Origin: Salipiger abyssi
Lineage (GTDB): Bacteria; Pseudomonadota; Alphaproteobacteria; Rhodobacterales; Rhodobacteraceae
Length of the DNA: 64,000 nucleotides
Assembly (NCBI RefSeq): GCF_017311415.1
Contig: NZ_JAEKIS010000016.1
Location: forward strand, 1 to 64,000
Reading direction: 5' to 3'
The notes beneath the pieces were generated by a model. It did not search any database. It had not been told where the DNA came from and worked only from the letters and a program-made list of their open reading frames with translations. Both the position numbers and the translations under genes were made by a program. This document shows positions 1 through 64,000 of this stretch, piece by piece (position 1 is the stretch's first letter; every line of letters begins with the position of its first letter).

Positions 1-48
1 TCAGGCTGGCCGCCGCCAGCTCTTTGGTAAGCGCGGCGGCCAGCCTGA
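1..48. repeat. Perfect 16-bp inverted repeat (hairpin)
   Basis: Positions 1-16 and 33-48 are exact reverse complements (TCAGGCTGGCCGCCGC and its partner) around a 16-base spacer. No T-run follows on either side inside the window, so a classical intrinsic terminator is not shown. It lies just beyond the point where the neighbouring ArdC-like gene loses similarity to its family. It could be a terminator, the end of a small mobile element, or a recombination scar. The window starts here, so a longer repeat cannot be excluded. Confidence 0.7.
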
Positions 49-110
49 AAACTGCCTACCGTCAACGCCTGTCACCCATCCTACGGCAAGGTGGCATGCG
101 GTGCAGACTG

Positions 111-815
111 TCAAGATAAGGCAACAAGCTCTTCGCGGGCGTAGCCTTCATCGCCCCAACGCTTCCGGCCAAAGTCACGGTCAAGGCGGGTTTTGTGCTT
201 CGTCCAGTGGGTCAGCTCATGGGCAAGCGTGGCGTAATAGCTCTCAGGGCTGCGGAAGGTCTCGAATGCTGGCATCTGTACATGGTCGCTGCCGTTCGCA
301 TAGTGGGCGCTGTTCCCGCCGTGGCGGATGTCCGCGCCAGTGTTTCCGAAAAATCTTTCTGCGTGCTCGATCCGCAAGGCTGGGTCAATGATCGGCTCGG
401 GCTTCAAATAGTAGTGCTCGGGCAAGCCTTCGATCTGCTCGACGTTGAAAACGCTGTAACCCTTCATGAACGGAATTTTCCGCTCTTCCTCGCTGCCGTC
501 GTCCTGTTCTTCGGTTTTGGTGATGGTGTTGGCATAGACCACCAGATTTCCGCGCTCGCCCTTGCGCACATGTGCGCCCAGCTCTTTCGCCTGTTTGAAC
601 GTCATCCAATACGGCGAGAGATAACCCGCCTCGACGCTCGCGCCCCAAAGCATCAGCACATTGATTCCGTTATACGGCATGCCGTTGTGCCGTAGCGGCT
701 TGGTGATCTTCCCCTCTAAATTGCCAGCGTTCCAAGGTTGCAGCCAAGACAGCTCGCCCCTTTCCAGATCGGCAATAATCTTGTCGGTTACTTTCTGATA
801 TACATCTGTTTTCAT
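111..815 (-). CDS. ArdC-like antirestriction protein, C-terminally truncated
   Basis: ArdC proteins bind single-stranded DNA and protect incoming mobile DNA from restriction. The N-terminal half (YQKVTDKIIADLERG, LSWLQPWN, NGINVLML) matches the ArdC N-terminal domain, and HELTHW near residue 205 is the HExxH zinc motif of the metallopeptidase-like domain. Start chosen at 815 because AGGAAAAAGGAC lies directly upstream; an upstream ATG at 854 has no such site. The frame ends right after the family motif EELVA, where ArdC normally continues with roughly 60 more residues, and none of that sequence appears in the DNA beyond. It is therefore a truncated version, possibly inactive. It sits beside a restriction operon on the same strand, which fits an anti-defence/defence pairing on a mobile element. 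Confidence 0.75.
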   Translation of the reverse strand: MKTDVYQKVTDKIIADLERGELSWLQPWNAGNLEGKITKPLRHNGMPYNGINVLMLWGASVEAGYLSPYWMTFKQAKELGAHVRKGERGNLVVYANTITKTEEQDDGSEEERKIPFMKGYSVFNVEQIEGLPEHYYLKPEPIIDPALRIEHAERFFGNTGADIRHGGNSAHYANGSDHVQMPAFETFRSPESYYATLAHELTHWTKHKTRLDRDFGRKRWGDEGYAREELVALS

Positions 816-888
816 GTCCTTTTTCCTCCATTGGATAGTCGGTTGCGCATGCAACCGAACTAGGCCCGCGCCAATGAGCGGGGGGAGG

Positions 889-1015
889 CCGTCAAGATCG
901 AAAGGATCGGAAAGTGGTGCGGGCGCAGTCCCGCCGTAGCCGCAGGCGAAGGAGGACGAGCCACGGCTCCGATCCTTTCTCCCGCAGCCCAGGCAAGGGA
1001 CTTGGGTCTTGACGG
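889..1015. ncRNA. Candidate structured RNA between ardC and the restriction operon
   Basis: The gap from 816 to 1205 has no convincing gene. It contains nested complementary arms: CCGTCAAGA at 889-897 pairs with TCTTGACGG at 1007-1015, and GAAAGGATCGGA at 900-911 pairs with TCCGATCCTTTC at 968-979, both exact. A smaller GCGGG/CCCGC hairpin lies inside near 920-934. Nested arms of 9 and 12 bp over about 127 bases suggest a folded RNA or a long operator-like palindrome. Strand is not decided. It could be a leader of ardC (minus) or an independent small RNA. Confidence 0.4.
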
Positions 1016-1205
1016 AGGATGGGGCTGGAAGCCCCCCTGAAACGAAGGAGAAACGCGCGGCTGCTATACAGCCGCGCTCAGCCAGAGGGGTGCATCAAGC
1101 GCCCCGACACTTGCGCAAGGGATTGATGCCCGAAGGGCCGAGACTACAGGCTCGGCACGCGAAAGCCCGGCCCTGCCCATGCGGGGTGCGCCCAAAGAAT
1201 AAATA

Positions 1206-2495
1206 TTAAAGGCTTTTCGCAAGAGCATCGGCGAAGCGCTTCAACCCACGCCGACCTGAAATCCCGCAAACACTTAGTTCAATTGCCCTGATATGAACCC
1301 CGTCGGCTATGGCAGTTGCAAATTCTGCCGCATGTCCAACTTCGTCACTTGGAGACACAGACCCTTCCACCGGCCTTGGATAGACAAGCGCCACTTCGAA
1401 GATTCCGGTGGCGCGTGCAAATGCAAGCGATTCATAGATGTCGGCATTTGAAATTGATGTGGAAGAACGATCTACATGCCCCTTATATTTTGCATCAACG
1501 ATAATACGGCGTGTGCCTGCCGCACCTGGAATACCAACGATTGCATCTGGAACCACGTTGAGAGTCCTGATTGCGCCATCTTGCGTTCTGGTCCCGAGTT
1601 TATTTGGCGACTGGAGCTGGACGTTCTTGGGAGAAAAGGCACTACGCAGCGATAGCGAGATAAGCTGTTCCCATACTTGCCATGTCTGCATGACGTAGCC
1701 TGGGGCAAGCGCGTTTTTGGGATCATAAGCGCCTCCGAGACCACGGAGGATATCGAGCGATAGATCGAATGTTGGTTGCCAAGCCCGCGAGCGGCTTGGA
1801 AGTCTCCGATCCTGTAGGCGCAAGGGCCTTGGCTGTTGCGGGAGATGCTGCGCAAGTCGCTCAAGGCGCACGCGGGTTTCAACGTCAGGGACAATCGGTG
1901 CCAGACCCGCTGCGGCGGCTCTGATAACTGCGTTGTAAGGGTTTTCTCGGGTGAACGATGTGACGGATTGCGGAAACCCCTCTTCGGAGGGCACAGACAA
2001 ATCTTCTGGGTCGAAATCCCCTTCGATGGCAAATTCACTTTGGTGTAGGCGTCGATACGTGCGCAAAGGTCTGCGCTGGTTTTTCCAGTACATCTCGATA
2101 AGGGACCGACCGATCAATGTCGCAAGATCGGAGGTCGCCCGTGAAGATGACTTGAGGCCTTCATTGTCTAGCAAGCGGCCGTGGTGCGAAAGCATAGCCA
2201 GCAAAAAGAAATCTTCACGCCATCCGGGTGCGGAACCGAGGAATTTTGGTGCAATTTCAAGCTCCAGCCCGGACGCCAGAACGAGCAAGCCTGCCACGTT
2301 CTGAAACTGGAAGCGGTCGGCATTGATCGATAGCGGAACGCTCTCAAGGCCGAGGATACCGCGTACACGGTCCCCGGCGCGGAGCAATAGCTCCCGAGCG
2401 TTCGAAGCGCTAACGTCGCTACGCCGGGCAATCTCTTCATGCAGCGCGGATGGCTTTGCGTATTCGATAGCTGTAAAGCGCTGCCACGGGCGCAT
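1206..2495 (-). CDS. McrC-like restriction nuclease subunit
   Basis: This 429-residue protein resembles McrC, the subunit that partners an AAA+ McrB motor and cuts DNA. The central region (LYRRLHQ-type segments, here TYRRLHQSEF) and the C-terminal part VVPDAIVG followed by IIVDAKYK form a PD-(D/E)xK nuclease signature around residues 315-345, with the D and the DAK triad intact. The C-terminal end (NADIYESLAFARA) is typical of McrC, where the residues after DAKYK contact the rest of the nuclease fold. It is the last gene of a five-gene minus-strand operon and starts 5 bases after the McrB-like gene stops. Expected role: DNA cleavage after translocation by the neighbouring ATPase. Type IV (methyl-directed) action is possible, but two methyltransferases in the operon favour a modification-protected system. 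Confidence 0.8.
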   Translation of the reverse strand: MRPWQRFTAIEYAKPSALHEEIARRSDVSASNARELLLRAGDRVRGILGLESVPLSINADRFQFQNVAGLLVLASGLELEIAPKFLGSAPGWREDFFLLAMLSHHGRLLDNEGLKSSSRATSDLATLIGRSLIEMYWKNQRRPLRTYRRLHQSEFAIEGDFDPEDLSVPSEEGFPQSVTSFTRENPYNAVIRAAAAGLAPIVPDVETRVRLERLAQHLPQQPRPLRLQDRRLPSRSRAWQPTFDLSLDILRGLGGAYDPKNALAPGYVMQTWQVWEQLISLSLRSAFSPKNVQLQSPNKLGTRTQDGAIRTLNVVPDAIVGIPGAAGTRRIIVDAKYKGHVDRSSTSISNADIYESLAFARATGIFEVALVYPRPVEGSVSPSDEVGHAAEFATAIADGVHIRAIELSVCGISGRRGLKRFADALAKSL

Positions 2496-2500
2496 GACGA

Positions 2501-3619
2501 TCAGACGGCCTTCTGTGATAGAGCGAGGAAAAGCTCATACAGCTGCGAGGCGTCAACGCTGACAGGGCCATTTATCATGGCGCGGGGCGCATCCCCGAAG
2601 GATGTTTCTTCAAGAACGTATGGGTTTCCTGCAATACCACGGTCCGCATTCAAGATGATGGCTGTGCCGCGAACATCGCCGAAGAAGGCCTCGTCAATAT
2701 GGTTTTTGATCGTTCGCCATGCTGTTGCGAAATGCGCAAGTGCGTCTGTAACGCTTGAAGGCTTGGCGTTGTTCGCCATCAGTACCCCGTGACCGATCCT
2801 AAATTCAGGCCCCCGGCCAAGCGCAATTCTGCCATTTACGGCATCAAAGGCTTGGATAGCGGCTTCTATCACGTCGGCTGCTGAGCTTGGTGTCGGTGGC
2901 AGCGTCGATGCCGGAGTCGTGGCAACGCCGAAATGTGCGCGAAGGACTGAGGACTTGGGCTCCAGGTTGAAGGGAGCCCAGCGGCGCAAGAAAGCTACAT
3001 CCAGCGGCTCGACTGAGACATCGGCCTGGTTCATGGCCGCGAGGATATAGAGCCTCGGCGGAAATGCGTACTCGATCAGATCACCCGTCGCAGGGTCGAT
3101 AAGATCAAAGAACTGCGTCGCGGGTGTCGGCTTGCCGTCTGCTGCAAGGCGTTTGTCAGCCTCGATGGCCACGATCGCGCCGCCAAACACTTGAACGGTT
3201 GGACCACGGTTGATTTCATCAATAATAAGCAGTGCCGCGCTGTCGGCCTGCTTGGCGTATTCGCTGGCCCTGTAGAGGATACCTTCGGTGATCCTGAACG
3301 ATCCCGGTGGCTTGCCGCTTCGGACATCAGGCATCATGCCGGTGAGGAAATCCCGATACTTGCTAGATTGATGAAGGACACATCGAAAGACTTTTCGGTT
3401 GGAGGACTTACCGATTGCCCCTGGAAGGGTCGTGGTCGGTGTCGGCGGGATGGGCACCGCTGCTCCGCGCTTGTGAACGGGCGTGCTAGCGTGCCCCTTG
3501 TTCTCAAACAGAGTTGCTACTTCGCTAAGGAGCATAGACTTTCCAGTACCCGGCGGCCCCGCAAGCAGAACATTGCGGCTGTTTTCTAAAAGATCCAGAA
3601 TTTCACTAGCGTCAGCCAT
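2501..3619 (-). CDS. McrB-like AAA+ NTPase of a restriction system
   Basis: The protein (372 residues) is an almost bare AAA+ module. Walker A GPPGTGKS is at residues 21-28, Walker B LLIIDEINRG near 130, and the McrB-type sensor AAMNQADVSVEPLD with FLRRW follows near 200. The MNxAD segment is characteristic of the McrB GTPase branch, so GTP use is plausible. Unlike E. coli McrB it has no N-terminal DNA-binding domain, so recognition must come from another subunit. Its start overlaps the stop of the upstream 181-residue gene by 8 bases, and McrC follows 5 bases after its stop, arguing for one translationally linked complex. MoxR-type chaperones are an alternative family, but the McrC neighbour makes the McrB reading much stronger. 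Confidence 0.8.
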   Translation of the reverse strand: MADASEILDLLENSRNVLLAGPPGTGKSMLLSEVATLFENKGHASTPVHKRGAAVPIPPTPTTTLPGAIGKSSNRKVFRCVLHQSSKYRDFLTGMMPDVRSGKPPGSFRITEGILYRASEYAKQADSAALLIIDEINRGPTVQVFGGAIVAIEADKRLAADGKPTPATQFFDLIDPATGDLIEYAFPPRLYILAAMNQADVSVEPLDVAFLRRWAPFNLEPKSSVLRAHFGVATTPASTLPPTPSSAADVIEAAIQAFDAVNGRIALGRGPEFRIGHGVLMANNAKPSSVTDALAHFATAWRTIKNHIDEAFFGDVRGTAIILNADRGIAGNPYVLEETSFGDAPRAMINGPVSVDASQLYELFLALSQKAV

Positions 3620-4157
3620 GGGGGTATTGCTCTTTAGTTACCAAGTCGAGAAATGCTGATTTGCAGCCATCTGCGAACCAATCTCGTGCTAGTTTTTCGA
3701 TCTTAGGGTCCCAAGTGTTAGGAGAAAGAAGGCTTGTCTCTGTTGTGAAGTACAACCAGACAGCACCATCTGCCTGTTGAAGAATCATAATAACGGAGTG
3801 CCCGCCATTAGGGTCCGGCTTTATAAGGTTGTCGACATGTAGACTGGATACCCGCCCGATCTTGCACTCGAATGGGCGAGATGGATATGGCGGCCATACC
3901 TCTAGCTCAGCGACTTTGTCAGACGCGCCATCATTCCAATTTAAGTCTCCAAAGTAGATAGTTTTTTTCCGTTTGGTTCTACGCCCGGTAAAAATCTTCC
4001 CCAGAAATGGGAAAAATTCATCCTGCGGGTTAAATCTCAGGTCTCTCGCGCCGCCGCCACTCGCTGCATCATTTGACTCTGCTCTGGCTTTTCTTTTGTC
4101 GCCTTCATCTACTCGTTGAAGGATTACTCGAACAACCGCTGCTCCATTCCCGCTCAT
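3612..4157 (-). CDS. Unknown 181-residue protein inside the McrBC-methyltransferase operon
   Basis: I do not recognise the family. The ATG at 4157 forms an ATGA overlap with the stop of the upstream methyltransferase and has AAGAGAAG upstream, so it is preferred to the ATG 8 codons earlier. The N-terminal third is basic and polar (VDEGDKRKARAESNDA), followed by FNPQDEFFPFLGKIFTGRR, KKTIYFGDLNW and a mixed beta-like section with PFECKIGRVSS and GHSVIMILQQADG; the end is helical. It has no nuclease, helicase or methylase motif. Since the neighbouring McrB-like protein lacks a DNA-binding domain, this subunit is a reasonable candidate for target recognition; that is inference from position only. 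Confidence 0.7.
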   Translation of the reverse strand: MSGNGAAVVRVILQRVDEGDKRKARAESNDAASGGGARDLRFNPQDEFFPFLGKIFTGRRTKRKKTIYFGDLNWNDGASDKVAELEVWPPYPSRPFECKIGRVSSLHVDNLIKPDPNGGHSVIMILQQADGAVWLYFTTETSLLSPNTWDPKIEKLARDWFADGCKSAFLDLVTKEQYPHG

Positions 4158-6376
4158 ATGCTTCTCTTTCTTTTTATACACTTAAGGCCACTGGCGAACT
4201 CGGAGCTAACGTAGGGAACCGCGCCGAGCTTGCGCATGGCCTCTACGCGCTGCGCATATTGCGTGATTTCCCCGCTTGTTTTTTTCAGCCAAGTCAAAAG
4301 CAGGAAGTCTTGGGTCACGGTGGACGACATCTCGCCGGGCAATGGTGGTTGGCCACGATCCAACAGTGGAAAGTCGCGGAGCATGAGCCGTACATCATCC
4401 TCCGAACACCCATAGGCTCTGGCAACAAGTACGTCCGCTTCACAGCGCAGTTCAGCTATACGCCAAACGTGGTCGAGGCCCGAGTTTTCTGCCTGATCGA
4501 GGTCATGCAATTTTTTGGCGATCCCAATGAGGCGCTGCGCAGGAAGTGAGGCAATATCAAGACCTGGCAGGCGTAGCGACAGAAGGACAAAGTAGTTCAC
4601 GGTGGTTGTCACGACGCGTCGAAGCAGCCAGTCAAAAGGTAGTGAGTTGACCACTGCTAGCCATAGGAACAGCCGGTCCTCTGATGGATCATTGGGGAAG
4701 GAGACGGTCGGAACCTTGTTTCCGCAGATGACATCCGGGGGGATCACGGAGGCCATCATGGACCGCTCATTGGTTTGCCCTGTGATATCGCAAAAACCGG
4801 CGCGTAGCCGTTGTGAGCGCCGCGTGGCTTCTGCGGATGCCACGCTCATTGGTAGCCAGAATTGTGGGGCGATCCGGCTTTCGCCTGGCGAGAGATTGCG
4901 CCAGACGGCGCTTCTTCCTTCACCCGAGACGTAAGACTTACAACCCAAGCGATGCGGTTGCACCATGCGTCCTTCGATAACAGGCAAACAGCCGTCCTTT
5001 GGCTGCTTGACGAAGTGGCGACGCCCATGGGTCATATCGATTTCGCGGCAAAACTCAGGATACCAGGGAGAATCCTCAGTAGATGGAAGCACACCGCCGA
5101 TCTGCATCTTCTTAAATAGTCGCCATTCCTCTGCTGAGCGTATCTCGGGCAGAGTGAGATCGGGGCGTAGCTTTTCGAGGTCCTTGAGCGGCAGCCGGAC
5201 TGACGGGACGGCGGTGACGCTTTCATTGTCAGCGGAGGCATGGCTAATCTTTATAGACGCAAGCGGTTTGCCGGAATCTGTTTTGCGGCGATAATTCACG
5301 ACGAGAAATTTGAAGCGCGTATCGATGGCAAAATGCCGGGCGCGGTTCTCCAAAACCGTGAAGGTGAGATCATCGGTGCCGTTTGCCAGTGCGCGCCGCA
5401 GGGGTTCTGTATTCAGAGAGCGGATTAGACCTGCCGGAACCAGTAGAGCACCGTGCCCGCCTGCACGTGTGAGCTTATAGAGTAGTTCGGTGAAAGCGAC
5501 GTAGAGATCAGGTTCACCTTTTGCAAGCAACGGGTATCGCTCAATAAGCGTACCGGCCATAGCAGCCCGTTCGGTCTTGGCCTCTTGATATCCGGCGAGT
5601 GATTGCAGGCGGTAGCTGGTTCCGTAATCGCGGGTTTCCCCGCTCGCCTTGATATACTCGTGCCTTGTGAGTTTGACCTTCTCCCAAGGAGGGTTCGCAA
5701 TCACGATGTCAAAGCCATCGCGGCTCATATCAAGCCACGCAGAATCTGAGGCAAGAAGGCTATCCTGGGCACGCCAACGAGAGTGCATGGTGGCGATAGC
5801 GCCCAAGTCATCTGTGAGAGATGCAAGGGAGAGCCGAGTCCCGCGCAAAGCCATGGGCGAAAGATCGGCGGCATAGACCGAATTCCGCAGCCAGTCACTG
5901 GCGAGAATTCGATCCGGCCCGCAAGCCACAATGGAAACGGCTGTAAGCAATATTCCAGCGCCGCAGGCTGGATCAATGACCTTGGCACCTTCCTTGAGTT
6001 GCTTCTCCACACTGTGAGCCAAATGCAGAGCAAGGCGAAAGTCTGTGTGATACGCACCGCTGCTGCGTTGTTGGCTGTGATCCAATGCTTCGCGGGCAAG
6101 TGCACTCAAACAAAGGGAAGGATGGATACCTGTATCGTCCAATAGCTGAACAAGCGTTCTGGCATCATCCAAGAAGCGCTCGGGCGCGGCCAAAGGCTTA
6201 ATCCCGAATTGCCCACAAAATTCAGCAAAATCGAAGCCGCCTAGACGGGCAGATGCCGCTTCCAATAGCTGAAAGCGCAGCTCATCACTATTCCCATGAT
6301 GACGCGCAAGGCATTGCGCTATGTAGGCATCGGCCTTCGCCAGACGCTTTCCTTCGACGGTGCTAGACGGTTTCAT
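4154..6376 (-). CDS. N6-adenine DNA methyltransferase with fused target-recognition region
   Basis: The 740-residue protein has the gamma-type amino-methyltransferase layout. The S-adenosylmethionine motif I (VIDPACGAGILL) is near residue 138 and the catalytic motif IV (IVIANPPWEK) near 230. NPPW marks N6-adenine methylation, as in Eco57I-like and type I HsdM enzymes. The region from about 400 to 650 (YPEFCREIDMTHGRRHF, LPVIEGRMVQ, WLPMSVAS) resembles the target-recognition part of type IIG-like methylases. No nuclease motif is seen, so it is modification only. It overlaps the upstream D12 methylase by 4 bases (ATGA) and the next gene likewise, so all are one operon. Expected role: methylating one strand of an asymmetric site. 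Confidence 0.85.
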   Translation of the reverse strand: MKPSSTVEGKRLAKADAYIAQCLARHHGNSDELRFQLLEAASARLGGFDFAEFCGQFGIKPLAAPERFLDDARTLVQLLDDTGIHPSLCLSALAREALDHSQQRSSGAYHTDFRLALHLAHSVEKQLKEGAKVIDPACGAGILLTAVSIVACGPDRILASDWLRNSVYAADLSPMALRGTRLSLASLTDDLGAIATMHSRWRAQDSLLASDSAWLDMSRDGFDIVIANPPWEKVKLTRHEYIKASGETRDYGTSYRLQSLAGYQEAKTERAAMAGTLIERYPLLAKGEPDLYVAFTELLYKLTRAGGHGALLVPAGLIRSLNTEPLRRALANGTDDLTFTVLENRARHFAIDTRFKFLVVNYRRKTDSGKPLASIKISHASADNESVTAVPSVRLPLKDLEKLRPDLTLPEIRSAEEWRLFKKMQIGGVLPSTEDSPWYPEFCREIDMTHGRRHFVKQPKDGCLPVIEGRMVQPHRLGCKSYVSGEGRSAVWRNLSPGESRIAPQFWLPMSVASAEATRRSQRLRAGFCDITGQTNERSMMASVIPPDVICGNKVPTVSFPNDPSEDRLFLWLAVVNSLPFDWLLRRVVTTTVNYFVLLSLRLPGLDIASLPAQRLIGIAKKLHDLDQAENSGLDHVWRIAELRCEADVLVARAYGCSEDDVRLMLRDFPLLDRGQPPLPGEMSSTVTQDFLLLTWLKKTSGEITQYAQRVEAMRKLGAVPYVSSEFASGLKCIKRKRSI

Positions 6377-7416
6377 GCGGCAACGCGCTTTGCTTCCTTC
6401 GTTTTTTCAATACAGAAAAGCAGCTCTCCCACATCGGAGGCAGCTTCGCTGGCGGCTCTATTTGGGCGGTAGCGACCGATATTTTGGAGCGAATGGACAC
6501 TTAGCTGCCCAATCCCTGCAAGAGTATCGGAGAGCGATGTGATCGGCACATGTCCCTCGGTGCTATAGGAAAGAAAGATGCGCCGTGCAGGAAGGCTGGC
6601 GACCAGGCGTTCAATAGCCTTGGCGGCTCTTACCTTGTAGCAAAAATCGGATGCCTTTTCCCGCCATGGCCGAATGCCGCAAACCCCTTCGACTTCGGGT
6701 TCGTCGCCTAGCGCAATAGTTTCTAGAATGTGATAATAGGCGGCGTATTGGCGTTTCGTGTACGGTGGATCGAGATAGACAGTATCTTCGGGCTTGCATG
6801 ATACTTGATGCACATCCTGCGTGCCCATAGTCGCGTGCGGAACGCTATTGGGAAAACTGGATCGCTCAACGAACAATGTATCGAGGGATTGCCTCTGCCA
6901 TTTGGAAAGGAAGCATCCATAGGTTCCGGCGGTGTTTGCAACGCGGTTCGCGGCCCGCATCAAATCAGCGATAAGGACCCGTTCTTCTTGTGTCGTGACA
7001 AGCTCACGCTCTCGCCAATCACGAATCTGCCGTCGCATCCCGTCGATTTTTTTGGCGTTCTCTTCGGTAAAATACATCCGAGAGACGGCACCGTGGTCAG
7101 AGGAAGCCGGGCTATATTCCCGCCAAATAAAGCCGGGAATGGGTTTCACCTCGTTCAGAGCTGCAACAGCGTTGTCATAGCTGGAAAGCCCCCTGAAAGG
7201 TATGTCGGCACTGGACAAGACGCGCGCATAGGACATAATTGCTGATGACAAGAGGTGATCGTTAACATGTACCCTCCAGCCGGCGCGGGACGCAGCTTGA
7301 GCAACTGCGCCCGTGCCGGAAAAGGCATCCACGAAAACACCTCCATCAGGTTCACCAATATGATCGATGATAGCCTCCACGATGCGCGCCTTGGAGCCAA
7401 TGTACCGGAATGACAT
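6373..7416 (-). CDS. D12-class (Dam-like) N6-adenine DNA methyltransferase
   Basis: The first gene of the restriction operon. MSFRYIGSKARIVEAI at the N-terminus and VFVDAFSGTGAVAQ near residue 28 are the D12-class start and AdoMet-binding motif; the catalytic DPPY motif is in VYLDPPYTKRQYAAYYH near 215. The 347-residue length is near the upper end for D12 enzymes such as M.FokI halves or M.DpnIIA. Two different adenine methylases in one operon usually mean that the two strands of a non-palindromic site are modified separately. The region just upstream (7417-7500) should hold the operon promoter, but I see no clear -35/-10 pair. Base composition is lower in GC than in the core chromosome. Confidence 0.88.
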   Translation of the reverse strand: MSFRYIGSKARIVEAIIDHIGEPDGGVFVDAFSGTGAVAQAASRAGWRVHVNDHLLSSAIMSYARVLSSADIPFRGLSSYDNAVAALNEVKPIPGFIWREYSPASSDHGAVSRMYFTEENAKKIDGMRRQIRDWRERELVTTQEERVLIADLMRAANRVANTAGTYGCFLSKWQRQSLDTLFVERSSFPNSVPHATMGTQDVHQVSCKPEDTVYLDPPYTKRQYAAYYHILETIALGDEPEVEGVCGIRPWREKASDFCYKVRAAKAIERLVASLPARRIFLSYSTEGHVPITSLSDTLAGIGQLSVHSLQNIGRYRPNRAASEAASDVGELLFCIEKTKEAKRVAA

Positions 7417-7519
7417 GTGTGCGGGTCTCCCTGCCTTACTTGCTTTTTGTTGTCATGCCGGTGGTGAGCGGAAGTGGCATGGGTGGTTTCTTAGCCCATA
7501 CAAACTGCTCGGGCGTTAA

Positions 7520-8340
7520 GGTCTGGCGCAATGTTTGATCGAATTCAGTGGTGTAGGCCTCTCGGAGGGGTGATCGACTCTTCTGCCAACATGGCACAAG
7601 CTACCGGGGGCTAGCAATATCTTGTGGGCAGATGAGGCCGGAATGCTGCTTCTGGTGCCGCCTGAGCGACAACAGGACGGTGTTTGGTTCTGTGCAGGTG
7701 GAAAAGTCACACTCTCCAAGCCCTGCGAGCTGGGTTCAGGGGGGCGGCGATAGGCCTCATGATCGGGTTCAGCGCCGACGCGCTGGCGGCATCCAAACCG
7801 CGCAGGGTTGGTCAGGGGTCCACGGGGGCAGGAACGCCCCATGGTCGATGGGATGGTTCCAAGGAAGGGCTGCTATGAAATGCTCTTTTCCTGGTCTCGA
7901 TGAAATCGTCTCCATGAAATGGCGCACATCCAAACTGCGGAAGGTTGGTCTCCATGAAATGGTCATGGGGGTATCGGTGGGAGCAGGAACGCTCCCCTGA
8001 TTGGTGATGCAACGGCCAAAGGTTGCGAGTGGTTTCAAGGGGCGCGATAGCCCTTTGATCCATGGTTCGGTGCAGGTGGAGAGGGACTTCTCCAAGCCCT
8101 GCGAGTGGTTGATCGGCGATACGATCTATGGCTCTGGAATGGGTTCAATGCCCAGGAAGAGCCACTGGCCGGGGGGATGCAACGGGGGCGCGCAGCGGGA
8201 CCCCTTGCCAAGCTGTTTTGTACTACAAAACACAGCTTGCGGTCCGACTTATCTCAGCCGTCCCTCATCCGGGGCGGGCTTGTAGTACAAGGCTCTAAGC
8301 TGCCCTCGGATACCAAAACGGACTCTATCGAACCGCTGAC
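7520..8340 (+). ncRNA. Candidate large ornate non-coding RNA built from repeated hairpins
   Basis: About 820 bases without a plausible gene contain recurrent hairpins with fixed loops and changing stems. Loop GCGATA occurs three times: within 7741-7758 (GGGGC/GCCTC), 8037-8056 (7-bp stem) and 8111-8126 (GATCG/CGATC). Loop AGGAAC occurs twice: 7825-7840 (GGGGC/GCCCC) and 7979-7996 (GGGAGC/GCTCCC). A TGAAAT loop occurs four times at 7872-7883, 7898-7908, 7912-7922 and 7952-7962, with GC, CG or CC outer pairs. A longer module, GTGCAGGTGGA..TCTCCAAGCCCTGCGAG, occurs at 7692-7729 and 8070-8105, and CATCCAAAC..GGTTGG at 7790-7811 and 7927-7948. Changed stems around constant purine-rich loops indicate selection for RNA structure and favour the plus strand. 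GOLLD- or ROOL-like giant RNAs of mobile elements are the closest known concept; identity is not established, and the ends are approximate. Confidence 0.6.
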
Positions 8341-8371
8341 CACGATGCGCTGCAATATCGATGATCTATAC

Positions 8372-8623
8372 TCAGGTCTCTTTCAAGGGGGCTTCGATGA
8401 TGGCACGGGCGTTGGCGTAGACCTCGCGCAGTTCTTCGTCCGCCACCTTCGCTGCTTCTTCTTCCAGCGACAGTAGCGCCGCGTCGTAGATATCGCGGGT
8501 GTCATCATCGGAGATTACGCCCCGTTCGGCCAGATTCCCGATAAGGGCAGAAATCAGAGCCGAACTTACAAAATCCGACGCCGTGACATTGTTAACCCGC
8601 TCTCTCAATTCTTCAATGTCCAT
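8372..8623 (-). CDS. Small acidic helical protein, unknown
   Basis: An 83-residue protein rich in Glu and Asp (MDIEELRERVN, LLSLEEEAAKVADEELREV), predicted by eye to be mostly helical with a hydrophobic centre (SSALISALIGNLAERGVIS). It has no signal peptide, cysteine pair or recognised domain. It is transcribed divergently from the LamG-type secreted protein and lies just beside the large RNA candidate. If the RNA region were transcribed from the minus strand, this gene would be upstream of it. No function can be proposed. Confidence 0.55.
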   Translation of the reverse strand: MDIEELRERVNNVTASDFVSSALISALIGNLAERGVISDDDTRDIYDAALLSLEEEAAKVADEELREVYANARAIIEAPLKET

Positions 8624-8669
8624 ATTCTGAAATTAACCTCCGCTAAAAAAATATACCGTCAAAACTTTC

Positions 8670-8704
8670 TTGCTTCTTAATAACTCATAAGCAATTATTA
8701 TGAT
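8670..8704 (+). promoter_or_regulatory. Possible promoter of the LamG gene
   Basis: The 93-base gap between divergent genes is sharply AT-rich. TTCTTA at 8674-8679 and TATTAT at 8696-8701 are 16 bases apart and sit 15-20 bases before the start codon, which would leave a short leader; TTGCTT at 8670 is a less well spaced alternative. This is a weak pattern match. Confidence 0.3.
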
Positions 8705-8716
8705 ACAATTGTTTTC

Positions 8717-10999
8717 ATGGGGACTATGAGATTTTTAGCCTTTGCACTTTTGACATTATATCTTTCGGCGGGTTCTTCCCAGGCGCAGACGGCGCTTGAT
8801 CTCTCTGGCGCAAATGGTGGTTCTGTGAAGCTAGGATATGATTACCGCAGCTGTGAAGCGGGAGTTGAAGGCGCGATGCGATGCAGTGGGTATATTCCGA
8901 ATGCGACGAATTGGGACGGCACCACAACCTACCTGTCATCATCCAGCATTTCCGGCCTGAGCGATGGTAAAAAAGGAACATTTAGCGTCTGGTTCAAAAC
9001 AGATGATTACACAACCGACCACTATGTTTTCGAAGCACAATCTTCACGCTTTTATATCAACTTTAACGACAACAACGGCCGTATGCACTTCGCTGGACGT
9101 GACTCCACAGGCACATCAATGCTCTATGCCATGACCGACGACAACTCGATCGTACAAGGCCAGTGGCATCACCTCATGGCTTCATGGGATACAAGCGAAG
9201 GCGCAGATGCCAGCACATGCACAACATGCCACATATATCTGGATGGCGTTGATCAAACCGGCAATGGCTTTGTTACATATTCTGATGCCGCCGACATAAA
9301 TTACGTACGCGCAGCCTACAGAGTCGGCGCACAAGTCTCCGGCGCTAATTTATGGCAAGGCGGCATCGCTGATCTCTGGATCGATTTTGACACAAATATA
9401 GACCTCTCTGTTGCATCAAACCGTGAAAAATTCATCGATGCCAGTGGGAACCCGGTTTATCTGGGGCTTGATGGCTCCCTCCCAACCGGAAGCGCACCTG
9501 ACATTTTCCTCTCCGGCGCGACTGATGACTGGCACACCAATAAGGGCGCAGGCGGTGGCTTCACCGAAAACGGAGCGCTCACCACTGCTGGCTATCCACC
9601 AGGTGATGACGGGCACAATAAGAACGGCCTTATCGGATGGTGGAGACTAGACGAAACCAGCGGAACAACGGCAGAAGATAGCAGCGGCTATGGGAATGAT
9701 GGCGCGATGAGTGGCGGCCTAAGCGGTGCCCAATCCGAAACAGCAAAGGTTGGCACAGGTTTAAGTCTTTCCGGCGGCAATTATGAAATCGAAATTCCGA
9801 ACAGTACCAGCTTACAGCCAGCGAGCGAAGTCACACTCTCCGTTTGGGCCAAGTCTGATTGGTCCACAGGCGGGCAAGTACTCATCGCCAAGCAGGTCGG
9901 TACAGGCAGTACAGATTGGCGCAACAGCTATACGCTTCTGGTGTCTTCCCCTAATCTCCAAGGATATGCAGGTCATGGTGGAAACATGCAGGGCATTTCC
10001 TACGATTTTTCACCGGAAACGGATCGTTGGTATCACTTTGCCTATACTTATAGCGATTCAGCCAATACGCATAAGCTTTTCATTGATGGTGTTGAGGTTA
10101 ACTCAGGAAGCAATAGCGCCTCTCTCGGTTACAATACATCGCCCGTCACATTGGGATTTGATTATGAAGATGAAGCTCTGACCCAGAATCTTTACCATTT
10201 TGGCGGCGTGATGGATGATGTTCGCATCTACAACCGCGCCCTGAGCCCAACTGAGATTGCTGAACTCTACAGCGGCGGATGTCCAGGCGGCAGCCCGAAA
10301 TACATTCAGGCGTGTACTTCTGACGATACATTGACAAACGGGCTTATAAGCCATTGGAAATTCGACGAAGAAACAGGCAGCGCCACAGCATACGATTCAA
10401 TGACCGGTATTACCGGAACTGTCGAACCCTCAACAACACTAACATCCGCCACGGGCGTTATTCGCGGCGCTGTTGATGTTCAGGATCTATACTACATCGA
10501 TGCCGGTAGTGACGACGTTTACAGCCTTGATGAAAGCTGGAGCCTATCCGTTTGGGCAAAAACAACAAATGTCGGTGACGGTCAACAAATCGTCATGAAG
10601 AACTCCTTCCCCAATCGTACCTATCATCTCTTGTTCGAGACCGCCGGCACGATCATGTTCGGATATGATGCCCCTAGTGGCTTTGCAGGCCGAAGGACAA
10701 CTGGCACTTTTGATAATGATCAATGGCACCACATCATTGCGACTTTTGACGATACAACAAATTCACTGGCTATCTATGTTGATGGCGTCGCCGTGGCACA
10801 ATCCTCCTTCGGCGCGGGTTCCGGTGAGGAGCCAAACACACTCTCCGGCGGCACTCTACGCTTATTGGCACATGCCGGCGCAGGCGACGGGTTTTACGGT
10901 CTTGTCGATGACTTCCGCATCTATAACCGCGTCATAACTGCCGAAGAAGCCCTGCGGCACTACCAAGGTGCATATTCTTGGAAAAACTGGGGCGAGTAG
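8717..10999 (+). CDS. Secreted LamG-repeat (concanavalin-like) protein
   Basis: A 760-residue exported protein with a signal peptide (LAFALLTLYLSAGSSQAQ). It then has a short module (DLSGANGGSVKLG, SCEAGVEGAMRC) and three LamG/concanavalin A-like domains at about residues 70-240, 300-520 and 540-755. Each carries the GxWHH/WYHF signature (QWHHLMASWD, RWYHFAYTYSD, QWHHIIATFDD), followed by IDG or VDG and a closing DDVRIYNR motif. LamG domains bind carbohydrate or surface ligands; an enzymatic domain is not seen. Start is at 8717 or 9 bases later; neither has a strong ribosome site. It shares its N-terminal module with the DUF1566-like protein at 11523, so both may be parts of one surface structure of the island. 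GC is low compared with the core. Confidence 0.8.
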   Translation: MGTMRFLAFALLTLYLSAGSSQAQTALDLSGANGGSVKLGYDYRSCEAGVEGAMRCSGYIPNATNWDGTTTYLSSSSISGLSDGKKGTFSVWFKTDDYTTDHYVFEAQSSRFYINFNDNNGRMHFAGRDSTGTSMLYAMTDDNSIVQGQWHHLMASWDTSEGADASTCTTCHIYLDGVDQTGNGFVTYSDAADINYVRAAYRVGAQVSGANLWQGGIADLWIDFDTNIDLSVASNREKFIDASGNPVYLGLDGSLPTGSAPDIFLSGATDDWHTNKGAGGGFTENGALTTAGYPPGDDGHNKNGLIGWWRLDETSGTTAEDSSGYGNDGAMSGGLSGAQSETAKVGTGLSLSGGNYEIEIPNSTSLQPASEVTLSVWAKSDWSTGGQVLIAKQVGTGSTDWRNSYTLLVSSPNLQGYAGHGGNMQGISYDFSPETDRWYHFAYTYSDSANTHKLFIDGVEVNSGSNSASLGYNTSPVTLGFDYEDEALTQNLYHFGGVMDDVRIYNRALSPTEIAELYSGGCPGGSPKYIQACTSDDTLTNGLISHWKFDEETGSATAYDSMTGITGTVEPSTTLTSATGVIRGAVDVQDLYYIDAGSDDVYSLDESWSLSVWAKTTNVGDGQQIVMKNSFPNRTYHLLFETAGTIMFGYDAPSGFAGRRTTGTFDNDQWHHIIATFDDTTNSLAIYVDGVAVAQSSFGAGSGEEPNTLSGGTLRLLAHAGAGDGFYGLVDDFRIYNRVITAEEALRHYQGAYSWKNWGE

Positions 11000-11147
11000 A
11001 ATTGGATTGAATGCATCTGTGTCGAAAAAAGTGATCCGCGCGGATTCAGAGTTTTATGGCGCTTGTGCTGGAATTCAATCTTGCCTATTAACCAATTTTA
11101 AGAGAAAATAGGTTATTATAGTAAAATGATGAATTTCGGGGTATTGG

Positions 11148-11426
11148 ATGATGAAATTTTTTATTTTTGTATTATTTCTGGCGATTGCGCCACTTCACGC
11201 CAATGCGCAAGAGAGCGCAGAGACTCCACCGGCGGATACGCGGATCGAAGTCGATGAGGATAATGATGTTATTCGGTTCTTCATCGACGGCGAGGAAGCG
11301 GCCTATCTGTCTAAGGAAGGCTTCATGGTGCGGGACAGCGTTGCCTATGGTGGGACGATTCGCGACCACAACGGAAAGGTTTTTGAATCTAATACCGCTG
11401 AGACGCCGCAGGAAGAAGTCGAATAG
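11148..11426 (+). CDS. Small secreted protein, unknown
   Basis: A 92-residue protein with a clear signal peptide (KFFIFVLFLAIAPLHANAQ) and an acidic mature part of about 70 residues (RIEVDEDNDVIRFFIDGEEAAYL) ending in Glu-rich sequence. The VIRFFIDGEEAAYLSKEGFMVRD segment looks like short beta-strands, as seen in small phage-tail or pilus-associated proteins, but no family is recognised. A second in-frame ATG follows immediately. It sits between the two larger secreted proteins on the same strand, with gaps of about 150 and 95 bases. Joint expression and joint function at the cell surface are inferred from position only. Confidence 0.6.
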   Translation: MMKFFIFVLFLAIAPLHANAQESAETPPADTRIEVDEDNDVIRFFIDGEEAAYLSKEGFMVRDSVAYGGTIRDHNGKVFESNTAETPQEEVE

Positions 11427-11522
11427 TGCGCGTTAAGTTGCGCACCTTTCGTGTCCGCTTGTGGGCATTGATTACCGAAGGGCGTGAGGTTAATTGGGGG
11501 GATTAAAGTAAGGTAGGTTTTA

Positions 11523-12269
11523 ATGTTTAGAGTTTCTTTATGGATATTCATTCTATCGCTTTTTGTGATTCCCAATGCCGCGCAGGCACAAACTTCGGCA
11601 GACTTCTCTGGTGTCGGGGGCGGCTCCATAAGAGTTGGTGCGGATACTGATACTTGCGACAGCAGCAAGGAAGGCGCTATTCGCTACAACAGCTCTTCAA
11701 GTTGTGCGGAATATTGTGATGGCAACGACTGGACTTGTCCTAGCAGCGGTGGCTGTGTTGCACCTACATTGTGCCCGAACGTCGGTGATGTTTGTGATGA
11801 CAGCGATGCCGGGACAACCAATGATCCGATTTTTGCTGGATTTATTTTGTATGGCACATCATGTGAAGCGCTTTATGTGACAGATGACAACCAAAGCGCG
11901 GGAACAGAGTGGCGAACCCCGAATCCGGGCCTGGATGATATAGCAACAGACTCCTATACAGATGGGAGAGCCAGTAGTGACCAGATTGCAAATTCTACGA
12001 CCTTCCCTGCGTTTAAATTATGCAAGGATTTGACGGATGGTGGTTATTCCGATTGGTATCTGCCGTCTATTGACGAAATGTGGCTTCTTGCAAAGAATAG
12101 CTCTGACATTGATGTCAATGCGTCAGGCAGTTTCACTTCAAATTCTTACTGGATCTCAAATGAAGCGGGCATTTACAATGCCTTCCAGTTGGATATGTCG
12201 GTTCCATATTTCAACAACTTTGCCCCTAAGGACGCAACTCTTGAAGTGCGCTGTGTTCGTCGGGATTAA
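11523..12269 (+). CDS. Secreted protein with DUF1566-like C-terminal domain
   Basis: The 248-residue protein has a signal peptide (SLWIFILSLFVIPNAAQAQ). A module ADFSGVGGGSIRVG..CDSSKEGAIRYN, with YCDGNDWTC following, is the type found at the tips of phage-tail and pilus proteins. The C-terminal domain has the DUF1566/Lcl features SDWYLPSIDEMWLL, SYWISNE and VRCVRRD. Such domains are found in variable receptor-binding or adhesive proteins. It shares its N-terminal module with the LamG protein at 8717. Eight cysteines suggest disulfide stabilisation outside the cytoplasm. A role in adhesion or mate recognition for a mobile element is plausible but not shown. Confidence 0.7.
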   Translation: MFRVSLWIFILSLFVIPNAAQAQTSADFSGVGGGSIRVGADTDTCDSSKEGAIRYNSSSSCAEYCDGNDWTCPSSGGCVAPTLCPNVGDVCDDSDAGTTNDPIFAGFILYGTSCEALYVTDDNQSAGTEWRTPNPGLDDIATDSYTDGRASSDQIANSTTFPAFKLCKDLTDGGYSDWYLPSIDEMWLLAKNSSDIDVNASGSFTSNSYWISNEAGIYNAFQLDMSVPYFNNFAPKDATLEVRCVRRD

Positions 12270-12518
12270 AAATTGACGTCGAGCTTATTGGTCTCTCGAC
12301 TGTTTCCAACCTGTTTCTTGCGAAATTATCTTTGGCTCCCATGCACGGCGATCTATGGATTCTTGAAATTCCGCCGGTGGGTCATTCTCGGAATTTAACG
12401 TCTCCGATTTCCGGTCCGTTTCAGGTGGGCTTCTGATCCACTGAGTGTCGGCATCCAGTAGCCCAGCCTTTCCATCCTCAAATGCGAGGGGTGCCAAACA
12501 GGCACTCAACGCAACTTG

Positions 12519-13148
12519 ATGAGAAAGGCCTACGTTTTGAAACCCGATAAACCCAATCTGCTCTCCCCCGAGGCGTATCTGCCTGGCGGCGGCGTACCCA
12601 ACTTCAAAGCCGTCGCTGGCTTTGTCCTCGCGGTTCTTCTGGAACTCTCGATGCTGATCCTGCTGGCCTCGACCTATACCGAGACCATGGGGCTGGCTTC
12701 GAACCAGTACCTCTGTGATCTGCCCGGCGCGGGCGGTCTGTTCTGCATCATTGATGAGGACATGACCGTTTCGCATCTGCTGGCCTACCTGCTGGCCGTG
12801 TTTTCGATTTCGGTGCCGATCATGATTTGGTCGGCGGTGCTGGATGAAGACATCCACGAAGACCCGAGAAGCTGGCTTGCCAGCCCCATGAACCGCGTCA
12901 AAGCGGGCGTGGCAGGGCTGGTCTATGCCGCTGTAGTCGCCTTGGAGGCCACCAACCTCTACACGCTGATCGCTCAGCAAAGCGCGCCCGGCCCATGGGC
13001 TAAGCCGCAAGACGCCTCGCCAATGATGGATTTCCTAGCCCAAAACCAAGGTTTGGGAATTTTCGTCGCTCTTCTGATCGTCCTCGTGAACGCCGTGCTC
13101 GCGCTCTTGACCGTGCGCGCCACCCGTTCCCTGACAAAGAAAGACTGA
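12519..13148 (+). CDS. Four-helix membrane protein of the transfer-like module
   Basis: A protein of about 209 residues with four likely membrane helices (VAGFVLAVLLELSMLILLA, LLAYLLAVFSISVPIMIW, VAGLVYAAVVALEATNLY and GIFVALLIVLVNAVLALL). The ATG at 12519 is preferred over the adjacent TTG; the ribosome site is weak. It opens a tight five-gene plus-strand operon (3-base gap to the next gene) that contains a TraG/VirD4-type ATPase. The large periplasmic loop between helices 1 and 2 has two cysteines. The family is not recognised. A membrane anchor or mating-channel component is the best guess, from context. Confidence 0.65.
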   Translation: MRKAYVLKPDKPNLLSPEAYLPGGGVPNFKAVAGFVLAVLLELSMLILLASTYTETMGLASNQYLCDLPGAGGLFCIIDEDMTVSHLLAYLLAVFSISVPIMIWSAVLDEDIHEDPRSWLASPMNRVKAGVAGLVYAAVVALEATNLYTLIAQQSAPGPWAKPQDASPMMDFLAQNQGLGIFVALLIVLVNAVLALLTVRATRSLTKKD

Positions 13149-13151
13149 TCC

Positions 13152-13844
13152 ATGCTTGCTAGATTCCTGACAACGACAGTCCTCGCCGGGGTGCTCACCC
13201 TTCAATCGTGCATTCCTGTCCATGCGAGGGGAGAGGACGAAGGTCCGACCTTCTTCGTCGTCTTCGAAAACGGCGGGGTCGTCACTGACCCCGAAGTACA
13301 GATCGAAACCGCCCGCAGCACTTTGGGTGAACTGGCGGAGCTGCGCCGCAGGCGCGCGATGCGTGATGCTGTGATCCACATCATCACCTCGGCCAACCCG
13401 ACTGAAATCACCTGGTCGGGCACGCCGGATCAGCTCTACGAGCAAGGGACGGTGGTGATGGAAGCCTTGGCCATCCGTCCGACCTGTTCGGATTTGACGC
13501 TGGCCTGGGGTGAGGTGCGCAACAATTTGCGCATCAACCGGCCTGATGATCTGCGCCTGATCGGGATCGGCCCCTTCATTCACGCTGGATATCCTTGCGA
13601 TGAAGGGGACGGGCTCATCACGCTTCCCCAGGAAGTGCCCGACGAGGTGCAGCTTGGAGCCATGGCCGCAGATGCCAGCTTCGTTCGGCTGCTCAATGTC
13701 CATGCCGATCAGGACGAGATGGTGCTGGAGCATCTGGAGGCCGCTGGCGTGCTGGCCCGCGTGACCTCCGGTGAACTCGATTTCGACCTTATGGACAAGG
13801 CGCGCACACGCTCCAATCTCGGCAACATTCTGGGGAGGGACTAA
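13152..13844 (+). CDS. Secreted protein of the transfer-like module, unknown
   Basis: A 230-residue protein with an N-terminal export signal (LTTTVLAGVLTLQSCIPVHA); the LQSC sequence could be a poor lipobox, so lipoprotein or soluble periplasmic location are both possible. The mature part contains FFVVFENGGVVTDPEV and AVIHIITSANPTEITW, strand patterns reminiscent of an OmpA- or vWA-like alternating fold, but no metal site is seen. Cysteines near 152 and 188 may pair. It starts 3 bases after the preceding gene stops and ends 3 bases before the vWA gene, so is translated together with them. No family was recognised. Confidence 0.6.
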   Translation: MLARFLTTTVLAGVLTLQSCIPVHARGEDEGPTFFVVFENGGVVTDPEVQIETARSTLGELAELRRRRAMRDAVIHIITSANPTEITWSGTPDQLYEQGTVVMEALAIRPTCSDLTLAWGEVRNNLRINRPDDLRLIGIGPFIHAGYPCDEGDGLITLPQEVPDEVQLGAMAADASFVRLLNVHADQDEMVLEHLEAAGVLARVTSGELDFDLMDKARTRSNLGNILGRD

Positions 13845-13847
13845 GCC

Positions 13848-15026
13848 ATGTTTGCCCGTTCCTTCCTTCTATCCTCGGCGCTTGCCATCATCGGCAGCGC
13901 GGCTCTAGCAGAGAACCCTGTGCGCATTGATGATGCGCGCGGCGGCGGCCTGCCTGCCAGCATCGGCATCAAAGAACAGAGTGGAGGCGGCGAAGTTCGC
14001 CTCCAACTCGCCCCGCGCGTCGATACATCTGCCACCACCGATCTCAGCCTCCAACGCTGGCAGGATTTCAAAGGTGAAGTGCTGCTCAGCGTGCGCACCG
14101 ATCCGGCGCTCGTGCCAAGCGCGCGCGTGCTGGAAATGGTCGCCTCCATCCAGATGGTGGATGATTTCGGGGCGGTGATCGCCAGCGGATTTGACATCAA
14201 TGTCGAGCATGATGTCGTGTTGGCGGTCTCGGGCGGCAAGGCAGAAATCACGCACATCACAAATGATGAGCGCGGCCTCGTCATCACGGCTCTTGTCCGT
14301 GATGAGGCCGGAAACGTGATTGATCCGCCCCAAGGCGCTCTGGCGCTCTACCGCACTGGCGGCGAGCGTCTTTGCTTCGAAGAACAGATCGTGCAGGTGA
14401 AAAGCGCTTCGTCCGTTCCGCTAACGGCGTCAACTGCTGCCGTGCCAGGTGAGCGTCTTCCCATGAACTTCGTCATCCTGCTGGATCGCTCCGGCTCGAT
14501 GAAGTCCGTCATGGAGGACGTAAAATCGGCGGCGCGCAGCTTCGTGCATGATCTGCCCGACAATGCCACATGCGCGGTCGGGGCATTCGCAGATAAGGGC
14601 GGCAGCTTCGAGCCATCCGAAGGGCTGGGCATAGGCCAATGCATTGCCTCCAACTTCCCGATGGACGGCGTAGTGGCAGGCGGCGGCACCGATCTCTTTC
14701 AACCGCTCAAAGTCACCTATGAGTGGCTGGCCGAAGAAAAGGCAGGCCAGCAAAGCGCCGTCATCATCATCACCGATGGTGCGCTCAACAAGCAAACCGA
14801 TCTGCTGCACGTGGTCCGAGACCTCAAGGGAAGCGCGCTTACCTTCGTCTACTTCCTGGGTGGGCGCGAAGAGCGCTATCTGCGCTCTTTGGCGGATAGC
14901 TACCTCACCCATGAAGGCGATCTGGCCGACCAGCTCCCTCGCTACTTCCAAGTGCTGAGCGAGACCTATTCGAGCCAAACGGTGCTGCGTCAGGTCGCCT
15001 GCTCGGCAGAAGGCACGCAGCCATGA
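13848..15026 (+). CDS. Secreted von Willebrand factor A domain protein
   Basis: The 392-residue protein has a signal peptide (SFLLSSALAIIGSAALA) and a C-terminal vWA domain with a complete metal-ion-dependent adhesion site: DRSGSMKS near residue 210, GGTDLF near 275 and IIITDGALN near 303. The N-terminal half contains beta-rich sequence (LQLAPRVDTSATTDL). vWA domains mediate metal-dependent protein binding outside the membrane. It overlaps the coupling-protein gene by 4 bases. This links it to the transfer machinery and suggests an envelope scaffold or surface contact factor. The protein may be periplasmic. Confidence 0.75.
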   Translation: MFARSFLLSSALAIIGSAALAENPVRIDDARGGGLPASIGIKEQSGGGEVRLQLAPRVDTSATTDLSLQRWQDFKGEVLLSVRTDPALVPSARVLEMVASIQMVDDFGAVIASGFDINVEHDVVLAVSGGKAEITHITNDERGLVITALVRDEAGNVIDPPQGALALYRTGGERLCFEEQIVQVKSASSVPLTASTAAVPGERLPMNFVILLDRSGSMKSVMEDVKSAARSFVHDLPDNATCAVGAFADKGGSFEPSEGLGIGQCIASNFPMDGVVAGGGTDLFQPLKVTYEWLAEEKAGQQSAVIIITDGALNKQTDLLHVVRDLKGSALTFVYFLGGREERYLRSLADSYLTHEGDLADQLPRYFQVLSETYSSQTVLRQVACSAEGTQP

Positions 15027-16573
15027 GGCGTTTCGACTTTCGAGAGAAGGAGGAAGCCCAACGGCGGCTCTGGAGTTATGATCCAGACAGCCACGGCTCA
15101 GCCAAATGGGCGGATTCCTTTCATTTGGCCGCGCGGGGCTACGGCCCCGCTGGCCTTCATACGGTTGGCTACTTGCCCGTAAATGATCCCCGGCAAGGCG
15201 CGGTGCGGGTGTCTTATGGCGGCGACCGCCATGAGCTGATTGTCGCCCCGACGCGCGGCGGCAAAGGCGTCTCGGGTTCGATCCCGCGACTGCTTGAACA
15301 TCAGGGCAGCGCCATCGTTCTGGACATCAAAGATGGGGAGTTGGCGTTCATCACCGCAAGGTATCGCCGCGATGTCTTGGGGCAGAATGTTATCCTGATC
15401 GATCCCTTTGATGTAGCGGCCACCGAGCTTGGGTTTCCGCGCTCGTCCTTCAATCCATGCGCCCGCATCGAGCCTTTCGGCGACGATGCGTTCGATGATG
15501 CCATGCTGGCCGCCGATAGCCTCGTCATCCCCGATGGCGGCTCGGAAAGCCACTGGTCGGGCGAAGCGGCCAGCATGATTGCGGGGGTTTTGCTGCATAC
15601 TGCCGAGCAAGGGACGGCCAGCTTAAAAGCCATGCGCAAAGCCTTGAACGCCAGCCGCGATGAGTTTCGGGCCATGATCGATCAAATGCTGGACTCGCCC
15701 TTTGATCTGGTCAAAGCCGCTGGCGGTCGGATCGACAATAAGGAAGAGCGCGAGCTTTCCAGCGTGATTTCAACCGCGCAGCGCAACACGCATTTTCTTG
15801 AAAGCCCGAGGCTGGCGGATGCGCTGAATAGCTCCGACTTTGACCCGGCCACGATTGGTGAAGATACCAGTATCTACATCATTCTGCCCGCCAGAAGGAT
15901 CGGCACAGCGAGGCGCTTCTTGCGCGTGCTGATCGGGGCGCTGATCTCCAGCATCACCACGCTGCCGGAAAAGCCCTCCATCCCCGTGATGTTTCTCCTG
16001 GAAGAGATGGCCACGCTGGAGCGCATGGCGATCATTGAGCAAGCTGTGGGCCTCATGGCGGGGTTCGGCATGCAGTTCGTCATGGTGGTGCAGGACTTCA
16101 CGCAGCTCAAAGACCTTTATCAGAACCGCTGGGAATCCTTCCTTGCCAATAGCGCGCTGATCCAGTGCTTTGGCACCAATGACCGCTTCACGGCGGATTA
16201 CCTCTCGGCGCTTTGCGGCCAAACCAGCCTGCACCAGCTCAGCCTTGATAGCGCTATGGAGCGCGGGAAAATTCTGGGCGATCCAAACTTCCGCTCATTC
16301 TCGGATTCTAGCCAGGGGCGTGCGCTTATCACCTCTACTGAGCTGATGAGCCTGCATCCATCGGTGCAGGTGGCAGCGCTCGCCGCCGCGCGCCCTGTCA
16401 TTGGCTACCGGCCTGTCTACTTCCTGGAGAAGCGATTTCGGGACCGCCGGGGCATGCCGCTCTACGATATTCATCCATCCCGCGCTGGCCAGCCCATCAG
16501 CCGTGCCGTGGATTTTTCTGCTCCCGGCCTCGCGCTCGGCGCGATGCTTGGCGATTACTTGAGCGTGGGGTGA
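15023..16573 (+). CDS. TraG/VirD4-type coupling ATPase
   Basis: Coupling proteins bring relaxase-DNA complexes to a type IV secretion channel and use ATP. This 516-residue protein has Walker A APTRGGKG at 75-82, the family segment SAIVLDIKDGEL, the SFNPCARI box, and Walker B VMFLLEEMATLER near 325, followed by AVGLMAGFGMQFVMVVQDFTQL and FGTNDRFTADYLS, all typical of TraG/VirD4. The usual two N-terminal transmembrane helices are missing: the protein starts directly with a soluble segment. Small membrane proteins at 12519 and 16577 in the same operon could supply the anchor. No relaxase or VirB genes are visible in the window, so the island is either mobilizable or has its remaining genes to the left. 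Confidence 0.85.
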   Translation: MRRFDFREKEEAQRRLWSYDPDSHGSAKWADSFHLAARGYGPAGLHTVGYLPVNDPRQGAVRVSYGGDRHELIVAPTRGGKGVSGSIPRLLEHQGSAIVLDIKDGELAFITARYRRDVLGQNVILIDPFDVAATELGFPRSSFNPCARIEPFGDDAFDDAMLAADSLVIPDGGSESHWSGEAASMIAGVLLHTAEQGTASLKAMRKALNASRDEFRAMIDQMLDSPFDLVKAAGGRIDNKEERELSSVISTAQRNTHFLESPRLADALNSSDFDPATIGEDTSIYIILPARRIGTARRFLRVLIGALISSITTLPEKPSIPVMFLLEEMATLERMAIIEQAVGLMAGFGMQFVMVVQDFTQLKDLYQNRWESFLANSALIQCFGTNDRFTADYLSALCGQTSLHQLSLDSAMERGKILGDPNFRSFSDSSQGRALITSTELMSLHPSVQVAALAAARPVIGYRPVYFLEKRFRDRRGMPLYDIHPSRAGQPISRAVDFSAPGLALGAMLGDYLSVG

Positions 16574-16576
16574 GCC

Positions 16577-16999
16577 ATGAGAAAATTCATCCTCCTGGCC
16601 GCTGCCAACATCATCTTTGGCTATGCCGCGCTCGCCATCTTGCTGAGCGGGATCATCAACCTGCCGCTCTTTCATCCATACTATGCGCAAGGCATCGGGA
16701 TTGCCGGGCCAATCCCGCTTTTAATCTCTGCGCTTTGGAGCGCCATCCTGCTCTGGCAGGTGCGCCAAGTTTCGAACCTGCGAACGGTCGATCTGCCTGA
16801 TGTCTCGGACGCGCTGGCGCGGGGCGATCATGATCCGGTGAGAACTCTCAACCACGGCCCCGCCGCGCCGGAATTGCTGGCGCGCGGCCTTGTATGGCTG
16901 TCGATCTTTGCCTTTCCGGTCTGGCTCGGCTGGCCGCTGTCGCTTCTATGGCCGGGGATGCTCTACGGCCTCTGGGCGCTGCTGCGCGCCAGTCTTTAA
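16577..16999 (+). CDS. Membrane protein following the coupling ATPase
   Basis: A 140-residue protein with two N-terminal helices (AAANIIFGYAALAILLSG and IPLLISALWSAILLW), a cytoplasmic loop of about 40 residues and one or two C-terminal helices (WLSIFAFPVWLGWPLSLLWP). It starts 3 bases after the ATPase gene ends and is followed by a strong terminator, so it closes the operon. Topology and context fit an anchor for the helix-less coupling ATPase. The family was not recognised. Confidence 0.65.
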   Translation: MRKFILLAAANIIFGYAALAILLSGIINLPLFHPYYAQGIGIAGPIPLLISALWSAILLWQVRQVSNLRTVDLPDVSDALARGDHDPVRTLNHGPAAPELLARGLVWLSIFAFPVWLGWPLSLLWPGMLYGLWALLRASL

Positions 17000-17018
17000 A
17001 ACTTTCCAAAATAGAAAA

Positions 17019-17060
17019 CCCCGAAGCGCGGGCGCTCGCGCTTCGGGGCGTTTTTTTTTC
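17019..17060 (+). terminator. Intrinsic terminator of the transfer-like operon
   Basis: CCCCGAAGCGCG pairs with CGCGCTTCGGGG around a short loop and is followed directly by nine T residues (TTTTTTTTT). It lies 20 bases after the last gene of the plus-strand operon and just before the converging gene at 17072. Confidence 0.92.
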
Positions 17061-17071
17061 TTCGGGCGGTG

Positions 17072-17461
17072 TCAGGCGGCGATGCCGTCATTCGCTCCGT
17101 AGATACGGCAATACAGCTCGATCACGCGAACGCGGTCATAGGTGAGCGGGCTGGCATAGCGTTTGGGGAGGGTGCCGCAGGGCGCGGTCTCTAGGAAGAG
17201 CCCCATCCAGCGGTTCGAGACATCGGAGAACATCTCGTAGATTTCGTTGTGGCGGAACGGGCGCTGATTGGGGAAGTAGAGCCGACCGTCATAGTCTTCG
17301 ATTTCGACCAGAACCCTTCGCCATGCGGCGTAGGAGCCGACTTCCTCGTGCATGGCGCGTGCAGGCTTCCAGATGTGTTCGCGGTAGAGACGGCGGTTGG
17401 CGATTTGGTGATCGGCCAGGACGGCGATCTTTTCGTCCTTTGTGCAAGATGTGGCAAACAT
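17072..17461 (-). CDS. Unknown 129-residue protein
   Basis: The protein begins MFATSCTKDEKIAVLADHQ and is rich in aromatic residues and arginine (EHIWKPARAMHEEVGSYAAW, VEIEDYDGRLYFPNQRPFRHNEIYEMF). It has no signal peptide, transmembrane segment or recognisable motif. It converges on the transfer-like operon across the terminator at 17019-17060. It is separated from the divergent gene at 17676 by about 210 bases. The content looks like a real coding sequence, with regular codon use and a matching base composition, but no function can be assigned. Confidence 0.55.
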   Translation of the reverse strand: MFATSCTKDEKIAVLADHQIANRRLYREHIWKPARAMHEEVGSYAAWRRVLVEIEDYDGRLYFPNQRPFRHNEIYEMFSDVSNRWMGLFLETAPCGTLPKRYASPLTYDRVRVIELYCRIYGANDGIAA

Positions 17462-17595
17462 GGCATTCTTTCTTTTCTCTATGGAATCATGGGGTTGCGT
17501 CCTTAGGATGTGCTATCGACATTCTAGTTCATCGGTCCTCTTTCACTGGCACGCTTTGTCGTGCTCCGGGGGATATGGGAACAGCGAAAGAACTC

Positions 17596-17662
17596 GCCAA
17601 GCGAATCAGGCGTGCGATCCTCTGAGCTGTGGTAGTTTAGCGTACCGCCTGATTCGTTTGCC
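17596..17662. repeat. Inverted repeat in the divergent promoter region
   Basis: GCCAAGCGAATCAGGCG (17596-17612) and CGCCTGATTCGTTTGCC (17646-17662) are complementary except for two positions, with an 11-base perfect core CGAATCAGGCG. It sits 13 bases before the chosen start codon of the gene at 17676, between divergent genes. The position suits an operator or an attenuating hairpin. No T-run follows. Confidence 0.55.
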
Positions 17663-17675
17663 TTGGGAGACGCCC

Positions 17676-18290
17676 GTGCCTCGAAAGGAATGGCTCCCAG
17701 CAAACCGCTACTGCCGGAATGCGCGGGTTGATGAAGAACAGTTTGCGTTGCTCGTCTGGTTCTGGCTTGGCGGATACTCGTCGCGCGCAGCCCGTAGCGG
17801 TATCATGGAGCTTGAACTGCAGGCTGCTCCCAGCGTCAAAACTATTGCCAATTACTTCTGCCGGTTTGGTTACGTCCTCTCGGAGATGACGATTGAGCGC
17901 CAGTTCCTGAGCGATTTTCCTTACTTGAAAAATGTGCGGCTGAATGACCTTGAGCTCTACATCGAAATTGTCGAGCACGTGGCGGAAGAAACAATCCAGC
18001 ACGCCTTGGATGCCTATGGCTATACCGTCTACCGCGCGCTCTACGGTGACAAGCCCTACATCCAAACCACAACGGCGCTTGAGCTGGAGGTCCGTCACAT
18101 CAGCGCGCTGCGCAAAGGTATAAAGCCTCCGTACAGAGGTGATCTGGCCTTGGCGGCATACAGGCTGATGACCAAAGAAGCCGTGGGGGAGGATGCGAGC
18201 GATGAATACTTCCATCGCGTCATGGCTGAGAATTTTCTGGCTGAGCTAGAAGAGAGGCCGATGGACATCAGCAAGTATCGCTGGCGGTAA
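17676..18290 (+). CDS. Unknown island protein, possibly DNA-binding
   Basis: The start is set at a GTG (VPRKEWLPANRYCRN) with GGGAGA six bases upstream. An earlier in-frame ATG at 17442 would put an unlikely Cys/Ser-rich leader through the inverted repeat. The 204-residue product has a helical region DEEQFALLVWFWLGGYSSRAARSG and then PSVKTIANYFCRFGYVLSE, a spacing that resembles the helix-turn-helix of transposases and phage regulators. The C-terminal half is acidic and helical. It lacks a catalytic DDE triad. It may be a regulator of the island, but no family is recognised. Confidence 0.55.
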   Translation: MPRKEWLPANRYCRNARVDEEQFALLVWFWLGGYSSRAARSGIMELELQAAPSVKTIANYFCRFGYVLSEMTIERQFLSDFPYLKNVRLNDLELYIEIVEHVAEETIQHALDAYGYTVYRALYGDKPYIQTTTALELEVRHISALRKGIKPPYRGDLALAAYRLMTKEAVGEDASDEYFHRVMAENFLAELEERPMDISKYRWR

Positions 18291-18413
18291 AGCGCAGCCA
18301 CGTTTCTCATCCGTTTCCGGCTCAGTGCTGGGTGAGCACCCCCCGAGCGTCAAACGCATAAGGAGGCAATCGCCAGATTTTCATCATCGAAAACAAGATG
18401 ATGGAAACCTCTC

Positions 18414-18995
18414 ATGCCCCGCCCAAGGAAGAACCGCAAGGCAAACGCCAGCCCTGCTTTTTGCGAGAGCCGCATAAATTATGCTAAACTGAAAGAGGAT
18501 GGAGGAAGCAGCACTTCCAACACGGCACCGGAGCCGCATGAAGCTCCGGGCCACCATCAAACCCTCAAGGCCAGCGACAACGGACATCAAGGGCACCGAT
18601 TAACCGGCGCTCTTGCGCCCCACAGCGCAAAAACGCGCGGATGGGCAGGTGTTTTGATGAGTGAAGATGGTATTGATGACATGCCGGGTCTTGGCGGCAC
18701 CCTCGGCTTTTCCATCGAAGATGGACCGAGGCCAACCGCCAAGTTGGATTTCCGGAAATACGAGCCCTTCTTTGAGGGTTCAGGTGTCAGCGATGAGCAG
18801 AAGCGCCAGATTCTCGAAGGCCTGTTTCTGATCGGCATGGAGTTCTACGACAAGGGGTTTGGTCTGGATTTGACCGACCAAGCCTGTGGAAAACTTGGAT
18901 TTAGTGAGGATGACTCTGCCCCCGAGTCCCGAGATATGGTAAGCTCTGAGGCAGTATCCTTAAGCGAAAAATTCAACTACTGCGCGGCTGTTTAG
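18414..18995 (+). CDS. Small protein upstream of the serine recombinase
   Basis: The 193-residue frame has two parts: a basic, low-complexity N-terminus (MPRPRKNRKANASPAF) and a conserved-looking C-terminal half starting MSEDGIDDMPGLGGTLGF, with LDFRKYEPFFEG and LEGLFLIGMEFYDKGFGL. An internal ATG at 18657 would give only the second half (112 residues) and could be the true start. Genes with this second half often lie directly before recombinases in alphaproteobacterial elements (recalled, not searched). It could be a recombination directionality factor or accessory protein; there is no direct evidence of that. The gap to the recombinase is 23 bases, so they are probably co-transcribed. Confidence 0.6.
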   Translation: MPRPRKNRKANASPAFCESRINYAKLKEDGGSSTSNTAPEPHEAPGHHQTLKASDNGHQGHRLTGALAPHSAKTRGWAGVLMSEDGIDDMPGLGGTLGFSIEDGPRPTAKLDFRKYEPFFEGSGVSDEQKRQILEGLFLIGMEFYDKGFGLDLTDQACGKLGFSEDDSAPESRDMVSSEAVSLSEKFNYCAAV

Positions 18996-19018
18996 CAGCC
19001 GCAGGACAAGGAGGAGTC

Positions 19019-21139
19019 ATGCAGCATGCACTAGCAAATACGGAAGGCGCGAACGCCGCGCTCATCTACTGCCGTGTCTCGGACAAGAAGCAGAAGACGC
19101 AAGGCCACGGCCTTGAGAGCCAGGAGCACCGCTGCCGTAAATACGCGGAAGAGCGCGGCTTTGATGTCGAGATGGTCTTCACCGATGATATCACCGGTGG
19201 CGGCGACTTCATGAAACGCCCCGCCATGCGCGCCTTGCTGGCGTTCTTGGCGTCTGAGCCAGGTCAAAACTACACAGTCATCTTCGATGATTTGAAGCGT
19301 TTCGCCCGCGATACTCGCTTCCATTGGGACTTGCGCGAGAAGCTCGCCTCGTTTGGAGCGCGCGTCGAATGCCTGAATTTCCGTTTTGATGATTCCCCCG
19401 AAGGCCGGTTTGTCGAAACGATGTTTGCGGCCTCCGGCCAGCTGGAGCGTGAACAAAATGGCCGTCAGGTCGTCCAGAAGATGACCGCCCGCGTTGAGAA
19501 AGGCTACTACGTCTTTTTCCGCCCGGTCGGCTACCGCTACGAGAAAGACAAAGTGCACGGCAAGATTCTGGTTCGGGACGAGCCTGTCGCTTCCATCATC
19601 GCCGAAGCTCTCGAAGGCTTCGCCAGCGGTCGCTTCCGCTCACAAGCCGAGGTGAAGCGCTTCCTTGAAGCCCAGCCGGATTTCCCGAAAAGCGGCAAGA
19701 GCGGCTATGTCCACCCGACGAAGGTGCGCGACATGTTGGAGCGCGCGGTCTACGCAGGCTGCATTGAAGCCCCGAAATGGGGCGTTTCCTTGCGCAAAGG
19801 CCATCATGAGCCGTTGATTAGCTTTTCCACCTACGAGCGCATCCAAGCGCGTCTCAAGGGCACGTTGAACGCGCCCGCCCGCAAGGATATCAATCAGGAC
19901 TTCCCGCTGCGCGGCTTCGTGCTGTGCGATGATTGCGGGGAACCGATGACCTCCTGCTGGTCGAAGGGGCGTAACAAGCTCTATCCCTATTATCTGTGCG
20001 ATACGCCAAGCTGTGGCTCCAAGCGCAAGTCGATCCGCCGCGCTGATATCGAAGATGGTGCAGAAGCTCTCCTGCGCGGTCTGCAACCGGCCACGCAGCT
20101 CATGAACCTCGCCAAGGCCATCTTCACTGATATTTGGGAGATGCGCCGCAAGGAGGCCATTGGCGCGCGCAAGGCACTAGAATCCCAGCTCAAGGATGCA
20201 AGCAAGCAGATCGACAACTTGCTGGACCGCATCATGGATGCGACCAGACCGTCTGTGATTGGAGCCTACGAAAAGCGCATCGAAGAGCTGGAGCGCGAGA
20301 AGATCAGACTGGCTGAACGGGTCGAGTCAGCAGTGCCGAACGAGGCACGCCTGGCTGATTTTATCGAACCGGCCTTGGAATTTTTAGCAAACCCTTGGAA
20401 TATTTACAAAAATGGCAACTTTGCCCTCAAGCGCACAGTGCTCAAACTGGCCTTTGCAGAGCCTTTAAGGTATAGCCGAAATGAGGGTTATCGAACCGCT
20501 GAAACCACCTTTCCTTTCAAGGTGTTAGCGGATTTTTCATCCCTAAAGTGCGGGATGGTGGGCGACCTTGGAATCGAACCAAGCGTGCGTCTCCGCGAGG
20601 GAGTTACAGTCCCCTGCCACACCTTGCGGCCTGTCGCCCACTTTCCCACCGGTGACCCGGCGTGGTGGGCTGATTACAGTCGACCAAAACCATCGTCAAC
20701 AGGAAAATCCCTTGCGATGCGGACGGCAGAGAGGCAAGGGAACGGCACCGCAGGAAAAGGGGTGTGTCATGGCGAAAAAACCGAAATGGGTGGTGGAAAA
20801 GGAGCAGGCGAAAAAGGCCCGCTCCGCGGAAACCGTCTGGCTCTTCGGTCTGCACGCGGTGCGCGACGCGCTGGTGAATCCGCGCCGCGAGAAGCTGCGC
20901 CTGATCGTGACGCCCAACGCGCAGATAAAACTCGCCGATGCCATCGAAGCGGCGGGCATCGCGCCCGAGATCCACGACCCGCGCAGGTTCCAGGCGCCGC
21001 TCGATCCGCAATCGGTGCATCAGGGCGCCGCATTGGAGGTGAAACCGCTCGACTGGGGGCGGCTGGCGGATGTGGCGCTTGGCGACGGCACGCGCCCGCC
21101 CCGGCTGGTACTGCTCGACCGGGTGACCGATCCGCATAA
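19019..21139 (+). CDS. Large serine recombinase (integrase) of the island; frame runs through tRNA-Tyr
   Basis: The N-terminal resolvase domain has YCRVSDKKQ with catalytic Ser21 and later FDDLKRFARDT and GQLEREQN. A Recombinase domain follows (PVGYRYEKDKVHGKIL), then a zinc ribbon (CDDCGEPMTSCW with YLCDTPSCGSK) and a coiled coil (LESQLKDASKQIDNLLDRI). AAGGAGGAG before ATG 19019 is an excellent ribosome site. The family-like end (FKVLADFSSLKCGMV) falls at about 20,556, exactly at the 3' end of the tRNA-Tyr. From there the frame continues without a stop through the antisense of the tRNA (GDLGIEPSVRLREGV) and through the start of rlmB in the wrong frame, adding about 190 foreign residues. The recombinase catalyses insertion and excision of the element; the extended tail is a consequence of integration at this site. 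Confidence 0.92.
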   Translation: MQHALANTEGANAALIYCRVSDKKQKTQGHGLESQEHRCRKYAEERGFDVEMVFTDDITGGGDFMKRPAMRALLAFLASEPGQNYTVIFDDLKRFARDTRFHWDLREKLASFGARVECLNFRFDDSPEGRFVETMFAASGQLEREQNGRQVVQKMTARVEKGYYVFFRPVGYRYEKDKVHGKILVRDEPVASIIAEALEGFASGRFRSQAEVKRFLEAQPDFPKSGKSGYVHPTKVRDMLERAVYAGCIEAPKWGVSLRKGHHEPLISFSTYERIQARLKGTLNAPARKDINQDFPLRGFVLCDDCGEPMTSCWSKGRNKLYPYYLCDTPSCGSKRKSIRRADIEDGAEALLRGLQPATQLMNLAKAIFTDIWEMRRKEAIGARKALESQLKDASKQIDNLLDRIMDATRPSVIGAYEKRIEELEREKIRLAERVESAVPNEARLADFIEPALEFLANPWNIYKNGNFALKRTVLKLAFAEPLRYSRNEGYRTAETTFPFKVLADFSSLKCGMVGDLGIEPSVRLREGVTVPCHTLRPVAHFPTGDPAWWADYSRPKPSSTGKSLAMRTAERQGNGTAGKGVCHGEKTEMGGGKGAGEKGPLRGNRLALRSARGARRAGESAPREAAPDRDAQRADKTRRCHRSGGHRARDPRPAQVPGAARSAIGASGRRIGGETARLGAAGGCGAWRRHAPAPAGTARPGDRSA
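20540..20566. other. Probable attachment-site junction of the island
   Basis: The recombinase coding sequence runs into the 3' end of tRNA-Tyr here: TGGTGGGCGAC at 20556-20566 is the antisense of the acceptor end plus CCA. GC content and codon use change from island to core type directly after this point. The matching second copy of the site should lie to the left of the window, so the exact crossover bases cannot be given. Confidence 0.6.
20556..20639 (-). tRNA. tRNA-Tyr (GTA)
   Basis: Read on the minus strand, the acceptor arms GGGCGAC and GTCGCCC pair perfectly, followed by discriminator A and an encoded CCA. The anticodon loop CTGTAAC gives GTA between GGGGA and TCCCT. A long variable arm (class II, as for Tyr in bacteria) precedes the T-arm with TTCGATT. 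The gene serves as the insertion site of the mobile island, which abuts its 3' end and leaves the mature tRNA sequence intact. Confidence 0.95.
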
Positions 21140-21548
21140 CGTCGGCGCCATCCTGCGCTCGGCGGAGGTGTTCGGCGCGCAGGCGGTGATCGGCACGTTG
21201 CACCATTCGGCGCCCGAAACCGGCGCGCTGGCCAAGACCGCAAGCGGCGCGCTCGAACGCCAGCCCTATCTGCGCGAACGCAACCTCGCCGATACGATCC
21301 GCGCGCTTCAGGAGATGGGCTATCTGGTGTTCGGGCTCGACGGCGAGGCCGAAGGCACCGTCGAAGAGGCGCTCGACGGGCTGCGCGACCGGGCCGTGGC
21401 GCTGGTGCTGGGGGCCGAAGGTCCGGGCCTTCGGGAAAAGACGAAAGACACCGTGGACCGGCTGGTGCGCATCGACTTCGCCGGCGGCTTCGGCTCGCTC
21501 AATGTCTCGAACGCGGCGGCGGTCGCGCTCTATGCAGCGCGCCCATGA
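20769..21548 (+). CDS. rlmB: 23S rRNA 2'-O-methyltransferase RlmB (SpoU/TrmH family)
   Basis: SpoU-family enzymes methylate a ribose 2'-OH; RlmB targets a guanosine in 23S rRNA. The N-terminal L30e-like substrate domain (GLHAVRDALVNPRREKLRLIV) is followed by the knotted methyltransferase motifs: TDPHNVGAILRSAEVFGA near residue 120, LVLGAEGPGLRE near 215 and SLNVSNAAAVALY at the end. The 259-residue length is normal. The ATG at 20769 is chosen, as the frame upstream runs through tRNA-Tyr. The recombinase reading frame overlaps the first 370 bases in a different phase. The target base is by family assignment; a tRNA-specific TrmH relative is less likely. Confidence 0.88.
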   Translation: MAKKPKWVVEKEQAKKARSAETVWLFGLHAVRDALVNPRREKLRLIVTPNAQIKLADAIEAAGIAPEIHDPRRFQAPLDPQSVHQGAALEVKPLDWGRLADVALGDGTRPPRLVLLDRVTDPHNVGAILRSAEVFGAQAVIGTLHHSAPETGALAKTASGALERQPYLRERNLADTIRALQEMGYLVFGLDGEAEGTVEEALDGLRDRAVALVLGAEGPGLREKTKDTVDRLVRIDFAGGFGSLNVSNAAAVALYAARP

Positions 21549-21638
21549 ATCCGCGCTTTATGCAGCGCGCCCGTAACCTCGCCTGATCTTCCCGACCGGC
21601 GCTTGCAGCCTGCCCCGCGCCGGCCCATATCGGATCCC

Positions 21639-21935
21639 ATGCCGACCACCAAGATCGCCACCTGTTCCTATTGCGGCACCCGCGCCGCGCTGATCCTCGA
21701 TGCCGGGCGGCACGAGCTGGTCTGCGCCTCCTGCGGCGCGCCGCTGCACGAGCTGAAACAGCTCCGCCCCGAGCGGGTCGAACGCAACGCCACGCGCCAC
21801 CGCCCTTCGGCATTTCGCGAAGACCCGAAAAAGCGCCACAAGGCACTGCGGAAAGCGAAGAAGAAAAAGAAGAAATCCTTCGGCAAGAAAGCCGCAAAGG
21901 GGCTGTTCGACCTTCTCGACGACATCTTCGACTGA
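21639..21935 (+). CDS. Small zinc-ribbon protein with a Lys-rich tail
   Basis: A 98-residue protein. CSYCGTRAALIL..LVCASCGAPLHEL supplies two CxxC knuckles at about residues 9-12 and 30-33, a treble-clef or zinc ribbon. The rest is strongly basic (KKRHKALRKAKKKKKKSFGKK) with a hydrophobic acidic end (GLFDLLDDIFD). The ATG at 21639 is preferred to an upstream frame start. It may bind nucleic acid or the ribosome; the specific role is unknown. Similar short proteins are common in Rhodobacteraceae genomes (recalled). Confidence 0.65.
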   Translation: MPTTKIATCSYCGTRAALILDAGRHELVCASCGAPLHELKQLRPERVERNATRHRPSAFREDPKKRHKALRKAKKKKKKSFGKKAAKGLFDLLDDIFD

Positions 21936-21942
21936 CCCCGCC

Positions 21943-21967
21943 CCTTCATCATTCTTCAAATACTCCC
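21943..21967. repeat. Copy 1 of the CTTCATCATTCTTCAAATACTC intergenic motif
   Basis: CCTTCATC.TTCTTCAAATACTCCC directly follows the stop of the zinc-ribbon gene. Related copies lie at 55328-55353 (same direction) and 58994-59018 (opposite direction). All three lie at the ends or starts of genes in the core region, suggesting a dispersed family specific to this genome or group. Confidence 0.55.
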
Positions 21968-22070
21968 AAAGCCGCGGTCACCGCCACGCGCAAAGCGGCT
22001 CGACGCAAAACCGCCCTAGCCATTTCCGCCCGTTTCTCTTATCTGGCAGGAACGGTACAGGAGGCGCGAG

Positions 22071-23195
22071 ATGGCCGATTACGAAACCCCGGGGCCCGTC
22101 GAGACGGACTGGACAGATGCGATTTCCTCGGTCGAGGAGATCATCGAGGACGCCCGCAACGGGCGCATGTTCATCCTGGTCGATCATGAAGACCGCGAGA
22201 ACGAGGGCGATCTGGTGATCCCCGCGCAATGGGCGACCCCGGACGCGATCAATTTCATGGCCACTCACGGGCGCGGGCTGATCTGCCTCTCGATGACGGC
22301 GGAGCGCTGCGACCAGCTCGGCCTCCAGCTCATGTCCACCAACAATTCCTCGCGCCACGAGACCGCCTTCACCATCTCGATCGAGGCCCGCGAGGGGGTG
22401 ACCACCGGCATCTCCGCCGCCGACCGCGCCAAGACCGTGGCCGTGGCCATCGACGCCTCCAAGGGCGCGCAGGATATCGCAACCCCCGGCCATGTCTTCC
22501 CGCTGCGCGCCAAATCCGGCGGCGTGCTGGTGCGCGCCGGCCATACCGAGGCGGCGGTCGACGTCTCGCGCCTCGCCGGGCTCAACCCCGCGGGCGTGAT
22601 CTGCGAGATCATGAACGAGGACGGCACCATGTCGCGCCTGCCCGAACTGGTCGCCTTCGCACAGCGCCACGGGCTCAAGATCGGCACCATCTCCGACCTG
22701 ATCTCCTACCGCCGCCGCAACGACAACCTCGTGCGCGCCGAGAAGGAAGAGACCGTCAGCCTGGAATTCGGCGGCGAATGGCATATGCGCATCTACAGCG
22801 ACACCACCCATGGCGATGAGCATATCGTGCTCAGCAAGGGCGACATCACCACGCCGGAACCGGTGCTGGTGCGCATGCATGCGATGGATCCGATGATGGA
22901 TATCGTCGGCACCGGCCACCCCGGCCGCGCCGACGAGTTCCGAGACGCCATGCACACCGTCGCCGAGGAAGGCCGGGGCGTCGTGGTGCTCTTGCGCGAC
23001 ACCGCGATGAAGCTCGACCCGCAGGAAGGCACCTCGCCCAAGACGCTGCGGCAATACGGGCTCGGCGCGCAGATCCTCTCCTCGCTGGGCCTTTCCGAGC
23101 TCATCCTGCTGACCAATTCCCCCACCCCGAAGATCGTCGGGCTCGAGGCCTACGGGCTCGAGATCGTGGGCACCCGCAAGATCGGAGGCGCCTGA
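22071..23195 (+). CDS. ribB: 3,4-dihydroxy-2-butanone-4-phosphate synthase with degenerate RibA-like domain
   Basis: RibB converts ribulose 5-phosphate to dihydroxybutanone phosphate, the four-carbon precursor of riboflavin. The N-terminal half has [15 protein letters not shown], the catalytic ARGLICL-like segment ([11 protein letters not shown]) and [21 protein letters not shown]. The C-terminal half aligns in length with GTP cyclohydrolase II ([41 protein letters not shown]). It lacks every zinc-binding Cys; where RibA has a CLTGD..RCDCG region, this protein reads [10 protein letters not shown]. The second domain should therefore not make GTP cyclohydrolase product. It overlaps ribH by one base and belongs to a ribB-ribH-nusB operon. 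Confidence 0.9.
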
Positions 23196-23746
23196 TGGCC
23201 TCGAACGAAGAACACTACACCCTGCCGCGCCCGTCCTTCGACAAGCCGGTCAAGATCCTCATCGTCGTGGCGCCCTATTACAAGGATATCGCCAACGAGC
23301 TGGTGAAGGGCGCCACTGACGAGATCGAGGCCGCGGGCGGCTTTCACGAGGTGATCGAGGTGCCCGGCGCGCTGGAAGTGCCGACCGCCATCGGCATCGC
23401 CGAGCGCATGTCGAATTTCGACGGCTACGTGGCGCTCGGCTGCGTGATCCGGGGCGAGACCACGCATTACGAGACCGTGTGCAACGACAGTTCGCGCGCG
23501 CTGGCGCTGCTGGGTCTTCAGGGGCTCTGCATCGGCAACGGCATCCTCACCGTGGAGAACCACGAGCAGGCCCGCGTCCGCGCCGAGGCGGCGGGGCAGA
23601 ACAAGGGCGGCGGCGCGGCCGCTGCGGCCTTGCATCTGCTCGCGCTGGCCCGTAGGTGGGGCGGCGCCCGCAAGGGGGTGGGATTCGTACCCGCCCGGGA
23701 CGAGTTCCAGGTGGCGGGCGGCTCGCAAGGAAAAGACAGCGCATGA
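23195..23746 (+). CDS. ribH: 6,7-dimethyl-8-ribityllumazine synthase
   Basis: RibH condenses the RibB product with a pyrimidine to make lumazine, the riboflavin precursor. Family features are IVVAPYYKDIANELVKGA, the substrate loop VPGALEVPTAI, GYVALGCVIRGET with THYE, and GNGILTVENHEQARVRA. The 183-residue length is typical of the icosahedral type. Its start overlaps the ribB stop (TGATGG) by one base. Near the end the glycine-rich GGGAAAAALHLLALAR segment is the usual C-terminal helix region. Confidence 0.95.
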   Translation: MASNEEHYTLPRPSFDKPVKILIVVAPYYKDIANELVKGATDEIEAAGGFHEVIEVPGALEVPTAIGIAERMSNFDGYVALGCVIRGETTHYETVCNDSSRALALLGLQGLCIGNGILTVENHEQARVRAEAAGQNKGGGAAAAALHLLALARRWGGARKGVGFVPARDEFQVAGGSQGKDSA

Positions 23747-24234
23747 CCACCCCGGACGCACCCCCGGCCCTCTCCGGCAATCAGAAACGGCGGATGAAAT
23801 CCGCCTCGCGGCTCTATGCCGTGCAGGCCCTCTACCAGATGGAGGCCGCCGGCCAGACCGCCGAGAAGGTGCAGTCCGAATTCCTCGATTACCGCTTCGG
23901 CGCCGAGATCGAGGAAGGCGTCGAGATGCTGGAGGGCGATATCGAGCTCTTCGGCAGGATCACCTCTTCGGCGGTGAACTGGCAGGCCAAGATCGACCAG
24001 ATGACCGACCGGGCGCTGGTGGCGAAATGGCCCATCGCGCGCATCGACCCGACGCTGCGCGCCCTCTTCCGTGCCGCCGGGGCCGAGTTCGTCGACAGCG
24101 ACGCGCCGCCCCGGGTGGTGATCTCGGAATATGTCGACGTGGCCCGCGCCTTCTTTCCCGAGGGCCGCGAGGCGAAATTCGTCAACGCCGTGCTCGACCA
24201 CATGGCCCGCGAGGCAAAGCCCGAGGCGTTCTGA
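23743..24234 (+). CDS. nusB: Transcription antitermination factor NusB
   Basis: NusB works with NusE in the antitermination complex on rRNA operons. KSASRLYAVQALYQMEAAG at the start is the hallmark helix, followed by IDQMTDRAL and ARIDPTLRALFRAAGAEF, then PPRVVISEYVDVARAFFPEGREAKFVNAVLD, the conserved second half. It begins 4 bases before the ribH stop (ATGA overlap). Genetic linkage with ribH is common in bacteria. The first 13 residues are a flexible extension. Confidence 0.95.
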   Translation: MTTPDAPPALSGNQKRRMKSASRLYAVQALYQMEAAGQTAEKVQSEFLDYRFGAEIEEGVEMLEGDIELFGRITSSAVNWQAKIDQMTDRALVAKWPIARIDPTLRALFRAAGAEFVDSDAPPRVVISEYVDVARAFFPEGREAKFVNAVLDHMAREAKPEAF

Positions 24235-24426
24235 GCGCGGCCCGCGCCCGCTCTCCCGCACAATCACGACGGCAGCACCAGGTCGCAGGCCACCCTGCGA
24301 CCCTGCGACGCTTGCGCTTTGGCCAAAGACATTCCAGATTGGGGATATAGCAGCCAGGGGCGCCGCTTTGCCCTTGCCAAACCGACGCGGCGCGATACCT
24401 TCTTTCGCGCAGCAAGGAGATTGCCC

Positions 24427-24756
24427 ATGCCCCGCCTCGTGCGCCTCTACATCCTGCAAGTCTTCGCCGGGTTCGGCCTGTCGACGGTTTTCGTCGGCCT
24501 GCTGCTCTGGCTGAACGTTGCAAATCTCTACCATCTCGTGACCCATTCAGAGGCCGGCCTGCTGGCGGTGTTCCTGCTGTGGCTGTTCAACGGGCTGGTC
24601 TTTGCCGGGGTGCAGTTCGCGATCACCATCATGCGGATGGAAGACAACGGCACGCCCCCCGCCGGCGGCAAGCGCCAGCGCCTGACCACGCTCACCCCCG
24701 CGCCGGTGCCGGCAGAAGCGCCCGGCAACCGCAAGGCACGCCGCCGCCTGCTCTGA
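24427..24756 (+). CDS. Small two-helix membrane protein
   Basis: The 109-residue product begins MPRLVRLYILQVFAGFGLS and has two helices (FGLSTVFVGLLLWLNVANLY and LAVFLLWLFNGLVFAGVQFAI), then a basic, Pro-rich cytoplasmic tail. AAGGAGA lies 6 bases before the ATG at 24427, which is preferred over an upstream ATG at 24319. The family is found widely in Rhodobacteraceae near nusB (recalled), with no known role. A terminator follows 29 bases after the stop. Confidence 0.7.
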   Translation: MPRLVRLYILQVFAGFGLSTVFVGLLLWLNVANLYHLVTHSEAGLLAVFLLWLFNGLVFAGVQFAITIMRMEDNGTPPAGGKRQRLTTLTPAPVPAEAPGNRKARRRLL

Positions 24757-24784
24757 GCGCGGCCTCCGCAGAGACCTTGAACGA

Positions 24785-24812
24785 AAGCGCCCCGAGGGGC
24801 GCTTTTTCTTTT
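24785..24812 (+). terminator. Intrinsic terminator
   Basis: AGCGCCCC/GGGGCGCT is a perfect 8-bp stem with loop GA, followed by TTTTCTTTT. It closes the ribB-ribH-nusB and membrane protein transcript. The next 290 bases, to 25106, hold no gene that I can support. Confidence 0.88.
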
Positions 24813-25080
24813 CGGATCAATCTATTGGGAAATCTGCGGCGGGAACCACACCAACCGTGAGGTTATCTCATTCCCGAGGACCTGTATATACAGGTGGGCG
24901 CCAGGTAACCAGACCACGGTCCGGACAGAGCCAGCTCCCTCGGAATTGCTTAAGGCCACCGGAATGCAACCATGACACGAGAAGGGCAGAACCCGCCTGA
25001 CCCCGAGATAGGATGCGGATGCGGGCGCGGCAAGAGCCCATCGCGCAAATCGTGACCGCAGCCCGCACGCTTGCATTTGT

Positions 25081-25095
25081 TCACGTAATGTTCAT
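25081..25095 (+). promoter_or_regulatory. Possible alphaproteobacterial SOS (LexA) box
   Basis: GTTCACGTAATGTTC contains two direct GTTC half-sites separated by 7 bases, the arrangement of LexA boxes in alphaproteobacteria, 12-26 bases before the mmcB start codon. MmcB genes are LexA-controlled in Caulobacter, so position and motif agree. Confidence 0.65.
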
Positions 25096-25106
25096 ACTCT
25101 TCCGCC

Positions 25107-25571
25107 ATGACACTCGCCCCCGACTCTCCCCTGATGCCCGGCCAATGGCTGGCCCGCGGCGTCTGCCGTCACCTTTCCGCCGGGCATGGATTCTCGGTGA
25201 TCGAAGAATTCGTGCCCGAACGCGGCAAGCGCGTCGATGTGATGGCGCTGGGGCCAAAGGGCGAGATCTGGGTGGTCGAATGCAAGAGCAGCCGCGCCGA
25301 TTTCCTCTCGGACGGCAAATGGCAGGGCTATCTCGACTGGTGCGACCGCTATTTCTGGGCGGTGGATTCGGAGTTTCCCACCGAGCTGCTGCCCGAGGGC
25401 ACCGGGCTGATCATTGCCGACGGTTATGACGCGGAGATCCTGCGCATGGGGCCGGAGACGAAGCTCGCGGGCGCGCGGCGCAATGCGCTGATCCGGCGGT
25501 TTGCGGTGCATGCGGCGCGGCGGTTGCAGGCGCTGCGCGATCCCGGCGCCGCGCTCGACGGCTGGGGCTGA
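25107..25571 (+). CDS. mmcB: MmcB-family DNA repair protein
   Basis: The 154-residue protein has the PD-(D/E)xK-like core of MmcB: GFSVIEEFVPERGKRVDVMAL, WVVECKSSRADFLSDGKWQGY, YLDWCDRYFWAV and ELLPEGTGLIIAD. The ECK triplet and preceding D are intact. In Caulobacter, MmcB is SOS-induced and acts in damage-induced mutagenesis. A LexA-type box GAAC/GTTC was looked for upstream; TTTGTTCACGTAATGTTCATACT (25078-25100) contains two GTTC direct repeats seven bases apart, like the alphaproteobacterial SOS box, which supports that regulation. Confidence 0.85.
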   Translation: MTLAPDSPLMPGQWLARGVCRHLSAGHGFSVIEEFVPERGKRVDVMALGPKGEIWVVECKSSRADFLSDGKWQGYLDWCDRYFWAVDSEFPTELLPEGTGLIIADGYDAEILRMGPETKLAGARRNALIRRFAVHAARRLQALRDPGAALDGWG

Positions 25572-25589
25572 ACAGCTAGGGTCCGTGGG

Positions 25590-25633
25590 CAAATTCCTTT
25601 CAAGGAATTTGCAACTCTCTTCGAAGAGAGTTG
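25590..25633. terminator. Twin abutting perfect palindromes, bidirectional terminator
   Basis: CAAATTCCTT/AAGGAATTTG (25590-25611) and CAACTCTCTT/AAGAGAGTTG (25612-25633) are two perfect 10-bp stems with 2-base loops, directly side by side. They fill the gap between the convergent mmcB and the small gene at 25642. No long T-run is present, so a plain rho-independent terminator is only part of the explanation. Confidence 0.7.
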
Positions 25634-25641
25634 TCCCGGCC

Positions 25642-25836
25642 TCAGCGCTTCGTCTTGACCTTGCGCGCGGCGGCGGCGGCGGCGCGAAGCTCTTCGGCGA
25701 TCTCCTCCGCCTCTTCGGGATCGAAATCCATCGGCATCTCCATCTCGCCCGCGCTGACGAACAGCCGGACCATGCCGTGATCGGTCGGTCCGATCTGCAA
25801 ATTCGCTTCGAGATCGCGTTCGGTGTTGATACCCAT
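25642..25836 (-). CDS. Small conserved protein (DUF6324-like)
   Basis: A 64-residue protein beginning MGINTERDLEANLQIGPTDHGMVRLFV with a helical Lys/Ala-rich tail (EEAEEIAEELRAAAAAARKVKTKR). The start at 25836 is preferred since the first 13 residues of the longer frame are unlike the rest. Similar small proteins occur widely in Rhodobacteraceae and are annotated as a domain of unknown function (recalled). There is no catalytic motif. Confidence 0.7.
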   Translation of the reverse strand: MGINTERDLEANLQIGPTDHGMVRLFVSAGEMEMPMDFDPEEAEEIAEELRAAAAAARKVKTKR

Positions 25837-25934
25837 GGCCTGTCCCTTCCTGCGGCCGTCCGGCGGCTGCGGCATCTCTGCGCATTATCCCCGGGGCGCT
25901 TGATTTGCAAGCCGCCCGGTGGAACCCTGCCCGC

Positions 25935-26417
25935 ATGACCGCGCCCGTGCTGAAACCCTATACCGCCGCCGACCGCCCCTGGCTGGTCGAGGCCCATGGC
26001 CGCCTCTATGCCCGCGACGAGGGGTTCGACGAGAGCTTTCCGGCGCTGGTGGACGAGATCCTGCGCGGTTTCGAGACCGGGCACGACCCGGCGCGCGAGG
26101 CCGGCTGGATCGCCTGGCAGGACGGGCAGCGCCTCGGCAGCATCTTCTGCGTTCGGCTCGACGACGACACCGCCAAGCTGCGGCTCTTCCTGCTCGACCC
26201 CGCCGCGCGCGGCAAGGGACTGGGCCGGCACCTGCTCGACACCTGCATGGCCTTTGCCCGCGCCCGCGGATACCGCCGCATGACCCTCTGGACCCATGAA
26301 AGCCACCGCGCCGCCTGTGCGCTTTATGCCCGCAACGGCTTTGCCTGCATCAGCGCGACCCCGGTGCGCAGCTTTGGCGTCGAGCTCGTGGAACAGCATT
26401 GGGAACGTGCACTTTAG
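25935..26417 (+). CDS. GNAT-family N-acetyltransferase
   Basis: The 160-residue protein has a GNAT core: strand AGWIAWQDGQRLGSIFCVRLDD, then KLRLFLLDPAARGKGLGRHLLDTCMAFARARGYRRMTLWTH. RGKGLG is the acetyl-CoA pyrophosphate loop (Q/RxxGxG/A). The C-terminal AACALYARNGF is the usual helix-turn before the last strand. Substrate is unknown; some relatives are fused to MarR regulators, which is not the case here. Start at 25935 is chosen to match the core domain beginning. Confidence 0.85.
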   Translation: MTAPVLKPYTAADRPWLVEAHGRLYARDEGFDESFPALVDEILRGFETGHDPAREAGWIAWQDGQRLGSIFCVRLDDDTAKLRLFLLDPAARGKGLGRHLLDTCMAFARARGYRRMTLWTHESHRAACALYARNGFACISATPVRSFGVELVEQHWERAL

Positions 26418-26470
26418 CTCCGGATTTCGGCTTGCATTCATCCGGAGGCGACGCTATTCCCCGCGAACGT

Positions 26471-26547
26471 GCCGCCTTAGCTCAGTAGGTTAGAGCGCTT
26501 GATTGTGGATCAAGAGGTCCCCCGTTCGAGCCGGGGAGGCGGTACCA
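26471..26547 (+). tRNA. tRNA-His (GTG), alphaproteobacterial form
   Basis: Acceptor GCCGCCT pairs with AGGCGGT, giving a G1-U72 pair; the discriminator is A73 and CCA is encoded. The anticodon loop in CTTGATTGTGGATCAAG gives GTG. Most bacterial tRNA-His have C73 opposite an extra G-1. Part of the Alphaproteobacteria lost both and use A73 with an adapted histidyl-tRNA synthetase, and this gene fits that group. Confidence 0.94.
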
Positions 26548-26598
26548 CCTTCCCCCACTTCGACAATGTTGGTGAGCTGCCCTCTCTCAGGAGGTGTT

Positions 26599-27387
26599 TC
26601 AGCCCCTCAGACGCCGCAACGTGGCGGCTGCGGCAAATAGGATCGCGGCAGCGCAGACCATCGAGGGCCCGGCGGGCGTGTCGAGCATGAAGGCGCCCCA
26701 GAGCCCCCCCAGCGCCGACAAGGCCCCCAGCACGGCGGCGCTCAGCGCCATGGCCTCGGGGCTGCGGGCGAAGTGGCGCGCGGCGGCGGCGGGAATCAGC
26801 AGCATGGCGCTGACCAGAAGCGCCCCCACCACCTTGATCGCCACCGCGACCGCCAGCGCCAGCGCCAGCGTCAGGATGCGCTGTTCGCGGCGCGGGTCGA
26901 TGCCGCTGGCCCAGGCCAGATCCGGCGAGACCGTCGCGGTCAGCAGCGCCTGCCAGCGCCAGCCAATCAGCGCGATCACCGCCGCAGCGCCGCCCCAGAT
27001 CACCGCCAGATCGGTACGGGTCACCGCCAGAATGTCGCCGAAGAGATAGGCGGAGAGATCCAGCCGCGCGCCCGGCACGAAGGTCACCGCCACCAGCCCG
27101 AAGGCCAGCGCGCTATGCGCCAGCACGCCCAGCAGCGTGTCCATCGCCAGCCCGCGCTCGGACAGGGTGGCCACCAGCAGCGCCATGACCAGCGCCACCG
27201 CCAGCGTACCCGCCACCACCGGCAGCGACAGCGCAAGCGCCAGCGCCACGCCCAGCAGCGCCGCGTGCGCCGTGGCGTCGCCGAAATAGGCCATGCGGCG
27301 CCAGGCCACGAAACAGCCCAGCGGTGCCGTGGCCAGCGCCAGGCCGAGCCCGGCCAAAGCCGCGCGGATCAGGAAATCGTCGAGCAT
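26599..27387 (-). CDS. znuB: Zinc ABC transporter permease ZnuB
   Basis: A 262-residue ABC-3 family membrane subunit with about eight helices (LAGLGLALATAPLGCFVAWRRMAYFGDATAHAALLGVALALAL). The FGDATAHAALLG segment is the family's EAA-like coupling motif, and VKVVGALLVSAMLLIPAAAARHFARS is the second conserved part. It starts at 27387, just one base before the znuC stop. It transports zinc delivered by ZnuA with energy from ZnuC. The order znuA divergent from zur-znuC-znuB is the classical alphaproteobacterial form. Confidence 0.93.
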   Translation of the reverse strand: MLDDFLIRAALAGLGLALATAPLGCFVAWRRMAYFGDATAHAALLGVALALALSLPVVAGTLAVALVMALLVATLSERGLAMDTLLGVLAHSALAFGLVAVTFVPGARLDLSAYLFGDILAVTRTDLAVIWGGAAAVIALIGWRWQALLTATVSPDLAWASGIDPRREQRILTLALALAVAVAIKVVGALLVSAMLLIPAAAARHFARSPEAMALSAAVLGALSALGGLWGAFMLDTPAGPSMVCAAAILFAAAATLRRLRG

Positions 27388-27388
27388 C

Positions 27389-28152
<764 letters not shown>

Positions 28153-28156
<4 letters not shown>

Positions 28157-28632
28157 GCCCGCGCCTCCCGGCAGGCCGGGCACAGCCCCTCGGCTTCGAT
28201 CACCATGCGGGCGACCTCGAAATTCAGCTCGCCCGCCGCGGCGCGCACCGCCTGCGCGATCCCGCGCGAGGGCATCTCGGCCACCGCGCCGCAGCCCGAG
28301 CAGATGAGAAAGGCCGGGGCGTGGCGTTCGCCGGGATGGGCGCAGGCGACAAAGGCATTCAGCCGCTCGATCTTGTGGGCGAATCCGTGGCTGACGAGGA
28401 AATCCAGCGCCCGGTAGACGGTGGGCGGCTGCGCCCCCTGCCCCTCGTCGCGCAGCACGTCGAGCAGCTCATAGGCGCCCATGGCCCGGTGCTCGCGCAG
28501 CAGAATCTCCAGCACCCGCCGGCGCTGTGGCGTCAGTTGCAGACCCTGCGCGGTGCAGGTCTCCTCCGCGGCGCCGAGCGCCTGTGAAATGCAGTGACGA
28601 TGATCGTGCGAGGCAAACCCGAGCGTGTCCAT
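28153..28632 (-). CDS. zur: Zinc uptake regulator Zur (Fur family)
   Basis: The 159-residue Fur-like repressor has a winged-helix N-terminus (LTPQRRRVLEILLREHRAMGAYELLDVLR and PPTVYRALDFLVSHGFAHKIE) and a C-terminal metal domain. The structural zinc site is made of two CxxC pairs: LICSGCGAV and GLCPACREARA. The N-terminal HDHRHC can also bind metal. With zinc bound it represses znuA and its own operon through the two boxes just upstream. The gene is the first of zur-znuC-znuB. Confidence 0.93.
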
Positions 28633-28656
28633 GACAACCTCCGTAATCCAGGGGTT

Positions 28657-28709
28657 GATATGTTATAGCATCCCGATTATCAACCCTCCCCACAATGTTA
28701 TATCATAAC
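28657..28709. promoter_or_regulatory. Two Zur boxes in the zur-znuA divergent promoter
   Basis: GATATGTTATAGCATC (28657-28672) and CAATGTTATATCATAAC (28693-28709) both match the Zur consensus, ATGTTATAnnAT, with dyad symmetry. They lie in the 89-base gap between the divergent zur and znuA starts, one placed for each direction. This suggests coordinate zinc repression of both transcripts. Confidence 0.85.
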
Positions 28710-28721
28710 GGGATTCCCACC

Positions 28722-29741
28722 ATGCTGAAACCGCTGCTCCCCGCCGCGCTGCTGCTGGCCACGCCGCTCTGGGCCGAGGCCCCGCGCACCGTCACCGATA
28801 TCGGCCCCGTGCAGGGGCTGGTCGCCTCGGTGATGGGCGATCTCGGCTCGCCGGAGCTGCTGGTGCCGCAGGGCGCCTCGCCGCATAGCCACGCGCTGAC
28901 CCCCTCGCAGGCGCGCGCGCTTCAGCAGGCGGAGCTGGTGTTCTGGATCGGGCCGGACTTGACGCCGGGCATCGGCCGCAAGATCGAGGCGATCGCCGGC
29001 GAGGCCACGGTGCTGGAGCTCTCCGAGCAGCCGGGCGTGATGCATCTCGCCGCCCGCGACAATGCGATTTTCGGCACCCGCGCCGAGGCCGATACCGGTC
29101 ATGAGCACGACGATCACGATCACGACGAAGACACGCACGACGATCATGGTCACGACGACCACGCTGACGACGATCATGACGACCACGCGCATGACACGGC
29201 GCATGCGCATGATCACGATCATGGCGACGACGACCCGCATCTCTGGCTCTCGCCCGACAATGCCGCCGCCTGGCTGCCGGTCATCGCCGATGCGCTGGCC
29301 GAGGCCGATCCGGAGAATGCCGAAACCTACCGCGCCAACGCCGCCGCCGCACGCACAGCGCTGGAAGAGGCCGTGTCTGAGGCCCGCGATATGTTGGGGG
29401 CGGTGCAAGAAGACCGTTTCGTGGTCTTCCACGACGCCTATCAGTATTACGAACAGGCGTTCGGCCTGCATGTGATCGGCGCGATCAAGCTCGCGGATGC
29501 CTCCGATCCCAGCCCGGCCCGGCTCGACGCACTGCGCGATGTCATCTCCGACAGCGGCGCCAGCTGCGTCTTCGCCGAGCCGCAATTCGACCCGCGCCTG
29601 ATCGCCGCCGTCACAGAAGGAACGGAGATTGGGGTTGCGGATCTCGACCCGCTGGGCATGGCGCTGGAACCGGGCGCAGGCTTCTATCCCGCGCTGATCG
29701 GAGATCTGGCCAGCCGCATCGCCGCCTGCGCAGAGCGCTAA
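28722..29741 (+). CDS. znuA: Zinc ABC transporter binding protein ZnuA
   Basis: The periplasmic zinc receptor (339 residues). It has a signal peptide (LLPAALLLATPLWAEA), zinc-ligand motifs SPHSHALTPSQARAL, HDDPHLWLSP and HDAYQYYEQ, and a long His/Asp-rich loop from about residue 125 to 170 (HDDHDHDEDTHDDHGHDDHA). The loop is typical for ZnuA and assists zinc capture. The ATG at 28722 was chosen over one 27 bases earlier since it directly precedes the signal peptide. It is divergent from zur and has a Zur box about 15 bases before the start. Confidence 0.94.
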   Translation: MLKPLLPAALLLATPLWAEAPRTVTDIGPVQGLVASVMGDLGSPELLVPQGASPHSHALTPSQARALQQAELVFWIGPDLTPGIGRKIEAIAGEATVLELSEQPGVMHLAARDNAIFGTRAEADTGHEHDDHDHDEDTHDDHGHDDHADDDHDDHAHDTAHAHDHDHGDDDPHLWLSPDNAAAWLPVIADALAEADPENAETYRANAAAARTALEEAVSEARDMLGAVQEDRFVVFHDAYQYYEQAFGLHVIGAIKLADASDPSPARLDALRDVISDSGASCVFAEPQFDPRLIAAVTEGTEIGVADLDPLGMALEPGAGFYPALIGDLASRIAACAER

Positions 29742-29774
29742 GGCGTCGCTCGACACGGCATTAAACGCGCGAAC

Positions 29775-29829
29775 GGTGGGCAGATTGCCCACCCTACGGG
29801 CTCTGGGTAGGGTGGGCAATCTGTCCACC
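29775..29829. repeat. REP-like palindrome pair (GGTGGGC...CCCACCCTAC family)
   Basis: GGTGGGCAGATTGCCCACCCTAC at 29775-29797 recurs as its reverse complement at 29807-29829 with one difference, so the two can form a long hairpin after znuA. The same 23-base unit is found at 37083-37105 and 47851-47873, and a variant is at 51708-51730. Confidence 0.85.
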
Positions 29830-29857
29830 GCACCGCCGTGACCGCCACCGCGGCCCC

Positions 29858-30625
29858 CTATCCCCGCCCCGTAAACACCTCCAACGCGATCCCGGCCGCC
29901 TCGAGCGCCGACCGCACCGTCCGCGCGATCTCAAGCGCAGTCTTGCCGTCGCCATGCAGACAGATCGTGTCCACCGGCGCCGGGATGCGCTTGCCGCTCT
30001 CGGCGATGATTGCCCCCTCGCGCACCATCGCCACCATGCGCTCCGCCGCCAATGCCGGGTCGTGGATCACCGCGCCCGGGAGCGACCGGTCGACAAGCGT
30101 GGCATCGTCGTTATAGGCGCGGTCGGCAAAGATCTCGCCCGCCCAGCGACACCCCAGCGCCTCCACCGCCTGCTGCTGCGCCGTGGCCGCCAGCACCATG
30201 ACTATGATGTCCGGATCGACCGACAATGCGCCCTCATAGGCCGCCCGCGCCAGCGCGGCGTCTTCCGAGCACATGTTCGACAGCGCCCCATGCAGCTTGA
30301 GATGCCGCACCGTGCCGCCCGCCGCCCGCGCCATCGCCTGCGCCGCGCCCAGCTGATAAGCCACGAGATTGCGCAGGCTGTCACCGGCGATCGGCATGCG
30401 CCGACGTCCAAAGCCCTGAAGATCGGGAAAGCCCGGATGCGCGCCGATGCCGGTGCCGCGCGCGACAGACTGCGTCATGGTCGCGGCCATCACGTCCCAG
30501 TCGCCGGCGTGAAAGCCGCAGGCGATATTGGCCGAGGTGATGACGTCGAGCAGCGCGGAATCCTGCCCCATCACCCAGGGGCCGAAGCTCTCCCCCATAT
30601 CCGCGTTCAGATCGACCGATGCCAT
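29858..30625 (-). CDS. pxpA: 5-oxoprolinase subunit PxpA (LamB/YcsF family)
   Basis: PxpABC hydrolyses 5-oxoproline (pyroglutamate), a damage product of glutamate/glutamine, with ATP. PxpA is marked by SVDLNADMGESFGPW, ANIACGFHAGDWDVM, GAHPGFPDLQGFGRR, KLHGALSNM and ICLHGDGKTALEIA. The catalytic region binds metal through the N-terminal DLNADMGE and the HAGD. 255 residues is standard. It is the third gene of the minus-strand pxpB-pxpC-pxpA group with an 11-base gap after pxpC. Confidence 0.92.
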   Translation of the reverse strand: MASVDLNADMGESFGPWVMGQDSALLDVITSANIACGFHAGDWDVMAATMTQSVARGTGIGAHPGFPDLQGFGRRRMPIAGDSLRNLVAYQLGAAQAMARAAGGTVRHLKLHGALSNMCSEDAALARAAYEGALSVDPDIIVMVLAATAQQQAVEALGCRWAGEIFADRAYNDDATLVDRSLPGAVIHDPALAAERMVAMVREGAIIAESGKRIPAPVDTICLHGDGKTALEIARTVRSALEAAGIALEVFTGRG

Positions 30626-30636
30626 GGCATGTCCTT

Positions 30637-31650
30637 TCAATGATCGTGATGATCGCCGCTCGAAAACCCACTGACCAGCTTGTGGGACAGAAGATCCGGC
30701 ACATCCGCCGGATCGCGGATCAGCGGCTCGACACGGCGCGGAAGCTCCGCGATCTCTTTGCGATAGGCGGCTTCCGCCTCCAGCGCCGCGTCGAGCGAGA
30801 TCCAGCGGAAGGACAGCCGCGCCCCCGCCGGCGCCTGCGCGACGCGCGGTAGATCGGCGGGGATCACCGTGGCCAGCCGGGGATAGCCGCCGGTGGTCTG
30901 ACAATCCGCCATCAGCACGAAGGGCGCGCCGTCACCGGTCACCTGGATATCGCCGGGCGCGATCACCTCCGAGACCACCGACAGCCCGCCCTCGACACCA
31001 TAGCCCGCCCCCTCGGGGGTGAGCTTCACCCCCATGCGGTTGGCGCGCATGTCGCGCACGAAGGCTTCCTCGCCGAAACGCCTGCGCTGCTCCTCGGGGA
31101 AGAGCCCGGTTTGCAGGCTTTCCACCACGCGCAGCACACCGCCGGAGAACCGGTCCGCCACCGGCAGCTTACGCGCGGTCTCGCCGCCCTTGTCGGGGCC
31201 GACCGCAAGCCGCGTGCCCGCCGTCACCGGCGCGCCGAGCCCGGCGGTCAGATGAGCCGATTGCGCGCCGAGGATCGCGGGCTCGGCAAAACCGCCGCCC
31301 ACATGCAGATAGCCGTAGGCGCCGCTGGTGGCCGGGCCGATCTCCAGCTGTGCCCCCGCCGGCAGCAAATGCGCGGCCTGCCAGAGCAGCGGCTGACCGT
31401 CGAGCGTGGCGCGCATCGGCGCGCCGGTCAGCGCGATGCGCATCTCCTCGCTCGCCTCGAAGAGCCCGCCGACGCCGGCCATTTCCAGCGCCACACCCCG
31501 TTTGCCACCCAAGAGCGCAGCGCCTTCGGCGAGTGCCAGCCGGTCCATGGCGCCGCCGCGCGAGAGGCCATAGGCGATCCAGCCCGGCCGGCCCTCGTCC
31601 TGCAAGGTCAGCGCCGGCCCCGCGCGATGCACGATCAGCGCCCGGCTCAT
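30637..31650 (-). CDS. pxpC: 5-oxoprolinase subunit PxpC (biotin-dependent carboxylase-like, KipA)
   Basis: The 337-residue protein has the KipA/PxpC signature: AGPALTLQDEGRPGWIAYGLSRGGAMDRLALAEGAALLGG, LEMAGVGGLFEASEEMRIALTGAPM and DCQTTGGYPRLATV. In E. coli PxpC forms the ring-opening enzyme with PxpB. It overlaps pxpB by 4 bases. Its C-terminus ends with a His/Asp cluster (SGDHHDH). Regulation of sporulation (KipA in Bacillus) is not relevant here. Confidence 0.9.
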   Translation of the reverse strand: MSRALIVHRAGPALTLQDEGRPGWIAYGLSRGGAMDRLALAEGAALLGGKRGVALEMAGVGGLFEASEEMRIALTGAPMRATLDGQPLLWQAAHLLPAGAQLEIGPATSGAYGYLHVGGGFAEPAILGAQSAHLTAGLGAPVTAGTRLAVGPDKGGETARKLPVADRFSGGVLRVVESLQTGLFPEEQRRRFGEEAFVRDMRANRMGVKLTPEGAGYGVEGGLSVVSEVIAPGDIQVTGDGAPFVLMADCQTTGGYPRLATVIPADLPRVAQAPAGARLSFRWISLDAALEAEAAYRKEIAELPRRVEPLIRDPADVPDLLSHKLVSGFSSGDHHDH

Positions 31651-32387
31651 GCCAATGCCTCCCAGCTTGCACCGCCCTCGGCATCATCCTGCATCCTGGC
31701 AAACACCTCTTCCGAGACCGCGGGGAATTCCACCTCGTCGCCCGGCGCCAGCAGAAAGGGCCGCTCCTCGCCCAGCCGCACCAGCCGCACCGCGGTCTGA
31801 CCGACATGGCGCCAGCCGGTCTGTGCCTGCACGGTGAAGAGCACGAATTGCCTTATTGCCAGCACCAGAGCGCCGATGGGCACCCTCGGCGTGAGCGCCT
31901 GCTGGCGCGGGATATCCCAGCACTCCGGCAGCTCGCCCAGATAGGGCTGCCCCGGCGCAAATCCCAGCGCCGTCACCCGCACCCGCGTGCGGCTGAGCGA
32001 GTCCCGCGCCGCCGCCTCGGAGAGCCCCGCCGCCGCCGCTGCCTCGCCGAACTGCGGCGCCAGCGTGCCACCATAGACTGTGGGAATGCGGTGCAGGCGC
32101 CGCCCCTGTGGCAGCGCTGCCTGCATCCAGTCACGGCTGTCGATCAGCTCGCGCAGCTTTGCCTCCAGCGCGGCGTGGCGCAGATAGAGCGGGTCGAAGC
32201 GCAGATAGCAGGAGACCAGCGACGAGGCGCTCTCCTCGACCCCGTCCCAGCCTTCGCGCTCTACCTCGGCACGAAAGGCCAGCGCGGCGCGGTTCGCGGT
32301 CTCGCTCAGCCGGTCGCCAAAGCTGACCAGCATGCCGTCGACCCCGACCGTGCGAATCACCGGAAATCCGGCGGCGTCCAGCGCCAT
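31647..32387 (-). CDS. pxpB: 5-oxoprolinase subunit PxpB (KipI)
   Basis: This 246-residue subunit belongs to the KipI/PxpB (allophanate hydrolase subunit 1-like) family. It has VDGMLVSFGDRLSETANRAALAF, IPTVYGGTLAPQFGEAAAAAGLSEA, VRVTALGFAPGQPYLGELPE and PRVPIGALVLAIRQF. It is the first gene of the pxpBCA group and precedes pxpC with an ATGA overlap. All three subunits of the oxoprolinase are therefore present. Confidence 0.9.
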   Translation of the reverse strand: MALDAAGFPVIRTVGVDGMLVSFGDRLSETANRAALAFRAEVEREGWDGVEESASSLVSCYLRFDPLYLRHAALEAKLRELIDSRDWMQAALPQGRRLHRIPTVYGGTLAPQFGEAAAAAGLSEAAARDSLSRTRVRVTALGFAPGQPYLGELPECWDIPRQQALTPRVPIGALVLAIRQFVLFTVQAQTGWRHVGQTAVRLVRLGEERPFLLAPGDEVEFPAVSEEVFARMQDDAEGGASWEALA

Positions 32388-32554
32388 GCAAAATCACTCC
32401 CGAAATTGCCCGTGTCGGCAGTGTTAACACTCACTGCCCGGGCCGCAAGCGGCGGAGGGGAATGCCGGCGGGATGCGCGGGCCGGTCCTGCTTGTGCCAC
32501 GCGCGGCACATCGCGATAGTGCCGGGGATTAGGCATGGACGAGGGAGGACCGGA

Positions 32555-32956
32555 ATGGCCCTGAAAATCAGCGCGGCGCAGATGGTGGCGGAAGCGCGCA
32601 CCCAGATCCCCGAGGTCGCAACGGAAGAGGCCATCGCTCAGCTTGGCGATCCGGATCTGGTGATCGTCGACATCCGCGATGTACGCGAACGCCAGCGCAC
32701 GGGCTGCATTCCCGGTTCGGTACACGCGCCGCGCGGCATGATCGAATTCTGGGTCGATCCGGACAGCCCCTATCACAAGGAGGTCTTCGCCCAGGCCGGC
32801 AAGCGCTACCTCTTTCACTGCGCCAGCGGCTGGCGCTCGGCACTGACCGTGGCGACGCTTCAGGAGATGGGGTTCGAAGCCGCCCATCTGAAGGACGGCT
32901 TCAACGACTGGGTGCAAGCCGGAGGCCCGGTCGAGCCTGTGGCACCCAAAAGCTGA
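32555..32956 (+). CDS. Rhodanese-domain sulfurtransferase
   Basis: The 133-residue protein has one rhodanese domain: DLVIVDIRDVRERQRTGCIPGSVHAPRGMIEF, the active-site loop LFHCASGWRSAL with catalytic Cys, and the closing YLKDG-like segment HLKDGFNDWVQAGGPVE. The sequence CASGWRS replaces the usual CRxGxR by a longer loop. GGACCGGA precedes the ATG at 32555. Single-domain rhodaneses of this type move sulfur in detoxification or thiosulfate metabolism. The physiological acceptor is not evident from neighbours. Confidence 0.85.
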   Translation: MALKISAAQMVAEARTQIPEVATEEAIAQLGDPDLVIVDIRDVRERQRTGCIPGSVHAPRGMIEFWVDPDSPYHKEVFAQAGKRYLFHCASGWRSALTVATLQEMGFEAAHLKDGFNDWVQAGGPVEPVAPKS

Positions 32957-32964
32957 GTCCCTTT

Positions 32965-33462
32965 TCAGCGTGCCAGCACCGCAAAGAGATCGTTGCGAGC
33001 ACGGCCGGAGGCGTCGGCCAGCTCGTTCAGGCTCTGGTCGGCATCCGCCACCGCGAATCCCGCCGATCTGAGGGCGGCGCTCAGCGCCTCCGGCGTTTCG
33101 CCGATCACCGCGGCGACTTCGGCAACCGAACCGTCCAGCATCTTCTGCGCGACCGCAAAGACCGGCGGCCGCCCGCCGGACTGCTCCCGCCCGAGTGTCG
33201 GTACGACGAAGGCGGCGGCGGCCAGCGCGGAGGCTGCTAGCGTTCCGGCAAAGATCGGACGGCGCAGATAGCCCAGCATGGGGCGCCAGTTCTTCCAGAT
33301 ATGCAGCACGAAGGGCAGGATGAGCAGCAGGCTCAGCCATTCATGCATGCTGTGAAACCAGACCGAATTCCAGTGAAAGAACAGGGCCAGCCCCGAGAGC
33401 AGCGAGATCAGGAACAGGCCGGTGATGAGCGGCGTGGCGATACGTTTGAGAAAGGCGGTCAT
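32965..33462 (-). CDS. DUF4405-type membrane protein
   Basis: A 165-residue protein with helices ITGLFLISLLSGLALFFHW, WLSLLLILPFVLHIWKNW and FAGTLAASALAAAAFVVPTL, the second carrying His residues (HSMHEW, VLHIWKNW) as in small cytochrome b-like DUF4405 proteins. Three or four conserved His may bind haem or metal. The C-terminal 60 residues look soluble and helical. It converges on the rhodanese gene; only 8 bases separate their stops. Confidence 0.7.
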   Translation of the reverse strand: MTAFLKRIATPLITGLFLISLLSGLALFFHWNSVWFHSMHEWLSLLLILPFVLHIWKNWRPMLGYLRRPIFAGTLAASALAAAAFVVPTLGREQSGGRPPVFAVAQKMLDGSVAEVAAVIGETPEALSAALRSAGFAVADADQSLNELADASGRARNDLFAVLAR

Positions 33463-33636
33463 GGCGGTCTCTTGGCTTTGACGGAACAAAAAAAGCATCG
33501 CGGGCGCTGGCGCGCGGCGGCACATCTTCTTTCACGCGGCCCCCTGCATGCCCCGTCGCGGATTTCCTGCGAGGCGGGCAAATTTCCTCTTGCAGAGCGG
33601 CGCGCAAGCCTCTACATCGCCTCCACCATCGGGAAC

Positions 33637-33711
33637 GCGGGCGTAGCTCAGGGGTAGAGCATTACCTTGCCAAGGTAAGGGTCGTGAGTTCGAATCTCAT
33701 CGCCCGCTCCA
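33637..33711 (+). tRNA. tRNA-Gly (GCC), copy 1
   Basis: The cloverleaf is standard: acceptor GCGGGCG/CGCCCGC, D-loop AGCTCAGGGGTAGAGC, anticodon loop TTGCCAA (GCC), T-arm with TTCGAAT, discriminator T and encoded CCA. It is 75 bases and identical to the next gene. Confidence 0.97.
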
Positions 33712-33748
33712 GATGGACCCTTCGACAGCAAGACTGTCGTAAACGGAT

Positions 33749-33823
33749 GCGGGCGTAGCTCAGGGGTAGAGCATTACCTTGCCAAGGTAAGGGTCGTGAG
33801 TTCGAATCTCATCGCCCGCTCCA
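33749..33823 (+). tRNA. tRNA-Gly (GCC), copy 2
   Basis: The sequence is identical to the copy 37 bases upstream over the whole 75 bases including CCA, so this is a recent tandem duplication or one maintained by gene conversion. The 323 bases from here to 34146 carry no gene; AT-rich sequence at 34010-34045 probably holds the promoter of the next operon. Confidence 0.97.
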
Positions 33824-34146
33824 ATATTTCAGACAATACAAGTCGTTGGACGCTGACAGGTGGCATGCCGGTGGCCCGTCATGGCGCGTCGCATACTTTT
33901 TGCGCGCCGTCCCGCCACCTGCTCGTGCCGCTCCGCCGCGCATCTCAGCACCGTCCCAAAACGGCCCCGAACGCGCATGGATGACGGCCCGGACTATCGC
34001 CCCGATGAAAAGTTGATAAACTTAATAAGGTATTGAAATTTGCGCTGCGCTGTGGTGACTCTCTGACCAACCACAACAGCCAGCCCCCTGCCGAGACAGG
34101 CGACGCCAGCGGACCGTGTACCAGATCACGTTTCAAGGAGTTGCCG

Positions 34147-34593
34147 GTGTCCCGTGCCGTCCCCCCCGCCTTTCGCCGCGCGCTGATCGCATGCGCCGCC
34201 GTGCTGGCCCTGCCCTCTCTGCTCGCAGCCCAAGACGCCGCCCCGACCGGCCTTTCGCTGGAACTCAACGCACAGGAACAGGTCGAAAAGGGCTGCAAAC
34301 TCAGCTTTCTCGCCCGCAACGGATTTGACGGCGATATCGCCAAGGCGGTGTTCGAAACCGTGCTGTTCGACGGCGACGGCCAGGTCGAGCGCCTGACGCT
34401 GTTCGATTTCGGCACATTACCCGCCGGCAAGCCCCGGCTGCGGCAATTCGTTGTGCCCGGGCTGCAATGCGATGCGCTGGGGCAGATTCTGATCAATGGC
34501 GCCAGCACCTGCGAGGCGGGCACGCTTGGCGCCGGAGCCTGCGGCGAGGGGCTGACCCTCACCAGCCGCACCGACGTGGAGATGATGGGATGA
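34147..34593 (+). CDS. Secreted protein leading the TonB/ExbBD operon
   Basis: A GTG start at 34147 has TCAAGGAG 6 bases upstream; the 148-residue product has a signal peptide (RALIACAAVLALPSLLAAQ). The mature part is beta-rich (GLSLELNAQEQVEKGCKLSFLARNG, AVFETVLFDGDGQVERLTLFDF, KPRLRQFVVPGLQC) with four or five Cys. It overlaps exbB by ATGA. A periplasmic accessory of the energy-transducing complex is inferred from position; no biochemical role is known to me. Confidence 0.7.
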   Translation: MSRAVPPAFRRALIACAAVLALPSLLAAQDAAPTGLSLELNAQEQVEKGCKLSFLARNGFDGDIAKAVFETVLFDGDGQVERLTLFDFGTLPAGKPRLRQFVVPGLQCDALGQILINGASTCEAGTLGAGACGEGLTLTSRTDVEMMG

Positions 34594-35264
34594 TCGACAC
34601 GCTTTTCGACACCGTTTCCGACCTGCTGATCCGCGTGGCCGAGCTTGGCGGACCGGTCGTGCTGCTGCTCATCGCGCTGTCGGTGCTGACGCTGACCGTG
34701 ATTCTCTACAAGCTCTGGCAGTTCCGCGCCGCTGGCGTCGGGCGCCACAAGGCGCTGCGTCTCGCCGTCGCCGCCTGGGACGCGGGCGATACCGCCATCG
34801 CGCGCCGCGAACTGGCCCACTCGAAAAGCTATCTCAAGCCGGTGATCGCCATGGCCTTTGCCGGGCGCTGCGACGCGGCGCGGCTGGATGCCGAGGCCGA
34901 GACCCGCTTTGCCCGGCTCGAAAGCGGCTTCCGTTTTCTCGATTCGGTGGCGCAGCTCTCGCCGCTGCTGGGGCTGTTCGGCACGGTGCTTGGGATGATC
35001 TCAGCGTTTCAGGCACTTCAGGAAGCCGGTGCGCAGGTCGACCCGTCGATCCTCGCCGGCGGCATCTGGGTGGCGCTGCTGACCACCGCCGTGGGGCTCG
35101 CCGTGGCGATGCCGACCTCGATCGTACTGAGCTGGTTCGAAACCCGCATGGAGGCCGAGCGCGTGCTGGCCGAAAAGGCGCTGCGCAGCGTGCAGTCCCC
35201 CGCAGGCGGCATGCCGAAGGAGGCCGCCGCGCTGGCCCCTTCCGGAGCTTCTGCCCATGCGTAA
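34590..35264 (+). CDS. exbB: ExbB/TolQ-type proton channel subunit
   Basis: ExbB forms the pentameric inner-membrane channel that powers TonB. It has an N-terminal helix (GGPVVLLLIALSVLTLTVILYKLW), a cytoplasmic domain with DAEAETRFARLESGFRFLDSVAQLSPLLGLFGTVLGMISAFQAL, and the final helix pair (GGIWVALLTTAVGLAVAMPTSIVLSWF). The conserved Thr in the last helices and the LLGLFGTVLGM segment are ExbB/TolQ hallmarks. 224 residues is normal. It belongs to an exbB-exbD-exbD-tonB operon adjacent to haem uptake genes. Confidence 0.9.
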   Translation: MIDTLFDTVSDLLIRVAELGGPVVLLLIALSVLTLTVILYKLWQFRAAGVGRHKALRLAVAAWDAGDTAIARRELAHSKSYLKPVIAMAFAGRCDAARLDAEAETRFARLESGFRFLDSVAQLSPLLGLFGTVLGMISAFQALQEAGAQVDPSILAGGIWVALLTTAVGLAVAMPTSIVLSWFETRMEAERVLAEKALRSVQSPAGGMPKEAAALAPSGASAHA

Positions 35265-35643
35265 GATGCGGCGCAGGCGCAAGCTTTCGATGACGTCGCT
35301 GATCGACGTCATCTTCCTGCTGCTGCTCTTCTTCATGCTTACCTCGACCTTCACACGGTTTTCCGAAGTCGAACTGACCTCCGGCGGCACCGGTGCCGCG
35401 CCCTCCGCCTCCGAGCGCCCGCTCTTCCTCCAGCTCGGCCCGGAGAGCGCGCGGCTCAACAGCGCCGATATCGTGCTGGACAGTTTGGCCGAGGCGCTGG
35501 CCGAGCAGCGCGGCGAAGGCAGCGAGGCACGGCGGCTTCTGGTCGCGCTCCAACCCGGCGTTACCGCGCAAAGACTGACCGACCTGCTGGTGATCCTGCG
35601 CGGCGTGCCGGGCTTTACGCCCACCGTTCTGGGAGCGTCCTGA
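35257..35643 (+). CDS. exbD: ExbD/TolR-type energy transducer 1
   Basis: A 128-residue protein with a short basic N-terminus (RKMRRRRKLSMTSLIDVIFLLLLFFMLTSTF). The Asp in SLIDVIFLLLLFFML is the proton-carrying residue of ExbD/TolR. A periplasmic domain follows. It overlaps exbB by 8 bases. It pairs with ExbB to harness the proton gradient for TonB. Confidence 0.9.
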   Translation: MRKMRRRRKLSMTSLIDVIFLLLLFFMLTSTFTRFSEVELTSGGTGAAPSASERPLFLQLGPESARLNSADIVLDSLAEALAEQRGEGSEARRLLVALQPGVTAQRLTDLLVILRGVPGFTPTVLGAS

Positions 35644-36032
35644 TGCGTGCGCGCCGACCGAAATCCGAACGCGAACCGACCATCGCCCTGATCAACATCG
35701 TCTTTTTGATGCTGATCTTCTTCCTCGTGGCCGGCACGCTGGCACAGCCGCTCGATCCGGCGCTGAAGCTGGTGAGCACTGCCGATCTGGAAGGCAGCCC
35801 GCCGCCGCCCGATGCGCTGGTGGTGCATCCAGACGGCGCGCTCAGCCATCGCGGCGAGGTTCAGGAGTCGCCCGAGACCTATCTCGCGGCGCTGGACCCC
35901 GAGGCCCGCGCGCTGGTGCGCCTGGTGCCCGACCGCGATCTGCCCGCCGCCGATCTGGTGGAGGTGGCGCGGGCGCTGCGTGCCGGCGGGGCGGAAAAGG
36001 TCATGATCGTCAGTGAAAGGGGGCTGCAATGA
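35643..36032 (+). CDS. ExbD/TolR-type energy transducer 2
   Basis: A second ExbD-like protein (129 residues) directly following the first. The equivalent helix is TIALINIVFLMLIFFLVAGTL. The position corresponding to the proton-carrying Asp (LIDVIF in copy 1) reads LINIVF here, so Asp is replaced by Asn. The periplasmic part (DAALVVHPDG-like, ALVRLVPDRDLPAADLVEVARALRAGG) is typical. Heterodimeric ExbD pairs are known in other bacteria. This copy may be structural, with the first copy carrying the proton. Confidence 0.85.
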   Translation: MRARRPKSEREPTIALINIVFLMLIFFLVAGTLAQPLDPALKLVSTADLEGSPPPPDALVVHPDGALSHRGEVQESPETYLAALDPEARALVRLVPDRDLPAADLVEVARALRAGGAEKVMIVSERGLQ

Positions 36033-37036
36033 TTGCCAAATCCCGCGTTCTGAAAGGTGTCGCGCTGCTGATGGCATGCAGCGCCCATGGCGCGCTGGCG
36101 CTGGCGCTGCTGCCCGGCAGCGAACCGTTCGAGATCGAAGGCTCGGGCGGGGCCGCCGAAGCCCGGCTCGGATCGAGCTTTGCCGATATGGCGGCCGGCA
36201 CGCTATCCGCGACACCGCCAGAAGAGCCCACCGAGGCCGAACCGGTGGAAGAGGCGGCACTGACCCCGGAGCCGCCCGCCGAGACCGCTCAGCCGACGCC
36301 ACCCGAGGCCGAGGCGACGCCTCCGGCCGAGCGCGCGCAGACCAGTCCCAGCCTCGCCGAGCCCACGCCGGACGCCATCGCGGCGGAGCCGCTGCCCGCG
36401 GCGCCGGCGCCGGATGCGGTCGCCGCGCTGCCCGCGGAAGTGCCGGAACAGACCTCATCCGAAGCCCCTGCCGAACGCATCGAAGCCGAGGAGGACGACA
36501 CGCCGCCGAACGCGCTGGCCAGTTCGCTGCGCCCGATGGAGCGGCCCGAGGCCCTGCGCAAGCCGGAGCCCGCGCCGAAACCGGCAGCCAAGCCGAAACC
36601 CAAGACCCAGAAGCCAAAGACCCAGACCGCCCGCAAGCAGCCGGAGCGGACCCCACAGGCCGCGCCTCAGGGGAACGCGAACCGCAATGCCAATGCCGGT
36701 CAGGAACGGGGCAGCGAAACCGCCAAGGCCACACGCAGCGGCGCCGGCGGCAAGAGCAATCAGGCGGGCAACGCTGCCGCCAGCAACTATCCCGGTCAGG
36801 TCATGCGCAAGATCGCACGCGTGCCGCGCCCGCGCCTGAACGCGCGCGGCGGTACAGTGGTCGCGTTCCGCATCTCCGGCAATGGCGGGCTGGCCGGTGC
36901 CTCGGTGCTGCGCAGCTCCGGATCGTCCGCGCTCGATGCGGCCGCGCTGAGGGTCGTGCATCGCGCCGCCCCCTTCCCGGCTCCCCCCGCAGGCGCGCGG
37001 CGCGAATTCTCCTTCGAGATTTCACCCGCAAACTGA
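36029..37036 (+). CDS. tonB: TonB energy-transducing protein
   Basis: The 335-residue protein has an N-terminal anchor helix (LKGVALLMACSAHGALALALL), a very long Pro/Glu/Ala-rich periplasmic spacer (about residues 65-235), and a C-terminal TonB domain (MRKIARVPRPRLNARGGTVVAFRISGNGGLAGASVLRSSGSSALDAAALRVV) with the AAPFPAPP end. It transmits energy to outer-membrane receptors such as the haem receptor at 37247. It overlaps the second ExbD gene by 4 bases and is the last gene of the operon. Confidence 0.9.
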   Translation: MIAKSRVLKGVALLMACSAHGALALALLPGSEPFEIEGSGGAAEARLGSSFADMAAGTLSATPPEEPTEAEPVEEAALTPEPPAETAQPTPPEAEATPPAERAQTSPSLAEPTPDAIAAEPLPAAPAPDAVAALPAEVPEQTSSEAPAERIEAEEDDTPPNALASSLRPMERPEALRKPEPAPKPAAKPKPKTQKPKTQTARKQPERTPQAAPQGNANRNANAGQERGSETAKATRSGAGGKSNQAGNAAASNYPGQVMRKIARVPRPRLNARGGTVVAFRISGNGGLAGASVLRSSGSSALDAAALRVVHRAAPFPAPPAGARREFSFEISPAN

Positions 37037-37082
37037 GGCGATGGCCTCACCCGGCGCATTCGCTTTGTGATCGCAGCGGAGC

Positions 37083-37105
37083 GGTGGGCAGATTGCCCAC
37101 CCTAC
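37083..37105. repeat. REP-like palindrome, same family as at 29775
   Basis: GGTGGGCAGATTGCCCACCCTAC lies 46 bases after the tonB stop and is identical to the first unit at 29775-29797. It is a single unit, not a pair, between two convergent genes. Confidence 0.85.
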
Positions 37106-37183
37106 AGGGCCGGCACCCCGGCACGATCCGCCACAGCTCCGATCCCCGCCTCAAACCGGTTCCAACACCGACGCACAAACGAG

Positions 37184-37213
37184 AAACGCCCCCCGGATCT
37201 CCGGGGGGCGTTT
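37184..37213. terminator. Bidirectional terminator between tonB and the haem receptor
   Basis: AAACGCCCCCCGGA (37184-37197) and TCCGGGGGGCGTTT (37200-37213) form a perfect 14-bp stem with a 2-base loop, with A-tract on one side and T-tract on the other. It serves both the plus-strand tonB transcript and the minus-strand receptor transcript. Confidence 0.88.
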
Positions 37214-37246
37214 CCACCTTCTGCACCGCGAGGGAAAACGGCGGGA

Positions 37247-39289
37247 TCAGAAGACTTTCGACAGACCCAGCTTGTAGGTCCGGCCCGGCGCGTCACGCGA
37301 GGACAGGTTGCCGGTGTAGTCGAGATCGAAGGCGTTCTCGATGCCGAAGCGAATCTCCGTGCCCTCGAAAGCACCGCTCTGCGGTTTGTAGGTCGCCCGC
37401 AGGTTATGGACGGTGTAGTCCGGCAGATCCTCCTGCAACGCGTCACGTGCATCGGTGGTGTGGCGCACCTCCCAGCTCATATCCAGCCAGTCGCCCCATT
37501 TGCGGCCCAGCGTCAGGCCGACCGCGTCGCCCGGCTTGTTGCGCCAGTCGGTATCGCTCAGCCCGTCGGCATATTCCGTGCCCTCGGTCCAGCTGCCCTG
37601 GAAATCGACATAGGTGCCGTTGGCGAAGCCGTAGGAGGCTTCGAGCTCGAACCCTTCGGTTTCCACCCGATCGAGATTGGGGCTGGTCGAGCCGGTCGCG
37701 GAATAGCTGGTGATGTCCCAGAGTTCGGTCTGGTAGTAGCTGCCGCGCAGCGAGAGATTGTCGCCCGGCGAGAACACATCCACCGCGGCATAGGAGGCGC
37801 CGAGCTCCCAGGTGTCGGACTTCTCGGACGTGGTCATGCGCCATTCATTGACATCGGCCGGCCCGAGATCGTCGATGATCGGCAGACCCTCGGTATAGGC
37901 GTAGCTGCCGAAGACCGACAGGCCGTTGCCGAACTCATAGGCCAGCGCCACGCCGCCCATCAGCGCGTCATTCTCGAAATCGCCGTAGGTGGTCGCGCTC
38001 TCGACCTCGGATTTCTCCCAGCGCAGCGCCGGCGTCAGGGTGAAGCCGTTGAACCGCATCTCGTCGATCACGAAGACCGCGACACGGTTGTCCTCGCCGC
38101 CCGGCGCGCTGGCGGCATCGTTGTCTTCGCGCTCGCGCCGCGACAGCTCGACACCGGCACGCAGGGTGTGATCCACGATCCCGGTCTGGAACAGCGCGGC
38201 GTTCTTCACGGTCAGCTTGGTGGTCTCATAGCGCTGATCGGCGTTCACCGTATCGCGCAGGAACGGCCAGGTCGGCGTGAATTCCAGCGGCGACGAGCCG
38301 GGCACATAGCTGTATTCGATCTGCTGATCGGCATAGGAAAGCGTCGCGGTCAGGTCGATGAGATCGCTGAGCGGATTGTAACGGTATTCCAGAGTCGTCT
38401 GGCTGGTTTCGGTCACCCGGTCGACATTGCCGAAGCTGCCGCCGGTGGTGCCGAACGTGTCATAGGGCACGTCCTTTTCATCCGCCGTGGTGCGCGAGTA
38501 GGACAACGTCACGCTGTGCGCATCGTCCTGCCCGAAGGTGAACTTGCCCTTGAGCAGCCCCGACGGCGTTTCGAACCCGCTGTTGCCGATCACATGGCCA
38601 TCGCCATCGACCTGATCGTCCTGCTGGCGCCAGGTGTAGTTGAGCAGGAATTCCGCGCGCTCGGTCGGCTGCCAGGCCAGCGTCGTCGAGCTGACCGCGC
38701 TGGCAGTGTTCGAACCGAACTCGAAACTCTGACCGACACGGAAGCCCGGCACGCCGCCGGTGAAATCCGAGGCGTCCTTGGTTTCCAGCTTCACCACACC
38801 GCCGACAATGCCCGAGCCGTATTCAAAACTGCCGATGGTGCCGCGCAGCACCTCGACCTGACGATAGAGCAGCGGGTCGGTGAAGAGCTGCGTGCCGATC
38901 CGGTAGAGCTCTTCCGACCCAACCGAGGCGCCATCGACAAGAATCGCGATCTTCTGGTCGTTGCCATAGGTGCCGTTGGCACCGTATCCGCGAATGTTGA
39001 TGCCCGACCCCTGCGGCGTCGAACCGTTGATCAGGGTCACACCGGGCACCGAGTCGATCAGCTCGGCGATGGTGCCGGCCTGACGGTCCTCGATCTCCTC
39101 AGAATCCACGGTGGTCACCGGCACGGCGCCACCGAGGCTCAGGTCGCGCTTGCCCGGTGTCATGTAGAGGGTGCCGAGAAACCCGGGAACGGTGGTCAGA
39201 TCTCTTTCGGCCTGCTGCGCCGCGCCTTGCGTGGCGCAAAGAGAAAGGAGGATGAGCGCGGTCGTGCCGCGCAATCTGCTGCGTGTCAT
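37247..39289 (-). CDS. TonB-dependent outer-membrane haem/iron receptor
   Basis: A 680-residue receptor with signal peptide (GTTALILLSLCATQGAAQQ), a plug domain (VTTVDSEEIEDRQAGTIAELIDSVPGVTLINGSTPQGSGINIRGYG) whose early VTTVDSEEIED segment is the TonB box area, and a 22-strand barrel ending in YKLGLSKVF with terminal Phe. Both FRAP/NPDL-type histidine boxes of haem receptors were looked for and are not obvious; the assignment to haem rests on its neighbours (hmuSTUV). The start at 39289 is preferred over a frame start at 39334. It is divergent from hmuS. Confidence 0.85.
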   Translation of the reverse strand: MTRSRLRGTTALILLSLCATQGAAQQAERDLTTVPGFLGTLYMTPGKRDLSLGGAVPVTTVDSEEIEDRQAGTIAELIDSVPGVTLINGSTPQGSGINIRGYGANGTYGNDQKIAILVDGASVGSEELYRIGTQLFTDPLLYRQVEVLRGTIGSFEYGSGIVGGVVKLETKDASDFTGGVPGFRVGQSFEFGSNTASAVSSTTLAWQPTERAEFLLNYTWRQQDDQVDGDGHVIGNSGFETPSGLLKGKFTFGQDDAHSVTLSYSRTTADEKDVPYDTFGTTGGSFGNVDRVTETSQTTLEYRYNPLSDLIDLTATLSYADQQIEYSYVPGSSPLEFTPTWPFLRDTVNADQRYETTKLTVKNAALFQTGIVDHTLRAGVELSRREREDNDAASAPGGEDNRVAVFVIDEMRFNGFTLTPALRWEKSEVESATTYGDFENDALMGGVALAYEFGNGLSVFGSYAYTEGLPIIDDLGPADVNEWRMTTSEKSDTWELGASYAAVDVFSPGDNLSLRGSYYQTELWDITSYSATGSTSPNLDRVETEGFELEASYGFANGTYVDFQGSWTEGTEYADGLSDTDWRNKPGDAVGLTLGRKWGDWLDMSWEVRHTTDARDALQEDLPDYTVHNLRATYKPQSGAFEGTEIRFGIENAFDLDYTGNLSSRDAPGRTYKLGLSKVF

Positions 39290-39405
39290 GAATTCAGCCT
39301 TGATCAGCGAGGGTGTGGTGAGGGTCGCTGGCACGAGGCTGGCTGGGAGGATCCGTGCAAATTTCGGTCACAAATCCGTTTGTTCCTTGCAGCGGGTAGC
39401 GTATC

Positions 39406-39425
39406 CAACTAAAACAGTCAACTAA
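39406..39425. promoter_or_regulatory. Direct repeat in the receptor-hmuS divergent promoter
   Basis: CAACTAA occurs at 39406-39412 and 39419-39425, 13 bases apart, in the AT-rich centre of the 226-base gap between the divergent receptor and hmuS. Iron control in this group uses Irr and RirA, whose sites I cannot identify with certainty here. It is a candidate operator only. Confidence 0.3.
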
Positions 39426-39515
39426 GGACTTGCCAGCATTCAGCCGCTTTGTCGCGTCGCGCCAGCCGAGTTGTTCCCTTTCTCGCACCCGCAACGAACC
39501 GGACAAGGACCAAGG

Positions 39516-40583
39516 ATGGCCGATTCCCCGACTGCCTCGCAGCACCCGCCCAGCGCGCAAACGATTCGCGACGCGCTCGCCGACGCCCCCAAGACCCGCT
39601 CCCGCGATCTCGCCACCCAGCTCGGCATCACCGAGGCGCAGCTGCTGGCGGCGCAGACCGGCCATGGCGTGACCCGGATCGCCGCCCATCCCGACAAGGT
39701 GATCCCGGCGGTCGAGGCTCTGGGCGAGGTCATGGCGCTGACCCGTGTCGAGGCGGCGGTGCATGAAAAGGTGGGCACCTACGCCAACTATCACACCGGT
39801 CCGCATGCGGCGATGGTGCTGGCCGACGAGATTGACCTGCGGATCTTTCCCAAGCACTGGTGCCACGGCTTTCTCGTCGAACAGGAGAGCGACGCCGGCG
39901 TGAAGCGCAGCCTTCAGATCTTCGACGCGGCGGGCGACGCCATCCACAAGGTGCATCTGCGCGCCGGCTCCGACCTTGCCGGCTGGGAGGCCGCGAAAGC
40001 CGCCCTCGCCAGCGGCGAGACCGGCGACACGCTGGATCTGGAACCGCGCCAGCCCACCGAGGCGGCGAAATCCGATCCCGCCAAGCTCGACGTGCTGCGC
40101 AAGGAATGGGCGCGGCTCACCGACACGCATCAGTTCCTGCGGCTCTGCTCGAAACTCAAGATGAACCGGCTCGGCGCCTATCGCATCGCCGGCGCGCCCT
40201 TTGTGCGCCAGCTCGAGCCCGCCGCCGTCGATGCGATGCTCGAGGCGGTGCGCGACCGCGAGACCGAGATCATGCTCTTTGTCGGCAATCGTGGCTGCAT
40301 TCAGATCCATTCCGGCCCGGTGCGTACCCTGCGCCCGATGGGACCGTGGCAGAACATCATGGATCCGGGCTTCAACCTGCATCTGCGCCGCGACAAGGTG
40401 GCCGAGCTCTGGGCGGTGGAGAAACCCACCCAGCGCGGCCCGGCGATCTCTGTCGAGGCCTTCGATGCCGAGGGCGGACTGATCTTCCAGTGTTTCGGCG
40501 TCGGCAAGGACGGTAACGACCACCGCCCCGCCTGGAAAGAAATCGTCGAGGCGCTGCCCAGCCGCGAGGAGGTCTCCGCATGA
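39516..40583 (+). CDS. hmuS: Haem-degrading/trafficking factor HmuS (HemS family)
   Basis: The 355-residue protein contains two repeated HemS halves: RDLATQLGITEAQLLAAQTGHGVTRI..YANYHTGPHAAMVLADEIDLRIFPKHWCHGFLVEQ and, in the second, ARLTDTHQFLRL..NRGCIQIHSGPVRTLRPMGPWQNIMDPGFNLHLRRDKVAELWAV. HemS proteins bind haem in the cytoplasm and release iron or pass haem on. The ATG at 39516 is used, with ACCAAGGATGG around it. It begins the hmuSTUV operon, overlapping hmuT by 4 bases. Confidence 0.9.
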   Translation: MADSPTASQHPPSAQTIRDALADAPKTRSRDLATQLGITEAQLLAAQTGHGVTRIAAHPDKVIPAVEALGEVMALTRVEAAVHEKVGTYANYHTGPHAAMVLADEIDLRIFPKHWCHGFLVEQESDAGVKRSLQIFDAAGDAIHKVHLRAGSDLAGWEAAKAALASGETGDTLDLEPRQPTEAAKSDPAKLDVLRKEWARLTDTHQFLRLCSKLKMNRLGAYRIAGAPFVRQLEPAAVDAMLEAVRDRETEIMLFVGNRGCIQIHSGPVRTLRPMGPWQNIMDPGFNLHLRRDKVAELWAVEKPTQRGPAISVEAFDAEGGLIFQCFGVGKDGNDHRPAWKEIVEALPSREEVSA

Positions 40584-41458
40584 AGCGCCGCTCCTTCCAC
40601 GCGCTCGCACTGTCCACTGCCGCCTATCTCGCGCTCGGCGGGCTCGGCGCCGCGCTCCTGCCCGCGGAAGCGGCGCGGGGCGAGGCCGATACGCTGGTGA
40701 TCGGCGGCTCGGTCACCGAAATCGTCTATGCGCTCGGGCAGGAGCACCGGCTTCTCGCCCGCGACACCACCTCCACCTACCCGCCGCAGGCCGAAGCGTT
40801 GCCTGATGTGGGCTATATGCGCGCGCTCTCGCCCGAAGGTGTGCTGTCGGTGAACCCCGACCTGATCCTGTCGGAAGAGGGCGCCGGCCCGCCGGAAACG
40901 CTCGATGTGCTGGAAGAGGCGGCGATCCCTTTCATCACCGTGCCGGGCGGCTTCGATGCCGACGCCGTCGCCGCCAAGATCCGCGCGGTGGGCGAGGCGC
41001 TCGACGTGCCCGAGGCCGCCTCCGCGCTGGCCGAGGAGGTCAGCACCCAGATCGAAACCGCCAGCAAGGATGCGCAGGCAGCGGCGGGCACGCCCAAGCG
41101 CGTGCTCTTCGTGCTGTCGGCCCAGGGCGGCCGGCTGATGGGCGGTGGCGACAATACCGGCGCGGCGGCGATCATCGAGATGGCGGGCGGCGTCAACGCG
41201 CTGGCAGGCGTCGAGGGCTACAAGCCGCTCTCGGACGAGGCGGTCACCGCCGCTGCGCCCGATGTGATCCTGATGATGGACCGCGACGGCGATCACGCCG
41301 CCAGCGCCGAAGAGCTCTTCGCTCTGCCCGCGCTGGCCGTCACCCCCGCCGCCGAGACCGGCGCGCTGATCAAGATGGACGGGCTGAAACTGCTGGGCTT
41401 CGGCCCGCGCACCGGCGCGGCGGTGGCCGAGCTGGCGCAGGCGCTTTACGGGGGCTGA
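40580..41458 (+). CDS. hmuT: Haem ABC transporter periplasmic binding protein HmuT
   Basis: A 292-residue class III binding protein with signal sequence (FHALALSTAAYLALGGLGAALL). It shows TLVIGGSVTEIVYALGQEHRLLARDTTSTYPP, the start of the cluster A-8 fold, and ALSPEGVLSVNPDLILSEEGAGP; the second lobe has MAGGVNALAGVEGYKPLSDE. A Tyr in the ALPDVGYMRALS loop is the likely haem ligand. Located between HmuS and the permease, it delivers haem to HmuUV. Confidence 0.9.
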   Translation: MKRRSFHALALSTAAYLALGGLGAALLPAEAARGEADTLVIGGSVTEIVYALGQEHRLLARDTTSTYPPQAEALPDVGYMRALSPEGVLSVNPDLILSEEGAGPPETLDVLEEAAIPFITVPGGFDADAVAAKIRAVGEALDVPEAASALAEEVSTQIETASKDAQAAAGTPKRVLFVLSAQGGRLMGGGDNTGAAAIIEMAGGVNALAGVEGYKPLSDEAVTAAAPDVILMMDRDGDHAASAEELFALPALAVTPAAETGALIKMDGLKLLGFGPRTGAAVAELAQALYGG

Positions 41459-41461
41459 ACC

Positions 41462-42547
41462 ATGGTCGCGCTCACCGACCCCGCAGGCGAGCTGACCGAG
41501 GCCGAGGCGCCGCGCAGCCGCCTCGCCCGCGCCCGGCGGCTGCATCTGTGGCTGGCGCTGCTGCTGATCGCGGTGGCGCTGGCCAGCCTCACCGTCGGCG
41601 CGACGGGCGTACAGCTCTGGGATGTGGCGAGGAGCCTCGCAAGAGGCGAGGAGCTCTCGCGCATGGAACGCGTGGTGCTGATGGATATCCGCCTGCCGCG
41701 CCTCGTCATGGGGCTGGCGGTGGGCGCGGCGCTTGCCGTCTCCGGCGCGGTGATGCAGGGGCTGTTCCGCAACCCGCTGGCCGATCCCGGCATCGTCGGC
41801 GTCAGCGCCGGCGCCGGCCTTGGCGCCATCCTCGCCATCGTTCTGGGCGCGCTGCTGCCGCCAGCGCTGCTGGGCTTCGCCGGCGCGCATCTGGTGCCGC
41901 TCGCCGCCTTCTTCGGCGGCTGGGTCAGCACGATCCTGCTCTACCGCGTCGCCACGCGCCGCGGCCACACCTCGGTCGCCACCATGCTGCTCGCCGGCAT
42001 CGCACTCGGCGCGCTTGCGGGTGCGGTCTCGGGCGTGCTGGTCTACATGGCCGATGACAGCCAGCTGCGCGACCTGACCTTCTGGGGGCTGGGCTCGCTC
42101 GCCGGCGCCAGCTGGACGAAGCTCGCCGCGGCGCTGCCGATCATCCTCGTTACCGTGGCCGGTGCGAGCTTTCTGGGCCGCAGCCTCAACGCGCTGGCGC
42201 TCGGAGAGGCGACCGCCGCGCATATCGGCATTCCCGTGCAGCGCATGAAGCGCCTCGCCATCCTCTGCGTCGCGGGTGCCACCGGCGCTGCCGTCGCGGT
42301 CTCGGGCGGCATCGGCTTTGTCGGCATCGTGGTGCCGCATCTGCTGCGCCTCGCCTCCGGCCCCGATCACCGGGCGCTGCTGATCAATTCCGCGCTGCTG
42401 GGCGCCGCTCTTCTGGTGGTGGCCGACATGATCAGCCGGGTGATCGTCGCCCCCGCAGAGCTGCCCATCGGCATCGTCACCGCCGTGCTCGGCGCGCCGG
42501 TCTTCCTGTGGATCCTGCTGCGGCAGCGTGGCGTGGTGGATCTCTGA
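41462..42547 (+). CDS. hmuU: Haem ABC transporter permease HmuU
   Basis: A FecCD-family permease of 361 residues with around ten helices. Marker segments are DIRLPRLVMGLAVGAALAVSGAVMQGLFRNPLADPGIVGVSAGAGLGA, FWGLGSLAGASW and AVSGGIGFVGIVVPHLLRLASGPDHRALL, and the final ELPIGIVTAVLGAPVFLWIL. It begins 3 bases after hmuT and is followed by hmuV one base after its stop. Confidence 0.93.
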   Translation: MVALTDPAGELTEAEAPRSRLARARRLHLWLALLLIAVALASLTVGATGVQLWDVARSLARGEELSRMERVVLMDIRLPRLVMGLAVGAALAVSGAVMQGLFRNPLADPGIVGVSAGAGLGAILAIVLGALLPPALLGFAGAHLVPLAAFFGGWVSTILLYRVATRRGHTSVATMLLAGIALGALAGAVSGVLVYMADDSQLRDLTFWGLGSLAGASWTKLAAALPIILVTVAGASFLGRSLNALALGEATAAHIGIPVQRMKRLAILCVAGATGAAVAVSGGIGFVGIVVPHLLRLASGPDHRALLINSALLGAALLVVADMISRVIVAPAELPIGIVTAVLGAPVFLWILLRQRGVVDL

Positions 42548-42548
42548 C

Positions 42549-43337
42549 ATGGTCACCGCAACCGATCTCACTGTCACGCTGGGCCGCAACACCGTGCTGG
42601 AGGGCGTCGATTTCCACGCCGCCCCCGGCCAGCTCACCGCGATCTGCGGCCCCAACGGCTCCGGCAAGACCACGCTGCTGCGCGCGCTCACCGGCGATCT
42701 GCCCTATCGCGGCACGGTCGAGCTCAACGGGCAGGATATCGCCACGCTGCCCGCTTGGGCGCTGGCCTCGATCCGGGGCGTGCTGCCGCAGGCCAGCGCG
42801 CTGGCCTTTCCCTTCACCGCGCTGGAGGTGGTCGAGATCGGCCTCGCCCGGGGCCGCGCCGGCGGCGACACGCGCGCCGCGCTTCAGGCGCTGGCGCGGG
42901 TCGATCTGGGGCATTACGCCAGCCGCCCCTACCAGTCGCTCTCGGGCGGCGAACAGCAGCGCGTGCAGCTCGCCCGCGTGCTGGCGCAGGTCGCCGAGCC
43001 GGTCGCCCAGGATGGCCCGCGCTGGCTGTTTCTCGACGAGCCGGTCTCGGCGCTCGACATCGCGCATCAGCTCGAAGTCATGCAGATCGCCCGCGATTTC
43101 GCGGATGCGGGCGGCGGCGTGGTGGCGGTGATGCACGATCTCAACCTCACCGCCATGTTTGCCGACCGCATCGCCCTGCTGAGCCGGGGCCATGTGCTGG
43201 CGGCGGGGCCGGTCGCAGAGGTGATGACGACGGACACGCTGTCACGCGCCTATGGCTGCCGCCTGCGTGTCGGTGCCGCACCCGCGCCCGGCACGCCCTT
43301 TATCCTTCCCCATGCCGCCACGCTTGCGGCAGAATGA
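42549..43337 (+). CDS. hmuV: Haem ABC transporter ATPase HmuV
   Basis: The 262-residue ATPase has Walker A GPNGSGKTT, signature LSGGEQQRVQLARVLAQ with the insertion VAEPVAQDGPRWLFLDEPVSALDIAHQ around Walker B, and the switch region AVMHDLNLTAMFADR. The insertion VAEPVAQDGPR just before Walker B is typical for HmuV. It completes the haem importer, which is followed 22 bases later by an IsdG-like gene. Confidence 0.93.
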   Translation: MVTATDLTVTLGRNTVLEGVDFHAAPGQLTAICGPNGSGKTTLLRALTGDLPYRGTVELNGQDIATLPAWALASIRGVLPQASALAFPFTALEVVEIGLARGRAGGDTRAALQALARVDLGHYASRPYQSLSGGEQQRVQLARVLAQVAEPVAQDGPRWLFLDEPVSALDIAHQLEVMQIARDFADAGGGVVAVMHDLNLTAMFADRIALLSRGHVLAAGPVAEVMTTDTLSRAYGCRLRVGAAPAPGTPFILPHAATLAAE

Positions 43338-43359
43338 TCCCGACAGGAGGACTGATCCC

Positions 43360-43680
43360 ATGTATCTCGCCATGAACCGCTTTACCGTGCCGCTGGAGAA
43401 CGCGGCGGATTTCGAGGAGCTCTGGCTCTCGCGCGAAAGCAAACTGCACGAAAACCCGGGCTTCGTGGAATTCCACATGCTGAAAGGGCCGGAGGAGGAC
43501 GGGCATATCCTCTACGCTTCGCACACGGTCTGGGAGACCGAGGAAGCGTTCCGCGACTGGACCCGCAGCGACAGCTTCCGCGCCGCCCATGCGCGCGCCG
43601 GCGACAGCCGCAAGCTGCATTCCGGCGCGCCGAAATTCGAGGGCTTCAAGACGATCCAGCACATCGCGCAGCCGGCCTGA
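43360..43680 (+). CDS. IsdG-like haem-degrading monooxygenase (ABM fold)
   Basis: A 106-residue antibiotic-biosynthesis-monooxygenase fold protein, with SD ACAGGAGG before the ATG. Asn6, Trp67 and His77 have the spacing of the IsdG/IsdI catalytic triad (Asn7-Trp66-His76), and FHMLKGPEEDGHILYASHTVWETEEAFRDW is the core signature. It follows hmuV by 22 bases and is likely co-transcribed. In Bradyrhizobium the IsdG-type HmuQ/HmuD degrade haem to biliverdin. The position argues that imported haem is degraded here, giving the operon a second haem-handling protein besides HmuS. Confidence 0.75.
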   Translation: MYLAMNRFTVPLENAADFEELWLSRESKLHENPGFVEFHMLKGPEEDGHILYASHTVWETEEAFRDWTRSDSFRAAHARAGDSRKLHSGAPKFEGFKTIQHIAQPA

Positions 43681-43749
43681 GCGGCGCGCTTCTACCCAAG
43701 CCACATCGCCCGCCGAGCGCGCAGGACGCCTTCGGCGGGCGTATTTTTC

Positions 43750-43797
43750 AAAGAGAAGAAGACCAGGGGCGCGCAAACCCCTGGTCTTCTTCTCTTT
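43750..43797. terminator. 20-bp perfect palindrome, bidirectional terminator
   Basis: AAAGAGAAGAAGACCAGGGG (43750-43769) and its exact complement at 43778-43797 enclose loop CGCGCAAA. It lies between the convergent haem operon and the glutathionyl-hydroquinone reductase gene, flanked by TATTTTTC and CCAAATAC, so it should terminate both strands. Confidence 0.88.
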
Positions 43798-43853
43798 CCA
43801 AATACGCAAAACTGTCGGGCCATCGCCGCCCGCACAAGCGCCGGCCAGAGCGC

Positions 43854-44813
43854 TCAGCCCGCCAGCAGCGCCGCCACATGCGCCGGTCCGGTGGGGCGGA
43901 TGCCCGTCGGGTTCAGCGCCTTGATCGAATAATACCCCCGCGTAATGTGATCCATATTCACCGTCTCGCGCACGCCAGGCAGCTTCAGGATCCGTTCCAT
44001 ATAGGCCGAGAGCCGCGGGTAATCGGCGATCTGGCGGCGGTTGGTCTTGAAGATCCCGTGATAGGCCGCGTCGAACCGGATGAGCGTCACGAAGGTGCGG
44101 ATATCGGTCTCGGTGAACCGCTCGCCAAAGAGAAAGTCGCCGGTCAGCCGCGCCTCCAGCTCGTCGAGCACCGCAAAGACACCCTCCACCGCCTCGTCAT
44201 AGGCCTCCTGCGTCGAGGCAAAGCCCGCCTTGTAGACGCCGTTGTTGAGCAGATCGTAGATGCGCGGGTTGAGCGCGTCGATCTCGGCGGCCAGATCCCC
44301 GGGGTAGAGGCGCAGGTCTGAGGGCACGAGATGTTCGAAGGCGGTGTCGAACATGCGCACGATATCAGCGCTTTCGTTGTTCACCATCACATTGCGCTTC
44401 ATGTCCCAGAGCACCGGCACCGTGGCGCGCCCGGTAAAGCGGTCATCCGCCCGCGTGTAGAGCTCGTGCATATAGCCCGAGGCAAAGAGCGGATCCTCGT
44501 CGGCGCCGGGATAGCCGCCGAAGCGCCAGCCCTGATCGGTCATCACCGGGTTCACCACCGTGACCGGGATGAGATCCGATAGCCCCTTGAGGCTGCGCGC
44601 CATCAGCGCGCGCGAGGCCCAGGGGCAGATATAGGCGACATAGAGCCGGTAGCGCCCGGTCTCCGCCTCGAACCCGCCCTCGCCGGTCGGGCCGGCGGAG
44701 CCGTCCGCGGTGATCCAGTTGCGGAAGGAGGAGACCTGCCGCACGAAGCGGCCCTTCTCGTCGGCCTTCTGCACCGGCTGCCAGTCGCTGGTCCATTTTC
44801 CGTTCACAAGCAT
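43854..44813 (-). CDS. Glutathionyl-hydroquinone reductase (GST Xi class)
   Basis: A 319-residue GST-like protein with the signature CPWA in YVAYICPWASRALMAR near residue 63. That Cys is the catalytic nucleophile of the YqjG/EcM4 family, which reduces glutathionyl-hydroquinones. Further family segments are VTVVNPVMTDQGWRFGGYPGADEDPLF, VPVLWDMKRNVMVNNESADIVRMF and ERFTETDIRTFVTLIRFDAAYHGIFKTNRR. It is the distal gene of a four-gene minus-strand group under a LysR regulator. Confidence 0.9.
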   Translation of the reverse strand: MLVNGKWTSDWQPVQKADEKGRFVRQVSSFRNWITADGSAGPTGEGGFEAETGRYRLYVAYICPWASRALMARSLKGLSDLIPVTVVNPVMTDQGWRFGGYPGADEDPLFASGYMHELYTRADDRFTGRATVPVLWDMKRNVMVNNESADIVRMFDTAFEHLVPSDLRLYPGDLAAEIDALNPRIYDLLNNGVYKAGFASTQEAYDEAVEGVFAVLDELEARLTGDFLFGERFTETDIRTFVTLIRFDAAYHGIFKTNRRQIADYPRLSAYMERILKLPGVRETVNMDHITRGYYSIKALNPTGIRPTGPAHVAALLAG

Positions 44814-44824
44814 GGCGACAATCC

Positions 44825-45646
44825 TCAGTAATAGATGAAGCTGCGCATCGAGATCGAGCCGAGGTCGATGGAATCGTTCATGAAGAGCAGCGTGTCCTTT
44901 TCGTCCGCCGCCCCCGCGACGCTCAGCGCCGGCAGGTAGTGGTCGATGGAGGGGTGGGCGACGCTCAGCAGCTTGCCGAGCTTGGCGCGGTCGGCCAGCG
45001 TGGCGATGTCGCCGGCGCCGAGCCGCTCGGCAAAGAGCGTGTCGAACTCCTCGGCCCAGTCATGCGCCCCGCCGCCGCCCCAACGCACGGCGCGCAGATT
45101 GTGCACCACATTGCCCGAGCCCAGGATCAGCACGCCGCGATGGCGCAGCTCGGCCAGTGCCCGACCGATCTCCACATGCTGCGGCAGGTCCGCCGCCATG
45201 TCGATGGAGAGCTGGAACACCGGCACGTCGGCGCCGGGATAGAGGAATTTCAGCACCGACCAGGCGCCGTGATCGAGCCCCCAGGTCTCGTCGCCCTCGG
45301 CGTGGTGGCTGGCCAGCAGCGTGACCACCTCGCTCGCCAGTTCCGGCGCGCCGGGTGCGGGGTATTGCTGTTCGAAGAGCTCCTGCGGGAAGCCGTAGAA
45401 ATCGTGAATGGTGCCGGGCCGGGCCTGCACGTTCACAAGCGTCGAGCCGCGCGTCATCCAATGCGCCGAGACCACCAGAATGGCCTGCGGGCGCGGCAGG
45501 GTGCGGCCCAGCGCCGCCCAGCTGCGGGAATAGGCGTTGTCCTCGATGGCGTTCATCGGGCTGCCATGGCCAAGGAAAACGACCGGCATCCGGTCGGAGG
45601 CCTTGAGCCCGTCTTTCAGCTTTTGCAGTTGTTGCGAGATGCTCAT
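44825..45646 (-). CDS. DODA-type extradiol ring-cleaving dioxygenase
   Basis: A 273-residue LigB/DODA family protein. MPVVFLGHGSPMNAIEDN has the first His ligand (HGSPMN), AILVVSAHWMT supplies the second, and LDHGAWSVLKFLYPGADVPVFQLSID carries the conserved DHG. Late GSGNVVHNLRAV has the last His. Family members cleave catechols such as 4,5-DOPA extradiol. The neighbour GHR also handles quinones, so aromatic or quinone detoxification is a fitting role. The gap to the GHR gene is 11 bases. Confidence 0.88.
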   Translation of the reverse strand: MSISQQLQKLKDGLKASDRMPVVFLGHGSPMNAIEDNAYSRSWAALGRTLPRPQAILVVSAHWMTRGSTLVNVQARPGTIHDFYGFPQELFEQQYPAPGAPELASEVVTLLASHHAEGDETWGLDHGAWSVLKFLYPGADVPVFQLSIDMAADLPQHVEIGRALAELRHRGVLILGSGNVVHNLRAVRWGGGGAHDWAEEFDTLFAERLGAGDIATLADRAKLGKLLSVAHPSIDHYLPALSVAGAADEKDTLLFMNDSIDLGSISMRSFIYY

Positions 45647-45724
45647 GGCACTCTCCCTTGGATTATGCAGGTTTCGGGGGACCGCCGCGCCAAACGTAGC
45701 AGCGCGGCGGCGCGATGTCGGAAG

Positions 45725-46129
45725 TCAGCGGCGCTTCAGCGGCCAGAGCGCATAGGCACCGTCGCCGAGCAACGCGAGGGCGGCCATCACGGCGGCCCAC
45801 ATCACCGGGTATTCCCAGCCGCCGCCCTGATTGGTCCAGCCGAAACCGTTGCCCCAATGTGCGGTGAAGGCCGCGCCCAGCAGCACCGGCACGGAAAGCG
45901 CCGCGACGCCCCGCGTGGCCACGCCGAGGATCAGCGCCGCGCCGCCGACGATCTCGAAGACCATGGTGGCGAGGCCGAGCCAGCCGGGCAGGCCGAGCGA
46001 CTCGAAGAAGCCGGCGGTGCCCGCGGGGGTGAAGACCAGCAGCTTGGTCAGCCCGTGCGCCAAAAAGAGCGCGCCGGTGGTGAGCCGCAGCAGCAGCGCG
46101 GCGTGGGGGGCGGTTTTCAGGTCGATCAT
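45725..46129 (-). CDS. DoxX-family membrane protein
   Basis: A 134-residue protein with four helices, starting AALLLRLTTGALFLAHGLTKLLVFTPAGTAGFFESLGLPGWL and later ATMVFEIVGGAALILG and VPVLLGAAFTAHWGNGFGW; the GLTKL and FFESLGLP segments define the DoxX family. DoxX proteins are linked to thiol and redox stress. It lies between the dioxygenase and the NADP-binding protein on the same strand, in a cluster repeatedly found under LysR control (recalled). Confidence 0.88.
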   Translation of the reverse strand: MIDLKTAPHAALLLRLTTGALFLAHGLTKLLVFTPAGTAGFFESLGLPGWLGLATMVFEIVGGAALILGVATRGVAALSVPVLLGAAFTAHWGNGFGWTNQGGGWEYPVMWAAVMAALALLGDGAYALWPLKRR

Positions 46130-46158
46130 CGGTGAAGTCTCCTCTGTGTGTCTTGCGA

Positions 46159-46785
46159 TCAGGCCGCGAGCCAGGCCGGTGCGATCCCGGTGCCCTGCCC
46201 CAGAATGTAACCGAAGGCGATGTTCAGATAGCCCAGCGGTTCGAGATAGCGGGCATTCGACAGCCCGCCGGCGTCGCGCGCCTCAAAGCCTGCGTCCTCG
46301 GCCAGAGCGATGACCTTGGCCTTGGCCTCGGCATCGTCGCCGGCGACGAAGGTCTGGATCTTGCGGCCGCCGAGCGTCAGGTCGCCGGCGTAATGCTCGG
46401 CAAAGACGGTGTTGAAGGCCTTAACCACCGGCGCACCCACCAGCTTGGCGATCTCTTCTGCGGCAGAGCTGTCATGGCCCAGTTGCAGCCCCGAGAAATC
46501 CTCGGTCACCGGGTTGGACAGATCGACGACGATCTTGCCGGAGAAGTCGTTTGCGCCGGCGATCTGGGTGCTGGCGCCATAGGGCGTGGCGAGAATGACG
46601 ATCTCGGCCTGAGCGATGGCGGTGGCGGTATCGGCTGCCTGCACCCGTACGCCCTCGGCGGCGAGTTTCGCGGCGGCCTCGGTGCCGCCCTGCTGGTCAG
46701 AGACCACAACGCCGTGGGAGGTGCGGCCGATGACGCGGGCGAGGCCCGAGCCGATGTTTCCGGTGCCGATGATTGCGATATTCAT
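46159..46785 (-). CDS. NADPH-dependent F420-reductase-like oxidoreductase
   Basis: The 208-residue protein begins MNIAIIGTGNIGSGLARVIG, a Rossmann GxGxxG dinucleotide site, with VVVSDQQGG next. ETVILATPYG-like EIVILATPYGASTQI and DLSNPVTEDFSGL follow, with KAFNTVFAEHYAGDL in the second half, which define the F420H2:NADP reductase-like group (Pfam F420_oxidored). No F420 biosynthesis genes are visible, so NADPH with a flavin or quinone is likelier. It is the first gene of the minus-strand cluster, divergent from LysR at 46939. Confidence 0.8.
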   Translation of the reverse strand: MNIAIIGTGNIGSGLARVIGRTSHGVVVSDQQGGTEAAAKLAAEGVRVQAADTATAIAQAEIVILATPYGASTQIAGANDFSGKIVVDLSNPVTEDFSGLQLGHDSSAAEEIAKLVGAPVVKAFNTVFAEHYAGDLTLGGRKIQTFVAGDDAEAKAKVIALAEDAGFEARDAGGLSNARYLEPLGYLNIAFGYILGQGTGIAPAWLAA

Positions 46786-46938
46786 GGATCTGGTCCTCTT
46801 CTCTGTCTCTGGCGTCGGGCCCCTTGGGTCTCGCCGGCGCTGGTGTTCGTTTCGATGAGGGGAAGATGCACCTTGCAGATGCGGAATGAAATGACGATGA
46901 TATGGAATAACTTTCCACGATTTGTTCGGAATTGAGCG

Positions 46939-47835
46939 ATGGATCTGATCGACGGGCTGCGGGCCTTTGTCGCCACCGCCGAAAGCGGCTCTTTCACCGG
47001 CGCGGCGGAACGGCTGGGCATCTCGAACCGGCTGACCTCGAAATACGTGGCCGAGCTGGAGGAGCGGCTTGGCGTGCGGCTCTTGCAGCGCACCACGCGG
47101 CGCGTTGGCATCACCGCCTCGGGCGAGGCGCTGCTGGCGCGCGCGCCGGCGCTGCTCGATGAGCTCGACGAGATGCTGGCGGAGGTGAAAGAGGATGGCA
47201 GCGGCTTTTCCGGCACGCTGCGGATCTCGGCGCCGGTCACCTTCGGCGAGATCTATGTGAAGGATCTGCTCAGCCGCTTCGCCGCGCCGCATCCGGGGCT
47301 CACCATCGACCTGCGGCTGAGCGATGCCTATGTGGATCTCGCCGCCGAGGGGATCGACCTGGCGTTCCGCATCGGCGAGGCGTCGGTTTCCTCGCTGAAG
47401 CGGCGCAAACTGGGCGCGATCCGCAGCACACTGGTGGCGAGCCAGGAGTACCTGGCCACGCATCCCGCACCCGCGACGCCCGAGGATCTGGCCGCGCATG
47501 CCTGCATCGTCGACACCAACCGTGCCGATCCGGCGCGCTGGGTGTTCCTGAAGGACGCCAGCCCCGTCTCGGTGCGGGTGCCGACGCGCTTCATGGTGAA
47601 CAGCGCGCAGGTGGCGCGGGATCTGGCGGAGGCCGGCGACGGCATCGCCTTCTGCCCGGTCTTCGTGCTGGGCGACAGCCTGGAGAGCGGGCGGCTGGTG
47701 CCGCTGCTCGAAGATTACGACAACCCCGCCCATCCGATCACCGCCGTCTGGCTGGAGGGGCGCACCCTGCCCCGCAAGGTGCGCGCGCTGATCGACTTTG
47801 CCGTCGCGGATATGCGCCGCAGCGGCATGGGGTGA
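46939..47835 (+). CDS. LysR-family transcriptional regulator
   Basis: The 298-residue protein has the LysR helix-turn-helix at the N-terminus (FVATAESGSFTGAAERLGISNRLTSKYVAELEERLGVRLLQRTTRRVGIT) and a substrate-binding domain (GTLRISAPVTFGEIYVKDLLSRF, PHPGLTIDLRLSDAYVDLAAEGIDLAFRIGE). It is divergent from the four-gene redox cluster; the 153-base intergenic region would hold its site. The regulator probably senses an aromatic or quinone-like compound. Confidence 0.88.
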   Translation: MDLIDGLRAFVATAESGSFTGAAERLGISNRLTSKYVAELEERLGVRLLQRTTRRVGITASGEALLARAPALLDELDEMLAEVKEDGSGFSGTLRISAPVTFGEIYVKDLLSRFAAPHPGLTIDLRLSDAYVDLAAEGIDLAFRIGEASVSSLKRRKLGAIRSTLVASQEYLATHPAPATPEDLAAHACIVDTNRADPARWVFLKDASPVSVRVPTRFMVNSAQVARDLAEAGDGIAFCPVFVLGDSLESGRLVPLLEDYDNPAHPITAVWLEGRTLPRKVRALIDFAVADMRRSGMG

Positions 47836-47850
47836 CGCCTTAGGCACGGC

Positions 47851-47873
47851 GGTGGGCAGATTGCCCACCCTAC
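47851..47873. repeat. REP-like palindrome, same family as at 29775
   Basis: An exact copy of GGTGGGCAGATTGCCCACCCTAC lies 15 bases after the LysR stop codon and 124 bases before rlmJ. It is a single unit. Confidence 0.85.
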
Positions 47874-47996
47874 GCGCCATGGCATTGCGGCGCGCGATCC
47901 GTTATGCACCCGACTGGACGGCACAAGCGCCTGTCCGACCCGTCCTTTCCCCTGCCGATGCGCCTGCCCGCATCGGCCCCTCAGCGAGGCCCCGCG

Positions 47997-48782
47997 ATGC
48001 TGTCCTACCAGCACGGTTATCACGCCGGAAATCTCGCCGATGTGCAGAAACACGCACTGCTGGCGTGGATGCTCGCCTACCTAACGCGCAAGGACAAACC
48101 GGTCAGCTATATCGAAACCCATGCCGGGCGCGGGCTCTACGATCTGGGCAGCGCCGAGGCGCTCAGGACCGGCGAGGCGGAACAGGGCATCGGCGCGCTG
48201 GCGAACACCTTGCCCGTCGGGCATCCCTATGCCGAGGCGCTGGCCGAGATCCGCGCCGCCCACGGCCCCGCCGCCTATCCCGGTTCGCCGCTCATCGCCG
48301 CAACGCTGCTACGCCCGCAGGACAGCCTGCACCTGGCCGAGTTGCATCCGCAGGAACACGCGGCGCTGAAAGCCGCGTTGCGCGCGCCCAATATCGCGAT
48401 CCACCGGCAGGACGGGTTCGAACTGGCGCAAAGCCTCTGCCCGCCGGAACCGCGCCGGGGCCTGCTGCTGGTCGATCCCTCCTATGAGGTGAAGCAGGAT
48501 TATGCCCGCATCCCGAAATTCCTCGGCGGCATCGCCCATAAATGGAATGTCGGCGTGCTGGCGCTCTGGTATCCGATCCTGACCTCGGGGCTGCATACGC
48601 CGATGCTGCGGGCGCTGGAGCGCGACCACCCGGAGGCGCTGAAACACGAGATTCGCTTTCCGCCGATCCGCGACGGACACCGCATGATCGGCTCCGGGTT
48701 TTTCGTGATCAATCCTCCCTGGGGGCTGGCGGAAGAGGCCAAACGCCTCGATTCCCTCTTCGACAAAGTCAAAAAGCGCTGA
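47997..48782 (+). CDS. rlmJ: 23S rRNA (adenine2030-N6)-methyltransferase RlmJ
   Basis: The 261-residue protein begins MLSYQHGYHAGNLADVQKHALLAW, the family start. Then come ETHAGRGLYDL (AdoMet site), SPLIAATLLRPQDSLHLAELHPQE and the catalytic RRGLLLVDPSYEVKQDY with the DPSY variant of DPPY. GVLALWYPIL and GSGFFVINPPWGL close the fold. Only the ATG at 47997 gives the family N-terminus; the preceding frame is a 31-codon leader. Confidence 0.92.
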   Translation: MLSYQHGYHAGNLADVQKHALLAWMLAYLTRKDKPVSYIETHAGRGLYDLGSAEALRTGEAEQGIGALANTLPVGHPYAEALAEIRAAHGPAAYPGSPLIAATLLRPQDSLHLAELHPQEHAALKAALRAPNIAIHRQDGFELAQSLCPPEPRRGLLLVDPSYEVKQDYARIPKFLGGIAHKWNVGVLALWYPILTSGLHTPMLRALERDHPEALKHEIRFPPIRDGHRMIGSGFFVINPPWGLAEEAKRLDSLFDKVKKR

Positions 48783-48815
48783 GCCGTCGCGTCAAAGCGG
48801 TGTATTCTGCCCGCC

Positions 48816-49487
48816 ATGCGCTGGCTTGTCTTCCTGCTCTGCGCCGCTCCGGCGCTGGCCTGCGAGGACCCGATCTGCGAGGTTCCCGCGGACAGCCTGC
48901 GTTTCACCCAAATCATCGATTTCTCCAACCTGCCTTCGGGCTACGGCATCGGCCGCGCGCTATCGGGGATCGTCGACGAGCCGGGTGCGCATTTCGGCGA
49001 ACGCTTCGATGGCCAGAGCCTCGATACTGCCAGCGGCCATGACCGCCTGAGCGGCCAGCCGCTGCCGCCGCTGCGGCTGATCGCCGGCGAGGAGGGCCGC
49101 AATCTCGGCACAATCAGCCTCTGGGGGAACAATGTGCTCAAGGGCCACGGTCCACGCGGCTTTCCCGATGCGGGCGCGGTGGGTGAAGGCGCCATTGCGG
49201 TGCTGTTCGACCGCGACCAGCCGGCTCTGGCGCTCGACATTCGCGGCGGCGAGGGCGGTACGGTGAGCCTGGTCTTTTTCGATCGCGCCGGGCGGGTGAT
49301 CCAGCGGCTGACCCGCGTGGTGGATCGCGACACCGGCACGCTGACCCTGCTCCGTGCGGGCGGCCTCCCCGACATCGCCGGGTTCACGGTCGAGAACGAA
49401 GACCCCGAGGGGCTGGGAATCGACAATCTGCGCTTTGAGTTCCGCGAGCTGATGGGCGCCCTGCCCGCCCCGGAGCGCGCGGCATGA
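48816..49487 (+). CDS. Secreted paralogous protein 1
   Basis: A 223-residue exported protein (signal MRWLVFLLCAAPALA) with two early Cys (CEDPICEV). The region from about 30 is beta-rich: IIDFSNLPSGYGIGRAL, GAHFGERFDGQSL, RNLGTISLWGNNVL, GEGAIAVLFDRDQPALALDIRGGEGGTVSLVFFDRAGRVIQ and VENEDPEGLGIDNLRFE. These repeat in the next gene, for example FDTLPP, FDAPLRFEG and EGAVAILFDRAQWRLGLKLHA, so the two are paralogues. They may be periplasmic or extracellular sandwich-fold proteins with a ligand-binding role. The stop overlaps the next start. Confidence 0.65.
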   Translation: MRWLVFLLCAAPALACEDPICEVPADSLRFTQIIDFSNLPSGYGIGRALSGIVDEPGAHFGERFDGQSLDTASGHDRLSGQPLPPLRLIAGEEGRNLGTISLWGNNVLKGHGPRGFPDAGAVGEGAIAVLFDRDQPALALDIRGGEGGTVSLVFFDRAGRVIQRLTRVVDRDTGTLTLLRAGGLPDIAGFTVENEDPEGLGIDNLRFEFRELMGALPAPERAA

Positions 49488-50170
49488 GGGCGCTTGCGGT
49501 CCTGCTCGCCCTGATGACGCCGCCGGCGCTGGCCGATGGGCTGACCGAGATTCCCTATGCGGCGCTGCTCGATATGCCGCATCTGAGGGTGAGCTTCGAC
49601 ACTCTGCCGCCCGCCGCCGAGCCCGGCCATGTCTTTGACGCGCCGCTGCGCTTCGAGGGGGTGCGCATCGGCGAGGATCTCGCAGGCCAGACCCTGGCCG
49701 AAGCGGTGACGGCGGAGGGCCGGTTCGACGCGCTGCACGGCGTGCCGCTGCTGCCGTTCCGCGTCGAAGCCGGCGCGCACGGGTGCAGCCTTGCCGTCGC
49801 GCTGCATCGCGGCTTCGGCTCCAACGCGCTGTTCCCGCTGGGTCCGGCCGGTGCCGGCCTGCGCGAAGGGCGTGGCGAGGGCGCGGTGGCGATCCTTTTC
49901 GACAGGGCGCAATGGCGGCTGGGGCTCAAGCTGCATGCGGATTACCCCGACCCGCTGGGCACGCGCCCGCCGCGCGGCACGGTCACGCTGCGCTTCTGGG
50001 ACGAGGCCGGACGGATGATCGCCGAGCAGGTGCTGCACCCGGGCACCGGCGTGCTGCCGCTCGCCTGGCAGAGCGATCAGCCGATACGGGCGCTCACCAT
50101 CACCAATACCGACGCCGGCGGGATTGCCCTGGACGACATCCTGCATCAGACTGACCCTGCGACAGGCTAG
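49484..50170 (+). CDS. Secreted paralogous protein 2
   Basis: A 228-residue protein with signal peptide (ALAVLLALMTPPALA). It shares layout and several segments with the preceding gene, including GAVAILFDRAQWRLGL..GTVTLRFWDEAGRMI and the ending ALTITNTDAGGIALDDI, which is like PEF-CTERM or VPDSG-type sandwich domains but lacks an anchor. The two genes overlap by 4 bases and are probably co-expressed. The function is unknown. Confidence 0.65.
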   Translation: MRALAVLLALMTPPALADGLTEIPYAALLDMPHLRVSFDTLPPAAEPGHVFDAPLRFEGVRIGEDLAGQTLAEAVTAEGRFDALHGVPLLPFRVEAGAHGCSLAVALHRGFGSNALFPLGPAGAGLREGRGEGAVAILFDRAQWRLGLKLHADYPDPLGTRPPRGTVTLRFWDEAGRMIAEQVLHPGTGVLPLAWQSDQPIRALTITNTDAGGIALDDILHQTDPATG

Positions 50171-50237
50171 AAAGGACCGCGATGCATCGACCGCCATCCG
50201 CGCTGTGCCGCACAGCGCCGCGACAGGATTGCCCGGC

Positions 50238-50663
50238 TTGGGCCGCAATCTGAGATTCTGGCTCACCGCGCCGGATGCGGCGCCCTTCGATCCGGGCGAT
50301 GCCCCGGTGGCGCTTGGGGCGCTGCTGGTGCGGCTTTCACGTTCGCATCTCACCTGCGCGCTGGCCGCGCCGCCGGTGATCGACGCGATCCTGGCGCGGC
50401 GCTACGACCTGACCGCGCAGGAGGCCGCCGAGATGCGCGAGACCTGCGAACGCGTCGAACGTGCCGCCCCCGACACAAGCCGCTTTGCCGCGATCCTGCG
50501 CGCGGCGGTGGATTACCACGAACGGCGCGCCCTGGCGCTCAGCCTCTGGGAAGAGCTCGCCGGCGACGCGCGCGCGCCCGACCCCGAGCGCGTGGCACTG
50601 CTGGCCGAGGCCGTGCTGGGCGTGCATCCTGCCGACCTCGCCCCGCCGCGCCGGGCCGGTTGA
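50238..50663 (+). CDS. TerB-like protein 1 (probable TTG start)
   Basis: A start at TTG 50238 gives MGRNLRFWLTAPDAAPFDPGDAPVALGALLVRLSRSH, matching in length and phase the starts of the two following paralogues (MFERLKAFFHRPAPAP and MFADFLQRLVQPDPAP). AGGA lies 9 bases upstream. An ATG with a better ribosome site at 50182 is in another frame and soon stops, so either an alternative start is used or a single-base change has frameshifted the 5' end. The four-helix TerB fold has VDYHERRALALSLWEELAGD in the centre. It is the most diverged copy. Confidence 0.6.
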   Translation: MGRNLRFWLTAPDAAPFDPGDAPVALGALLVRLSRSHLTCALAAPPVIDAILARRYDLTAQEAAEMRETCERVERAAPDTSRFAAILRAAVDYHERRALALSLWEELAGDARAPDPERVALLAEAVLGVHPADLAPPRRAG

Positions 50664-50743
50664 GCGCTCCGCCGCCGCCGTAACCCTCTTTCAAAAAAGC
50701 AAAAACCCGAAAAGACTTCCAACAGGCAAAAGGACCGAAGGTC

Positions 50744-51187
50744 ATGTTCGAGCGTCTGAAAGCTTTCTTCCACCGCCCCGCTCCAGCCCCGCGCCCGCTG
50801 CCCGAAATGGACGCGGCGCATGCCCTGGGCGCGCTGCTGGTCAAGGTGGCGGTGGCCGACCGCGCCTATCTCTTCGAGGAGATCGAGCAGATAGACCGCA
50901 TCCTCGCCGAGGCCTTTGATCTGAAGCCGCTCGCCGCCGCCCGGATGCGCGCAGAATGCGAACGGCTGGCCTTCGAGACGCCCGGCATCGAAGAGATGGC
51001 CGAGCGCATCCGCGACGGGGTGGACTACGCCCACCGCCGCGCCGCCGCCGAGGCGCTGTGGAAAGTTGCCCGGGCGGATGGCATCGGCGACGATGTCGAG
51101 GCCGCACTGGTCACACTGATCGAGGAACGGCTTGGGCTCGACCGCGCAGACTCCGAGGCCGCGCAAGCCGCCGCAACGATTCCCTGA
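50744..51187 (+). CDS. TerB-like protein 2
   Basis: A 147-residue TerB-domain protein (MDAAHALGALLVKVAVADRAYLFEEIEQIDRILAEAFDL, DGVDYAHRRAAAEALWKVARADGIGDDVEAALVTLIEERLGLDRADSE). The family consists of four-helix bundles with acidic patches, linked to tellurite resistance or metal sensing in some cases. The ATG is preceded by AAAAGGACCGAAGGTC. It lies between two paralogues and is separated from the first by 80 bases. Confidence 0.8.
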   Translation: MFERLKAFFHRPAPAPRPLPEMDAAHALGALLVKVAVADRAYLFEEIEQIDRILAEAFDLKPLAAARMRAECERLAFETPGIEEMAERIRDGVDYAHRRAAAEALWKVARADGIGDDVEAALVTLIEERLGLDRADSEAAQAAATIP

Positions 51188-51249
51188 GCCGCTCACGGCT
51201 GTGCGACGGGCGCTTTCCCCGCCTGCATCCTGGCGCTATATGAGTTCGC

Positions 51250-51693
51250 ATGTTCGCAGATTTCCTCCAACGGCTGGTACAGCCGGACCCCGCCCCTCTT
51301 CCCGATGCCGATGCGCGGCTGGCGCTGACCGCGCTGCTGGTGCGGGTGGCACGGGCCGACGAGACCTATGACGACAGCGAGCGCGCGCGCATCGACAAGA
51401 TCGCCGCGGCGCGCTATGGGCTATCGCCCTTCGAGGCGGCCAAGCTGCGCGGCGAGGCCGAGGCGCTGGAGGCCGAGGCGCCCGACACGGTGCGCTTTAC
51501 CCGCGCCATCAAGGATGCGGTGGATTACGAGCACCGCATCGGCGTGATCGAAGCGCTCTGGCAGGTGGTTCTGGCCGACGGGGTGCGCGAGGCCGAGGAG
51601 GATGCTCTGCTGCGGCTGGTTTCGAACCTGCTCGGCATCAACGACCGCGATTCGGCCCTGGCCCGCCAGCGGGTCGAGGGCAAGGCGAGCTGA
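51250..51693 (+). CDS. TerB-like protein 3
   Basis: The 147-residue protein is the closest to the canonical form: DARLALTALLVRVARADETYDDSERARIDKIAAARYGL, then AVDYEHRIGVIEALWQVVLADGVREAEEDALLRLVSNLLGI. ADETYDDSE and ADGVREAEEDAL give the paired acidic loops characteristic of TerB. No ter operon partners are present, so a resistance role cannot be claimed. Confidence 0.82.
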   Translation: MFADFLQRLVQPDPAPLPDADARLALTALLVRVARADETYDDSERARIDKIAAARYGLSPFEAAKLRGEAEALEAEAPDTVRFTRAIKDAVDYEHRIGVIEALWQVVLADGVREAEEDALLRLVSNLLGINDRDSALARQRVEGKAS

Positions 51694-51707
51694 GATTCGG
51701 TGCGGGC

Positions 51708-51730
51708 GGTGGGTTGGAAACCCACCCTAC
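51708..51730. repeat. REP-like palindrome, variant of the 29775 family
   Basis: GGTGGGTTGGAAACCCACCCTAC shares the outer GGTGGG...CCCACCCTAC with the family but has a changed centre, GTTGGAAAC in place of GCAGATTGC. The stem remains fully paired, so the sequence changed while structure was kept. It is 15 bases after the third TerB gene. Confidence 0.75.
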
Positions 51731-51955
51731 GGATTGTGGAGAGGCCCGAACGCAGGGCTGGTGTCCAAGCACACCGTCCCATTAATCCCCAACACCTTCA
51801 CGCAAAGCCAACCATCCCGGCAAACGCCGCCTTTTTCCCGTGCAAATGCTGCATGACGCGGCGAAACCCGCGCCCGTGACGGCGCTTTGCGCATTGCCAA
51901 GCCCGCGCCTTTCCGCCCATCCTCGGCACGTCTGTCACCCGTACCGAGGTCGCGC

Positions 51956-52732
51956 TTGCCCGATCCCACGCCCGTCATCGAGATCCGCAATCTCCACAAG
52001 GCTTATGGCTCGCTGGAGGTTCTGAAAGGCGTGCATGTCACCGCCCATCGCGGCGATGTGGTGTCGCTCATCGGCTCCTCGGGCTCCGGCAAATCCACAC
52101 TGCTGCGCTGCTGCAACCTGCTCGAAGACAGCCAGCAGGGGGAAATCCTCTTCAAGGGCGAACCGGTGCAGTGGAAGGGCGAGAACCATGCCCGCCGCCC
52201 CGCCGATCCGAAACAGGTGCTGCGCATCCGCACCAACCTGTCTATGGTGTTCCAGCAGTTCAATCTCTGGGCGCATATGACCATCCTCCAGAACGTCATG
52301 GAGGCGCCGCTCACCGTGCTCGGCCGCGACCGGGCCGAGGTCGAGAAAGCCGCGCGCGGCTATCTTGACAAGGTCGGCATCGGCGACAAATGCGATGCCT
52401 TCCCGGCGCAGCTCTCGGGCGGCCAGCAGCAGCGCGCCGCCATCGCGCGCGGGCTCTGCATGGAGCCCGAGGCGCTGCTCTTCGACGAGCCGACCTCGGC
52501 GCTCGACCCGGAGCTGGAGCAGGAGGTGGTCAAGGTGATCAAGGATCTGGCCGCCGAAGGCCGCACCATGATCATCGTCACTCATGACATGAAAATGGCC
52601 CATGACGTCAGCGACCACGTTGTGTTCCTGCATCAGGGGCTGATCGAGGAAGAGGGCCCGCCGGAAACGCTGTTCGGCGCGCCGAAATCGGAACGCCTGC
52701 AAGGGTTCCTGAAATCCACGACCCACGCATAA
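51956..52732 (+). CDS. Polar amino-acid/amine ABC transporter ATPase
   Basis: A HisP/GlnQ-type ATPase. Walker A GSSGSGKST, the family Q-loop segment VFQQFNLWAHMTILQNVMEAPLTVLG, signature LSGGQQQRAAIARGLCMEPEALLFDEPTSALDPEL and MIIVTHDMKMAHDVSDHVVFLHQG are complete. The start is a TTG at 51956 (LPDPTPVIEIRNLHKAYG) preceded by ACCGAGG; there is no ATG near. The insertion VQWKGENHARRPADPKQ before the Q-loop is typical of the arginine/ornithine/histidine transporter subgroup. It opens a four-gene importer operon. Confidence 0.88.
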   Translation: MPDPTPVIEIRNLHKAYGSLEVLKGVHVTAHRGDVVSLIGSSGSGKSTLLRCCNLLEDSQQGEILFKGEPVQWKGENHARRPADPKQVLRIRTNLSMVFQQFNLWAHMTILQNVMEAPLTVLGRDRAEVEKAARGYLDKVGIGDKCDAFPAQLSGGQQQRAAIARGLCMEPEALLFDEPTSALDPELEQEVVKVIKDLAAEGRTMIIVTHDMKMAHDVSDHVVFLHQGLIEEEGPPETLFGAPKSERLQGFLKSTTHA

Positions 52733-52767
52733 AGCGGGGCAAAAAGACCAACCAAGGGAGCAATCAC

Positions 52768-53493
52768 ATGAAACAGATCCTTCTCGGCACCGCCGTTCTG
52801 GCCTTCAGCGCCGGCATGGCGCTCGCGCAGGATGTCGTCCGCATGGGCACAGAGGGCGCCTACCCTCCGTATAACTTCATCAATGACGACGGCGAGGTCG
52901 ACGGCTTCGAGCGCGATCTCGGCGACGAGCTTTGCGCGCGCGCCGAACTGACCTGCGAATGGGTCACCAACGAGTGGGATTCGATCATCCCCAACCTGGT
53001 CTCGGGCAACTACGACACGATCATCGCCGGCATGTCGATCAATGACGAGCGCGAGGAGGTGATCGACTTCACCCAGGATTACATCCCGCCCGCGACCTCC
53101 TCCTATGTGGCGCTGAGCGAGGACGCGCCGCTCGACGGTGTCGTCGCCGCGCAGACCTCGACCCTGCAATCGGGCTATATCTCGGAATCCGGCGCCACCC
53201 TTCTGGAATTCGCCACCGCCGACGAGATTGTCGCGGCGCTGCGCAACGGCGAGGCCGACGCGGTGTTCTTCGACACCGATTACCTGACGCCGATTGTCGA
53301 GGAATCCGCCGGCGAGCTGATCTTCGTGGGCGAGCCGGTGGTGCTGGGCCGCGGCACCGGCATGGGTATCCGCGAGAGCGATACCGAACTCAAGGACACG
53401 TTCGACGCAGCCATCACCTCAATGAAGGAAGACGGCTCGCTGAACGAACTGCTCATCGAGTGGTTCGGCGAAGACACCGATCTCTACGAATGA
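52768..53493 (+). CDS. Polar amino-acid/amine ABC transporter binding protein
   Basis: A 241-residue solute-binding protein (family 3) with signal peptide (LLGTAVLAFSAGMALAQ). The ligand-pocket sequence is VRMGTEGAYPPYNFINDDGEVDGFERDLGDELCARAEL with WDSIIPNLVSGNYDTIIAGMSINDEREEVIDFTQDY. The EGAYPPYNF, VDGFERDL and IIAGMS(I/T)..R segments are the family core. The ligand class is basic or polar amino acids and related amines; the specific ligand is not visible. The neighbouring gamma-glutamylation genes suggest an amine or ornithine-like substrate. Confidence 0.88.
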   Translation: MKQILLGTAVLAFSAGMALAQDVVRMGTEGAYPPYNFINDDGEVDGFERDLGDELCARAELTCEWVTNEWDSIIPNLVSGNYDTIIAGMSINDEREEVIDFTQDYIPPATSSYVALSEDAPLDGVVAAQTSTLQSGYISESGATLLEFATADEIVAALRNGEADAVFFDTDYLTPIVEESAGELIFVGEPVVLGRGTGMGIRESDTELKDTFDAAITSMKEDGSLNELLIEWFGEDTDLYE

Positions 53494-53543
53494 TGTGAGA
53501 CAGCGGCGGCGGGCGCCCTGCCCCGCCGCCGCGGATCGCGCCC

Positions 53544-54425
53544 ATGTTCGCCTTCTGCACCGACCCCTCGGTCCTTTCGACCCCGGCCTGGTTTGCCTGC
53601 TACTTTACCACGGGCAAGCTGATGCTGTTCTATGGTTCCTTCGGGACGGTGCTGCTGCTGCTGGCGATCACCGCACCGGTGGCGCTGGCCTTCGGCTTTG
53701 CCGGCGCCTCGGCAGCGCGGGCACGCTTCGCGCCGCTGAGCTGGCTCGGCAAGATCTATATCGCCATGGTGCGCGGCGTGCCGGATATCGTCTTCTTCCT
53801 GTTCTTCGTGATCGCGCTGGATCAGGGGCTGGAATATCTGCGGCATAAGATAAAGTGCCCCGACTGGGATCAGCCGATCCGGCAGGGCTCTGATTTCATC
53901 GTCTGTCAGGCGGCCAAGCTGCCGCTGTCGACCGCGCCGCAGATCTGGCACGAGATCTACGGCTTCTCGCTGGCGGTGCTGACCTTTGCCATCGTCTTCG
54001 GCGCCTTTGCCGCCAATGTGCTTTTCGGTGCCATGCGCGCGGTGCCGCATGCGCAGCTGGAAACCGCCGAAGCCTATGGCATGACCCATCGCCAGACCTT
54101 CTGGCGCATCCTCATCCCGCAGATGTGGGTCTATGCGCTGCCAGGCCTTTCGAACCTGTGGATGGTGCTGGTCAAGGCGACGCCGCTGCTCTTCCTGCTC
54201 GGCGTCGAGGATATCGTCTACTGGGCGCGCGAGCTGGGCGGCGCCAAGACCGCTCGTTTCAGCGATTACCCGCATGCGGACTGGCGGGTGTGGTATTTCC
54301 TCGGGCTTCTGGTCTTCTACCTCGCCTTCACCCGGTTGTCCGAGATCGCGCTCGCCCGGATCATGAAGAAACTCACCCACGGTCAGGCGACCATGGGCGG
54401 CGAAGCCCAGAGGAAGGCGGCATGA
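53544..54425 (+). CDS. ABC transporter permease 1 (HisQ/HisM family)
   Basis: A 293-residue permease with helices (MLFYGSFGTVLLLLAITAPVALAFGFAGA and others). The EAA loop is in HAQLETAEAYGMTHRQTFWRILIPQMWVYALPGLSNLWMVLVKATPLLFLLGVEDIVYWA. The MVRGVPDIVFFLFFVIAL segment is the usual signature near the third helix. It is longer than average because of an insertion (KCPDWDQPIRQGSDFIVCQAA) in the periplasmic loop. The gap after the binding-protein gene is 50 bases. Confidence 0.85.
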   Translation: MFAFCTDPSVLSTPAWFACYFTTGKLMLFYGSFGTVLLLLAITAPVALAFGFAGASAARARFAPLSWLGKIYIAMVRGVPDIVFFLFFVIALDQGLEYLRHKIKCPDWDQPIRQGSDFIVCQAAKLPLSTAPQIWHEIYGFSLAVLTFAIVFGAFAANVLFGAMRAVPHAQLETAEAYGMTHRQTFWRILIPQMWVYALPGLSNLWMVLVKATPLLFLLGVEDIVYWARELGGAKTARFSDYPHADWRVWYFLGLLVFYLAFTRLSEIALARIMKKLTHGQATMGGEAQRKAA

Positions 54426-54443
54426 TCCGGCATCGCCCCACCG

Positions 54444-54501
54444 CCCCGGACCTGATCCGGGGCCTCAGCGGCGGCCAGGAGGCCCCGGGTCGAGCCCGGG
54501 G
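54444..54501. repeat. BIME-like double hairpin between the permease genes
   Basis: CCCCGGA-CCTGA-TCCGGGG (54444-54462) and CCCCGGG-TCGAG-CCCGGGG (54483-54501) are adjacent perfect hairpins, and GGCCTC (54461-54466) pairs with GAGGCC (54479-54484) between them. It fills most of the 88-base gap between the two permease genes of one operon, a place where such elements often adjust expression. Confidence 0.75.
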
Positions 54502-54513
54502 CGGGAGGCGCAC

Positions 54514-55320
54514 ATGAGCTGCTGGGACGTGGTGGCCGATTACGGGCTGCGCTCGCTGGGCATCGGCGAGCGGCTTCTGCCGCGCGACGATTTCACCATC
54601 TGCAAACAGGTGGTGCTGATCGGCTCGGGGATGATATGGAACGTCTATTTCGGCGTGCTGGCACTGATCTCGGGCTTTTTCCTCGCCACGGCGGTGGCGG
54701 TGGGCAAAGCCTCGAAAAGCCGCTGGCTGCGCAAGCCAAGCGAATGGTTCATCTTCATATTTCGTGGCTCGCCACTCTTTATCCAGTTCTTCTTTGCCTA
54801 TTTCCTGTTTCTCAGCCTGAAATCGCTCTCTCCGATCTTCGACCCGTTCTCCTCGGCCTGGCTGGGGGCGCTGGTGGTGCTGTTCCTCAACACCGCCGCC
54901 TATTCCGGCGAGATCTTCTACGGCGCGCTGCTCTCGGTGCCCAAGGGCGATGTCGAGGCCGCCGATGCCTACGGTTTCTCCGGCTGGCCGCGCTTTCGCA
55001 AGATCGTCTGGCCGACCATGCTGCGGCTGGCCTGGCCCGCCTATACCAACGAGGCGATCTTTCTGTTCCACGCCACCACGCTGGTGTTCTTCTCAGGCTT
55101 TCCCGCCTGGCAGCAGCGCGGCGACGCGCTCTATTACGCCAATTACTTCGCCGACAAGACCTTCAACCCCTTCGTCGCCTACCCGATCCTCGCGGGGTAT
55201 TTCATCGTGCTGACGCTGCTCGTCATCGCACTGTTCGGCGCCATCAACCGCCGCCTCAACCGGCACCTGCCGCAGGCCCGGCAATCGCGGGTGCGCTACC
55301 GCCCCAATCTGATGCGCTGA
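54514..55320 (+). CDS. ABC transporter permease 2 (HisM/HisQ family)
   Basis: A 268-residue permease with GGGAGG seven bases before the ATG. MIWNVYFGVLALISGFFLATAVAVG is helix 1; WFIFIFRGSPLFIQFFFAYFLF contains the RGSPLxxQ family motif. VPKGDVEAADAYGFSGWPRFRKIVWPTMLRLAWPAYTNEAIFLFHATTLVFF is the EAA loop. It completes the importer. The Puu-like enzymes start 115 bases later. Confidence 0.88.
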   Translation: MSCWDVVADYGLRSLGIGERLLPRDDFTICKQVVLIGSGMIWNVYFGVLALISGFFLATAVAVGKASKSRWLRKPSEWFIFIFRGSPLFIQFFFAYFLFLSLKSLSPIFDPFSSAWLGALVVLFLNTAAYSGEIFYGALLSVPKGDVEAADAYGFSGWPRFRKIVWPTMLRLAWPAYTNEAIFLFHATTLVFFSGFPAWQQRGDALYYANYFADKTFNPFVAYPILAGYFIVLTLLVIALFGAINRRLNRHLPQARQSRVRYRPNLMR

Positions 55321-55327
55321 GCCCGCC

Positions 55328-55353
55328 CTTTCATCTTTCCGCCAAATACTCCC
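55328..55353. repeat. Copy 2 of the intergenic TTCATCTTTC..CAAATACTC motif
   Basis: CTTTCATCTTTCCGCCAAATACTCCC directly follows the permease stop. It matches the copies at 21943-21967 and, inverted, 58994-59018, and is located in the gap before the first glutamine-synthetase-like gene. Confidence 0.55.
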
Positions 55354-55434
55354 CCGCCGGAGGCGTCCTGCCGCTTGCCAGCCGCGCGTGGCGCCGTTAC
55401 GCTGGAATTTGATCAAATTCCCGACTGGTGACCC

Positions 55435-56778
55435 ATGAACGACCCCAAAAGCTGGCTGCGCAAGAACCCGCAGGTCCGCACCATTCGCGCGGCGGCCTCC
55501 GACCTCAACGGACAACCGCGCGGCAAACGCGTGCCGGCGCGCTTTGCCGACAAGGTGGTCGAGGACGGCACGCGCTTTCCGCTCTCGGTGCTCAATCTCG
55601 ACATCTGGGGCGAGGATATCGACGACAGCCCGCTGGTCTTCGAGACCGGCGACCGCGACGGCGTGCTCTGGCCGACCGAGCGCGGGTTCGTGCCGATGCC
55701 CTGGCTGGAGGCGCCCACCGCGCTGCTGCCGATCTGGATGTATCGCGAGGATGGCCGCCCCTTCGAGGGCGACCCGCGCCACGCGCTGGCCTCGGTGCTC
55801 AAGCGCTACCGCAAGAAGGGGCTGACGCCGGTGGTGGCGATCGAGCTCGAATTCTTCCTGATCGACGACAGCGGCAAATCGCTCCAGGTGCCGCTCTCGC
55901 CGCGGTCGCAGAAGCGGCGCAAGGCGGCGGAGGTGATGTCGATCCGGGCGCTGGACGCGTTCGACATCTTCTTCACCGATCTCTACGACGCCTGCGAGGA
56001 TATGGACATCCCCGCCGACACTGCGATCTCGGAGGCGGGGCTGGGCCAGTTCGAGCTCAACCTGATGCACCAGCCCGACGCGCTGCATGCCGCCGACGAT
56101 GCCTGGCTCTTCAAGATGCTGGTGCGCGGGCTGGCGCGGCGGCATGGCTTTGCCGCCTCCTTCATGGCGAAACCCTATGAGGATTACCCGGGCTCGGGCA
56201 TGCATGTGCATTTCTCGGTGCTGGACGAGGATGGCAACAATATCTTCGACGATGGCGGCCCGAAGGGCACCGACACCATGCGCCACGCGGTGGCCGGGCT
56301 GATGGGGGCGATGCATGACAGCACGCTGATCTTTGCCCCGCATCTCAACAGCTACGACCGGCTGGTGCCCGAGAACCACGCGCCCTGCGGCATCTCCTGG
56401 GCCTATGAGAACCGCACCTCGGCGATCCGCATCCCCGGCGGCAGCCCCAAGGGACGGCGGATCGAGCACCGCGTCGCCGGCGGTGACGTGAACCCCTATC
56501 TGCTGCTGGCCACGCTGCTGGGCGCGGCGCTGATCGGCATCGAGGACGGGGCCGAGCCGCCGGCGCCGATCACCGGCAATGCCTATGCGCAGGATCTGCC
56601 GCTGATCCCGGGCAGCTGGGGCGCCGCCATGGACGCGTTTGAATCCAGCACGGTGATGCCGCGCATCCTGCCCGAGGGGCTGATCCGCAACCTGCTGCTG
56701 ACCAAGCGGCAGGAGCTGCATTTCATGTCCGAACTCTCGCCCGCCGAACAGGTGGAAATCTATCTCGACACGGTCTGA
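55435..56778 (+). CDS. Glutamine-synthetase-family ligase 1 (PuuA-like)
   Basis: A 447-residue GS-family enzyme (type III/PuuA branch). The beta-grasp start lies at ASDLNGQPRGKRVPARFADKV, then TPVVAIELEFFLID (Glu metal ligand), EAGLGQFELNLMHQPDALHAADDAWLFK and the catalytic EDYPGSGMHVHFS with metal-ligand His. ENRTSAIRIPGGSPKGRRIEHRVAGGDVNPYLLLA is the substrate/ATP section. PuuA-type enzymes attach glutamate to the amine of putrescine or related amines. With the second GS and PuuB-like oxidase it points to gamma-glutamylated amine catabolism. The exact amine is unknown. Confidence 0.85.
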   Translation: MNDPKSWLRKNPQVRTIRAAASDLNGQPRGKRVPARFADKVVEDGTRFPLSVLNLDIWGEDIDDSPLVFETGDRDGVLWPTERGFVPMPWLEAPTALLPIWMYREDGRPFEGDPRHALASVLKRYRKKGLTPVVAIELEFFLIDDSGKSLQVPLSPRSQKRRKAAEVMSIRALDAFDIFFTDLYDACEDMDIPADTAISEAGLGQFELNLMHQPDALHAADDAWLFKMLVRGLARRHGFAASFMAKPYEDYPGSGMHVHFSVLDEDGNNIFDDGGPKGTDTMRHAVAGLMGAMHDSTLIFAPHLNSYDRLVPENHAPCGISWAYENRTSAIRIPGGSPKGRRIEHRVAGGDVNPYLLLATLLGAALIGIEDGAEPPAPITGNAYAQDLPLIPGSWGAAMDAFESSTVMPRILPEGLIRNLLLTKRQELHFMSELSPAEQVEIYLDTV

Positions 56779-56841
56779 GCCGGGCCTTGCCGCATGCGGG
56801 CGGCAGGGATAGGTTCGGGCCGACACAGCTATCGGTGCTTC

Positions 56842-57525
56842 ATGAAAATCGGCATTCTGCAAACCGGCCTCGTGCCGGAGATCCTGGCGCAAGAGACCGG
56901 GCAATACCCCGCCATGTTCGAACGCCTGCTGGGCGGTCAGGGCTTCGACTTCCAGACCTGGTCGGTGGTCGAGGGGGCGTTTCCGCAAGGCCCCAGGGAC
57001 GCGGATGGCTGGCTGATCACCGGCTCGCGCCACGGCGCCTATGAGGATCACCCCTGGATCGCGCCGCTGGAAACGCTGATCCGGGCGATCTACGACAGCG
57101 GCCGCCCGCTGGTCGGCGTCTGCTTCGGCCACCAGATCATCGCCCAGGCGCTTGGCGGCAAGGTCGAGAAATTCGACGGCGGCTGGACTGTGGGGCCGAC
57201 GCTCTACCGCTATCCCGACGGGGTGAAGCTGGTGCAGGCCTGGCATCAGGATCAGGTGACCGAGCTGCCGCCCCGCGCCGAGGTTGTGGCCTCTGCCGAG
57301 CGCTGCAAATACGCCGCCCTGCTCTATCCGGGCCATGCCTATACGGTGCAGCCGCATCCCGAGTTCGACGCGGCGTTCGTGCAGGGGCTCATCGACCATC
57401 GCGGCCCGGGCGTGGTGCCGCAGGAGCAGCTCGACGCGGCGGCGGAGAAACTGCCGCTGCAACTCGACAGCCCAGATCTCGGCGCGCAGTTCGCGCGTTT
57501 TTTCAAGGAGGGCCGCATCGCATGA
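56842..57525 (+). CDS. Type 1 glutamine amidotransferase-like protein
   Basis: A 227-residue class I amidotransferase. The nucleophilic Cys is in RPLVGVCFGHQIIAQALGG near residue 94; His and Glu of the triad are in YTVQPHPEFD. It resembles GuaA-type GATase domains more than the C26 gamma-glutamyl-GABA hydrolase PuuD, although location between two PuuA-like genes suggests it cleaves gamma-glutamyl products. It overlaps the second GS gene by 4 bases. Confidence 0.82.
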   Translation: MKIGILQTGLVPEILAQETGQYPAMFERLLGGQGFDFQTWSVVEGAFPQGPRDADGWLITGSRHGAYEDHPWIAPLETLIRAIYDSGRPLVGVCFGHQIIAQALGGKVEKFDGGWTVGPTLYRYPDGVKLVQAWHQDQVTELPPRAEVVASAERCKYAALLYPGHAYTVQPHPEFDAAFVQGLIDHRGPGVVPQEQLDAAAEKLPLQLDSPDLGAQFARFFKEGRIA

Positions 57526-58880
57526 GCGACTGGACCGAACAGCTGCCCGAGGCCGCCGTCGCCTATCTGGAAAATCGCCGGCTGGACGAGGTGGAATGCA
57601 TCGTCGCCGACCTGCCAGGCATCGCCCGGGGCAAGGCGGTGCCGGCGTCGAAATTCGCCCGCCAGGCCTATTTCCACCTGCCGGATTCGATCTTTTACCA
57701 GACCATCACAGGCGAATGGGGCGAGGCCGCCGGCGAAGAGGGATTCATCGAGCGCGACATGATCCTGAAGCCGGACATGTCCACCGCGAGCGCCGCGCCC
57801 TGGACCGGCGACTGGACGCTTCAGGTGATCCATGACGCTTTCGACCGCCATGGCGAGCCGATCCCCTACGCGCCGCGCAACGTGCTGAAGCGCGTGGTGA
57901 AGCTCTACGAGGAGCAGGGCTGGAAACCGGTGGTGGCGCCGGAGATGGAGTTTTTCATCGTCGCGCGCAATCTCGACCCGGCCAAGGATATCGAGCCGAT
58001 GATGGGCCGCTCGGGCCGCCCGGCCGCCGCGCGCCAGGCCTATTCGATGACCGCCGTCGACGAGTTCGGCCCGGTGATCGACGATATCTACGATTTCGCC
58101 GAGGCGCAGGGCTTTGAGATCGACGGCATCACCCAGGAGGGCGGCGCCGGGCAGCTGGAGATCAACCTGCGCCACGGCGACCCGGTAAAGCTGGCCGACG
58201 AGGTGTTCTATTTCAAGCGGCTGATCCGCGAGGCGGCGCTGCGGCACGATTGCTTTGCCACCTTCATGGCGAAACCCATCGCAAACGAGCCCGGTTCGGC
58301 CATGCATATCCATCATTCGGTGATGGACACGGAGACCGGCAAGAACATCTTTTCCGGCCCACAGGGCGGCGAGACGGATGCGTTCTTCCACTTCATCGGG
58401 GGCTTGCAGACGCATCTGCCGGCGGCGGTGGCGGTGATGGCGCCTTATGTGAACTCCTACCGCCGCTATGTGCGCGACCATGCGGCGCCGATCAATCTGG
58501 AATGGGGGCGCGACAACCGCACCACCGGCATCCGCATCCCGCTCTCGGGGCCGGACAGCCGCCGGGTGGAGAACCGGCTGGCGGGGATGGATTGCAACCC
58601 CTATCTCGGCATCGCCGCCTCGCTGGCCTGCGGCTATCTCGGGCTGATGGAGGAGCGGCGCCCGTCGAAACAGTTCCGCGGCGATGCCTATGAGGGCGAG
58701 GGGGACATTCCCCGCGTGCTGGGCTCGGCGCTGGATCTCTGGGACGAGGCCGACGCGCTGCACGGCGTGCTGGGGCCGGAGTTTGCGCGGGTCTATTCGA
58801 TCGTGAAACGGGCGGAATACGAGGAGTTCCTGGCGGTGATCTCGCCCTGGGAGCGCGAGCACCTGCTGCTGAACGTCTGA
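57522..58880 (+). CDS. Glutamine-synthetase-family ligase 2 (PuuA-like)
   Basis: A 452-residue GS-family enzyme of the same branch as the gene at 55435 but clearly different in sequence. It has CIVADLPGIARGKAVPASKFARQA, KPVVAPEMEFFIVARN, TQEGGAGQLEINLRHGDPVKLADEVFYFKR, KPIANEPGSAMHIHHSV with the metal-ligand His, and WGRDNRTTGIRIPLSGPDSRRVENRLAGMDCNPYLGIAASL. The ATG overlaps the amidotransferase stop. Two GS-like ligases around one amidotransferase suggest two substrates or a heteromeric ligase. Confidence 0.87.
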   Translation: MSDWTEQLPEAAVAYLENRRLDEVECIVADLPGIARGKAVPASKFARQAYFHLPDSIFYQTITGEWGEAAGEEGFIERDMILKPDMSTASAAPWTGDWTLQVIHDAFDRHGEPIPYAPRNVLKRVVKLYEEQGWKPVVAPEMEFFIVARNLDPAKDIEPMMGRSGRPAAARQAYSMTAVDEFGPVIDDIYDFAEAQGFEIDGITQEGGAGQLEINLRHGDPVKLADEVFYFKRLIREAALRHDCFATFMAKPIANEPGSAMHIHHSVMDTETGKNIFSGPQGGETDAFFHFIGGLQTHLPAAVAVMAPYVNSYRRYVRDHAAPINLEWGRDNRTTGIRIPLSGPDSRRVENRLAGMDCNPYLGIAASLACGYLGLMEERRPSKQFRGDAYEGEGDIPRVLGSALDLWDEADALHGVLGPEFARVYSIVKRAEYEEFLAVISPWEREHLLLNV

Positions 58881-58993
58881 TCTCGCGGAGCGCTTACGCG
58901 CGCAGGATGTCTCGGCGCCCAGAAGGCGCCTCGGAGCGGGTGGCGCGCTGACGCCTCTCTGAGAGCGCACGCGCGTGTGGTACGGCTGCGGGT

Positions 58994-59018
58994 GAGTATT
59001 TGAAGAAAGATGAAGGGG
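58994..59018. repeat. Copy 3 (inverted) of the intergenic TTCATC..AATACTC motif
   Basis: GAGTATTTGAAGAAAGATGAAGGGG is the reverse complement of the type found at 21943 and 55328. It overlaps an in-frame ATG (59010) of the following oxidase gene, which argues that this ATG is not the real start. Confidence 0.6.
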
Positions 59019-59024
59019 CTGGCT

Positions 59025-60326
59025 GTGGACCTGCTGTTTTCCAACGACCGGCGCGGGCAGTATCCCCAGAGCTGGTATGCGGCAACCGCCGACGATCTGC
59101 CCGCGTTTCCGGCGCTGGAGGGGGAGCAGCGGGCGGATGTCTGTATCGTGGGCGCGGGCTTCACCGGGCTTTCGGCGGCGCTGCACATGGCGGAGGCCCG
59201 GCTCGACGTGGTGCTGCTGGAGGCGCATCGGGTGGGCTTTGGCGCCTCGGGGCGCAATGGCGGGCAGCTCGGGTCCGGGCAGCGGCAGGATCAGGTGACG
59301 CTGGAACAGATGGTCGGGCGCGACGATGCACGCCATCTCTGGGCGCTCGGCGAGGAGGCCAAGGATCTGGTGCGCGCCCTGATCGCGCGGCACGGGATCG
59401 ACTGCCATTATCGCGACGGCGTCGCCTGGTGCGGCTCGCGCCCGGGCGAGGTGGCGCATCTGCACGAGTATGCCGCGCATATGGGCCGGCATTACGGCTA
59501 TGAGATAGAGGCACTGGATGCGGAGGCATTTCACGCGCTCTGTCCCTCGCCCGATTACCGGGGCGGCGTGCTGGATATGGGCGCGGGCCATCTGCACCCG
59601 CTGCGCTTTTCGCAAGGATTGGCGCGGGCGGCGGCGGGGGCCGGGGCGCGGATCTTTGAGCGCAGCCTTGTCACCGATGTGCAGGAGGGCGCGGAGTGCC
59701 TCGTGCAATGCGAACACGGCACGGTGCGGGCGGCGCAGGTGATCTATGCGGGCAACGGCTATCTCGGGCGCTTGCAACCGCAGGTGGCGCAGCGGGTGAT
59801 GCCGATCAACAATTTCATCGTAGCCACTGAGCCGCTGGGGGCGCGCGCCGGGGAAGTGCTGACCCGCGATGTGGCAGTGGCGGATTCGCGCCATGTGGTG
59901 AACTACTTCCGGCTCAGCCATGACGGGCGGCTGCTCTTCGGCGGCGGCGAGAGCTATGGTTACCGCTTTCCGAAAGACATCGTCGCAAAGGTGCGCAAGC
60001 CGATGCTGGAGATCTTTCCGCATCTAGGGGATGTGCGCATCGACTATGCCTGGGGCGGCACGCTGGGCATCACCATGAAGCGGCTGCCCTATCTGGCGCG
60101 GCTGGCGCCGAACGTGCTGAGCGCCTCGGGCTATTCCGGCCACGGGGTCGGCACCGCGGTGCATGCCGGGCGGCTGCTGGCCGAGGCGGTGCGTGGGCAA
60201 TCGGCAGGGTTCGACGCCATGGCCGCCCTGCCCGTGCCGCCCTTTCCGGGTGGCACCGCGCTGCGCACGCCGCTGCTGACGCTCGCCATGACCTGGTACG
60301 CGCTGCGCGACCGGATCGGCCTCTGA
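59025..60326 (+). CDS. FAD-dependent amine oxidoreductase (PuuB-like)
   Basis: A DAO-family flavoprotein of about 433 residues. The Rossmann FAD site is CIVGAGFTGLSAALHMAEARLDVVLLEA near residue 40, followed by HRVGFGASGRNGGQLGSGQRQDQ, the PuuB/YgaF-type signature. VADSRHVVNYFRLSHDGRLLFGGGESYGYRFP and PYLARLAPNVLSASGYSGHGVGTAVHAGRLLAEAV are the C-terminal FAD region. The start is set at GTG 59025 with AGGGG 6 bases before; the upstream ATG lies in a repeat. PuuB oxidises gamma-glutamylputrescine; the neighbour ligases supply such substrates. Confidence 0.85.
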   Translation: MDLLFSNDRRGQYPQSWYAATADDLPAFPALEGEQRADVCIVGAGFTGLSAALHMAEARLDVVLLEAHRVGFGASGRNGGQLGSGQRQDQVTLEQMVGRDDARHLWALGEEAKDLVRALIARHGIDCHYRDGVAWCGSRPGEVAHLHEYAAHMGRHYGYEIEALDAEAFHALCPSPDYRGGVLDMGAGHLHPLRFSQGLARAAAGAGARIFERSLVTDVQEGAECLVQCEHGTVRAAQVIYAGNGYLGRLQPQVAQRVMPINNFIVATEPLGARAGEVLTRDVAVADSRHVVNYFRLSHDGRLLFGGGESYGYRFPKDIVAKVRKPMLEIFPHLGDVRIDYAWGGTLGITMKRLPYLARLAPNVLSASGYSGHGVGTAVHAGRLLAEAVRGQSAGFDAMAALPVPPFPGGTALRTPLLTLAMTWYALRDRIGL

Positions 60327-60446
60327 CACTGTCGTAACCTTGCGTCACATGCGCCGAAACCGTCCCGCCCCCGGGGCGGTTTTCACTTGGCTGTCACAGA
60401 GCCGGTGTTTAAGCTTTCACAAAGCCAATATTCGGGATTTTGAAAG

Positions 60447-61658
60447 ATGAGCGCTCTTCCGAACATGCATCACGCCGAACCGATCCCCGAAGAGGCGCGC
60501 GCCGAGATCGAGCGCCTGCTGCAATCGGGCGATCTCTTTCGCTATACCGCGCCGGAAGATGCGCCCGTAGCGCTGCTCGAACGGGAATTCGCGGCGCTGA
60601 TGGGCAGCAAATATGCGCTTGCCGTGTCGAGCTGCTCGGCGGCGCTGTTCCTGTCGCTGAAGGCGCTGGGGCTGCCGCGGGATGCCAAGGTGCTGCTGCC
60701 GGGCTTTACCTTTGCCGCCGTGCCCTCTTCGGTGGTGCATGCGGATTGCGTGCCGGTGCTTTGCGAGGTCGGCGAGAATTACCGCGTCGACCTGGCGGAT
60801 TTCGAAGCCAAGCTCGAGGGCGTCTCGGCGGTGATCATCTCCCATATGCGCGGCCACACCTCGGATATGGATGCGATCATGTCGCTCTGCGATGCGCGCG
60901 GCCTGCCGGTGATCGAGGACGCGGCGCACAGCCTCGGCACGGTCTGGGGCGGGCGCAAGATCGGCACCATCGGCAAGATCGGCTGTTTCTCCTTCCAGAG
61001 CTACAAGCTGGTGAATGCCGGCGAAGGTGGCATCCTGGTCACCGACGATGCCGATGTGGTGGCGCGCGCGGTGATCCTCTCGGGCGCATACGAGCATAAC
61101 TGGAAGAAGCACATGGCGCGCGGCGACAACCGCGCCGATCTGGAAGAGGCCTTTGCCCGCTGGCAGAACCGGCTGCCGCTCTACAATCTGCGCATGTCGA
61201 ACCTGTCGGCGGCGGTGATCCGTCCGCAGTTGCCGCAGATCGAGCGCCGGGTCGTGGACGGGCGGCGCAACCACGATTTTGTCGCCGAGCGGATCAATCT
61301 CAGCCCCTGGATCGAGGTGCCGGAAAAGCTCGGCCCCGAAGAGCGTGCACCGGATTCGCTGCAATTCAACCTCGTGGGCATGACGCGCGACGAGATGCGC
61401 GCCTTTGCCGATACCGCCGAGGAGATGGGGGTTAAGGTGCAGGTCTTTGGCCTTTCGACCGACAATGCCCGCGCCTTCTGGAACTGGCAGTTCATGGGCG
61501 AGATCCCCGAGCTGCCGCGCACCCGCGCCATGCTGGAGCGTGCCTGCGATACGCGCCTGCCCGCACGTCTCACTCTGGAGGACTGCGCCGGGGTGGCCGA
61601 TGTGCTGGTCTCCGCCGCCGAGGCGGTGATGGGCGAGACCCGCGCCTACGGCACCTGA
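60447..61658 (+). CDS. DegT/DnrJ/EryC1/StrS-type PLP aminotransferase
   Basis: A 403-residue PLP-dependent protein. The fold-type I core has SSCSAALFLSLKALGLPRDAKVLLPGFTFAAVPSSVV, DLPVIEDAAHSLGTVWGGRKIGTIGKIGCFSFQSYKLVNAGEGGIL; the Lys of the SYKLVNAGEGG segment is the PLP Schiff-base lysine. Such enzymes transfer amino groups to keto sugars, but several Rhodobacteraceae members have other substrates. There are no sugar-nucleotide genes nearby. It is on the same strand as the oxidase, 120 bases downstream, which contains a GGCGG-rich hairpin. Confidence 0.85.
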   Translation: MSALPNMHHAEPIPEEARAEIERLLQSGDLFRYTAPEDAPVALLEREFAALMGSKYALAVSSCSAALFLSLKALGLPRDAKVLLPGFTFAAVPSSVVHADCVPVLCEVGENYRVDLADFEAKLEGVSAVIISHMRGHTSDMDAIMSLCDARGLPVIEDAAHSLGTVWGGRKIGTIGKIGCFSFQSYKLVNAGEGGILVTDDADVVARAVILSGAYEHNWKKHMARGDNRADLEEAFARWQNRLPLYNLRMSNLSAAVIRPQLPQIERRVVDGRRNHDFVAERINLSPWIEVPEKLGPEERAPDSLQFNLVGMTRDEMRAFADTAEEMGVKVQVFGLSTDNARAFWNWQFMGEIPELPRTRAMLERACDTRLPARLTLEDCAGVADVLVSAAEAVMGETRAYGT

Positions 61659-61697
61659 GCAGATGCCGGGAGGGGCGGATACCCCGCCCTCCCCCGC

Positions 61698-62246
61698 TTA
61701 CTTGTCCATCTTCGACAGCTTGGCCTGAAGCTCGGCGAGTTGCTTCTTTATGGCGTCGAGATCTTCCTCTTCGGCCTCTCCACCTTCGGGGCCGGACCAC
61801 TGGTTGCCCATGCCGCCGGTCATCGCCTTGAGAAAGGCCTCCTGCTGCGCCTGCATGGCCTCGAGCCCGGGGATCTTTGGCATCATCGGGTTCATGTGGC
61901 TCACGCTTTCGGCCCATTTCGACTGGCTGTCGCGGAAGGCCTCGAAACTGGCGGCGAGGAACTGCGGCACCACCGAGGTCGCCTGGGTGGTGTAGCTGCG
62001 CACGAGATCGGTCAGCACATTGATCGGCAGCACCGACTCGCCCCGGCTTTCATGCTCCGCCACGATCTGGAGCAGGTATTGCCGGGTCAGATCGTCGCCG
62101 GATTTCAGATCCACGATCTGCACGTCGCGCCCGTCGCGGATAAAGCCCGCGATATCCTCCAGCGTGACGTAATCGCTCGTCTCGGTGTTGTAGAGACGAC
62201 GGCTTGCATAGCGCTTGATCAACAACGGTTTTTCTTTGTCGGCCAC
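61698..62246 (-). CDS. phaR: Polyhydroxyalkanoate synthesis repressor PhaR
   Basis: A 182-residue protein. The N-terminal PHB/PHA accumulation regulator domain KPLLIKRYASRRLYNTETSDYVTLEDIAGFIRDGRDVQIVDLKSGDDLTRQYLLQIVAEHE is nearly textbook, followed by a PHB_acc domain (VLPINVLTDLVRSYTTQATSVVPQFLAASFEAF) and an acidic coiled tail. PhaR binds PHA granules and represses phasin and its own gene when PHA is absent. The start is GTG 62246 with GGGAGGG nearby. The 427-base gap upstream to argC contains structured sequence (see the candidate RNA). Confidence 0.93.
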   Translation of the reverse strand: MADKEKPLLIKRYASRRLYNTETSDYVTLEDIAGFIRDGRDVQIVDLKSGDDLTRQYLLQIVAEHESRGESVLPINVLTDLVRSYTTQATSVVPQFLAASFEAFRDSQSKWAESVSHMNPMMPKIPGLEAMQAQQEAFLKAMTGGMGNQWSGPEGGEAEEEDLDAIKKQLAELQAKLSKMDK

Positions 62247-62489
62247 GTGTCGCCCTCCCTGGGATGCAGCGTTGCAGAAAAGCCTATGCGAGCGCAGAAA
62301 AAAAGAAAAGCCTTGCGTTGAAGGATTTGAACCGCACGGTTCAACGGTCTGGCGACTGGCATCGCACTGCCAGAGAGCGCGTTTGGAGTGTCGCGGCGAT
62401 GCGCGCTGGATGGTTGGCGCATATTCCGCTTGACCACGCATATCGATCCGGATCATGGCTTAGAGCATGTTCGGGACTCAAACCTTCTT

Positions 62490-62650
62490 TGATCGACGCC
62501 GACGCCGCGCAATCAAGCTGCGGCTCTTTGGGCTGCGCGTCGATCAGCGTCCTGTCGCGTCGTAGCCAGCTCACCGCACGACCACCGCCGACGCCCCGTC
62601 GACCCGCGTTCCAGACCCCCGCAGCCCCCGGCTTCGGGGGTTTTCTTTTA
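62490..62650 (+). ncRNA. Candidate leader or small RNA ending at a terminator before argC
   Basis: The 427-base gap between phaR and argC has no gene. It contains a long hairpin with arms TGATCGACGC (62490-62499) and GCGTCGATCA (62537-62546), followed by the terminator hairpin CCCCCG-GCTT-CGGGGG (62625-62640) and TTTTCTTTT. The terminator ends only 24 bases before the argC ATG, so it either ends a small RNA or attenuates argC. Strand follows the T-run (plus). The 5' end is not known. Confidence 0.45.
62625..62650 (+). terminator. Intrinsic terminator directly upstream of argC
   Basis: CCCCCG/CGGGGG with a GCTT loop, then TTTTCTTTT. It is a textbook rho-independent signal placed between a non-coding region and the argC ribosome site (GGAAGGA), which lies after it. 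Confidence 0.85.
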
Positions 62651-62673
62651 TCCGCAATACGGAAGGACACATC

Positions 62674-63651
62674 ATGAGCATTCGCGTTGGCATTGTCGGC
62701 ATCAGCGGTTTCGGCGGCGGCGAAGCCTTGCGCCTGATCGCAAGCCACCCTTCATTCGAGCTGGTTTACGCCGCTGGTGAGAGCAGCGCCGGCAGCCGGC
62801 TGGTGGAGCGCTTCCCTGGGGTTCCGCACAAGCTTGCCGGGCTGGTGATCGAGGCGTGGAACCCCGACGCCCTGCCCCCGATGGACATTCTGTTTGCCTC
62901 GCTGCCCACCGGGGCCTCTGCCGAGGCATTGGCGCGTATCCCCGAGGGGGTGAAGATCGTCGATATCGGCGGCGACCACCGCTATGCCGATGGCTGGGTC
63001 TATGGGCTGGCCGACGTCTGGCCCGACCGGATCAGGGGCAAGAGCCGCATCGCGAACCCCGGCTGCTTCCCGGCGGCGACGCTGAACACGCTGGCACCGC
63101 TTCTGGCCAACGGTCTGATCGAGCCGGGAAATATCGTGATCGACGCCAAAACCGGCATCTCCGGCGCCGGGCGCGGCGGCGGTGACAGCCGGTTCGGCTA
63201 TGCCGAAAGCAATGAGAACCTGCAACCTTACGGTCTGCTCCAGCACGTCCACATGCCCGAGATGGCCACGACCATCGAACAGCTAAGCGGAGGCAGCGCC
63301 GAAGGGCTGATCTTCACGCCGCATCTGGTGCCGATGACCCGGGGCGTGCTCGTCACCATCTATGGGCGAGGCAAGGCCACCACGGAACAGTGCCTCAATG
63401 CGGCACGGGATTACTATGCAGACCGGCCCTTTATGCGCGTCACCGACAGGCCGCCGCAGACCAAATGGGCGACCGGCTCGAACCTTTGCTTTGTCAGCTA
63501 CGCCGCCGATCCGGCGCGCGATCTGGTGATTGCGATGGGCGTGGTCGACAATCTCGGAAAGGGCGCGGCGGGGCACGCGGTGCAGAATGCCAACCTGATC
63601 TGCGGCCTGCCCGAAACCGCCGGCCTGGACAGCGCCCCCGTCTGGCCATGA
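62674..63651 (+). CDS. argC: N-acetyl-gamma-glutamyl-phosphate reductase
   Basis: ArgC reduces N-acetylglutamyl phosphate to the semialdehyde in arginine synthesis. VGIVGISGFGGGEALRLIASHPSFEL is the Rossmann start (GxSGxxG). IANPGCFPAATLNTLAPLLANGL has the catalytic Cys near residue 129, and GISGAGRGGGDSRFGYAESNENLQPYGLLQHVHMPEM completes the active site. At 325 residues it is the type 1/short class. GGAAGGACACATC is the ribosome site. Some relatives act in lysine biosynthesis (LysY); the neighbours do not decide. Confidence 0.92.
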   Translation: MSIRVGIVGISGFGGGEALRLIASHPSFELVYAAGESSAGSRLVERFPGVPHKLAGLVIEAWNPDALPPMDILFASLPTGASAEALARIPEGVKIVDIGGDHRYADGWVYGLADVWPDRIRGKSRIANPGCFPAATLNTLAPLLANGLIEPGNIVIDAKTGISGAGRGGGDSRFGYAESNENLQPYGLLQHVHMPEMATTIEQLSGGSAEGLIFTPHLVPMTRGVLVTIYGRGKATTEQCLNAARDYYADRPFMRVTDRPPQTKWATGSNLCFVSYAADPARDLVIAMGVVDNLGKGAAGHAVQNANLICGLPETAGLDSAPVWP

Positions 63652-63677
63652 AGCAAGCCGCCATTGCGAACGGAAAA

Positions 63678-63700
63678 GGGCGGGCCAATTGGCCCGCCCC
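63678..63700. terminator. Bidirectional terminator between argC and clpX
   Basis: GGGCGGGCCAATTGGCCCGCCC is a perfect palindrome with flanking A-runs and C-runs (AAAAG before, CAGAAAAATCC after). It lies between the stops of two convergent genes, so it is likely to end both transcripts. Confidence 0.85.
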
Positions 63701-63729
63701 CAGAAAAATCCGTACCCTTTTGGCGGCGC

Positions 63730-64000
63730 TCAGCCAGCGGAGGTGCCCTCTTTCTTCTGATCGGCGTAGATCATCAGCGGCTTGGCGTCGGAGGTCACCG
63801 CCTCTTCGTTCACCACCACCTCGGTCACGTCGTCCATGCCCGGCAGCTCGAACATGGTGTCGAGCAGGATGCCTTCGAGGATCGAGCGCAGGCCGCGTGC
63901 GCCGGTCTTGCGTTCGATGGCCTTCTTGGCGATGGCCGAAAGCGCATCGTCGGTGAAGGTCAGCTGCGTGTCCTCCATCTCGAACAGGCGCTGATACTGC
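63730..64000 (-). CDS. clpX: ATP-dependent Clp protease ATP-binding subunit ClpX, 3' part
   Basis: The gene enters from beyond the window on the minus strand. The visible 89 codons encode [74 protein letters not shown], the C-terminal small AAA+ domain of Clp[11 protein letters not shown] with the sensor-2 Arg region and LDTMFELP are family hallmarks. ClpX unfolds tagged proteins for ClpP. The N-terminal zinc domain and the AAA+ core lie outside the window. Confidence 0.93.

Follow-up and report, generated by a model that had tools for sequence, protein, structure and literature searches.

We found that positions 7680-8242 (plus strand) of the Salipiger abyssi DNA analyzed here (64,000 nucleotides, below called the window) make up a hairpin array: about 18 short stem-loops set in a row with short linkers, as read from the sequence, its fold and its alignment to relatives. 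The array is a fixed part of a family of mobilizable islands and has a fixed place in them. Our leading reading, held tentatively, is that of a candidate class of modular structured RNA transcribed from the plus strand; the class is new as far as these searches show, with no match above cut-off in Rfam 15. Second comes a possible, if less probable, folded single-stranded plus DNA, a strand present in conjugative transfer or its conversion. Such a structure could be a priming site, a hairpin recognized by a relaxase-type enzyme, or a single-strand promoter of the Frpo kind that drives leftward expression of the methyltransferase and ArdC genes. Few large structured nucleic acids are known from mobile elements, and the element enlarges this group by a widespread class. 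Its location between defense-type cargo and transfer genes makes its role testable in island excision, transfer and establishment.

A sequence-only reading had proposed a large structured RNA in the block 7520-8340. The element does lie inside this block, with limits defined by BLAST matches to relatives, an alignment of 14 long copies and a covariance model (R1). Alignments to relatives begin at position 7674 at the earliest, and the common part stops at about 8242. The first ~155 bases of the block (7520-7673) had to be dropped, having no homologue in the 35 loci compared. The fold of the whole block was better than that of 20 out of 20 shuffled sequences on the plus strand (z -3.08) and also on the minus strand (z -2.68).

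All hairpins described below are on the plus strand, and their coordinates were verified against the window sequence. The array starts with the first copy of a GTGCAGG..CCTGCGAG hairpin (7692-7729; D3/D4 repeat, 14-copy alignment). It is followed by the first GCGATA-loop hairpin, with a weak stem (7735-7764; loop and stem count against shuffles), a CAGCGC-CGAC-GCGCTG hairpin (7770-7785; 14-copy alignment), the first CCAA..TTGG hairpin (7793-7811; D2 repeat, 14-copy alignment) and the first AGGAAC-loop hairpin (7820-7844; D5 repeat, loop and stem count, symmetric hairpin count). The middle part contains a CCAAGGAAGGG..TTTTCCTGG hairpin with a TGAAA apical loop (7859-7894; 14-copy alignment), the mini-hairpins CGA-TGAAA-TCG (7898-7908) and CCA-TGAAA-TGG (7912-7922 and 7952-7962), all three from the loop and stem count, and, between the last two, the second CCAA..TTGG hairpin (7930-7948; D2 repeat). 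Then come the second AGGAAC-loop hairpin with an ATCGG/CTGAT base (7973-8001; 14-copy alignment, a module seen in 22 distinct versions), a GCAAC..GTTGC hairpin (8009-8026; 14-copy alignment), the second GCGATA-loop hairpin (8036-8057; 14-copy alignment, loop and stem count, symmetric hairpin count) and the second GTGCAGG..CCTGCGAG copy (8070-8105; D3/D4 repeat, 14-copy alignment).

The four hairpins at the 3' end carry the helices of R1 and were delineated in the covariation alignments. These are the third GCGATA-loop hairpin (8111-8126, helix 1), a two-helix hairpin TGGCTCT..GGGTTCAATGCCC..AGAGCCA (8129-8164, helices 2 and 3), the most conserved hairpin GCAACGGGGGC-GCGCAGC-GGGACCCCTTGC (8179-8208, helices 4 and 5, also used in the pattern search) and the terminal hairpin CAAGCTG..GTACTAC..CA-CAGCTTG-CG (8209-8241, helices 6 and 7), where strong conservation ends. 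A scan of 73 loci detected a second GTASTAC palindrome (CTTGTAGTACAAG, 8279-8291 in the window) in a subset of about 12, mostly ~60 nt past the first one; no GTASTAC palindromes with arms of at least 3 pairs occurred elsewhere in these loci.

The hairpins share a few recurring loops, GCGATA, AGGAAC and TGAAA, and several share the frame UY-CCA...UGG-UC, with CCA-UGAAA-UGG being the shortest. The loop repeats pointed out in the sequence-only reading are at their places: GCGATA at 7747, 8044 and 8116; AGGAAC at 7830 and 7985; TGAAAT at 7876, 7901, 7915 and 7955. Stems of at least 4 pairs support two of the three GCGATA loops, the weaker stem being the one at 7747, and both AGGAAC loops. The repeated loops exceeded those of shuffled sequences: four repeated-loop hexaloop hairpins were counted against a mean of 0.156, with 2 of 500 dinucleotide shuffles reaching four. 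TGAMR pentaloops on three Watson-Crick pairs numbered three, all among the four TGAAAT sites, while 300 shuffles gave 0.047 on average. Hexaloop hairpins taken all together, 25 compared to 21.1 in shuffles, were hardly above expectation. The longer duplicated modules noted earlier are likewise real, namely D2 (7790/7927), D3+D4 (7685-7729/8063-8105) and D5 (7824/7979).

The alignment of the 14 long copies showed that hairpins are gained and lost, in steps of 14 and 40 nt; these changes speak against a protein-coding sequence. The 3' end is conserved, the 5' end is not fixed among copies, and the four-hairpin core is preceded by anything from no further hairpin to about 14. The core itself is mostly kept, falling below its size in two copies, one of the last 76 bases (L146) and one of 39 bases (L083). 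The latter is a lone 39-nt terminal block CTTGCC..CTTGCG at about 8012 (element orientation), located between relaxase and TraG fragments. In four loci (L145, L146, L071 and L061), the 3' end is extended by 66-69 bp units in tandem, which mostly end in CACATCTCGC and are nearly identical in L146.

Loops may vary within one module: the AGGAAC-hairpin type appeared with AGGAAC, AGCAAC, TCGAAG and AGACAA. The AGGAAC, AGCAAC, TGAAA and TGACA loops look GNRA/GNNA-like, a point in favor of an RNA. In the terminal hairpin, the stem variants TTTT/AAAA, GGG/CCC, GGT/ACC and GTGTG/CACAC were found around GTASTAC, and a CA bulge in the 3' arm was constant, in an alignment that left out 14 of 47 loci for want of a terminal-hairpin match and then L079, L083, L056 and L066. 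In an IMG/VR contig (L288), the center of this hairpin is GTATGAC, so the most fitting description of the center is a small loop capping a GT/AC end.

BLAST searches detected relatives in 38 of the family's 295 genomes and on five plasmid records, from Tritonibacter, Devosia, Rhizobium (two) and Bradyrhizobium. Cultured carriers include Tritonibacter mobilis A3R06 and Roseovarius nubinhibens ISM. R1, which was built from the last ~135 bases of the element (136 positions), matched 38 of the 295 family genomes and 25 of 385 genomes of the class at E <=0.001, with the own genome included in both counts and the weakest matches near the threshold. The two sets of 38 family genomes have 34 in common and 42 combined. 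A 21-base pattern gave at least 117 matching stretches in the species-level genome set, mostly labeled as alphaproteobacteria and a few labeled otherwise; among the first 100 of these loci R1 matched 98, while L198 and L260 had no R1 match at E 1e-10. Phage records gave no match to the element, and IMG/VR gave one contig, L288, where the element follows an ORF whose sequence reads as a Vsr-type endonuclease. Judging from these matches, the element is widespread in alphaproteobacterial mobilizable islands. The sets of loci partly repeat the same genomes, so the counts given here are not all independent.

In the own genome, further copies were found on contigs 9 and 48, along with a 26-base match on contig 5. 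Two own-genome copies (L039, 1-211, and the end of L038) break off in unrelated sequence, perhaps insertion sequences, one of them at a contig start and the other ~100 bases short of a contig end.

The coupling protein TraG was matched at E <=1e-30 in 51 family genomes, 22 of which also had an R1 match. For the five TraG genes with at least 56% identity (the window's included), four had the element on the same contig; the contig of the fifth (G082) stops short of the place where the element is expected. The islands L302-L304, with a more distant TraG, showed no significant element match, with two sub-threshold matches in L303.

The mobile-island setting proposed earlier is borne out by relaxase, ArdC, TraG and serine recombinase genes among the neighbors. 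In the window, the minus strand to the left of the element codes for an ArdC-like antirestriction protein near the contig start (111-854; the metallopeptidase domain matched only positions 1-82 of 126), restriction-type cargo consisting of a McrBC-like component (1206-2495) and an AAA ATPase (2501-3619), an Eco57I/N6 DNA methylase (4154-6376) and, as divergent upstream neighbor, a D12-class adenine DNA methyltransferase (6373-7416). To the right, on the plus strand, are the TraG/VirD4 coupling protein of the island (15023-16573) and a large serine recombinase ORF (19019-21139) that extends into a tRNA-Tyr gene (20556-20639, minus). Some islands appear to be inserted in tRNA genes, since the recombinase ORF of L050 similarly overlaps a tRNA-Thr. 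The right-hand cargo of the window (8717-12269) was read as including a protein with three laminin-G/ConA-like stretches, an Lcl_C-domain protein and signal-like N-termini.

Within 15 genomes, 12 elements had both relaxase and ArdC on the contig within ~30 kb, and in 11 of them (G254, G071, G219, G259, G003, G127, G239, G025, G058, G171 and the second element of G272) both genes were upstream, with the relaxase running in the direction of the element and ArdC antisense to it. The exception was the first of two elements on contig 532 of G272, whose downstream relaxase and ArdC precede the second element. Relaxase was upstream in 13 of the 14 elements that had one on the contig within ~30 kb in these genomes (one of the 13 being a weak 35-bit match on G000 contig 27), in five of five further loci and in 14 of 15 loci of another set, where the exception (L144) is a lone hairpin pointing at the relaxase, read as reversed from its arm asymmetry. 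ArdC was upstream and antisense in 15 of the 16 elements that had it within 26 kb. This constant orientation towards the transfer genes favors a single-stranded DNA function.

Downstream of the 11 elements, within ~8 kb, TraG was found in eight and a serine recombinase in seven. Among 118 further loci, with flanks averaging 4.2 and 3.5 kb, a serine recombinase was present in 42 (37 downstream, 6 upstream, one of them both), TraG in 35, of which 32 had it downstream and 3 upstream, and relaxase in 5, invariably upstream. The own genome (5.2 Mb) has five resolvase-domain genes, three of which (contigs 16, 9 and 27) are within ~12 kb of element matches, the one on contig 27 being weak (35 bits).

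The genes immediately flanking the element are less uniform. The nearest downstream gene was on the plus strand in 27 and on the minus strand in 42 of 69 loci, consistent with the earlier judgment that the element is not a leader. The nearest upstream gene was on the minus strand in 42 and on the plus strand in 29 of 71 loci; this inconsistent leftward operon speaks against a single-stranded promoter for it. Scanned for domains and counted without a background set, the upstream neighbors (61 of 71) included N6_Mtase (5), Eco57I (4), N6_N4_Mtase (3) and C5 methylase (2), and the downstream ones (63 of 69) included four resolvases, two TraG, a Hachiman-type helicase and a SIR2-pAgo-type protein. 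On a Rhizobium ruizarguesonis plasmid (L042), a copy adjoins a DUF3800 gene, and Shedu and TIR genes are found close by.

The structural reading was checked by covariation over the last 135 bases; the 5' modules rest on the alignment of copies, the module versions and the symmetric hairpin count. In 29 aligned 3' parts, 96.4% of stem cells were paired and 17 of 39 pairs had changed on both sides. The covariation score was 0.257 compared to 0.102 in shuffled alignments, with none of 500 shuffles as high; on the measure of further pair types, the observed value was equaled or exceeded by 52 of the 500. In 98 relatives (97 distinct), 97.7% of stem cells paired, 27 of 39 pairs had changed on both sides and the score was 0.311 compared to 0.099, with none of 500 shuffles reaching the observed value on any measure and slid controls at or below 0.054. 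One alignment (A4) was fitted to the model and thus leans towards the model's structure. Constant loops on covarying stems, first noted within this one copy, hold in it and over about 100 relatives.

The plus strand is the one that folds: G-U outnumbered A-C on it by 70 to 12 in the 81 distinct sequences outside model building. The symmetric hairpin count gave 36 G-U and 14 A-C, and the consensus energy was -39.8 on the plus and -34.6 on the minus strand. Covarying pairs and tolerance of G-U over A-C on one strand are both features of structured RNA. Of the 1181 canonical pairs in 30 elements, however, 24 (2.0%) were G-U, below the 209 of 2936 (7.1%) that the same method gave for RNase P RNA, our one comparison family, with 30 sequences from related genomes; the ratios of G-U to A-C were 24:6 and 209:19. 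In helix 7, the terminal stem, one G-U cell stands beside 139 double-change cells, so that the stem is nearly all Watson-Crick. RNAs do not usually have so few G-U pairs, and it is chiefly for this that our preference for the RNA reading is tentative. Together with the terminal stem and its constant CA bulge, the G-U deficit makes single-stranded transfer DNA a serious rival.

If the element is an RNA, it would consist of one to about 18 stem-loops strung side by side like beads, with hairpins duplicated, lost and swapped, and with the 3' core of four hairpins, ending in the bulged GTASTAC hairpin, mostly kept. The repeated loops might then display a small number of binding sites many times over for a host protein, or they might pair with other molecules of the RNA; such contacts might serve maintenance or transfer of the island.

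The single-stranded DNA reading has a precedent: the T-strand carries the methyltransferase and anti-defense genes of leading regions, and Frpo works as a promoter in single-stranded form, according to the part of PMC11541004 available to us. On the same partial source, Frpo/ssi sites resemble the array in being hairpins of one particular strand, located by genes for antirestriction and methyltransferase proteins in a transferable element; in contrast to them, the array is longer and modular, and its leftward operon is inconsistent. We consider it rather unlikely that the array is a DNA machine of interchangeable hairpins, folding on the entering strand and starting replication or early expression of methyltransferase and antirestriction genes. 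Were this true, a large covarying structure would have been selected in DNA instead of RNA, and the G-U deficit makes it directly testable whether such covariation always means RNA.

Against a role of the entering plus strand stands a separate oriT-like block, present in 9 of the 11 islands that were compared (L289-L292, L294, L296-L298 and L300). It centers on TGGTG(C/G)(G/A)CC, with variants, and adjoins an inverted repeat immediately ahead of mobC. It is probably the true transfer origin of the island family. Taking the repeat as its 5' side suggests that the other strand is the one transferred.

An improbable alternative is a DNA-level hot spot, where the hairpins or CTTGC repeats are sites of cargo exchange or module recombination and the structure arises as a side effect when palindromes are corrected. 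The lone 39-nt block of L083, the shuffling of modules and the tandem units past some 3' ends fit this idea, as do copies with the same left cargo and a different right side (e.g., L045/L050; L040, L054, L057 and L060). A hot spot does not by itself predict G-U over A-C, constant loops or constant place and orientation.

That the element is itself the oriT of the island is very improbable. A hairpin is situated 5' of a CATCTTG/CG border (CATCTTGCG), which we take to resemble a nic site, and small element-like hairpins are found next to mobC in two loci, L081 and L170 (the latter a weak match of 39.5 bits), and in L144 probably next to the relaxase gene. Apart from these exceptions, the element is not beside relaxase or mobC genes, being ~8-30 kb from the relaxase in the islands of the 15 genomes and 8-30 kb from the conserved block before mobC. 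Hardly credible is a dispersed REP-like repeat or a composition artifact: the element is palindromic, modular and multiple in some genomes, but its own-genome matches are on contigs with island genes (C9, C16, C27 and C48) or at a contig start (C5), and shuffle controls were far lower.

Integron attC sites keep their pairing while the sequence varies, with an unpaired bulge marking the strand. The element resembles them in pairing, variability and bulge; unlike in integrons, we saw no gene cassette per site and no integron integrase among the recurrent neighbors (serine recombinases, TraG, relaxase, MobC and methyltransferases) within ~8 kb, as far as the proteins there were annotated. REP/BIME sequences are mosaic arrays of hairpins, as is the element; unlike them, it has a constant island place and, in the own genome, showed no dispersal through intergenic regions.

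Kinship with GOLLD, ROOL, OLE or HEARO was not supported, as no Rfam covariance model for them matched. At gathering cut-offs, Rfam reported three tRNAs and nothing else in the whole window; at E <=10 on 7380-8420, chrB-a alone appeared (E 7.9, 15.4 bits compared to a cut-off of 43.9). No description of the element was found in the open-license PMC literature. A promoter scan upstream of the element gave no signal, nor did 310 gene upstream regions, so the scan had no power and was dropped as evidence. Terminators in the 200 bases past the element were not enriched (17 of 180 on the plus strand, while control windows gave 15 of 155 to 19 of 139); this counts against the RNA reading, as do the variable 5' end and the copies reduced to 76 or 39 bases. 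DnaA-like boxes numbered 5 in the 300-nt stretches ahead of 73 elements and 35 in 1.08 Mb overall.

Still, GOLLD and ROOL RNAs are, in the source text available to us, large, structured, located in mobile DNA and of unknown function, as the element is. Its conserved 3' and variable 5' parts also recall GOLLD, as described in the accessible part of PMC12286853. In contrast to both, the element is a string of local hairpins in mobilizable islands, while GOLLD and ROOL occur in (pro)phages near tRNA islands. The smtA motif (Soda Lake RNA) is, in the available part of PMC11109978, likewise a large candidate with covariation, located near a methyltransferase gene and of unknown function. Unlike the element, it is reported only from Thioalkalivibrio, and the same partial text mentions a Northern blot as unpublished.
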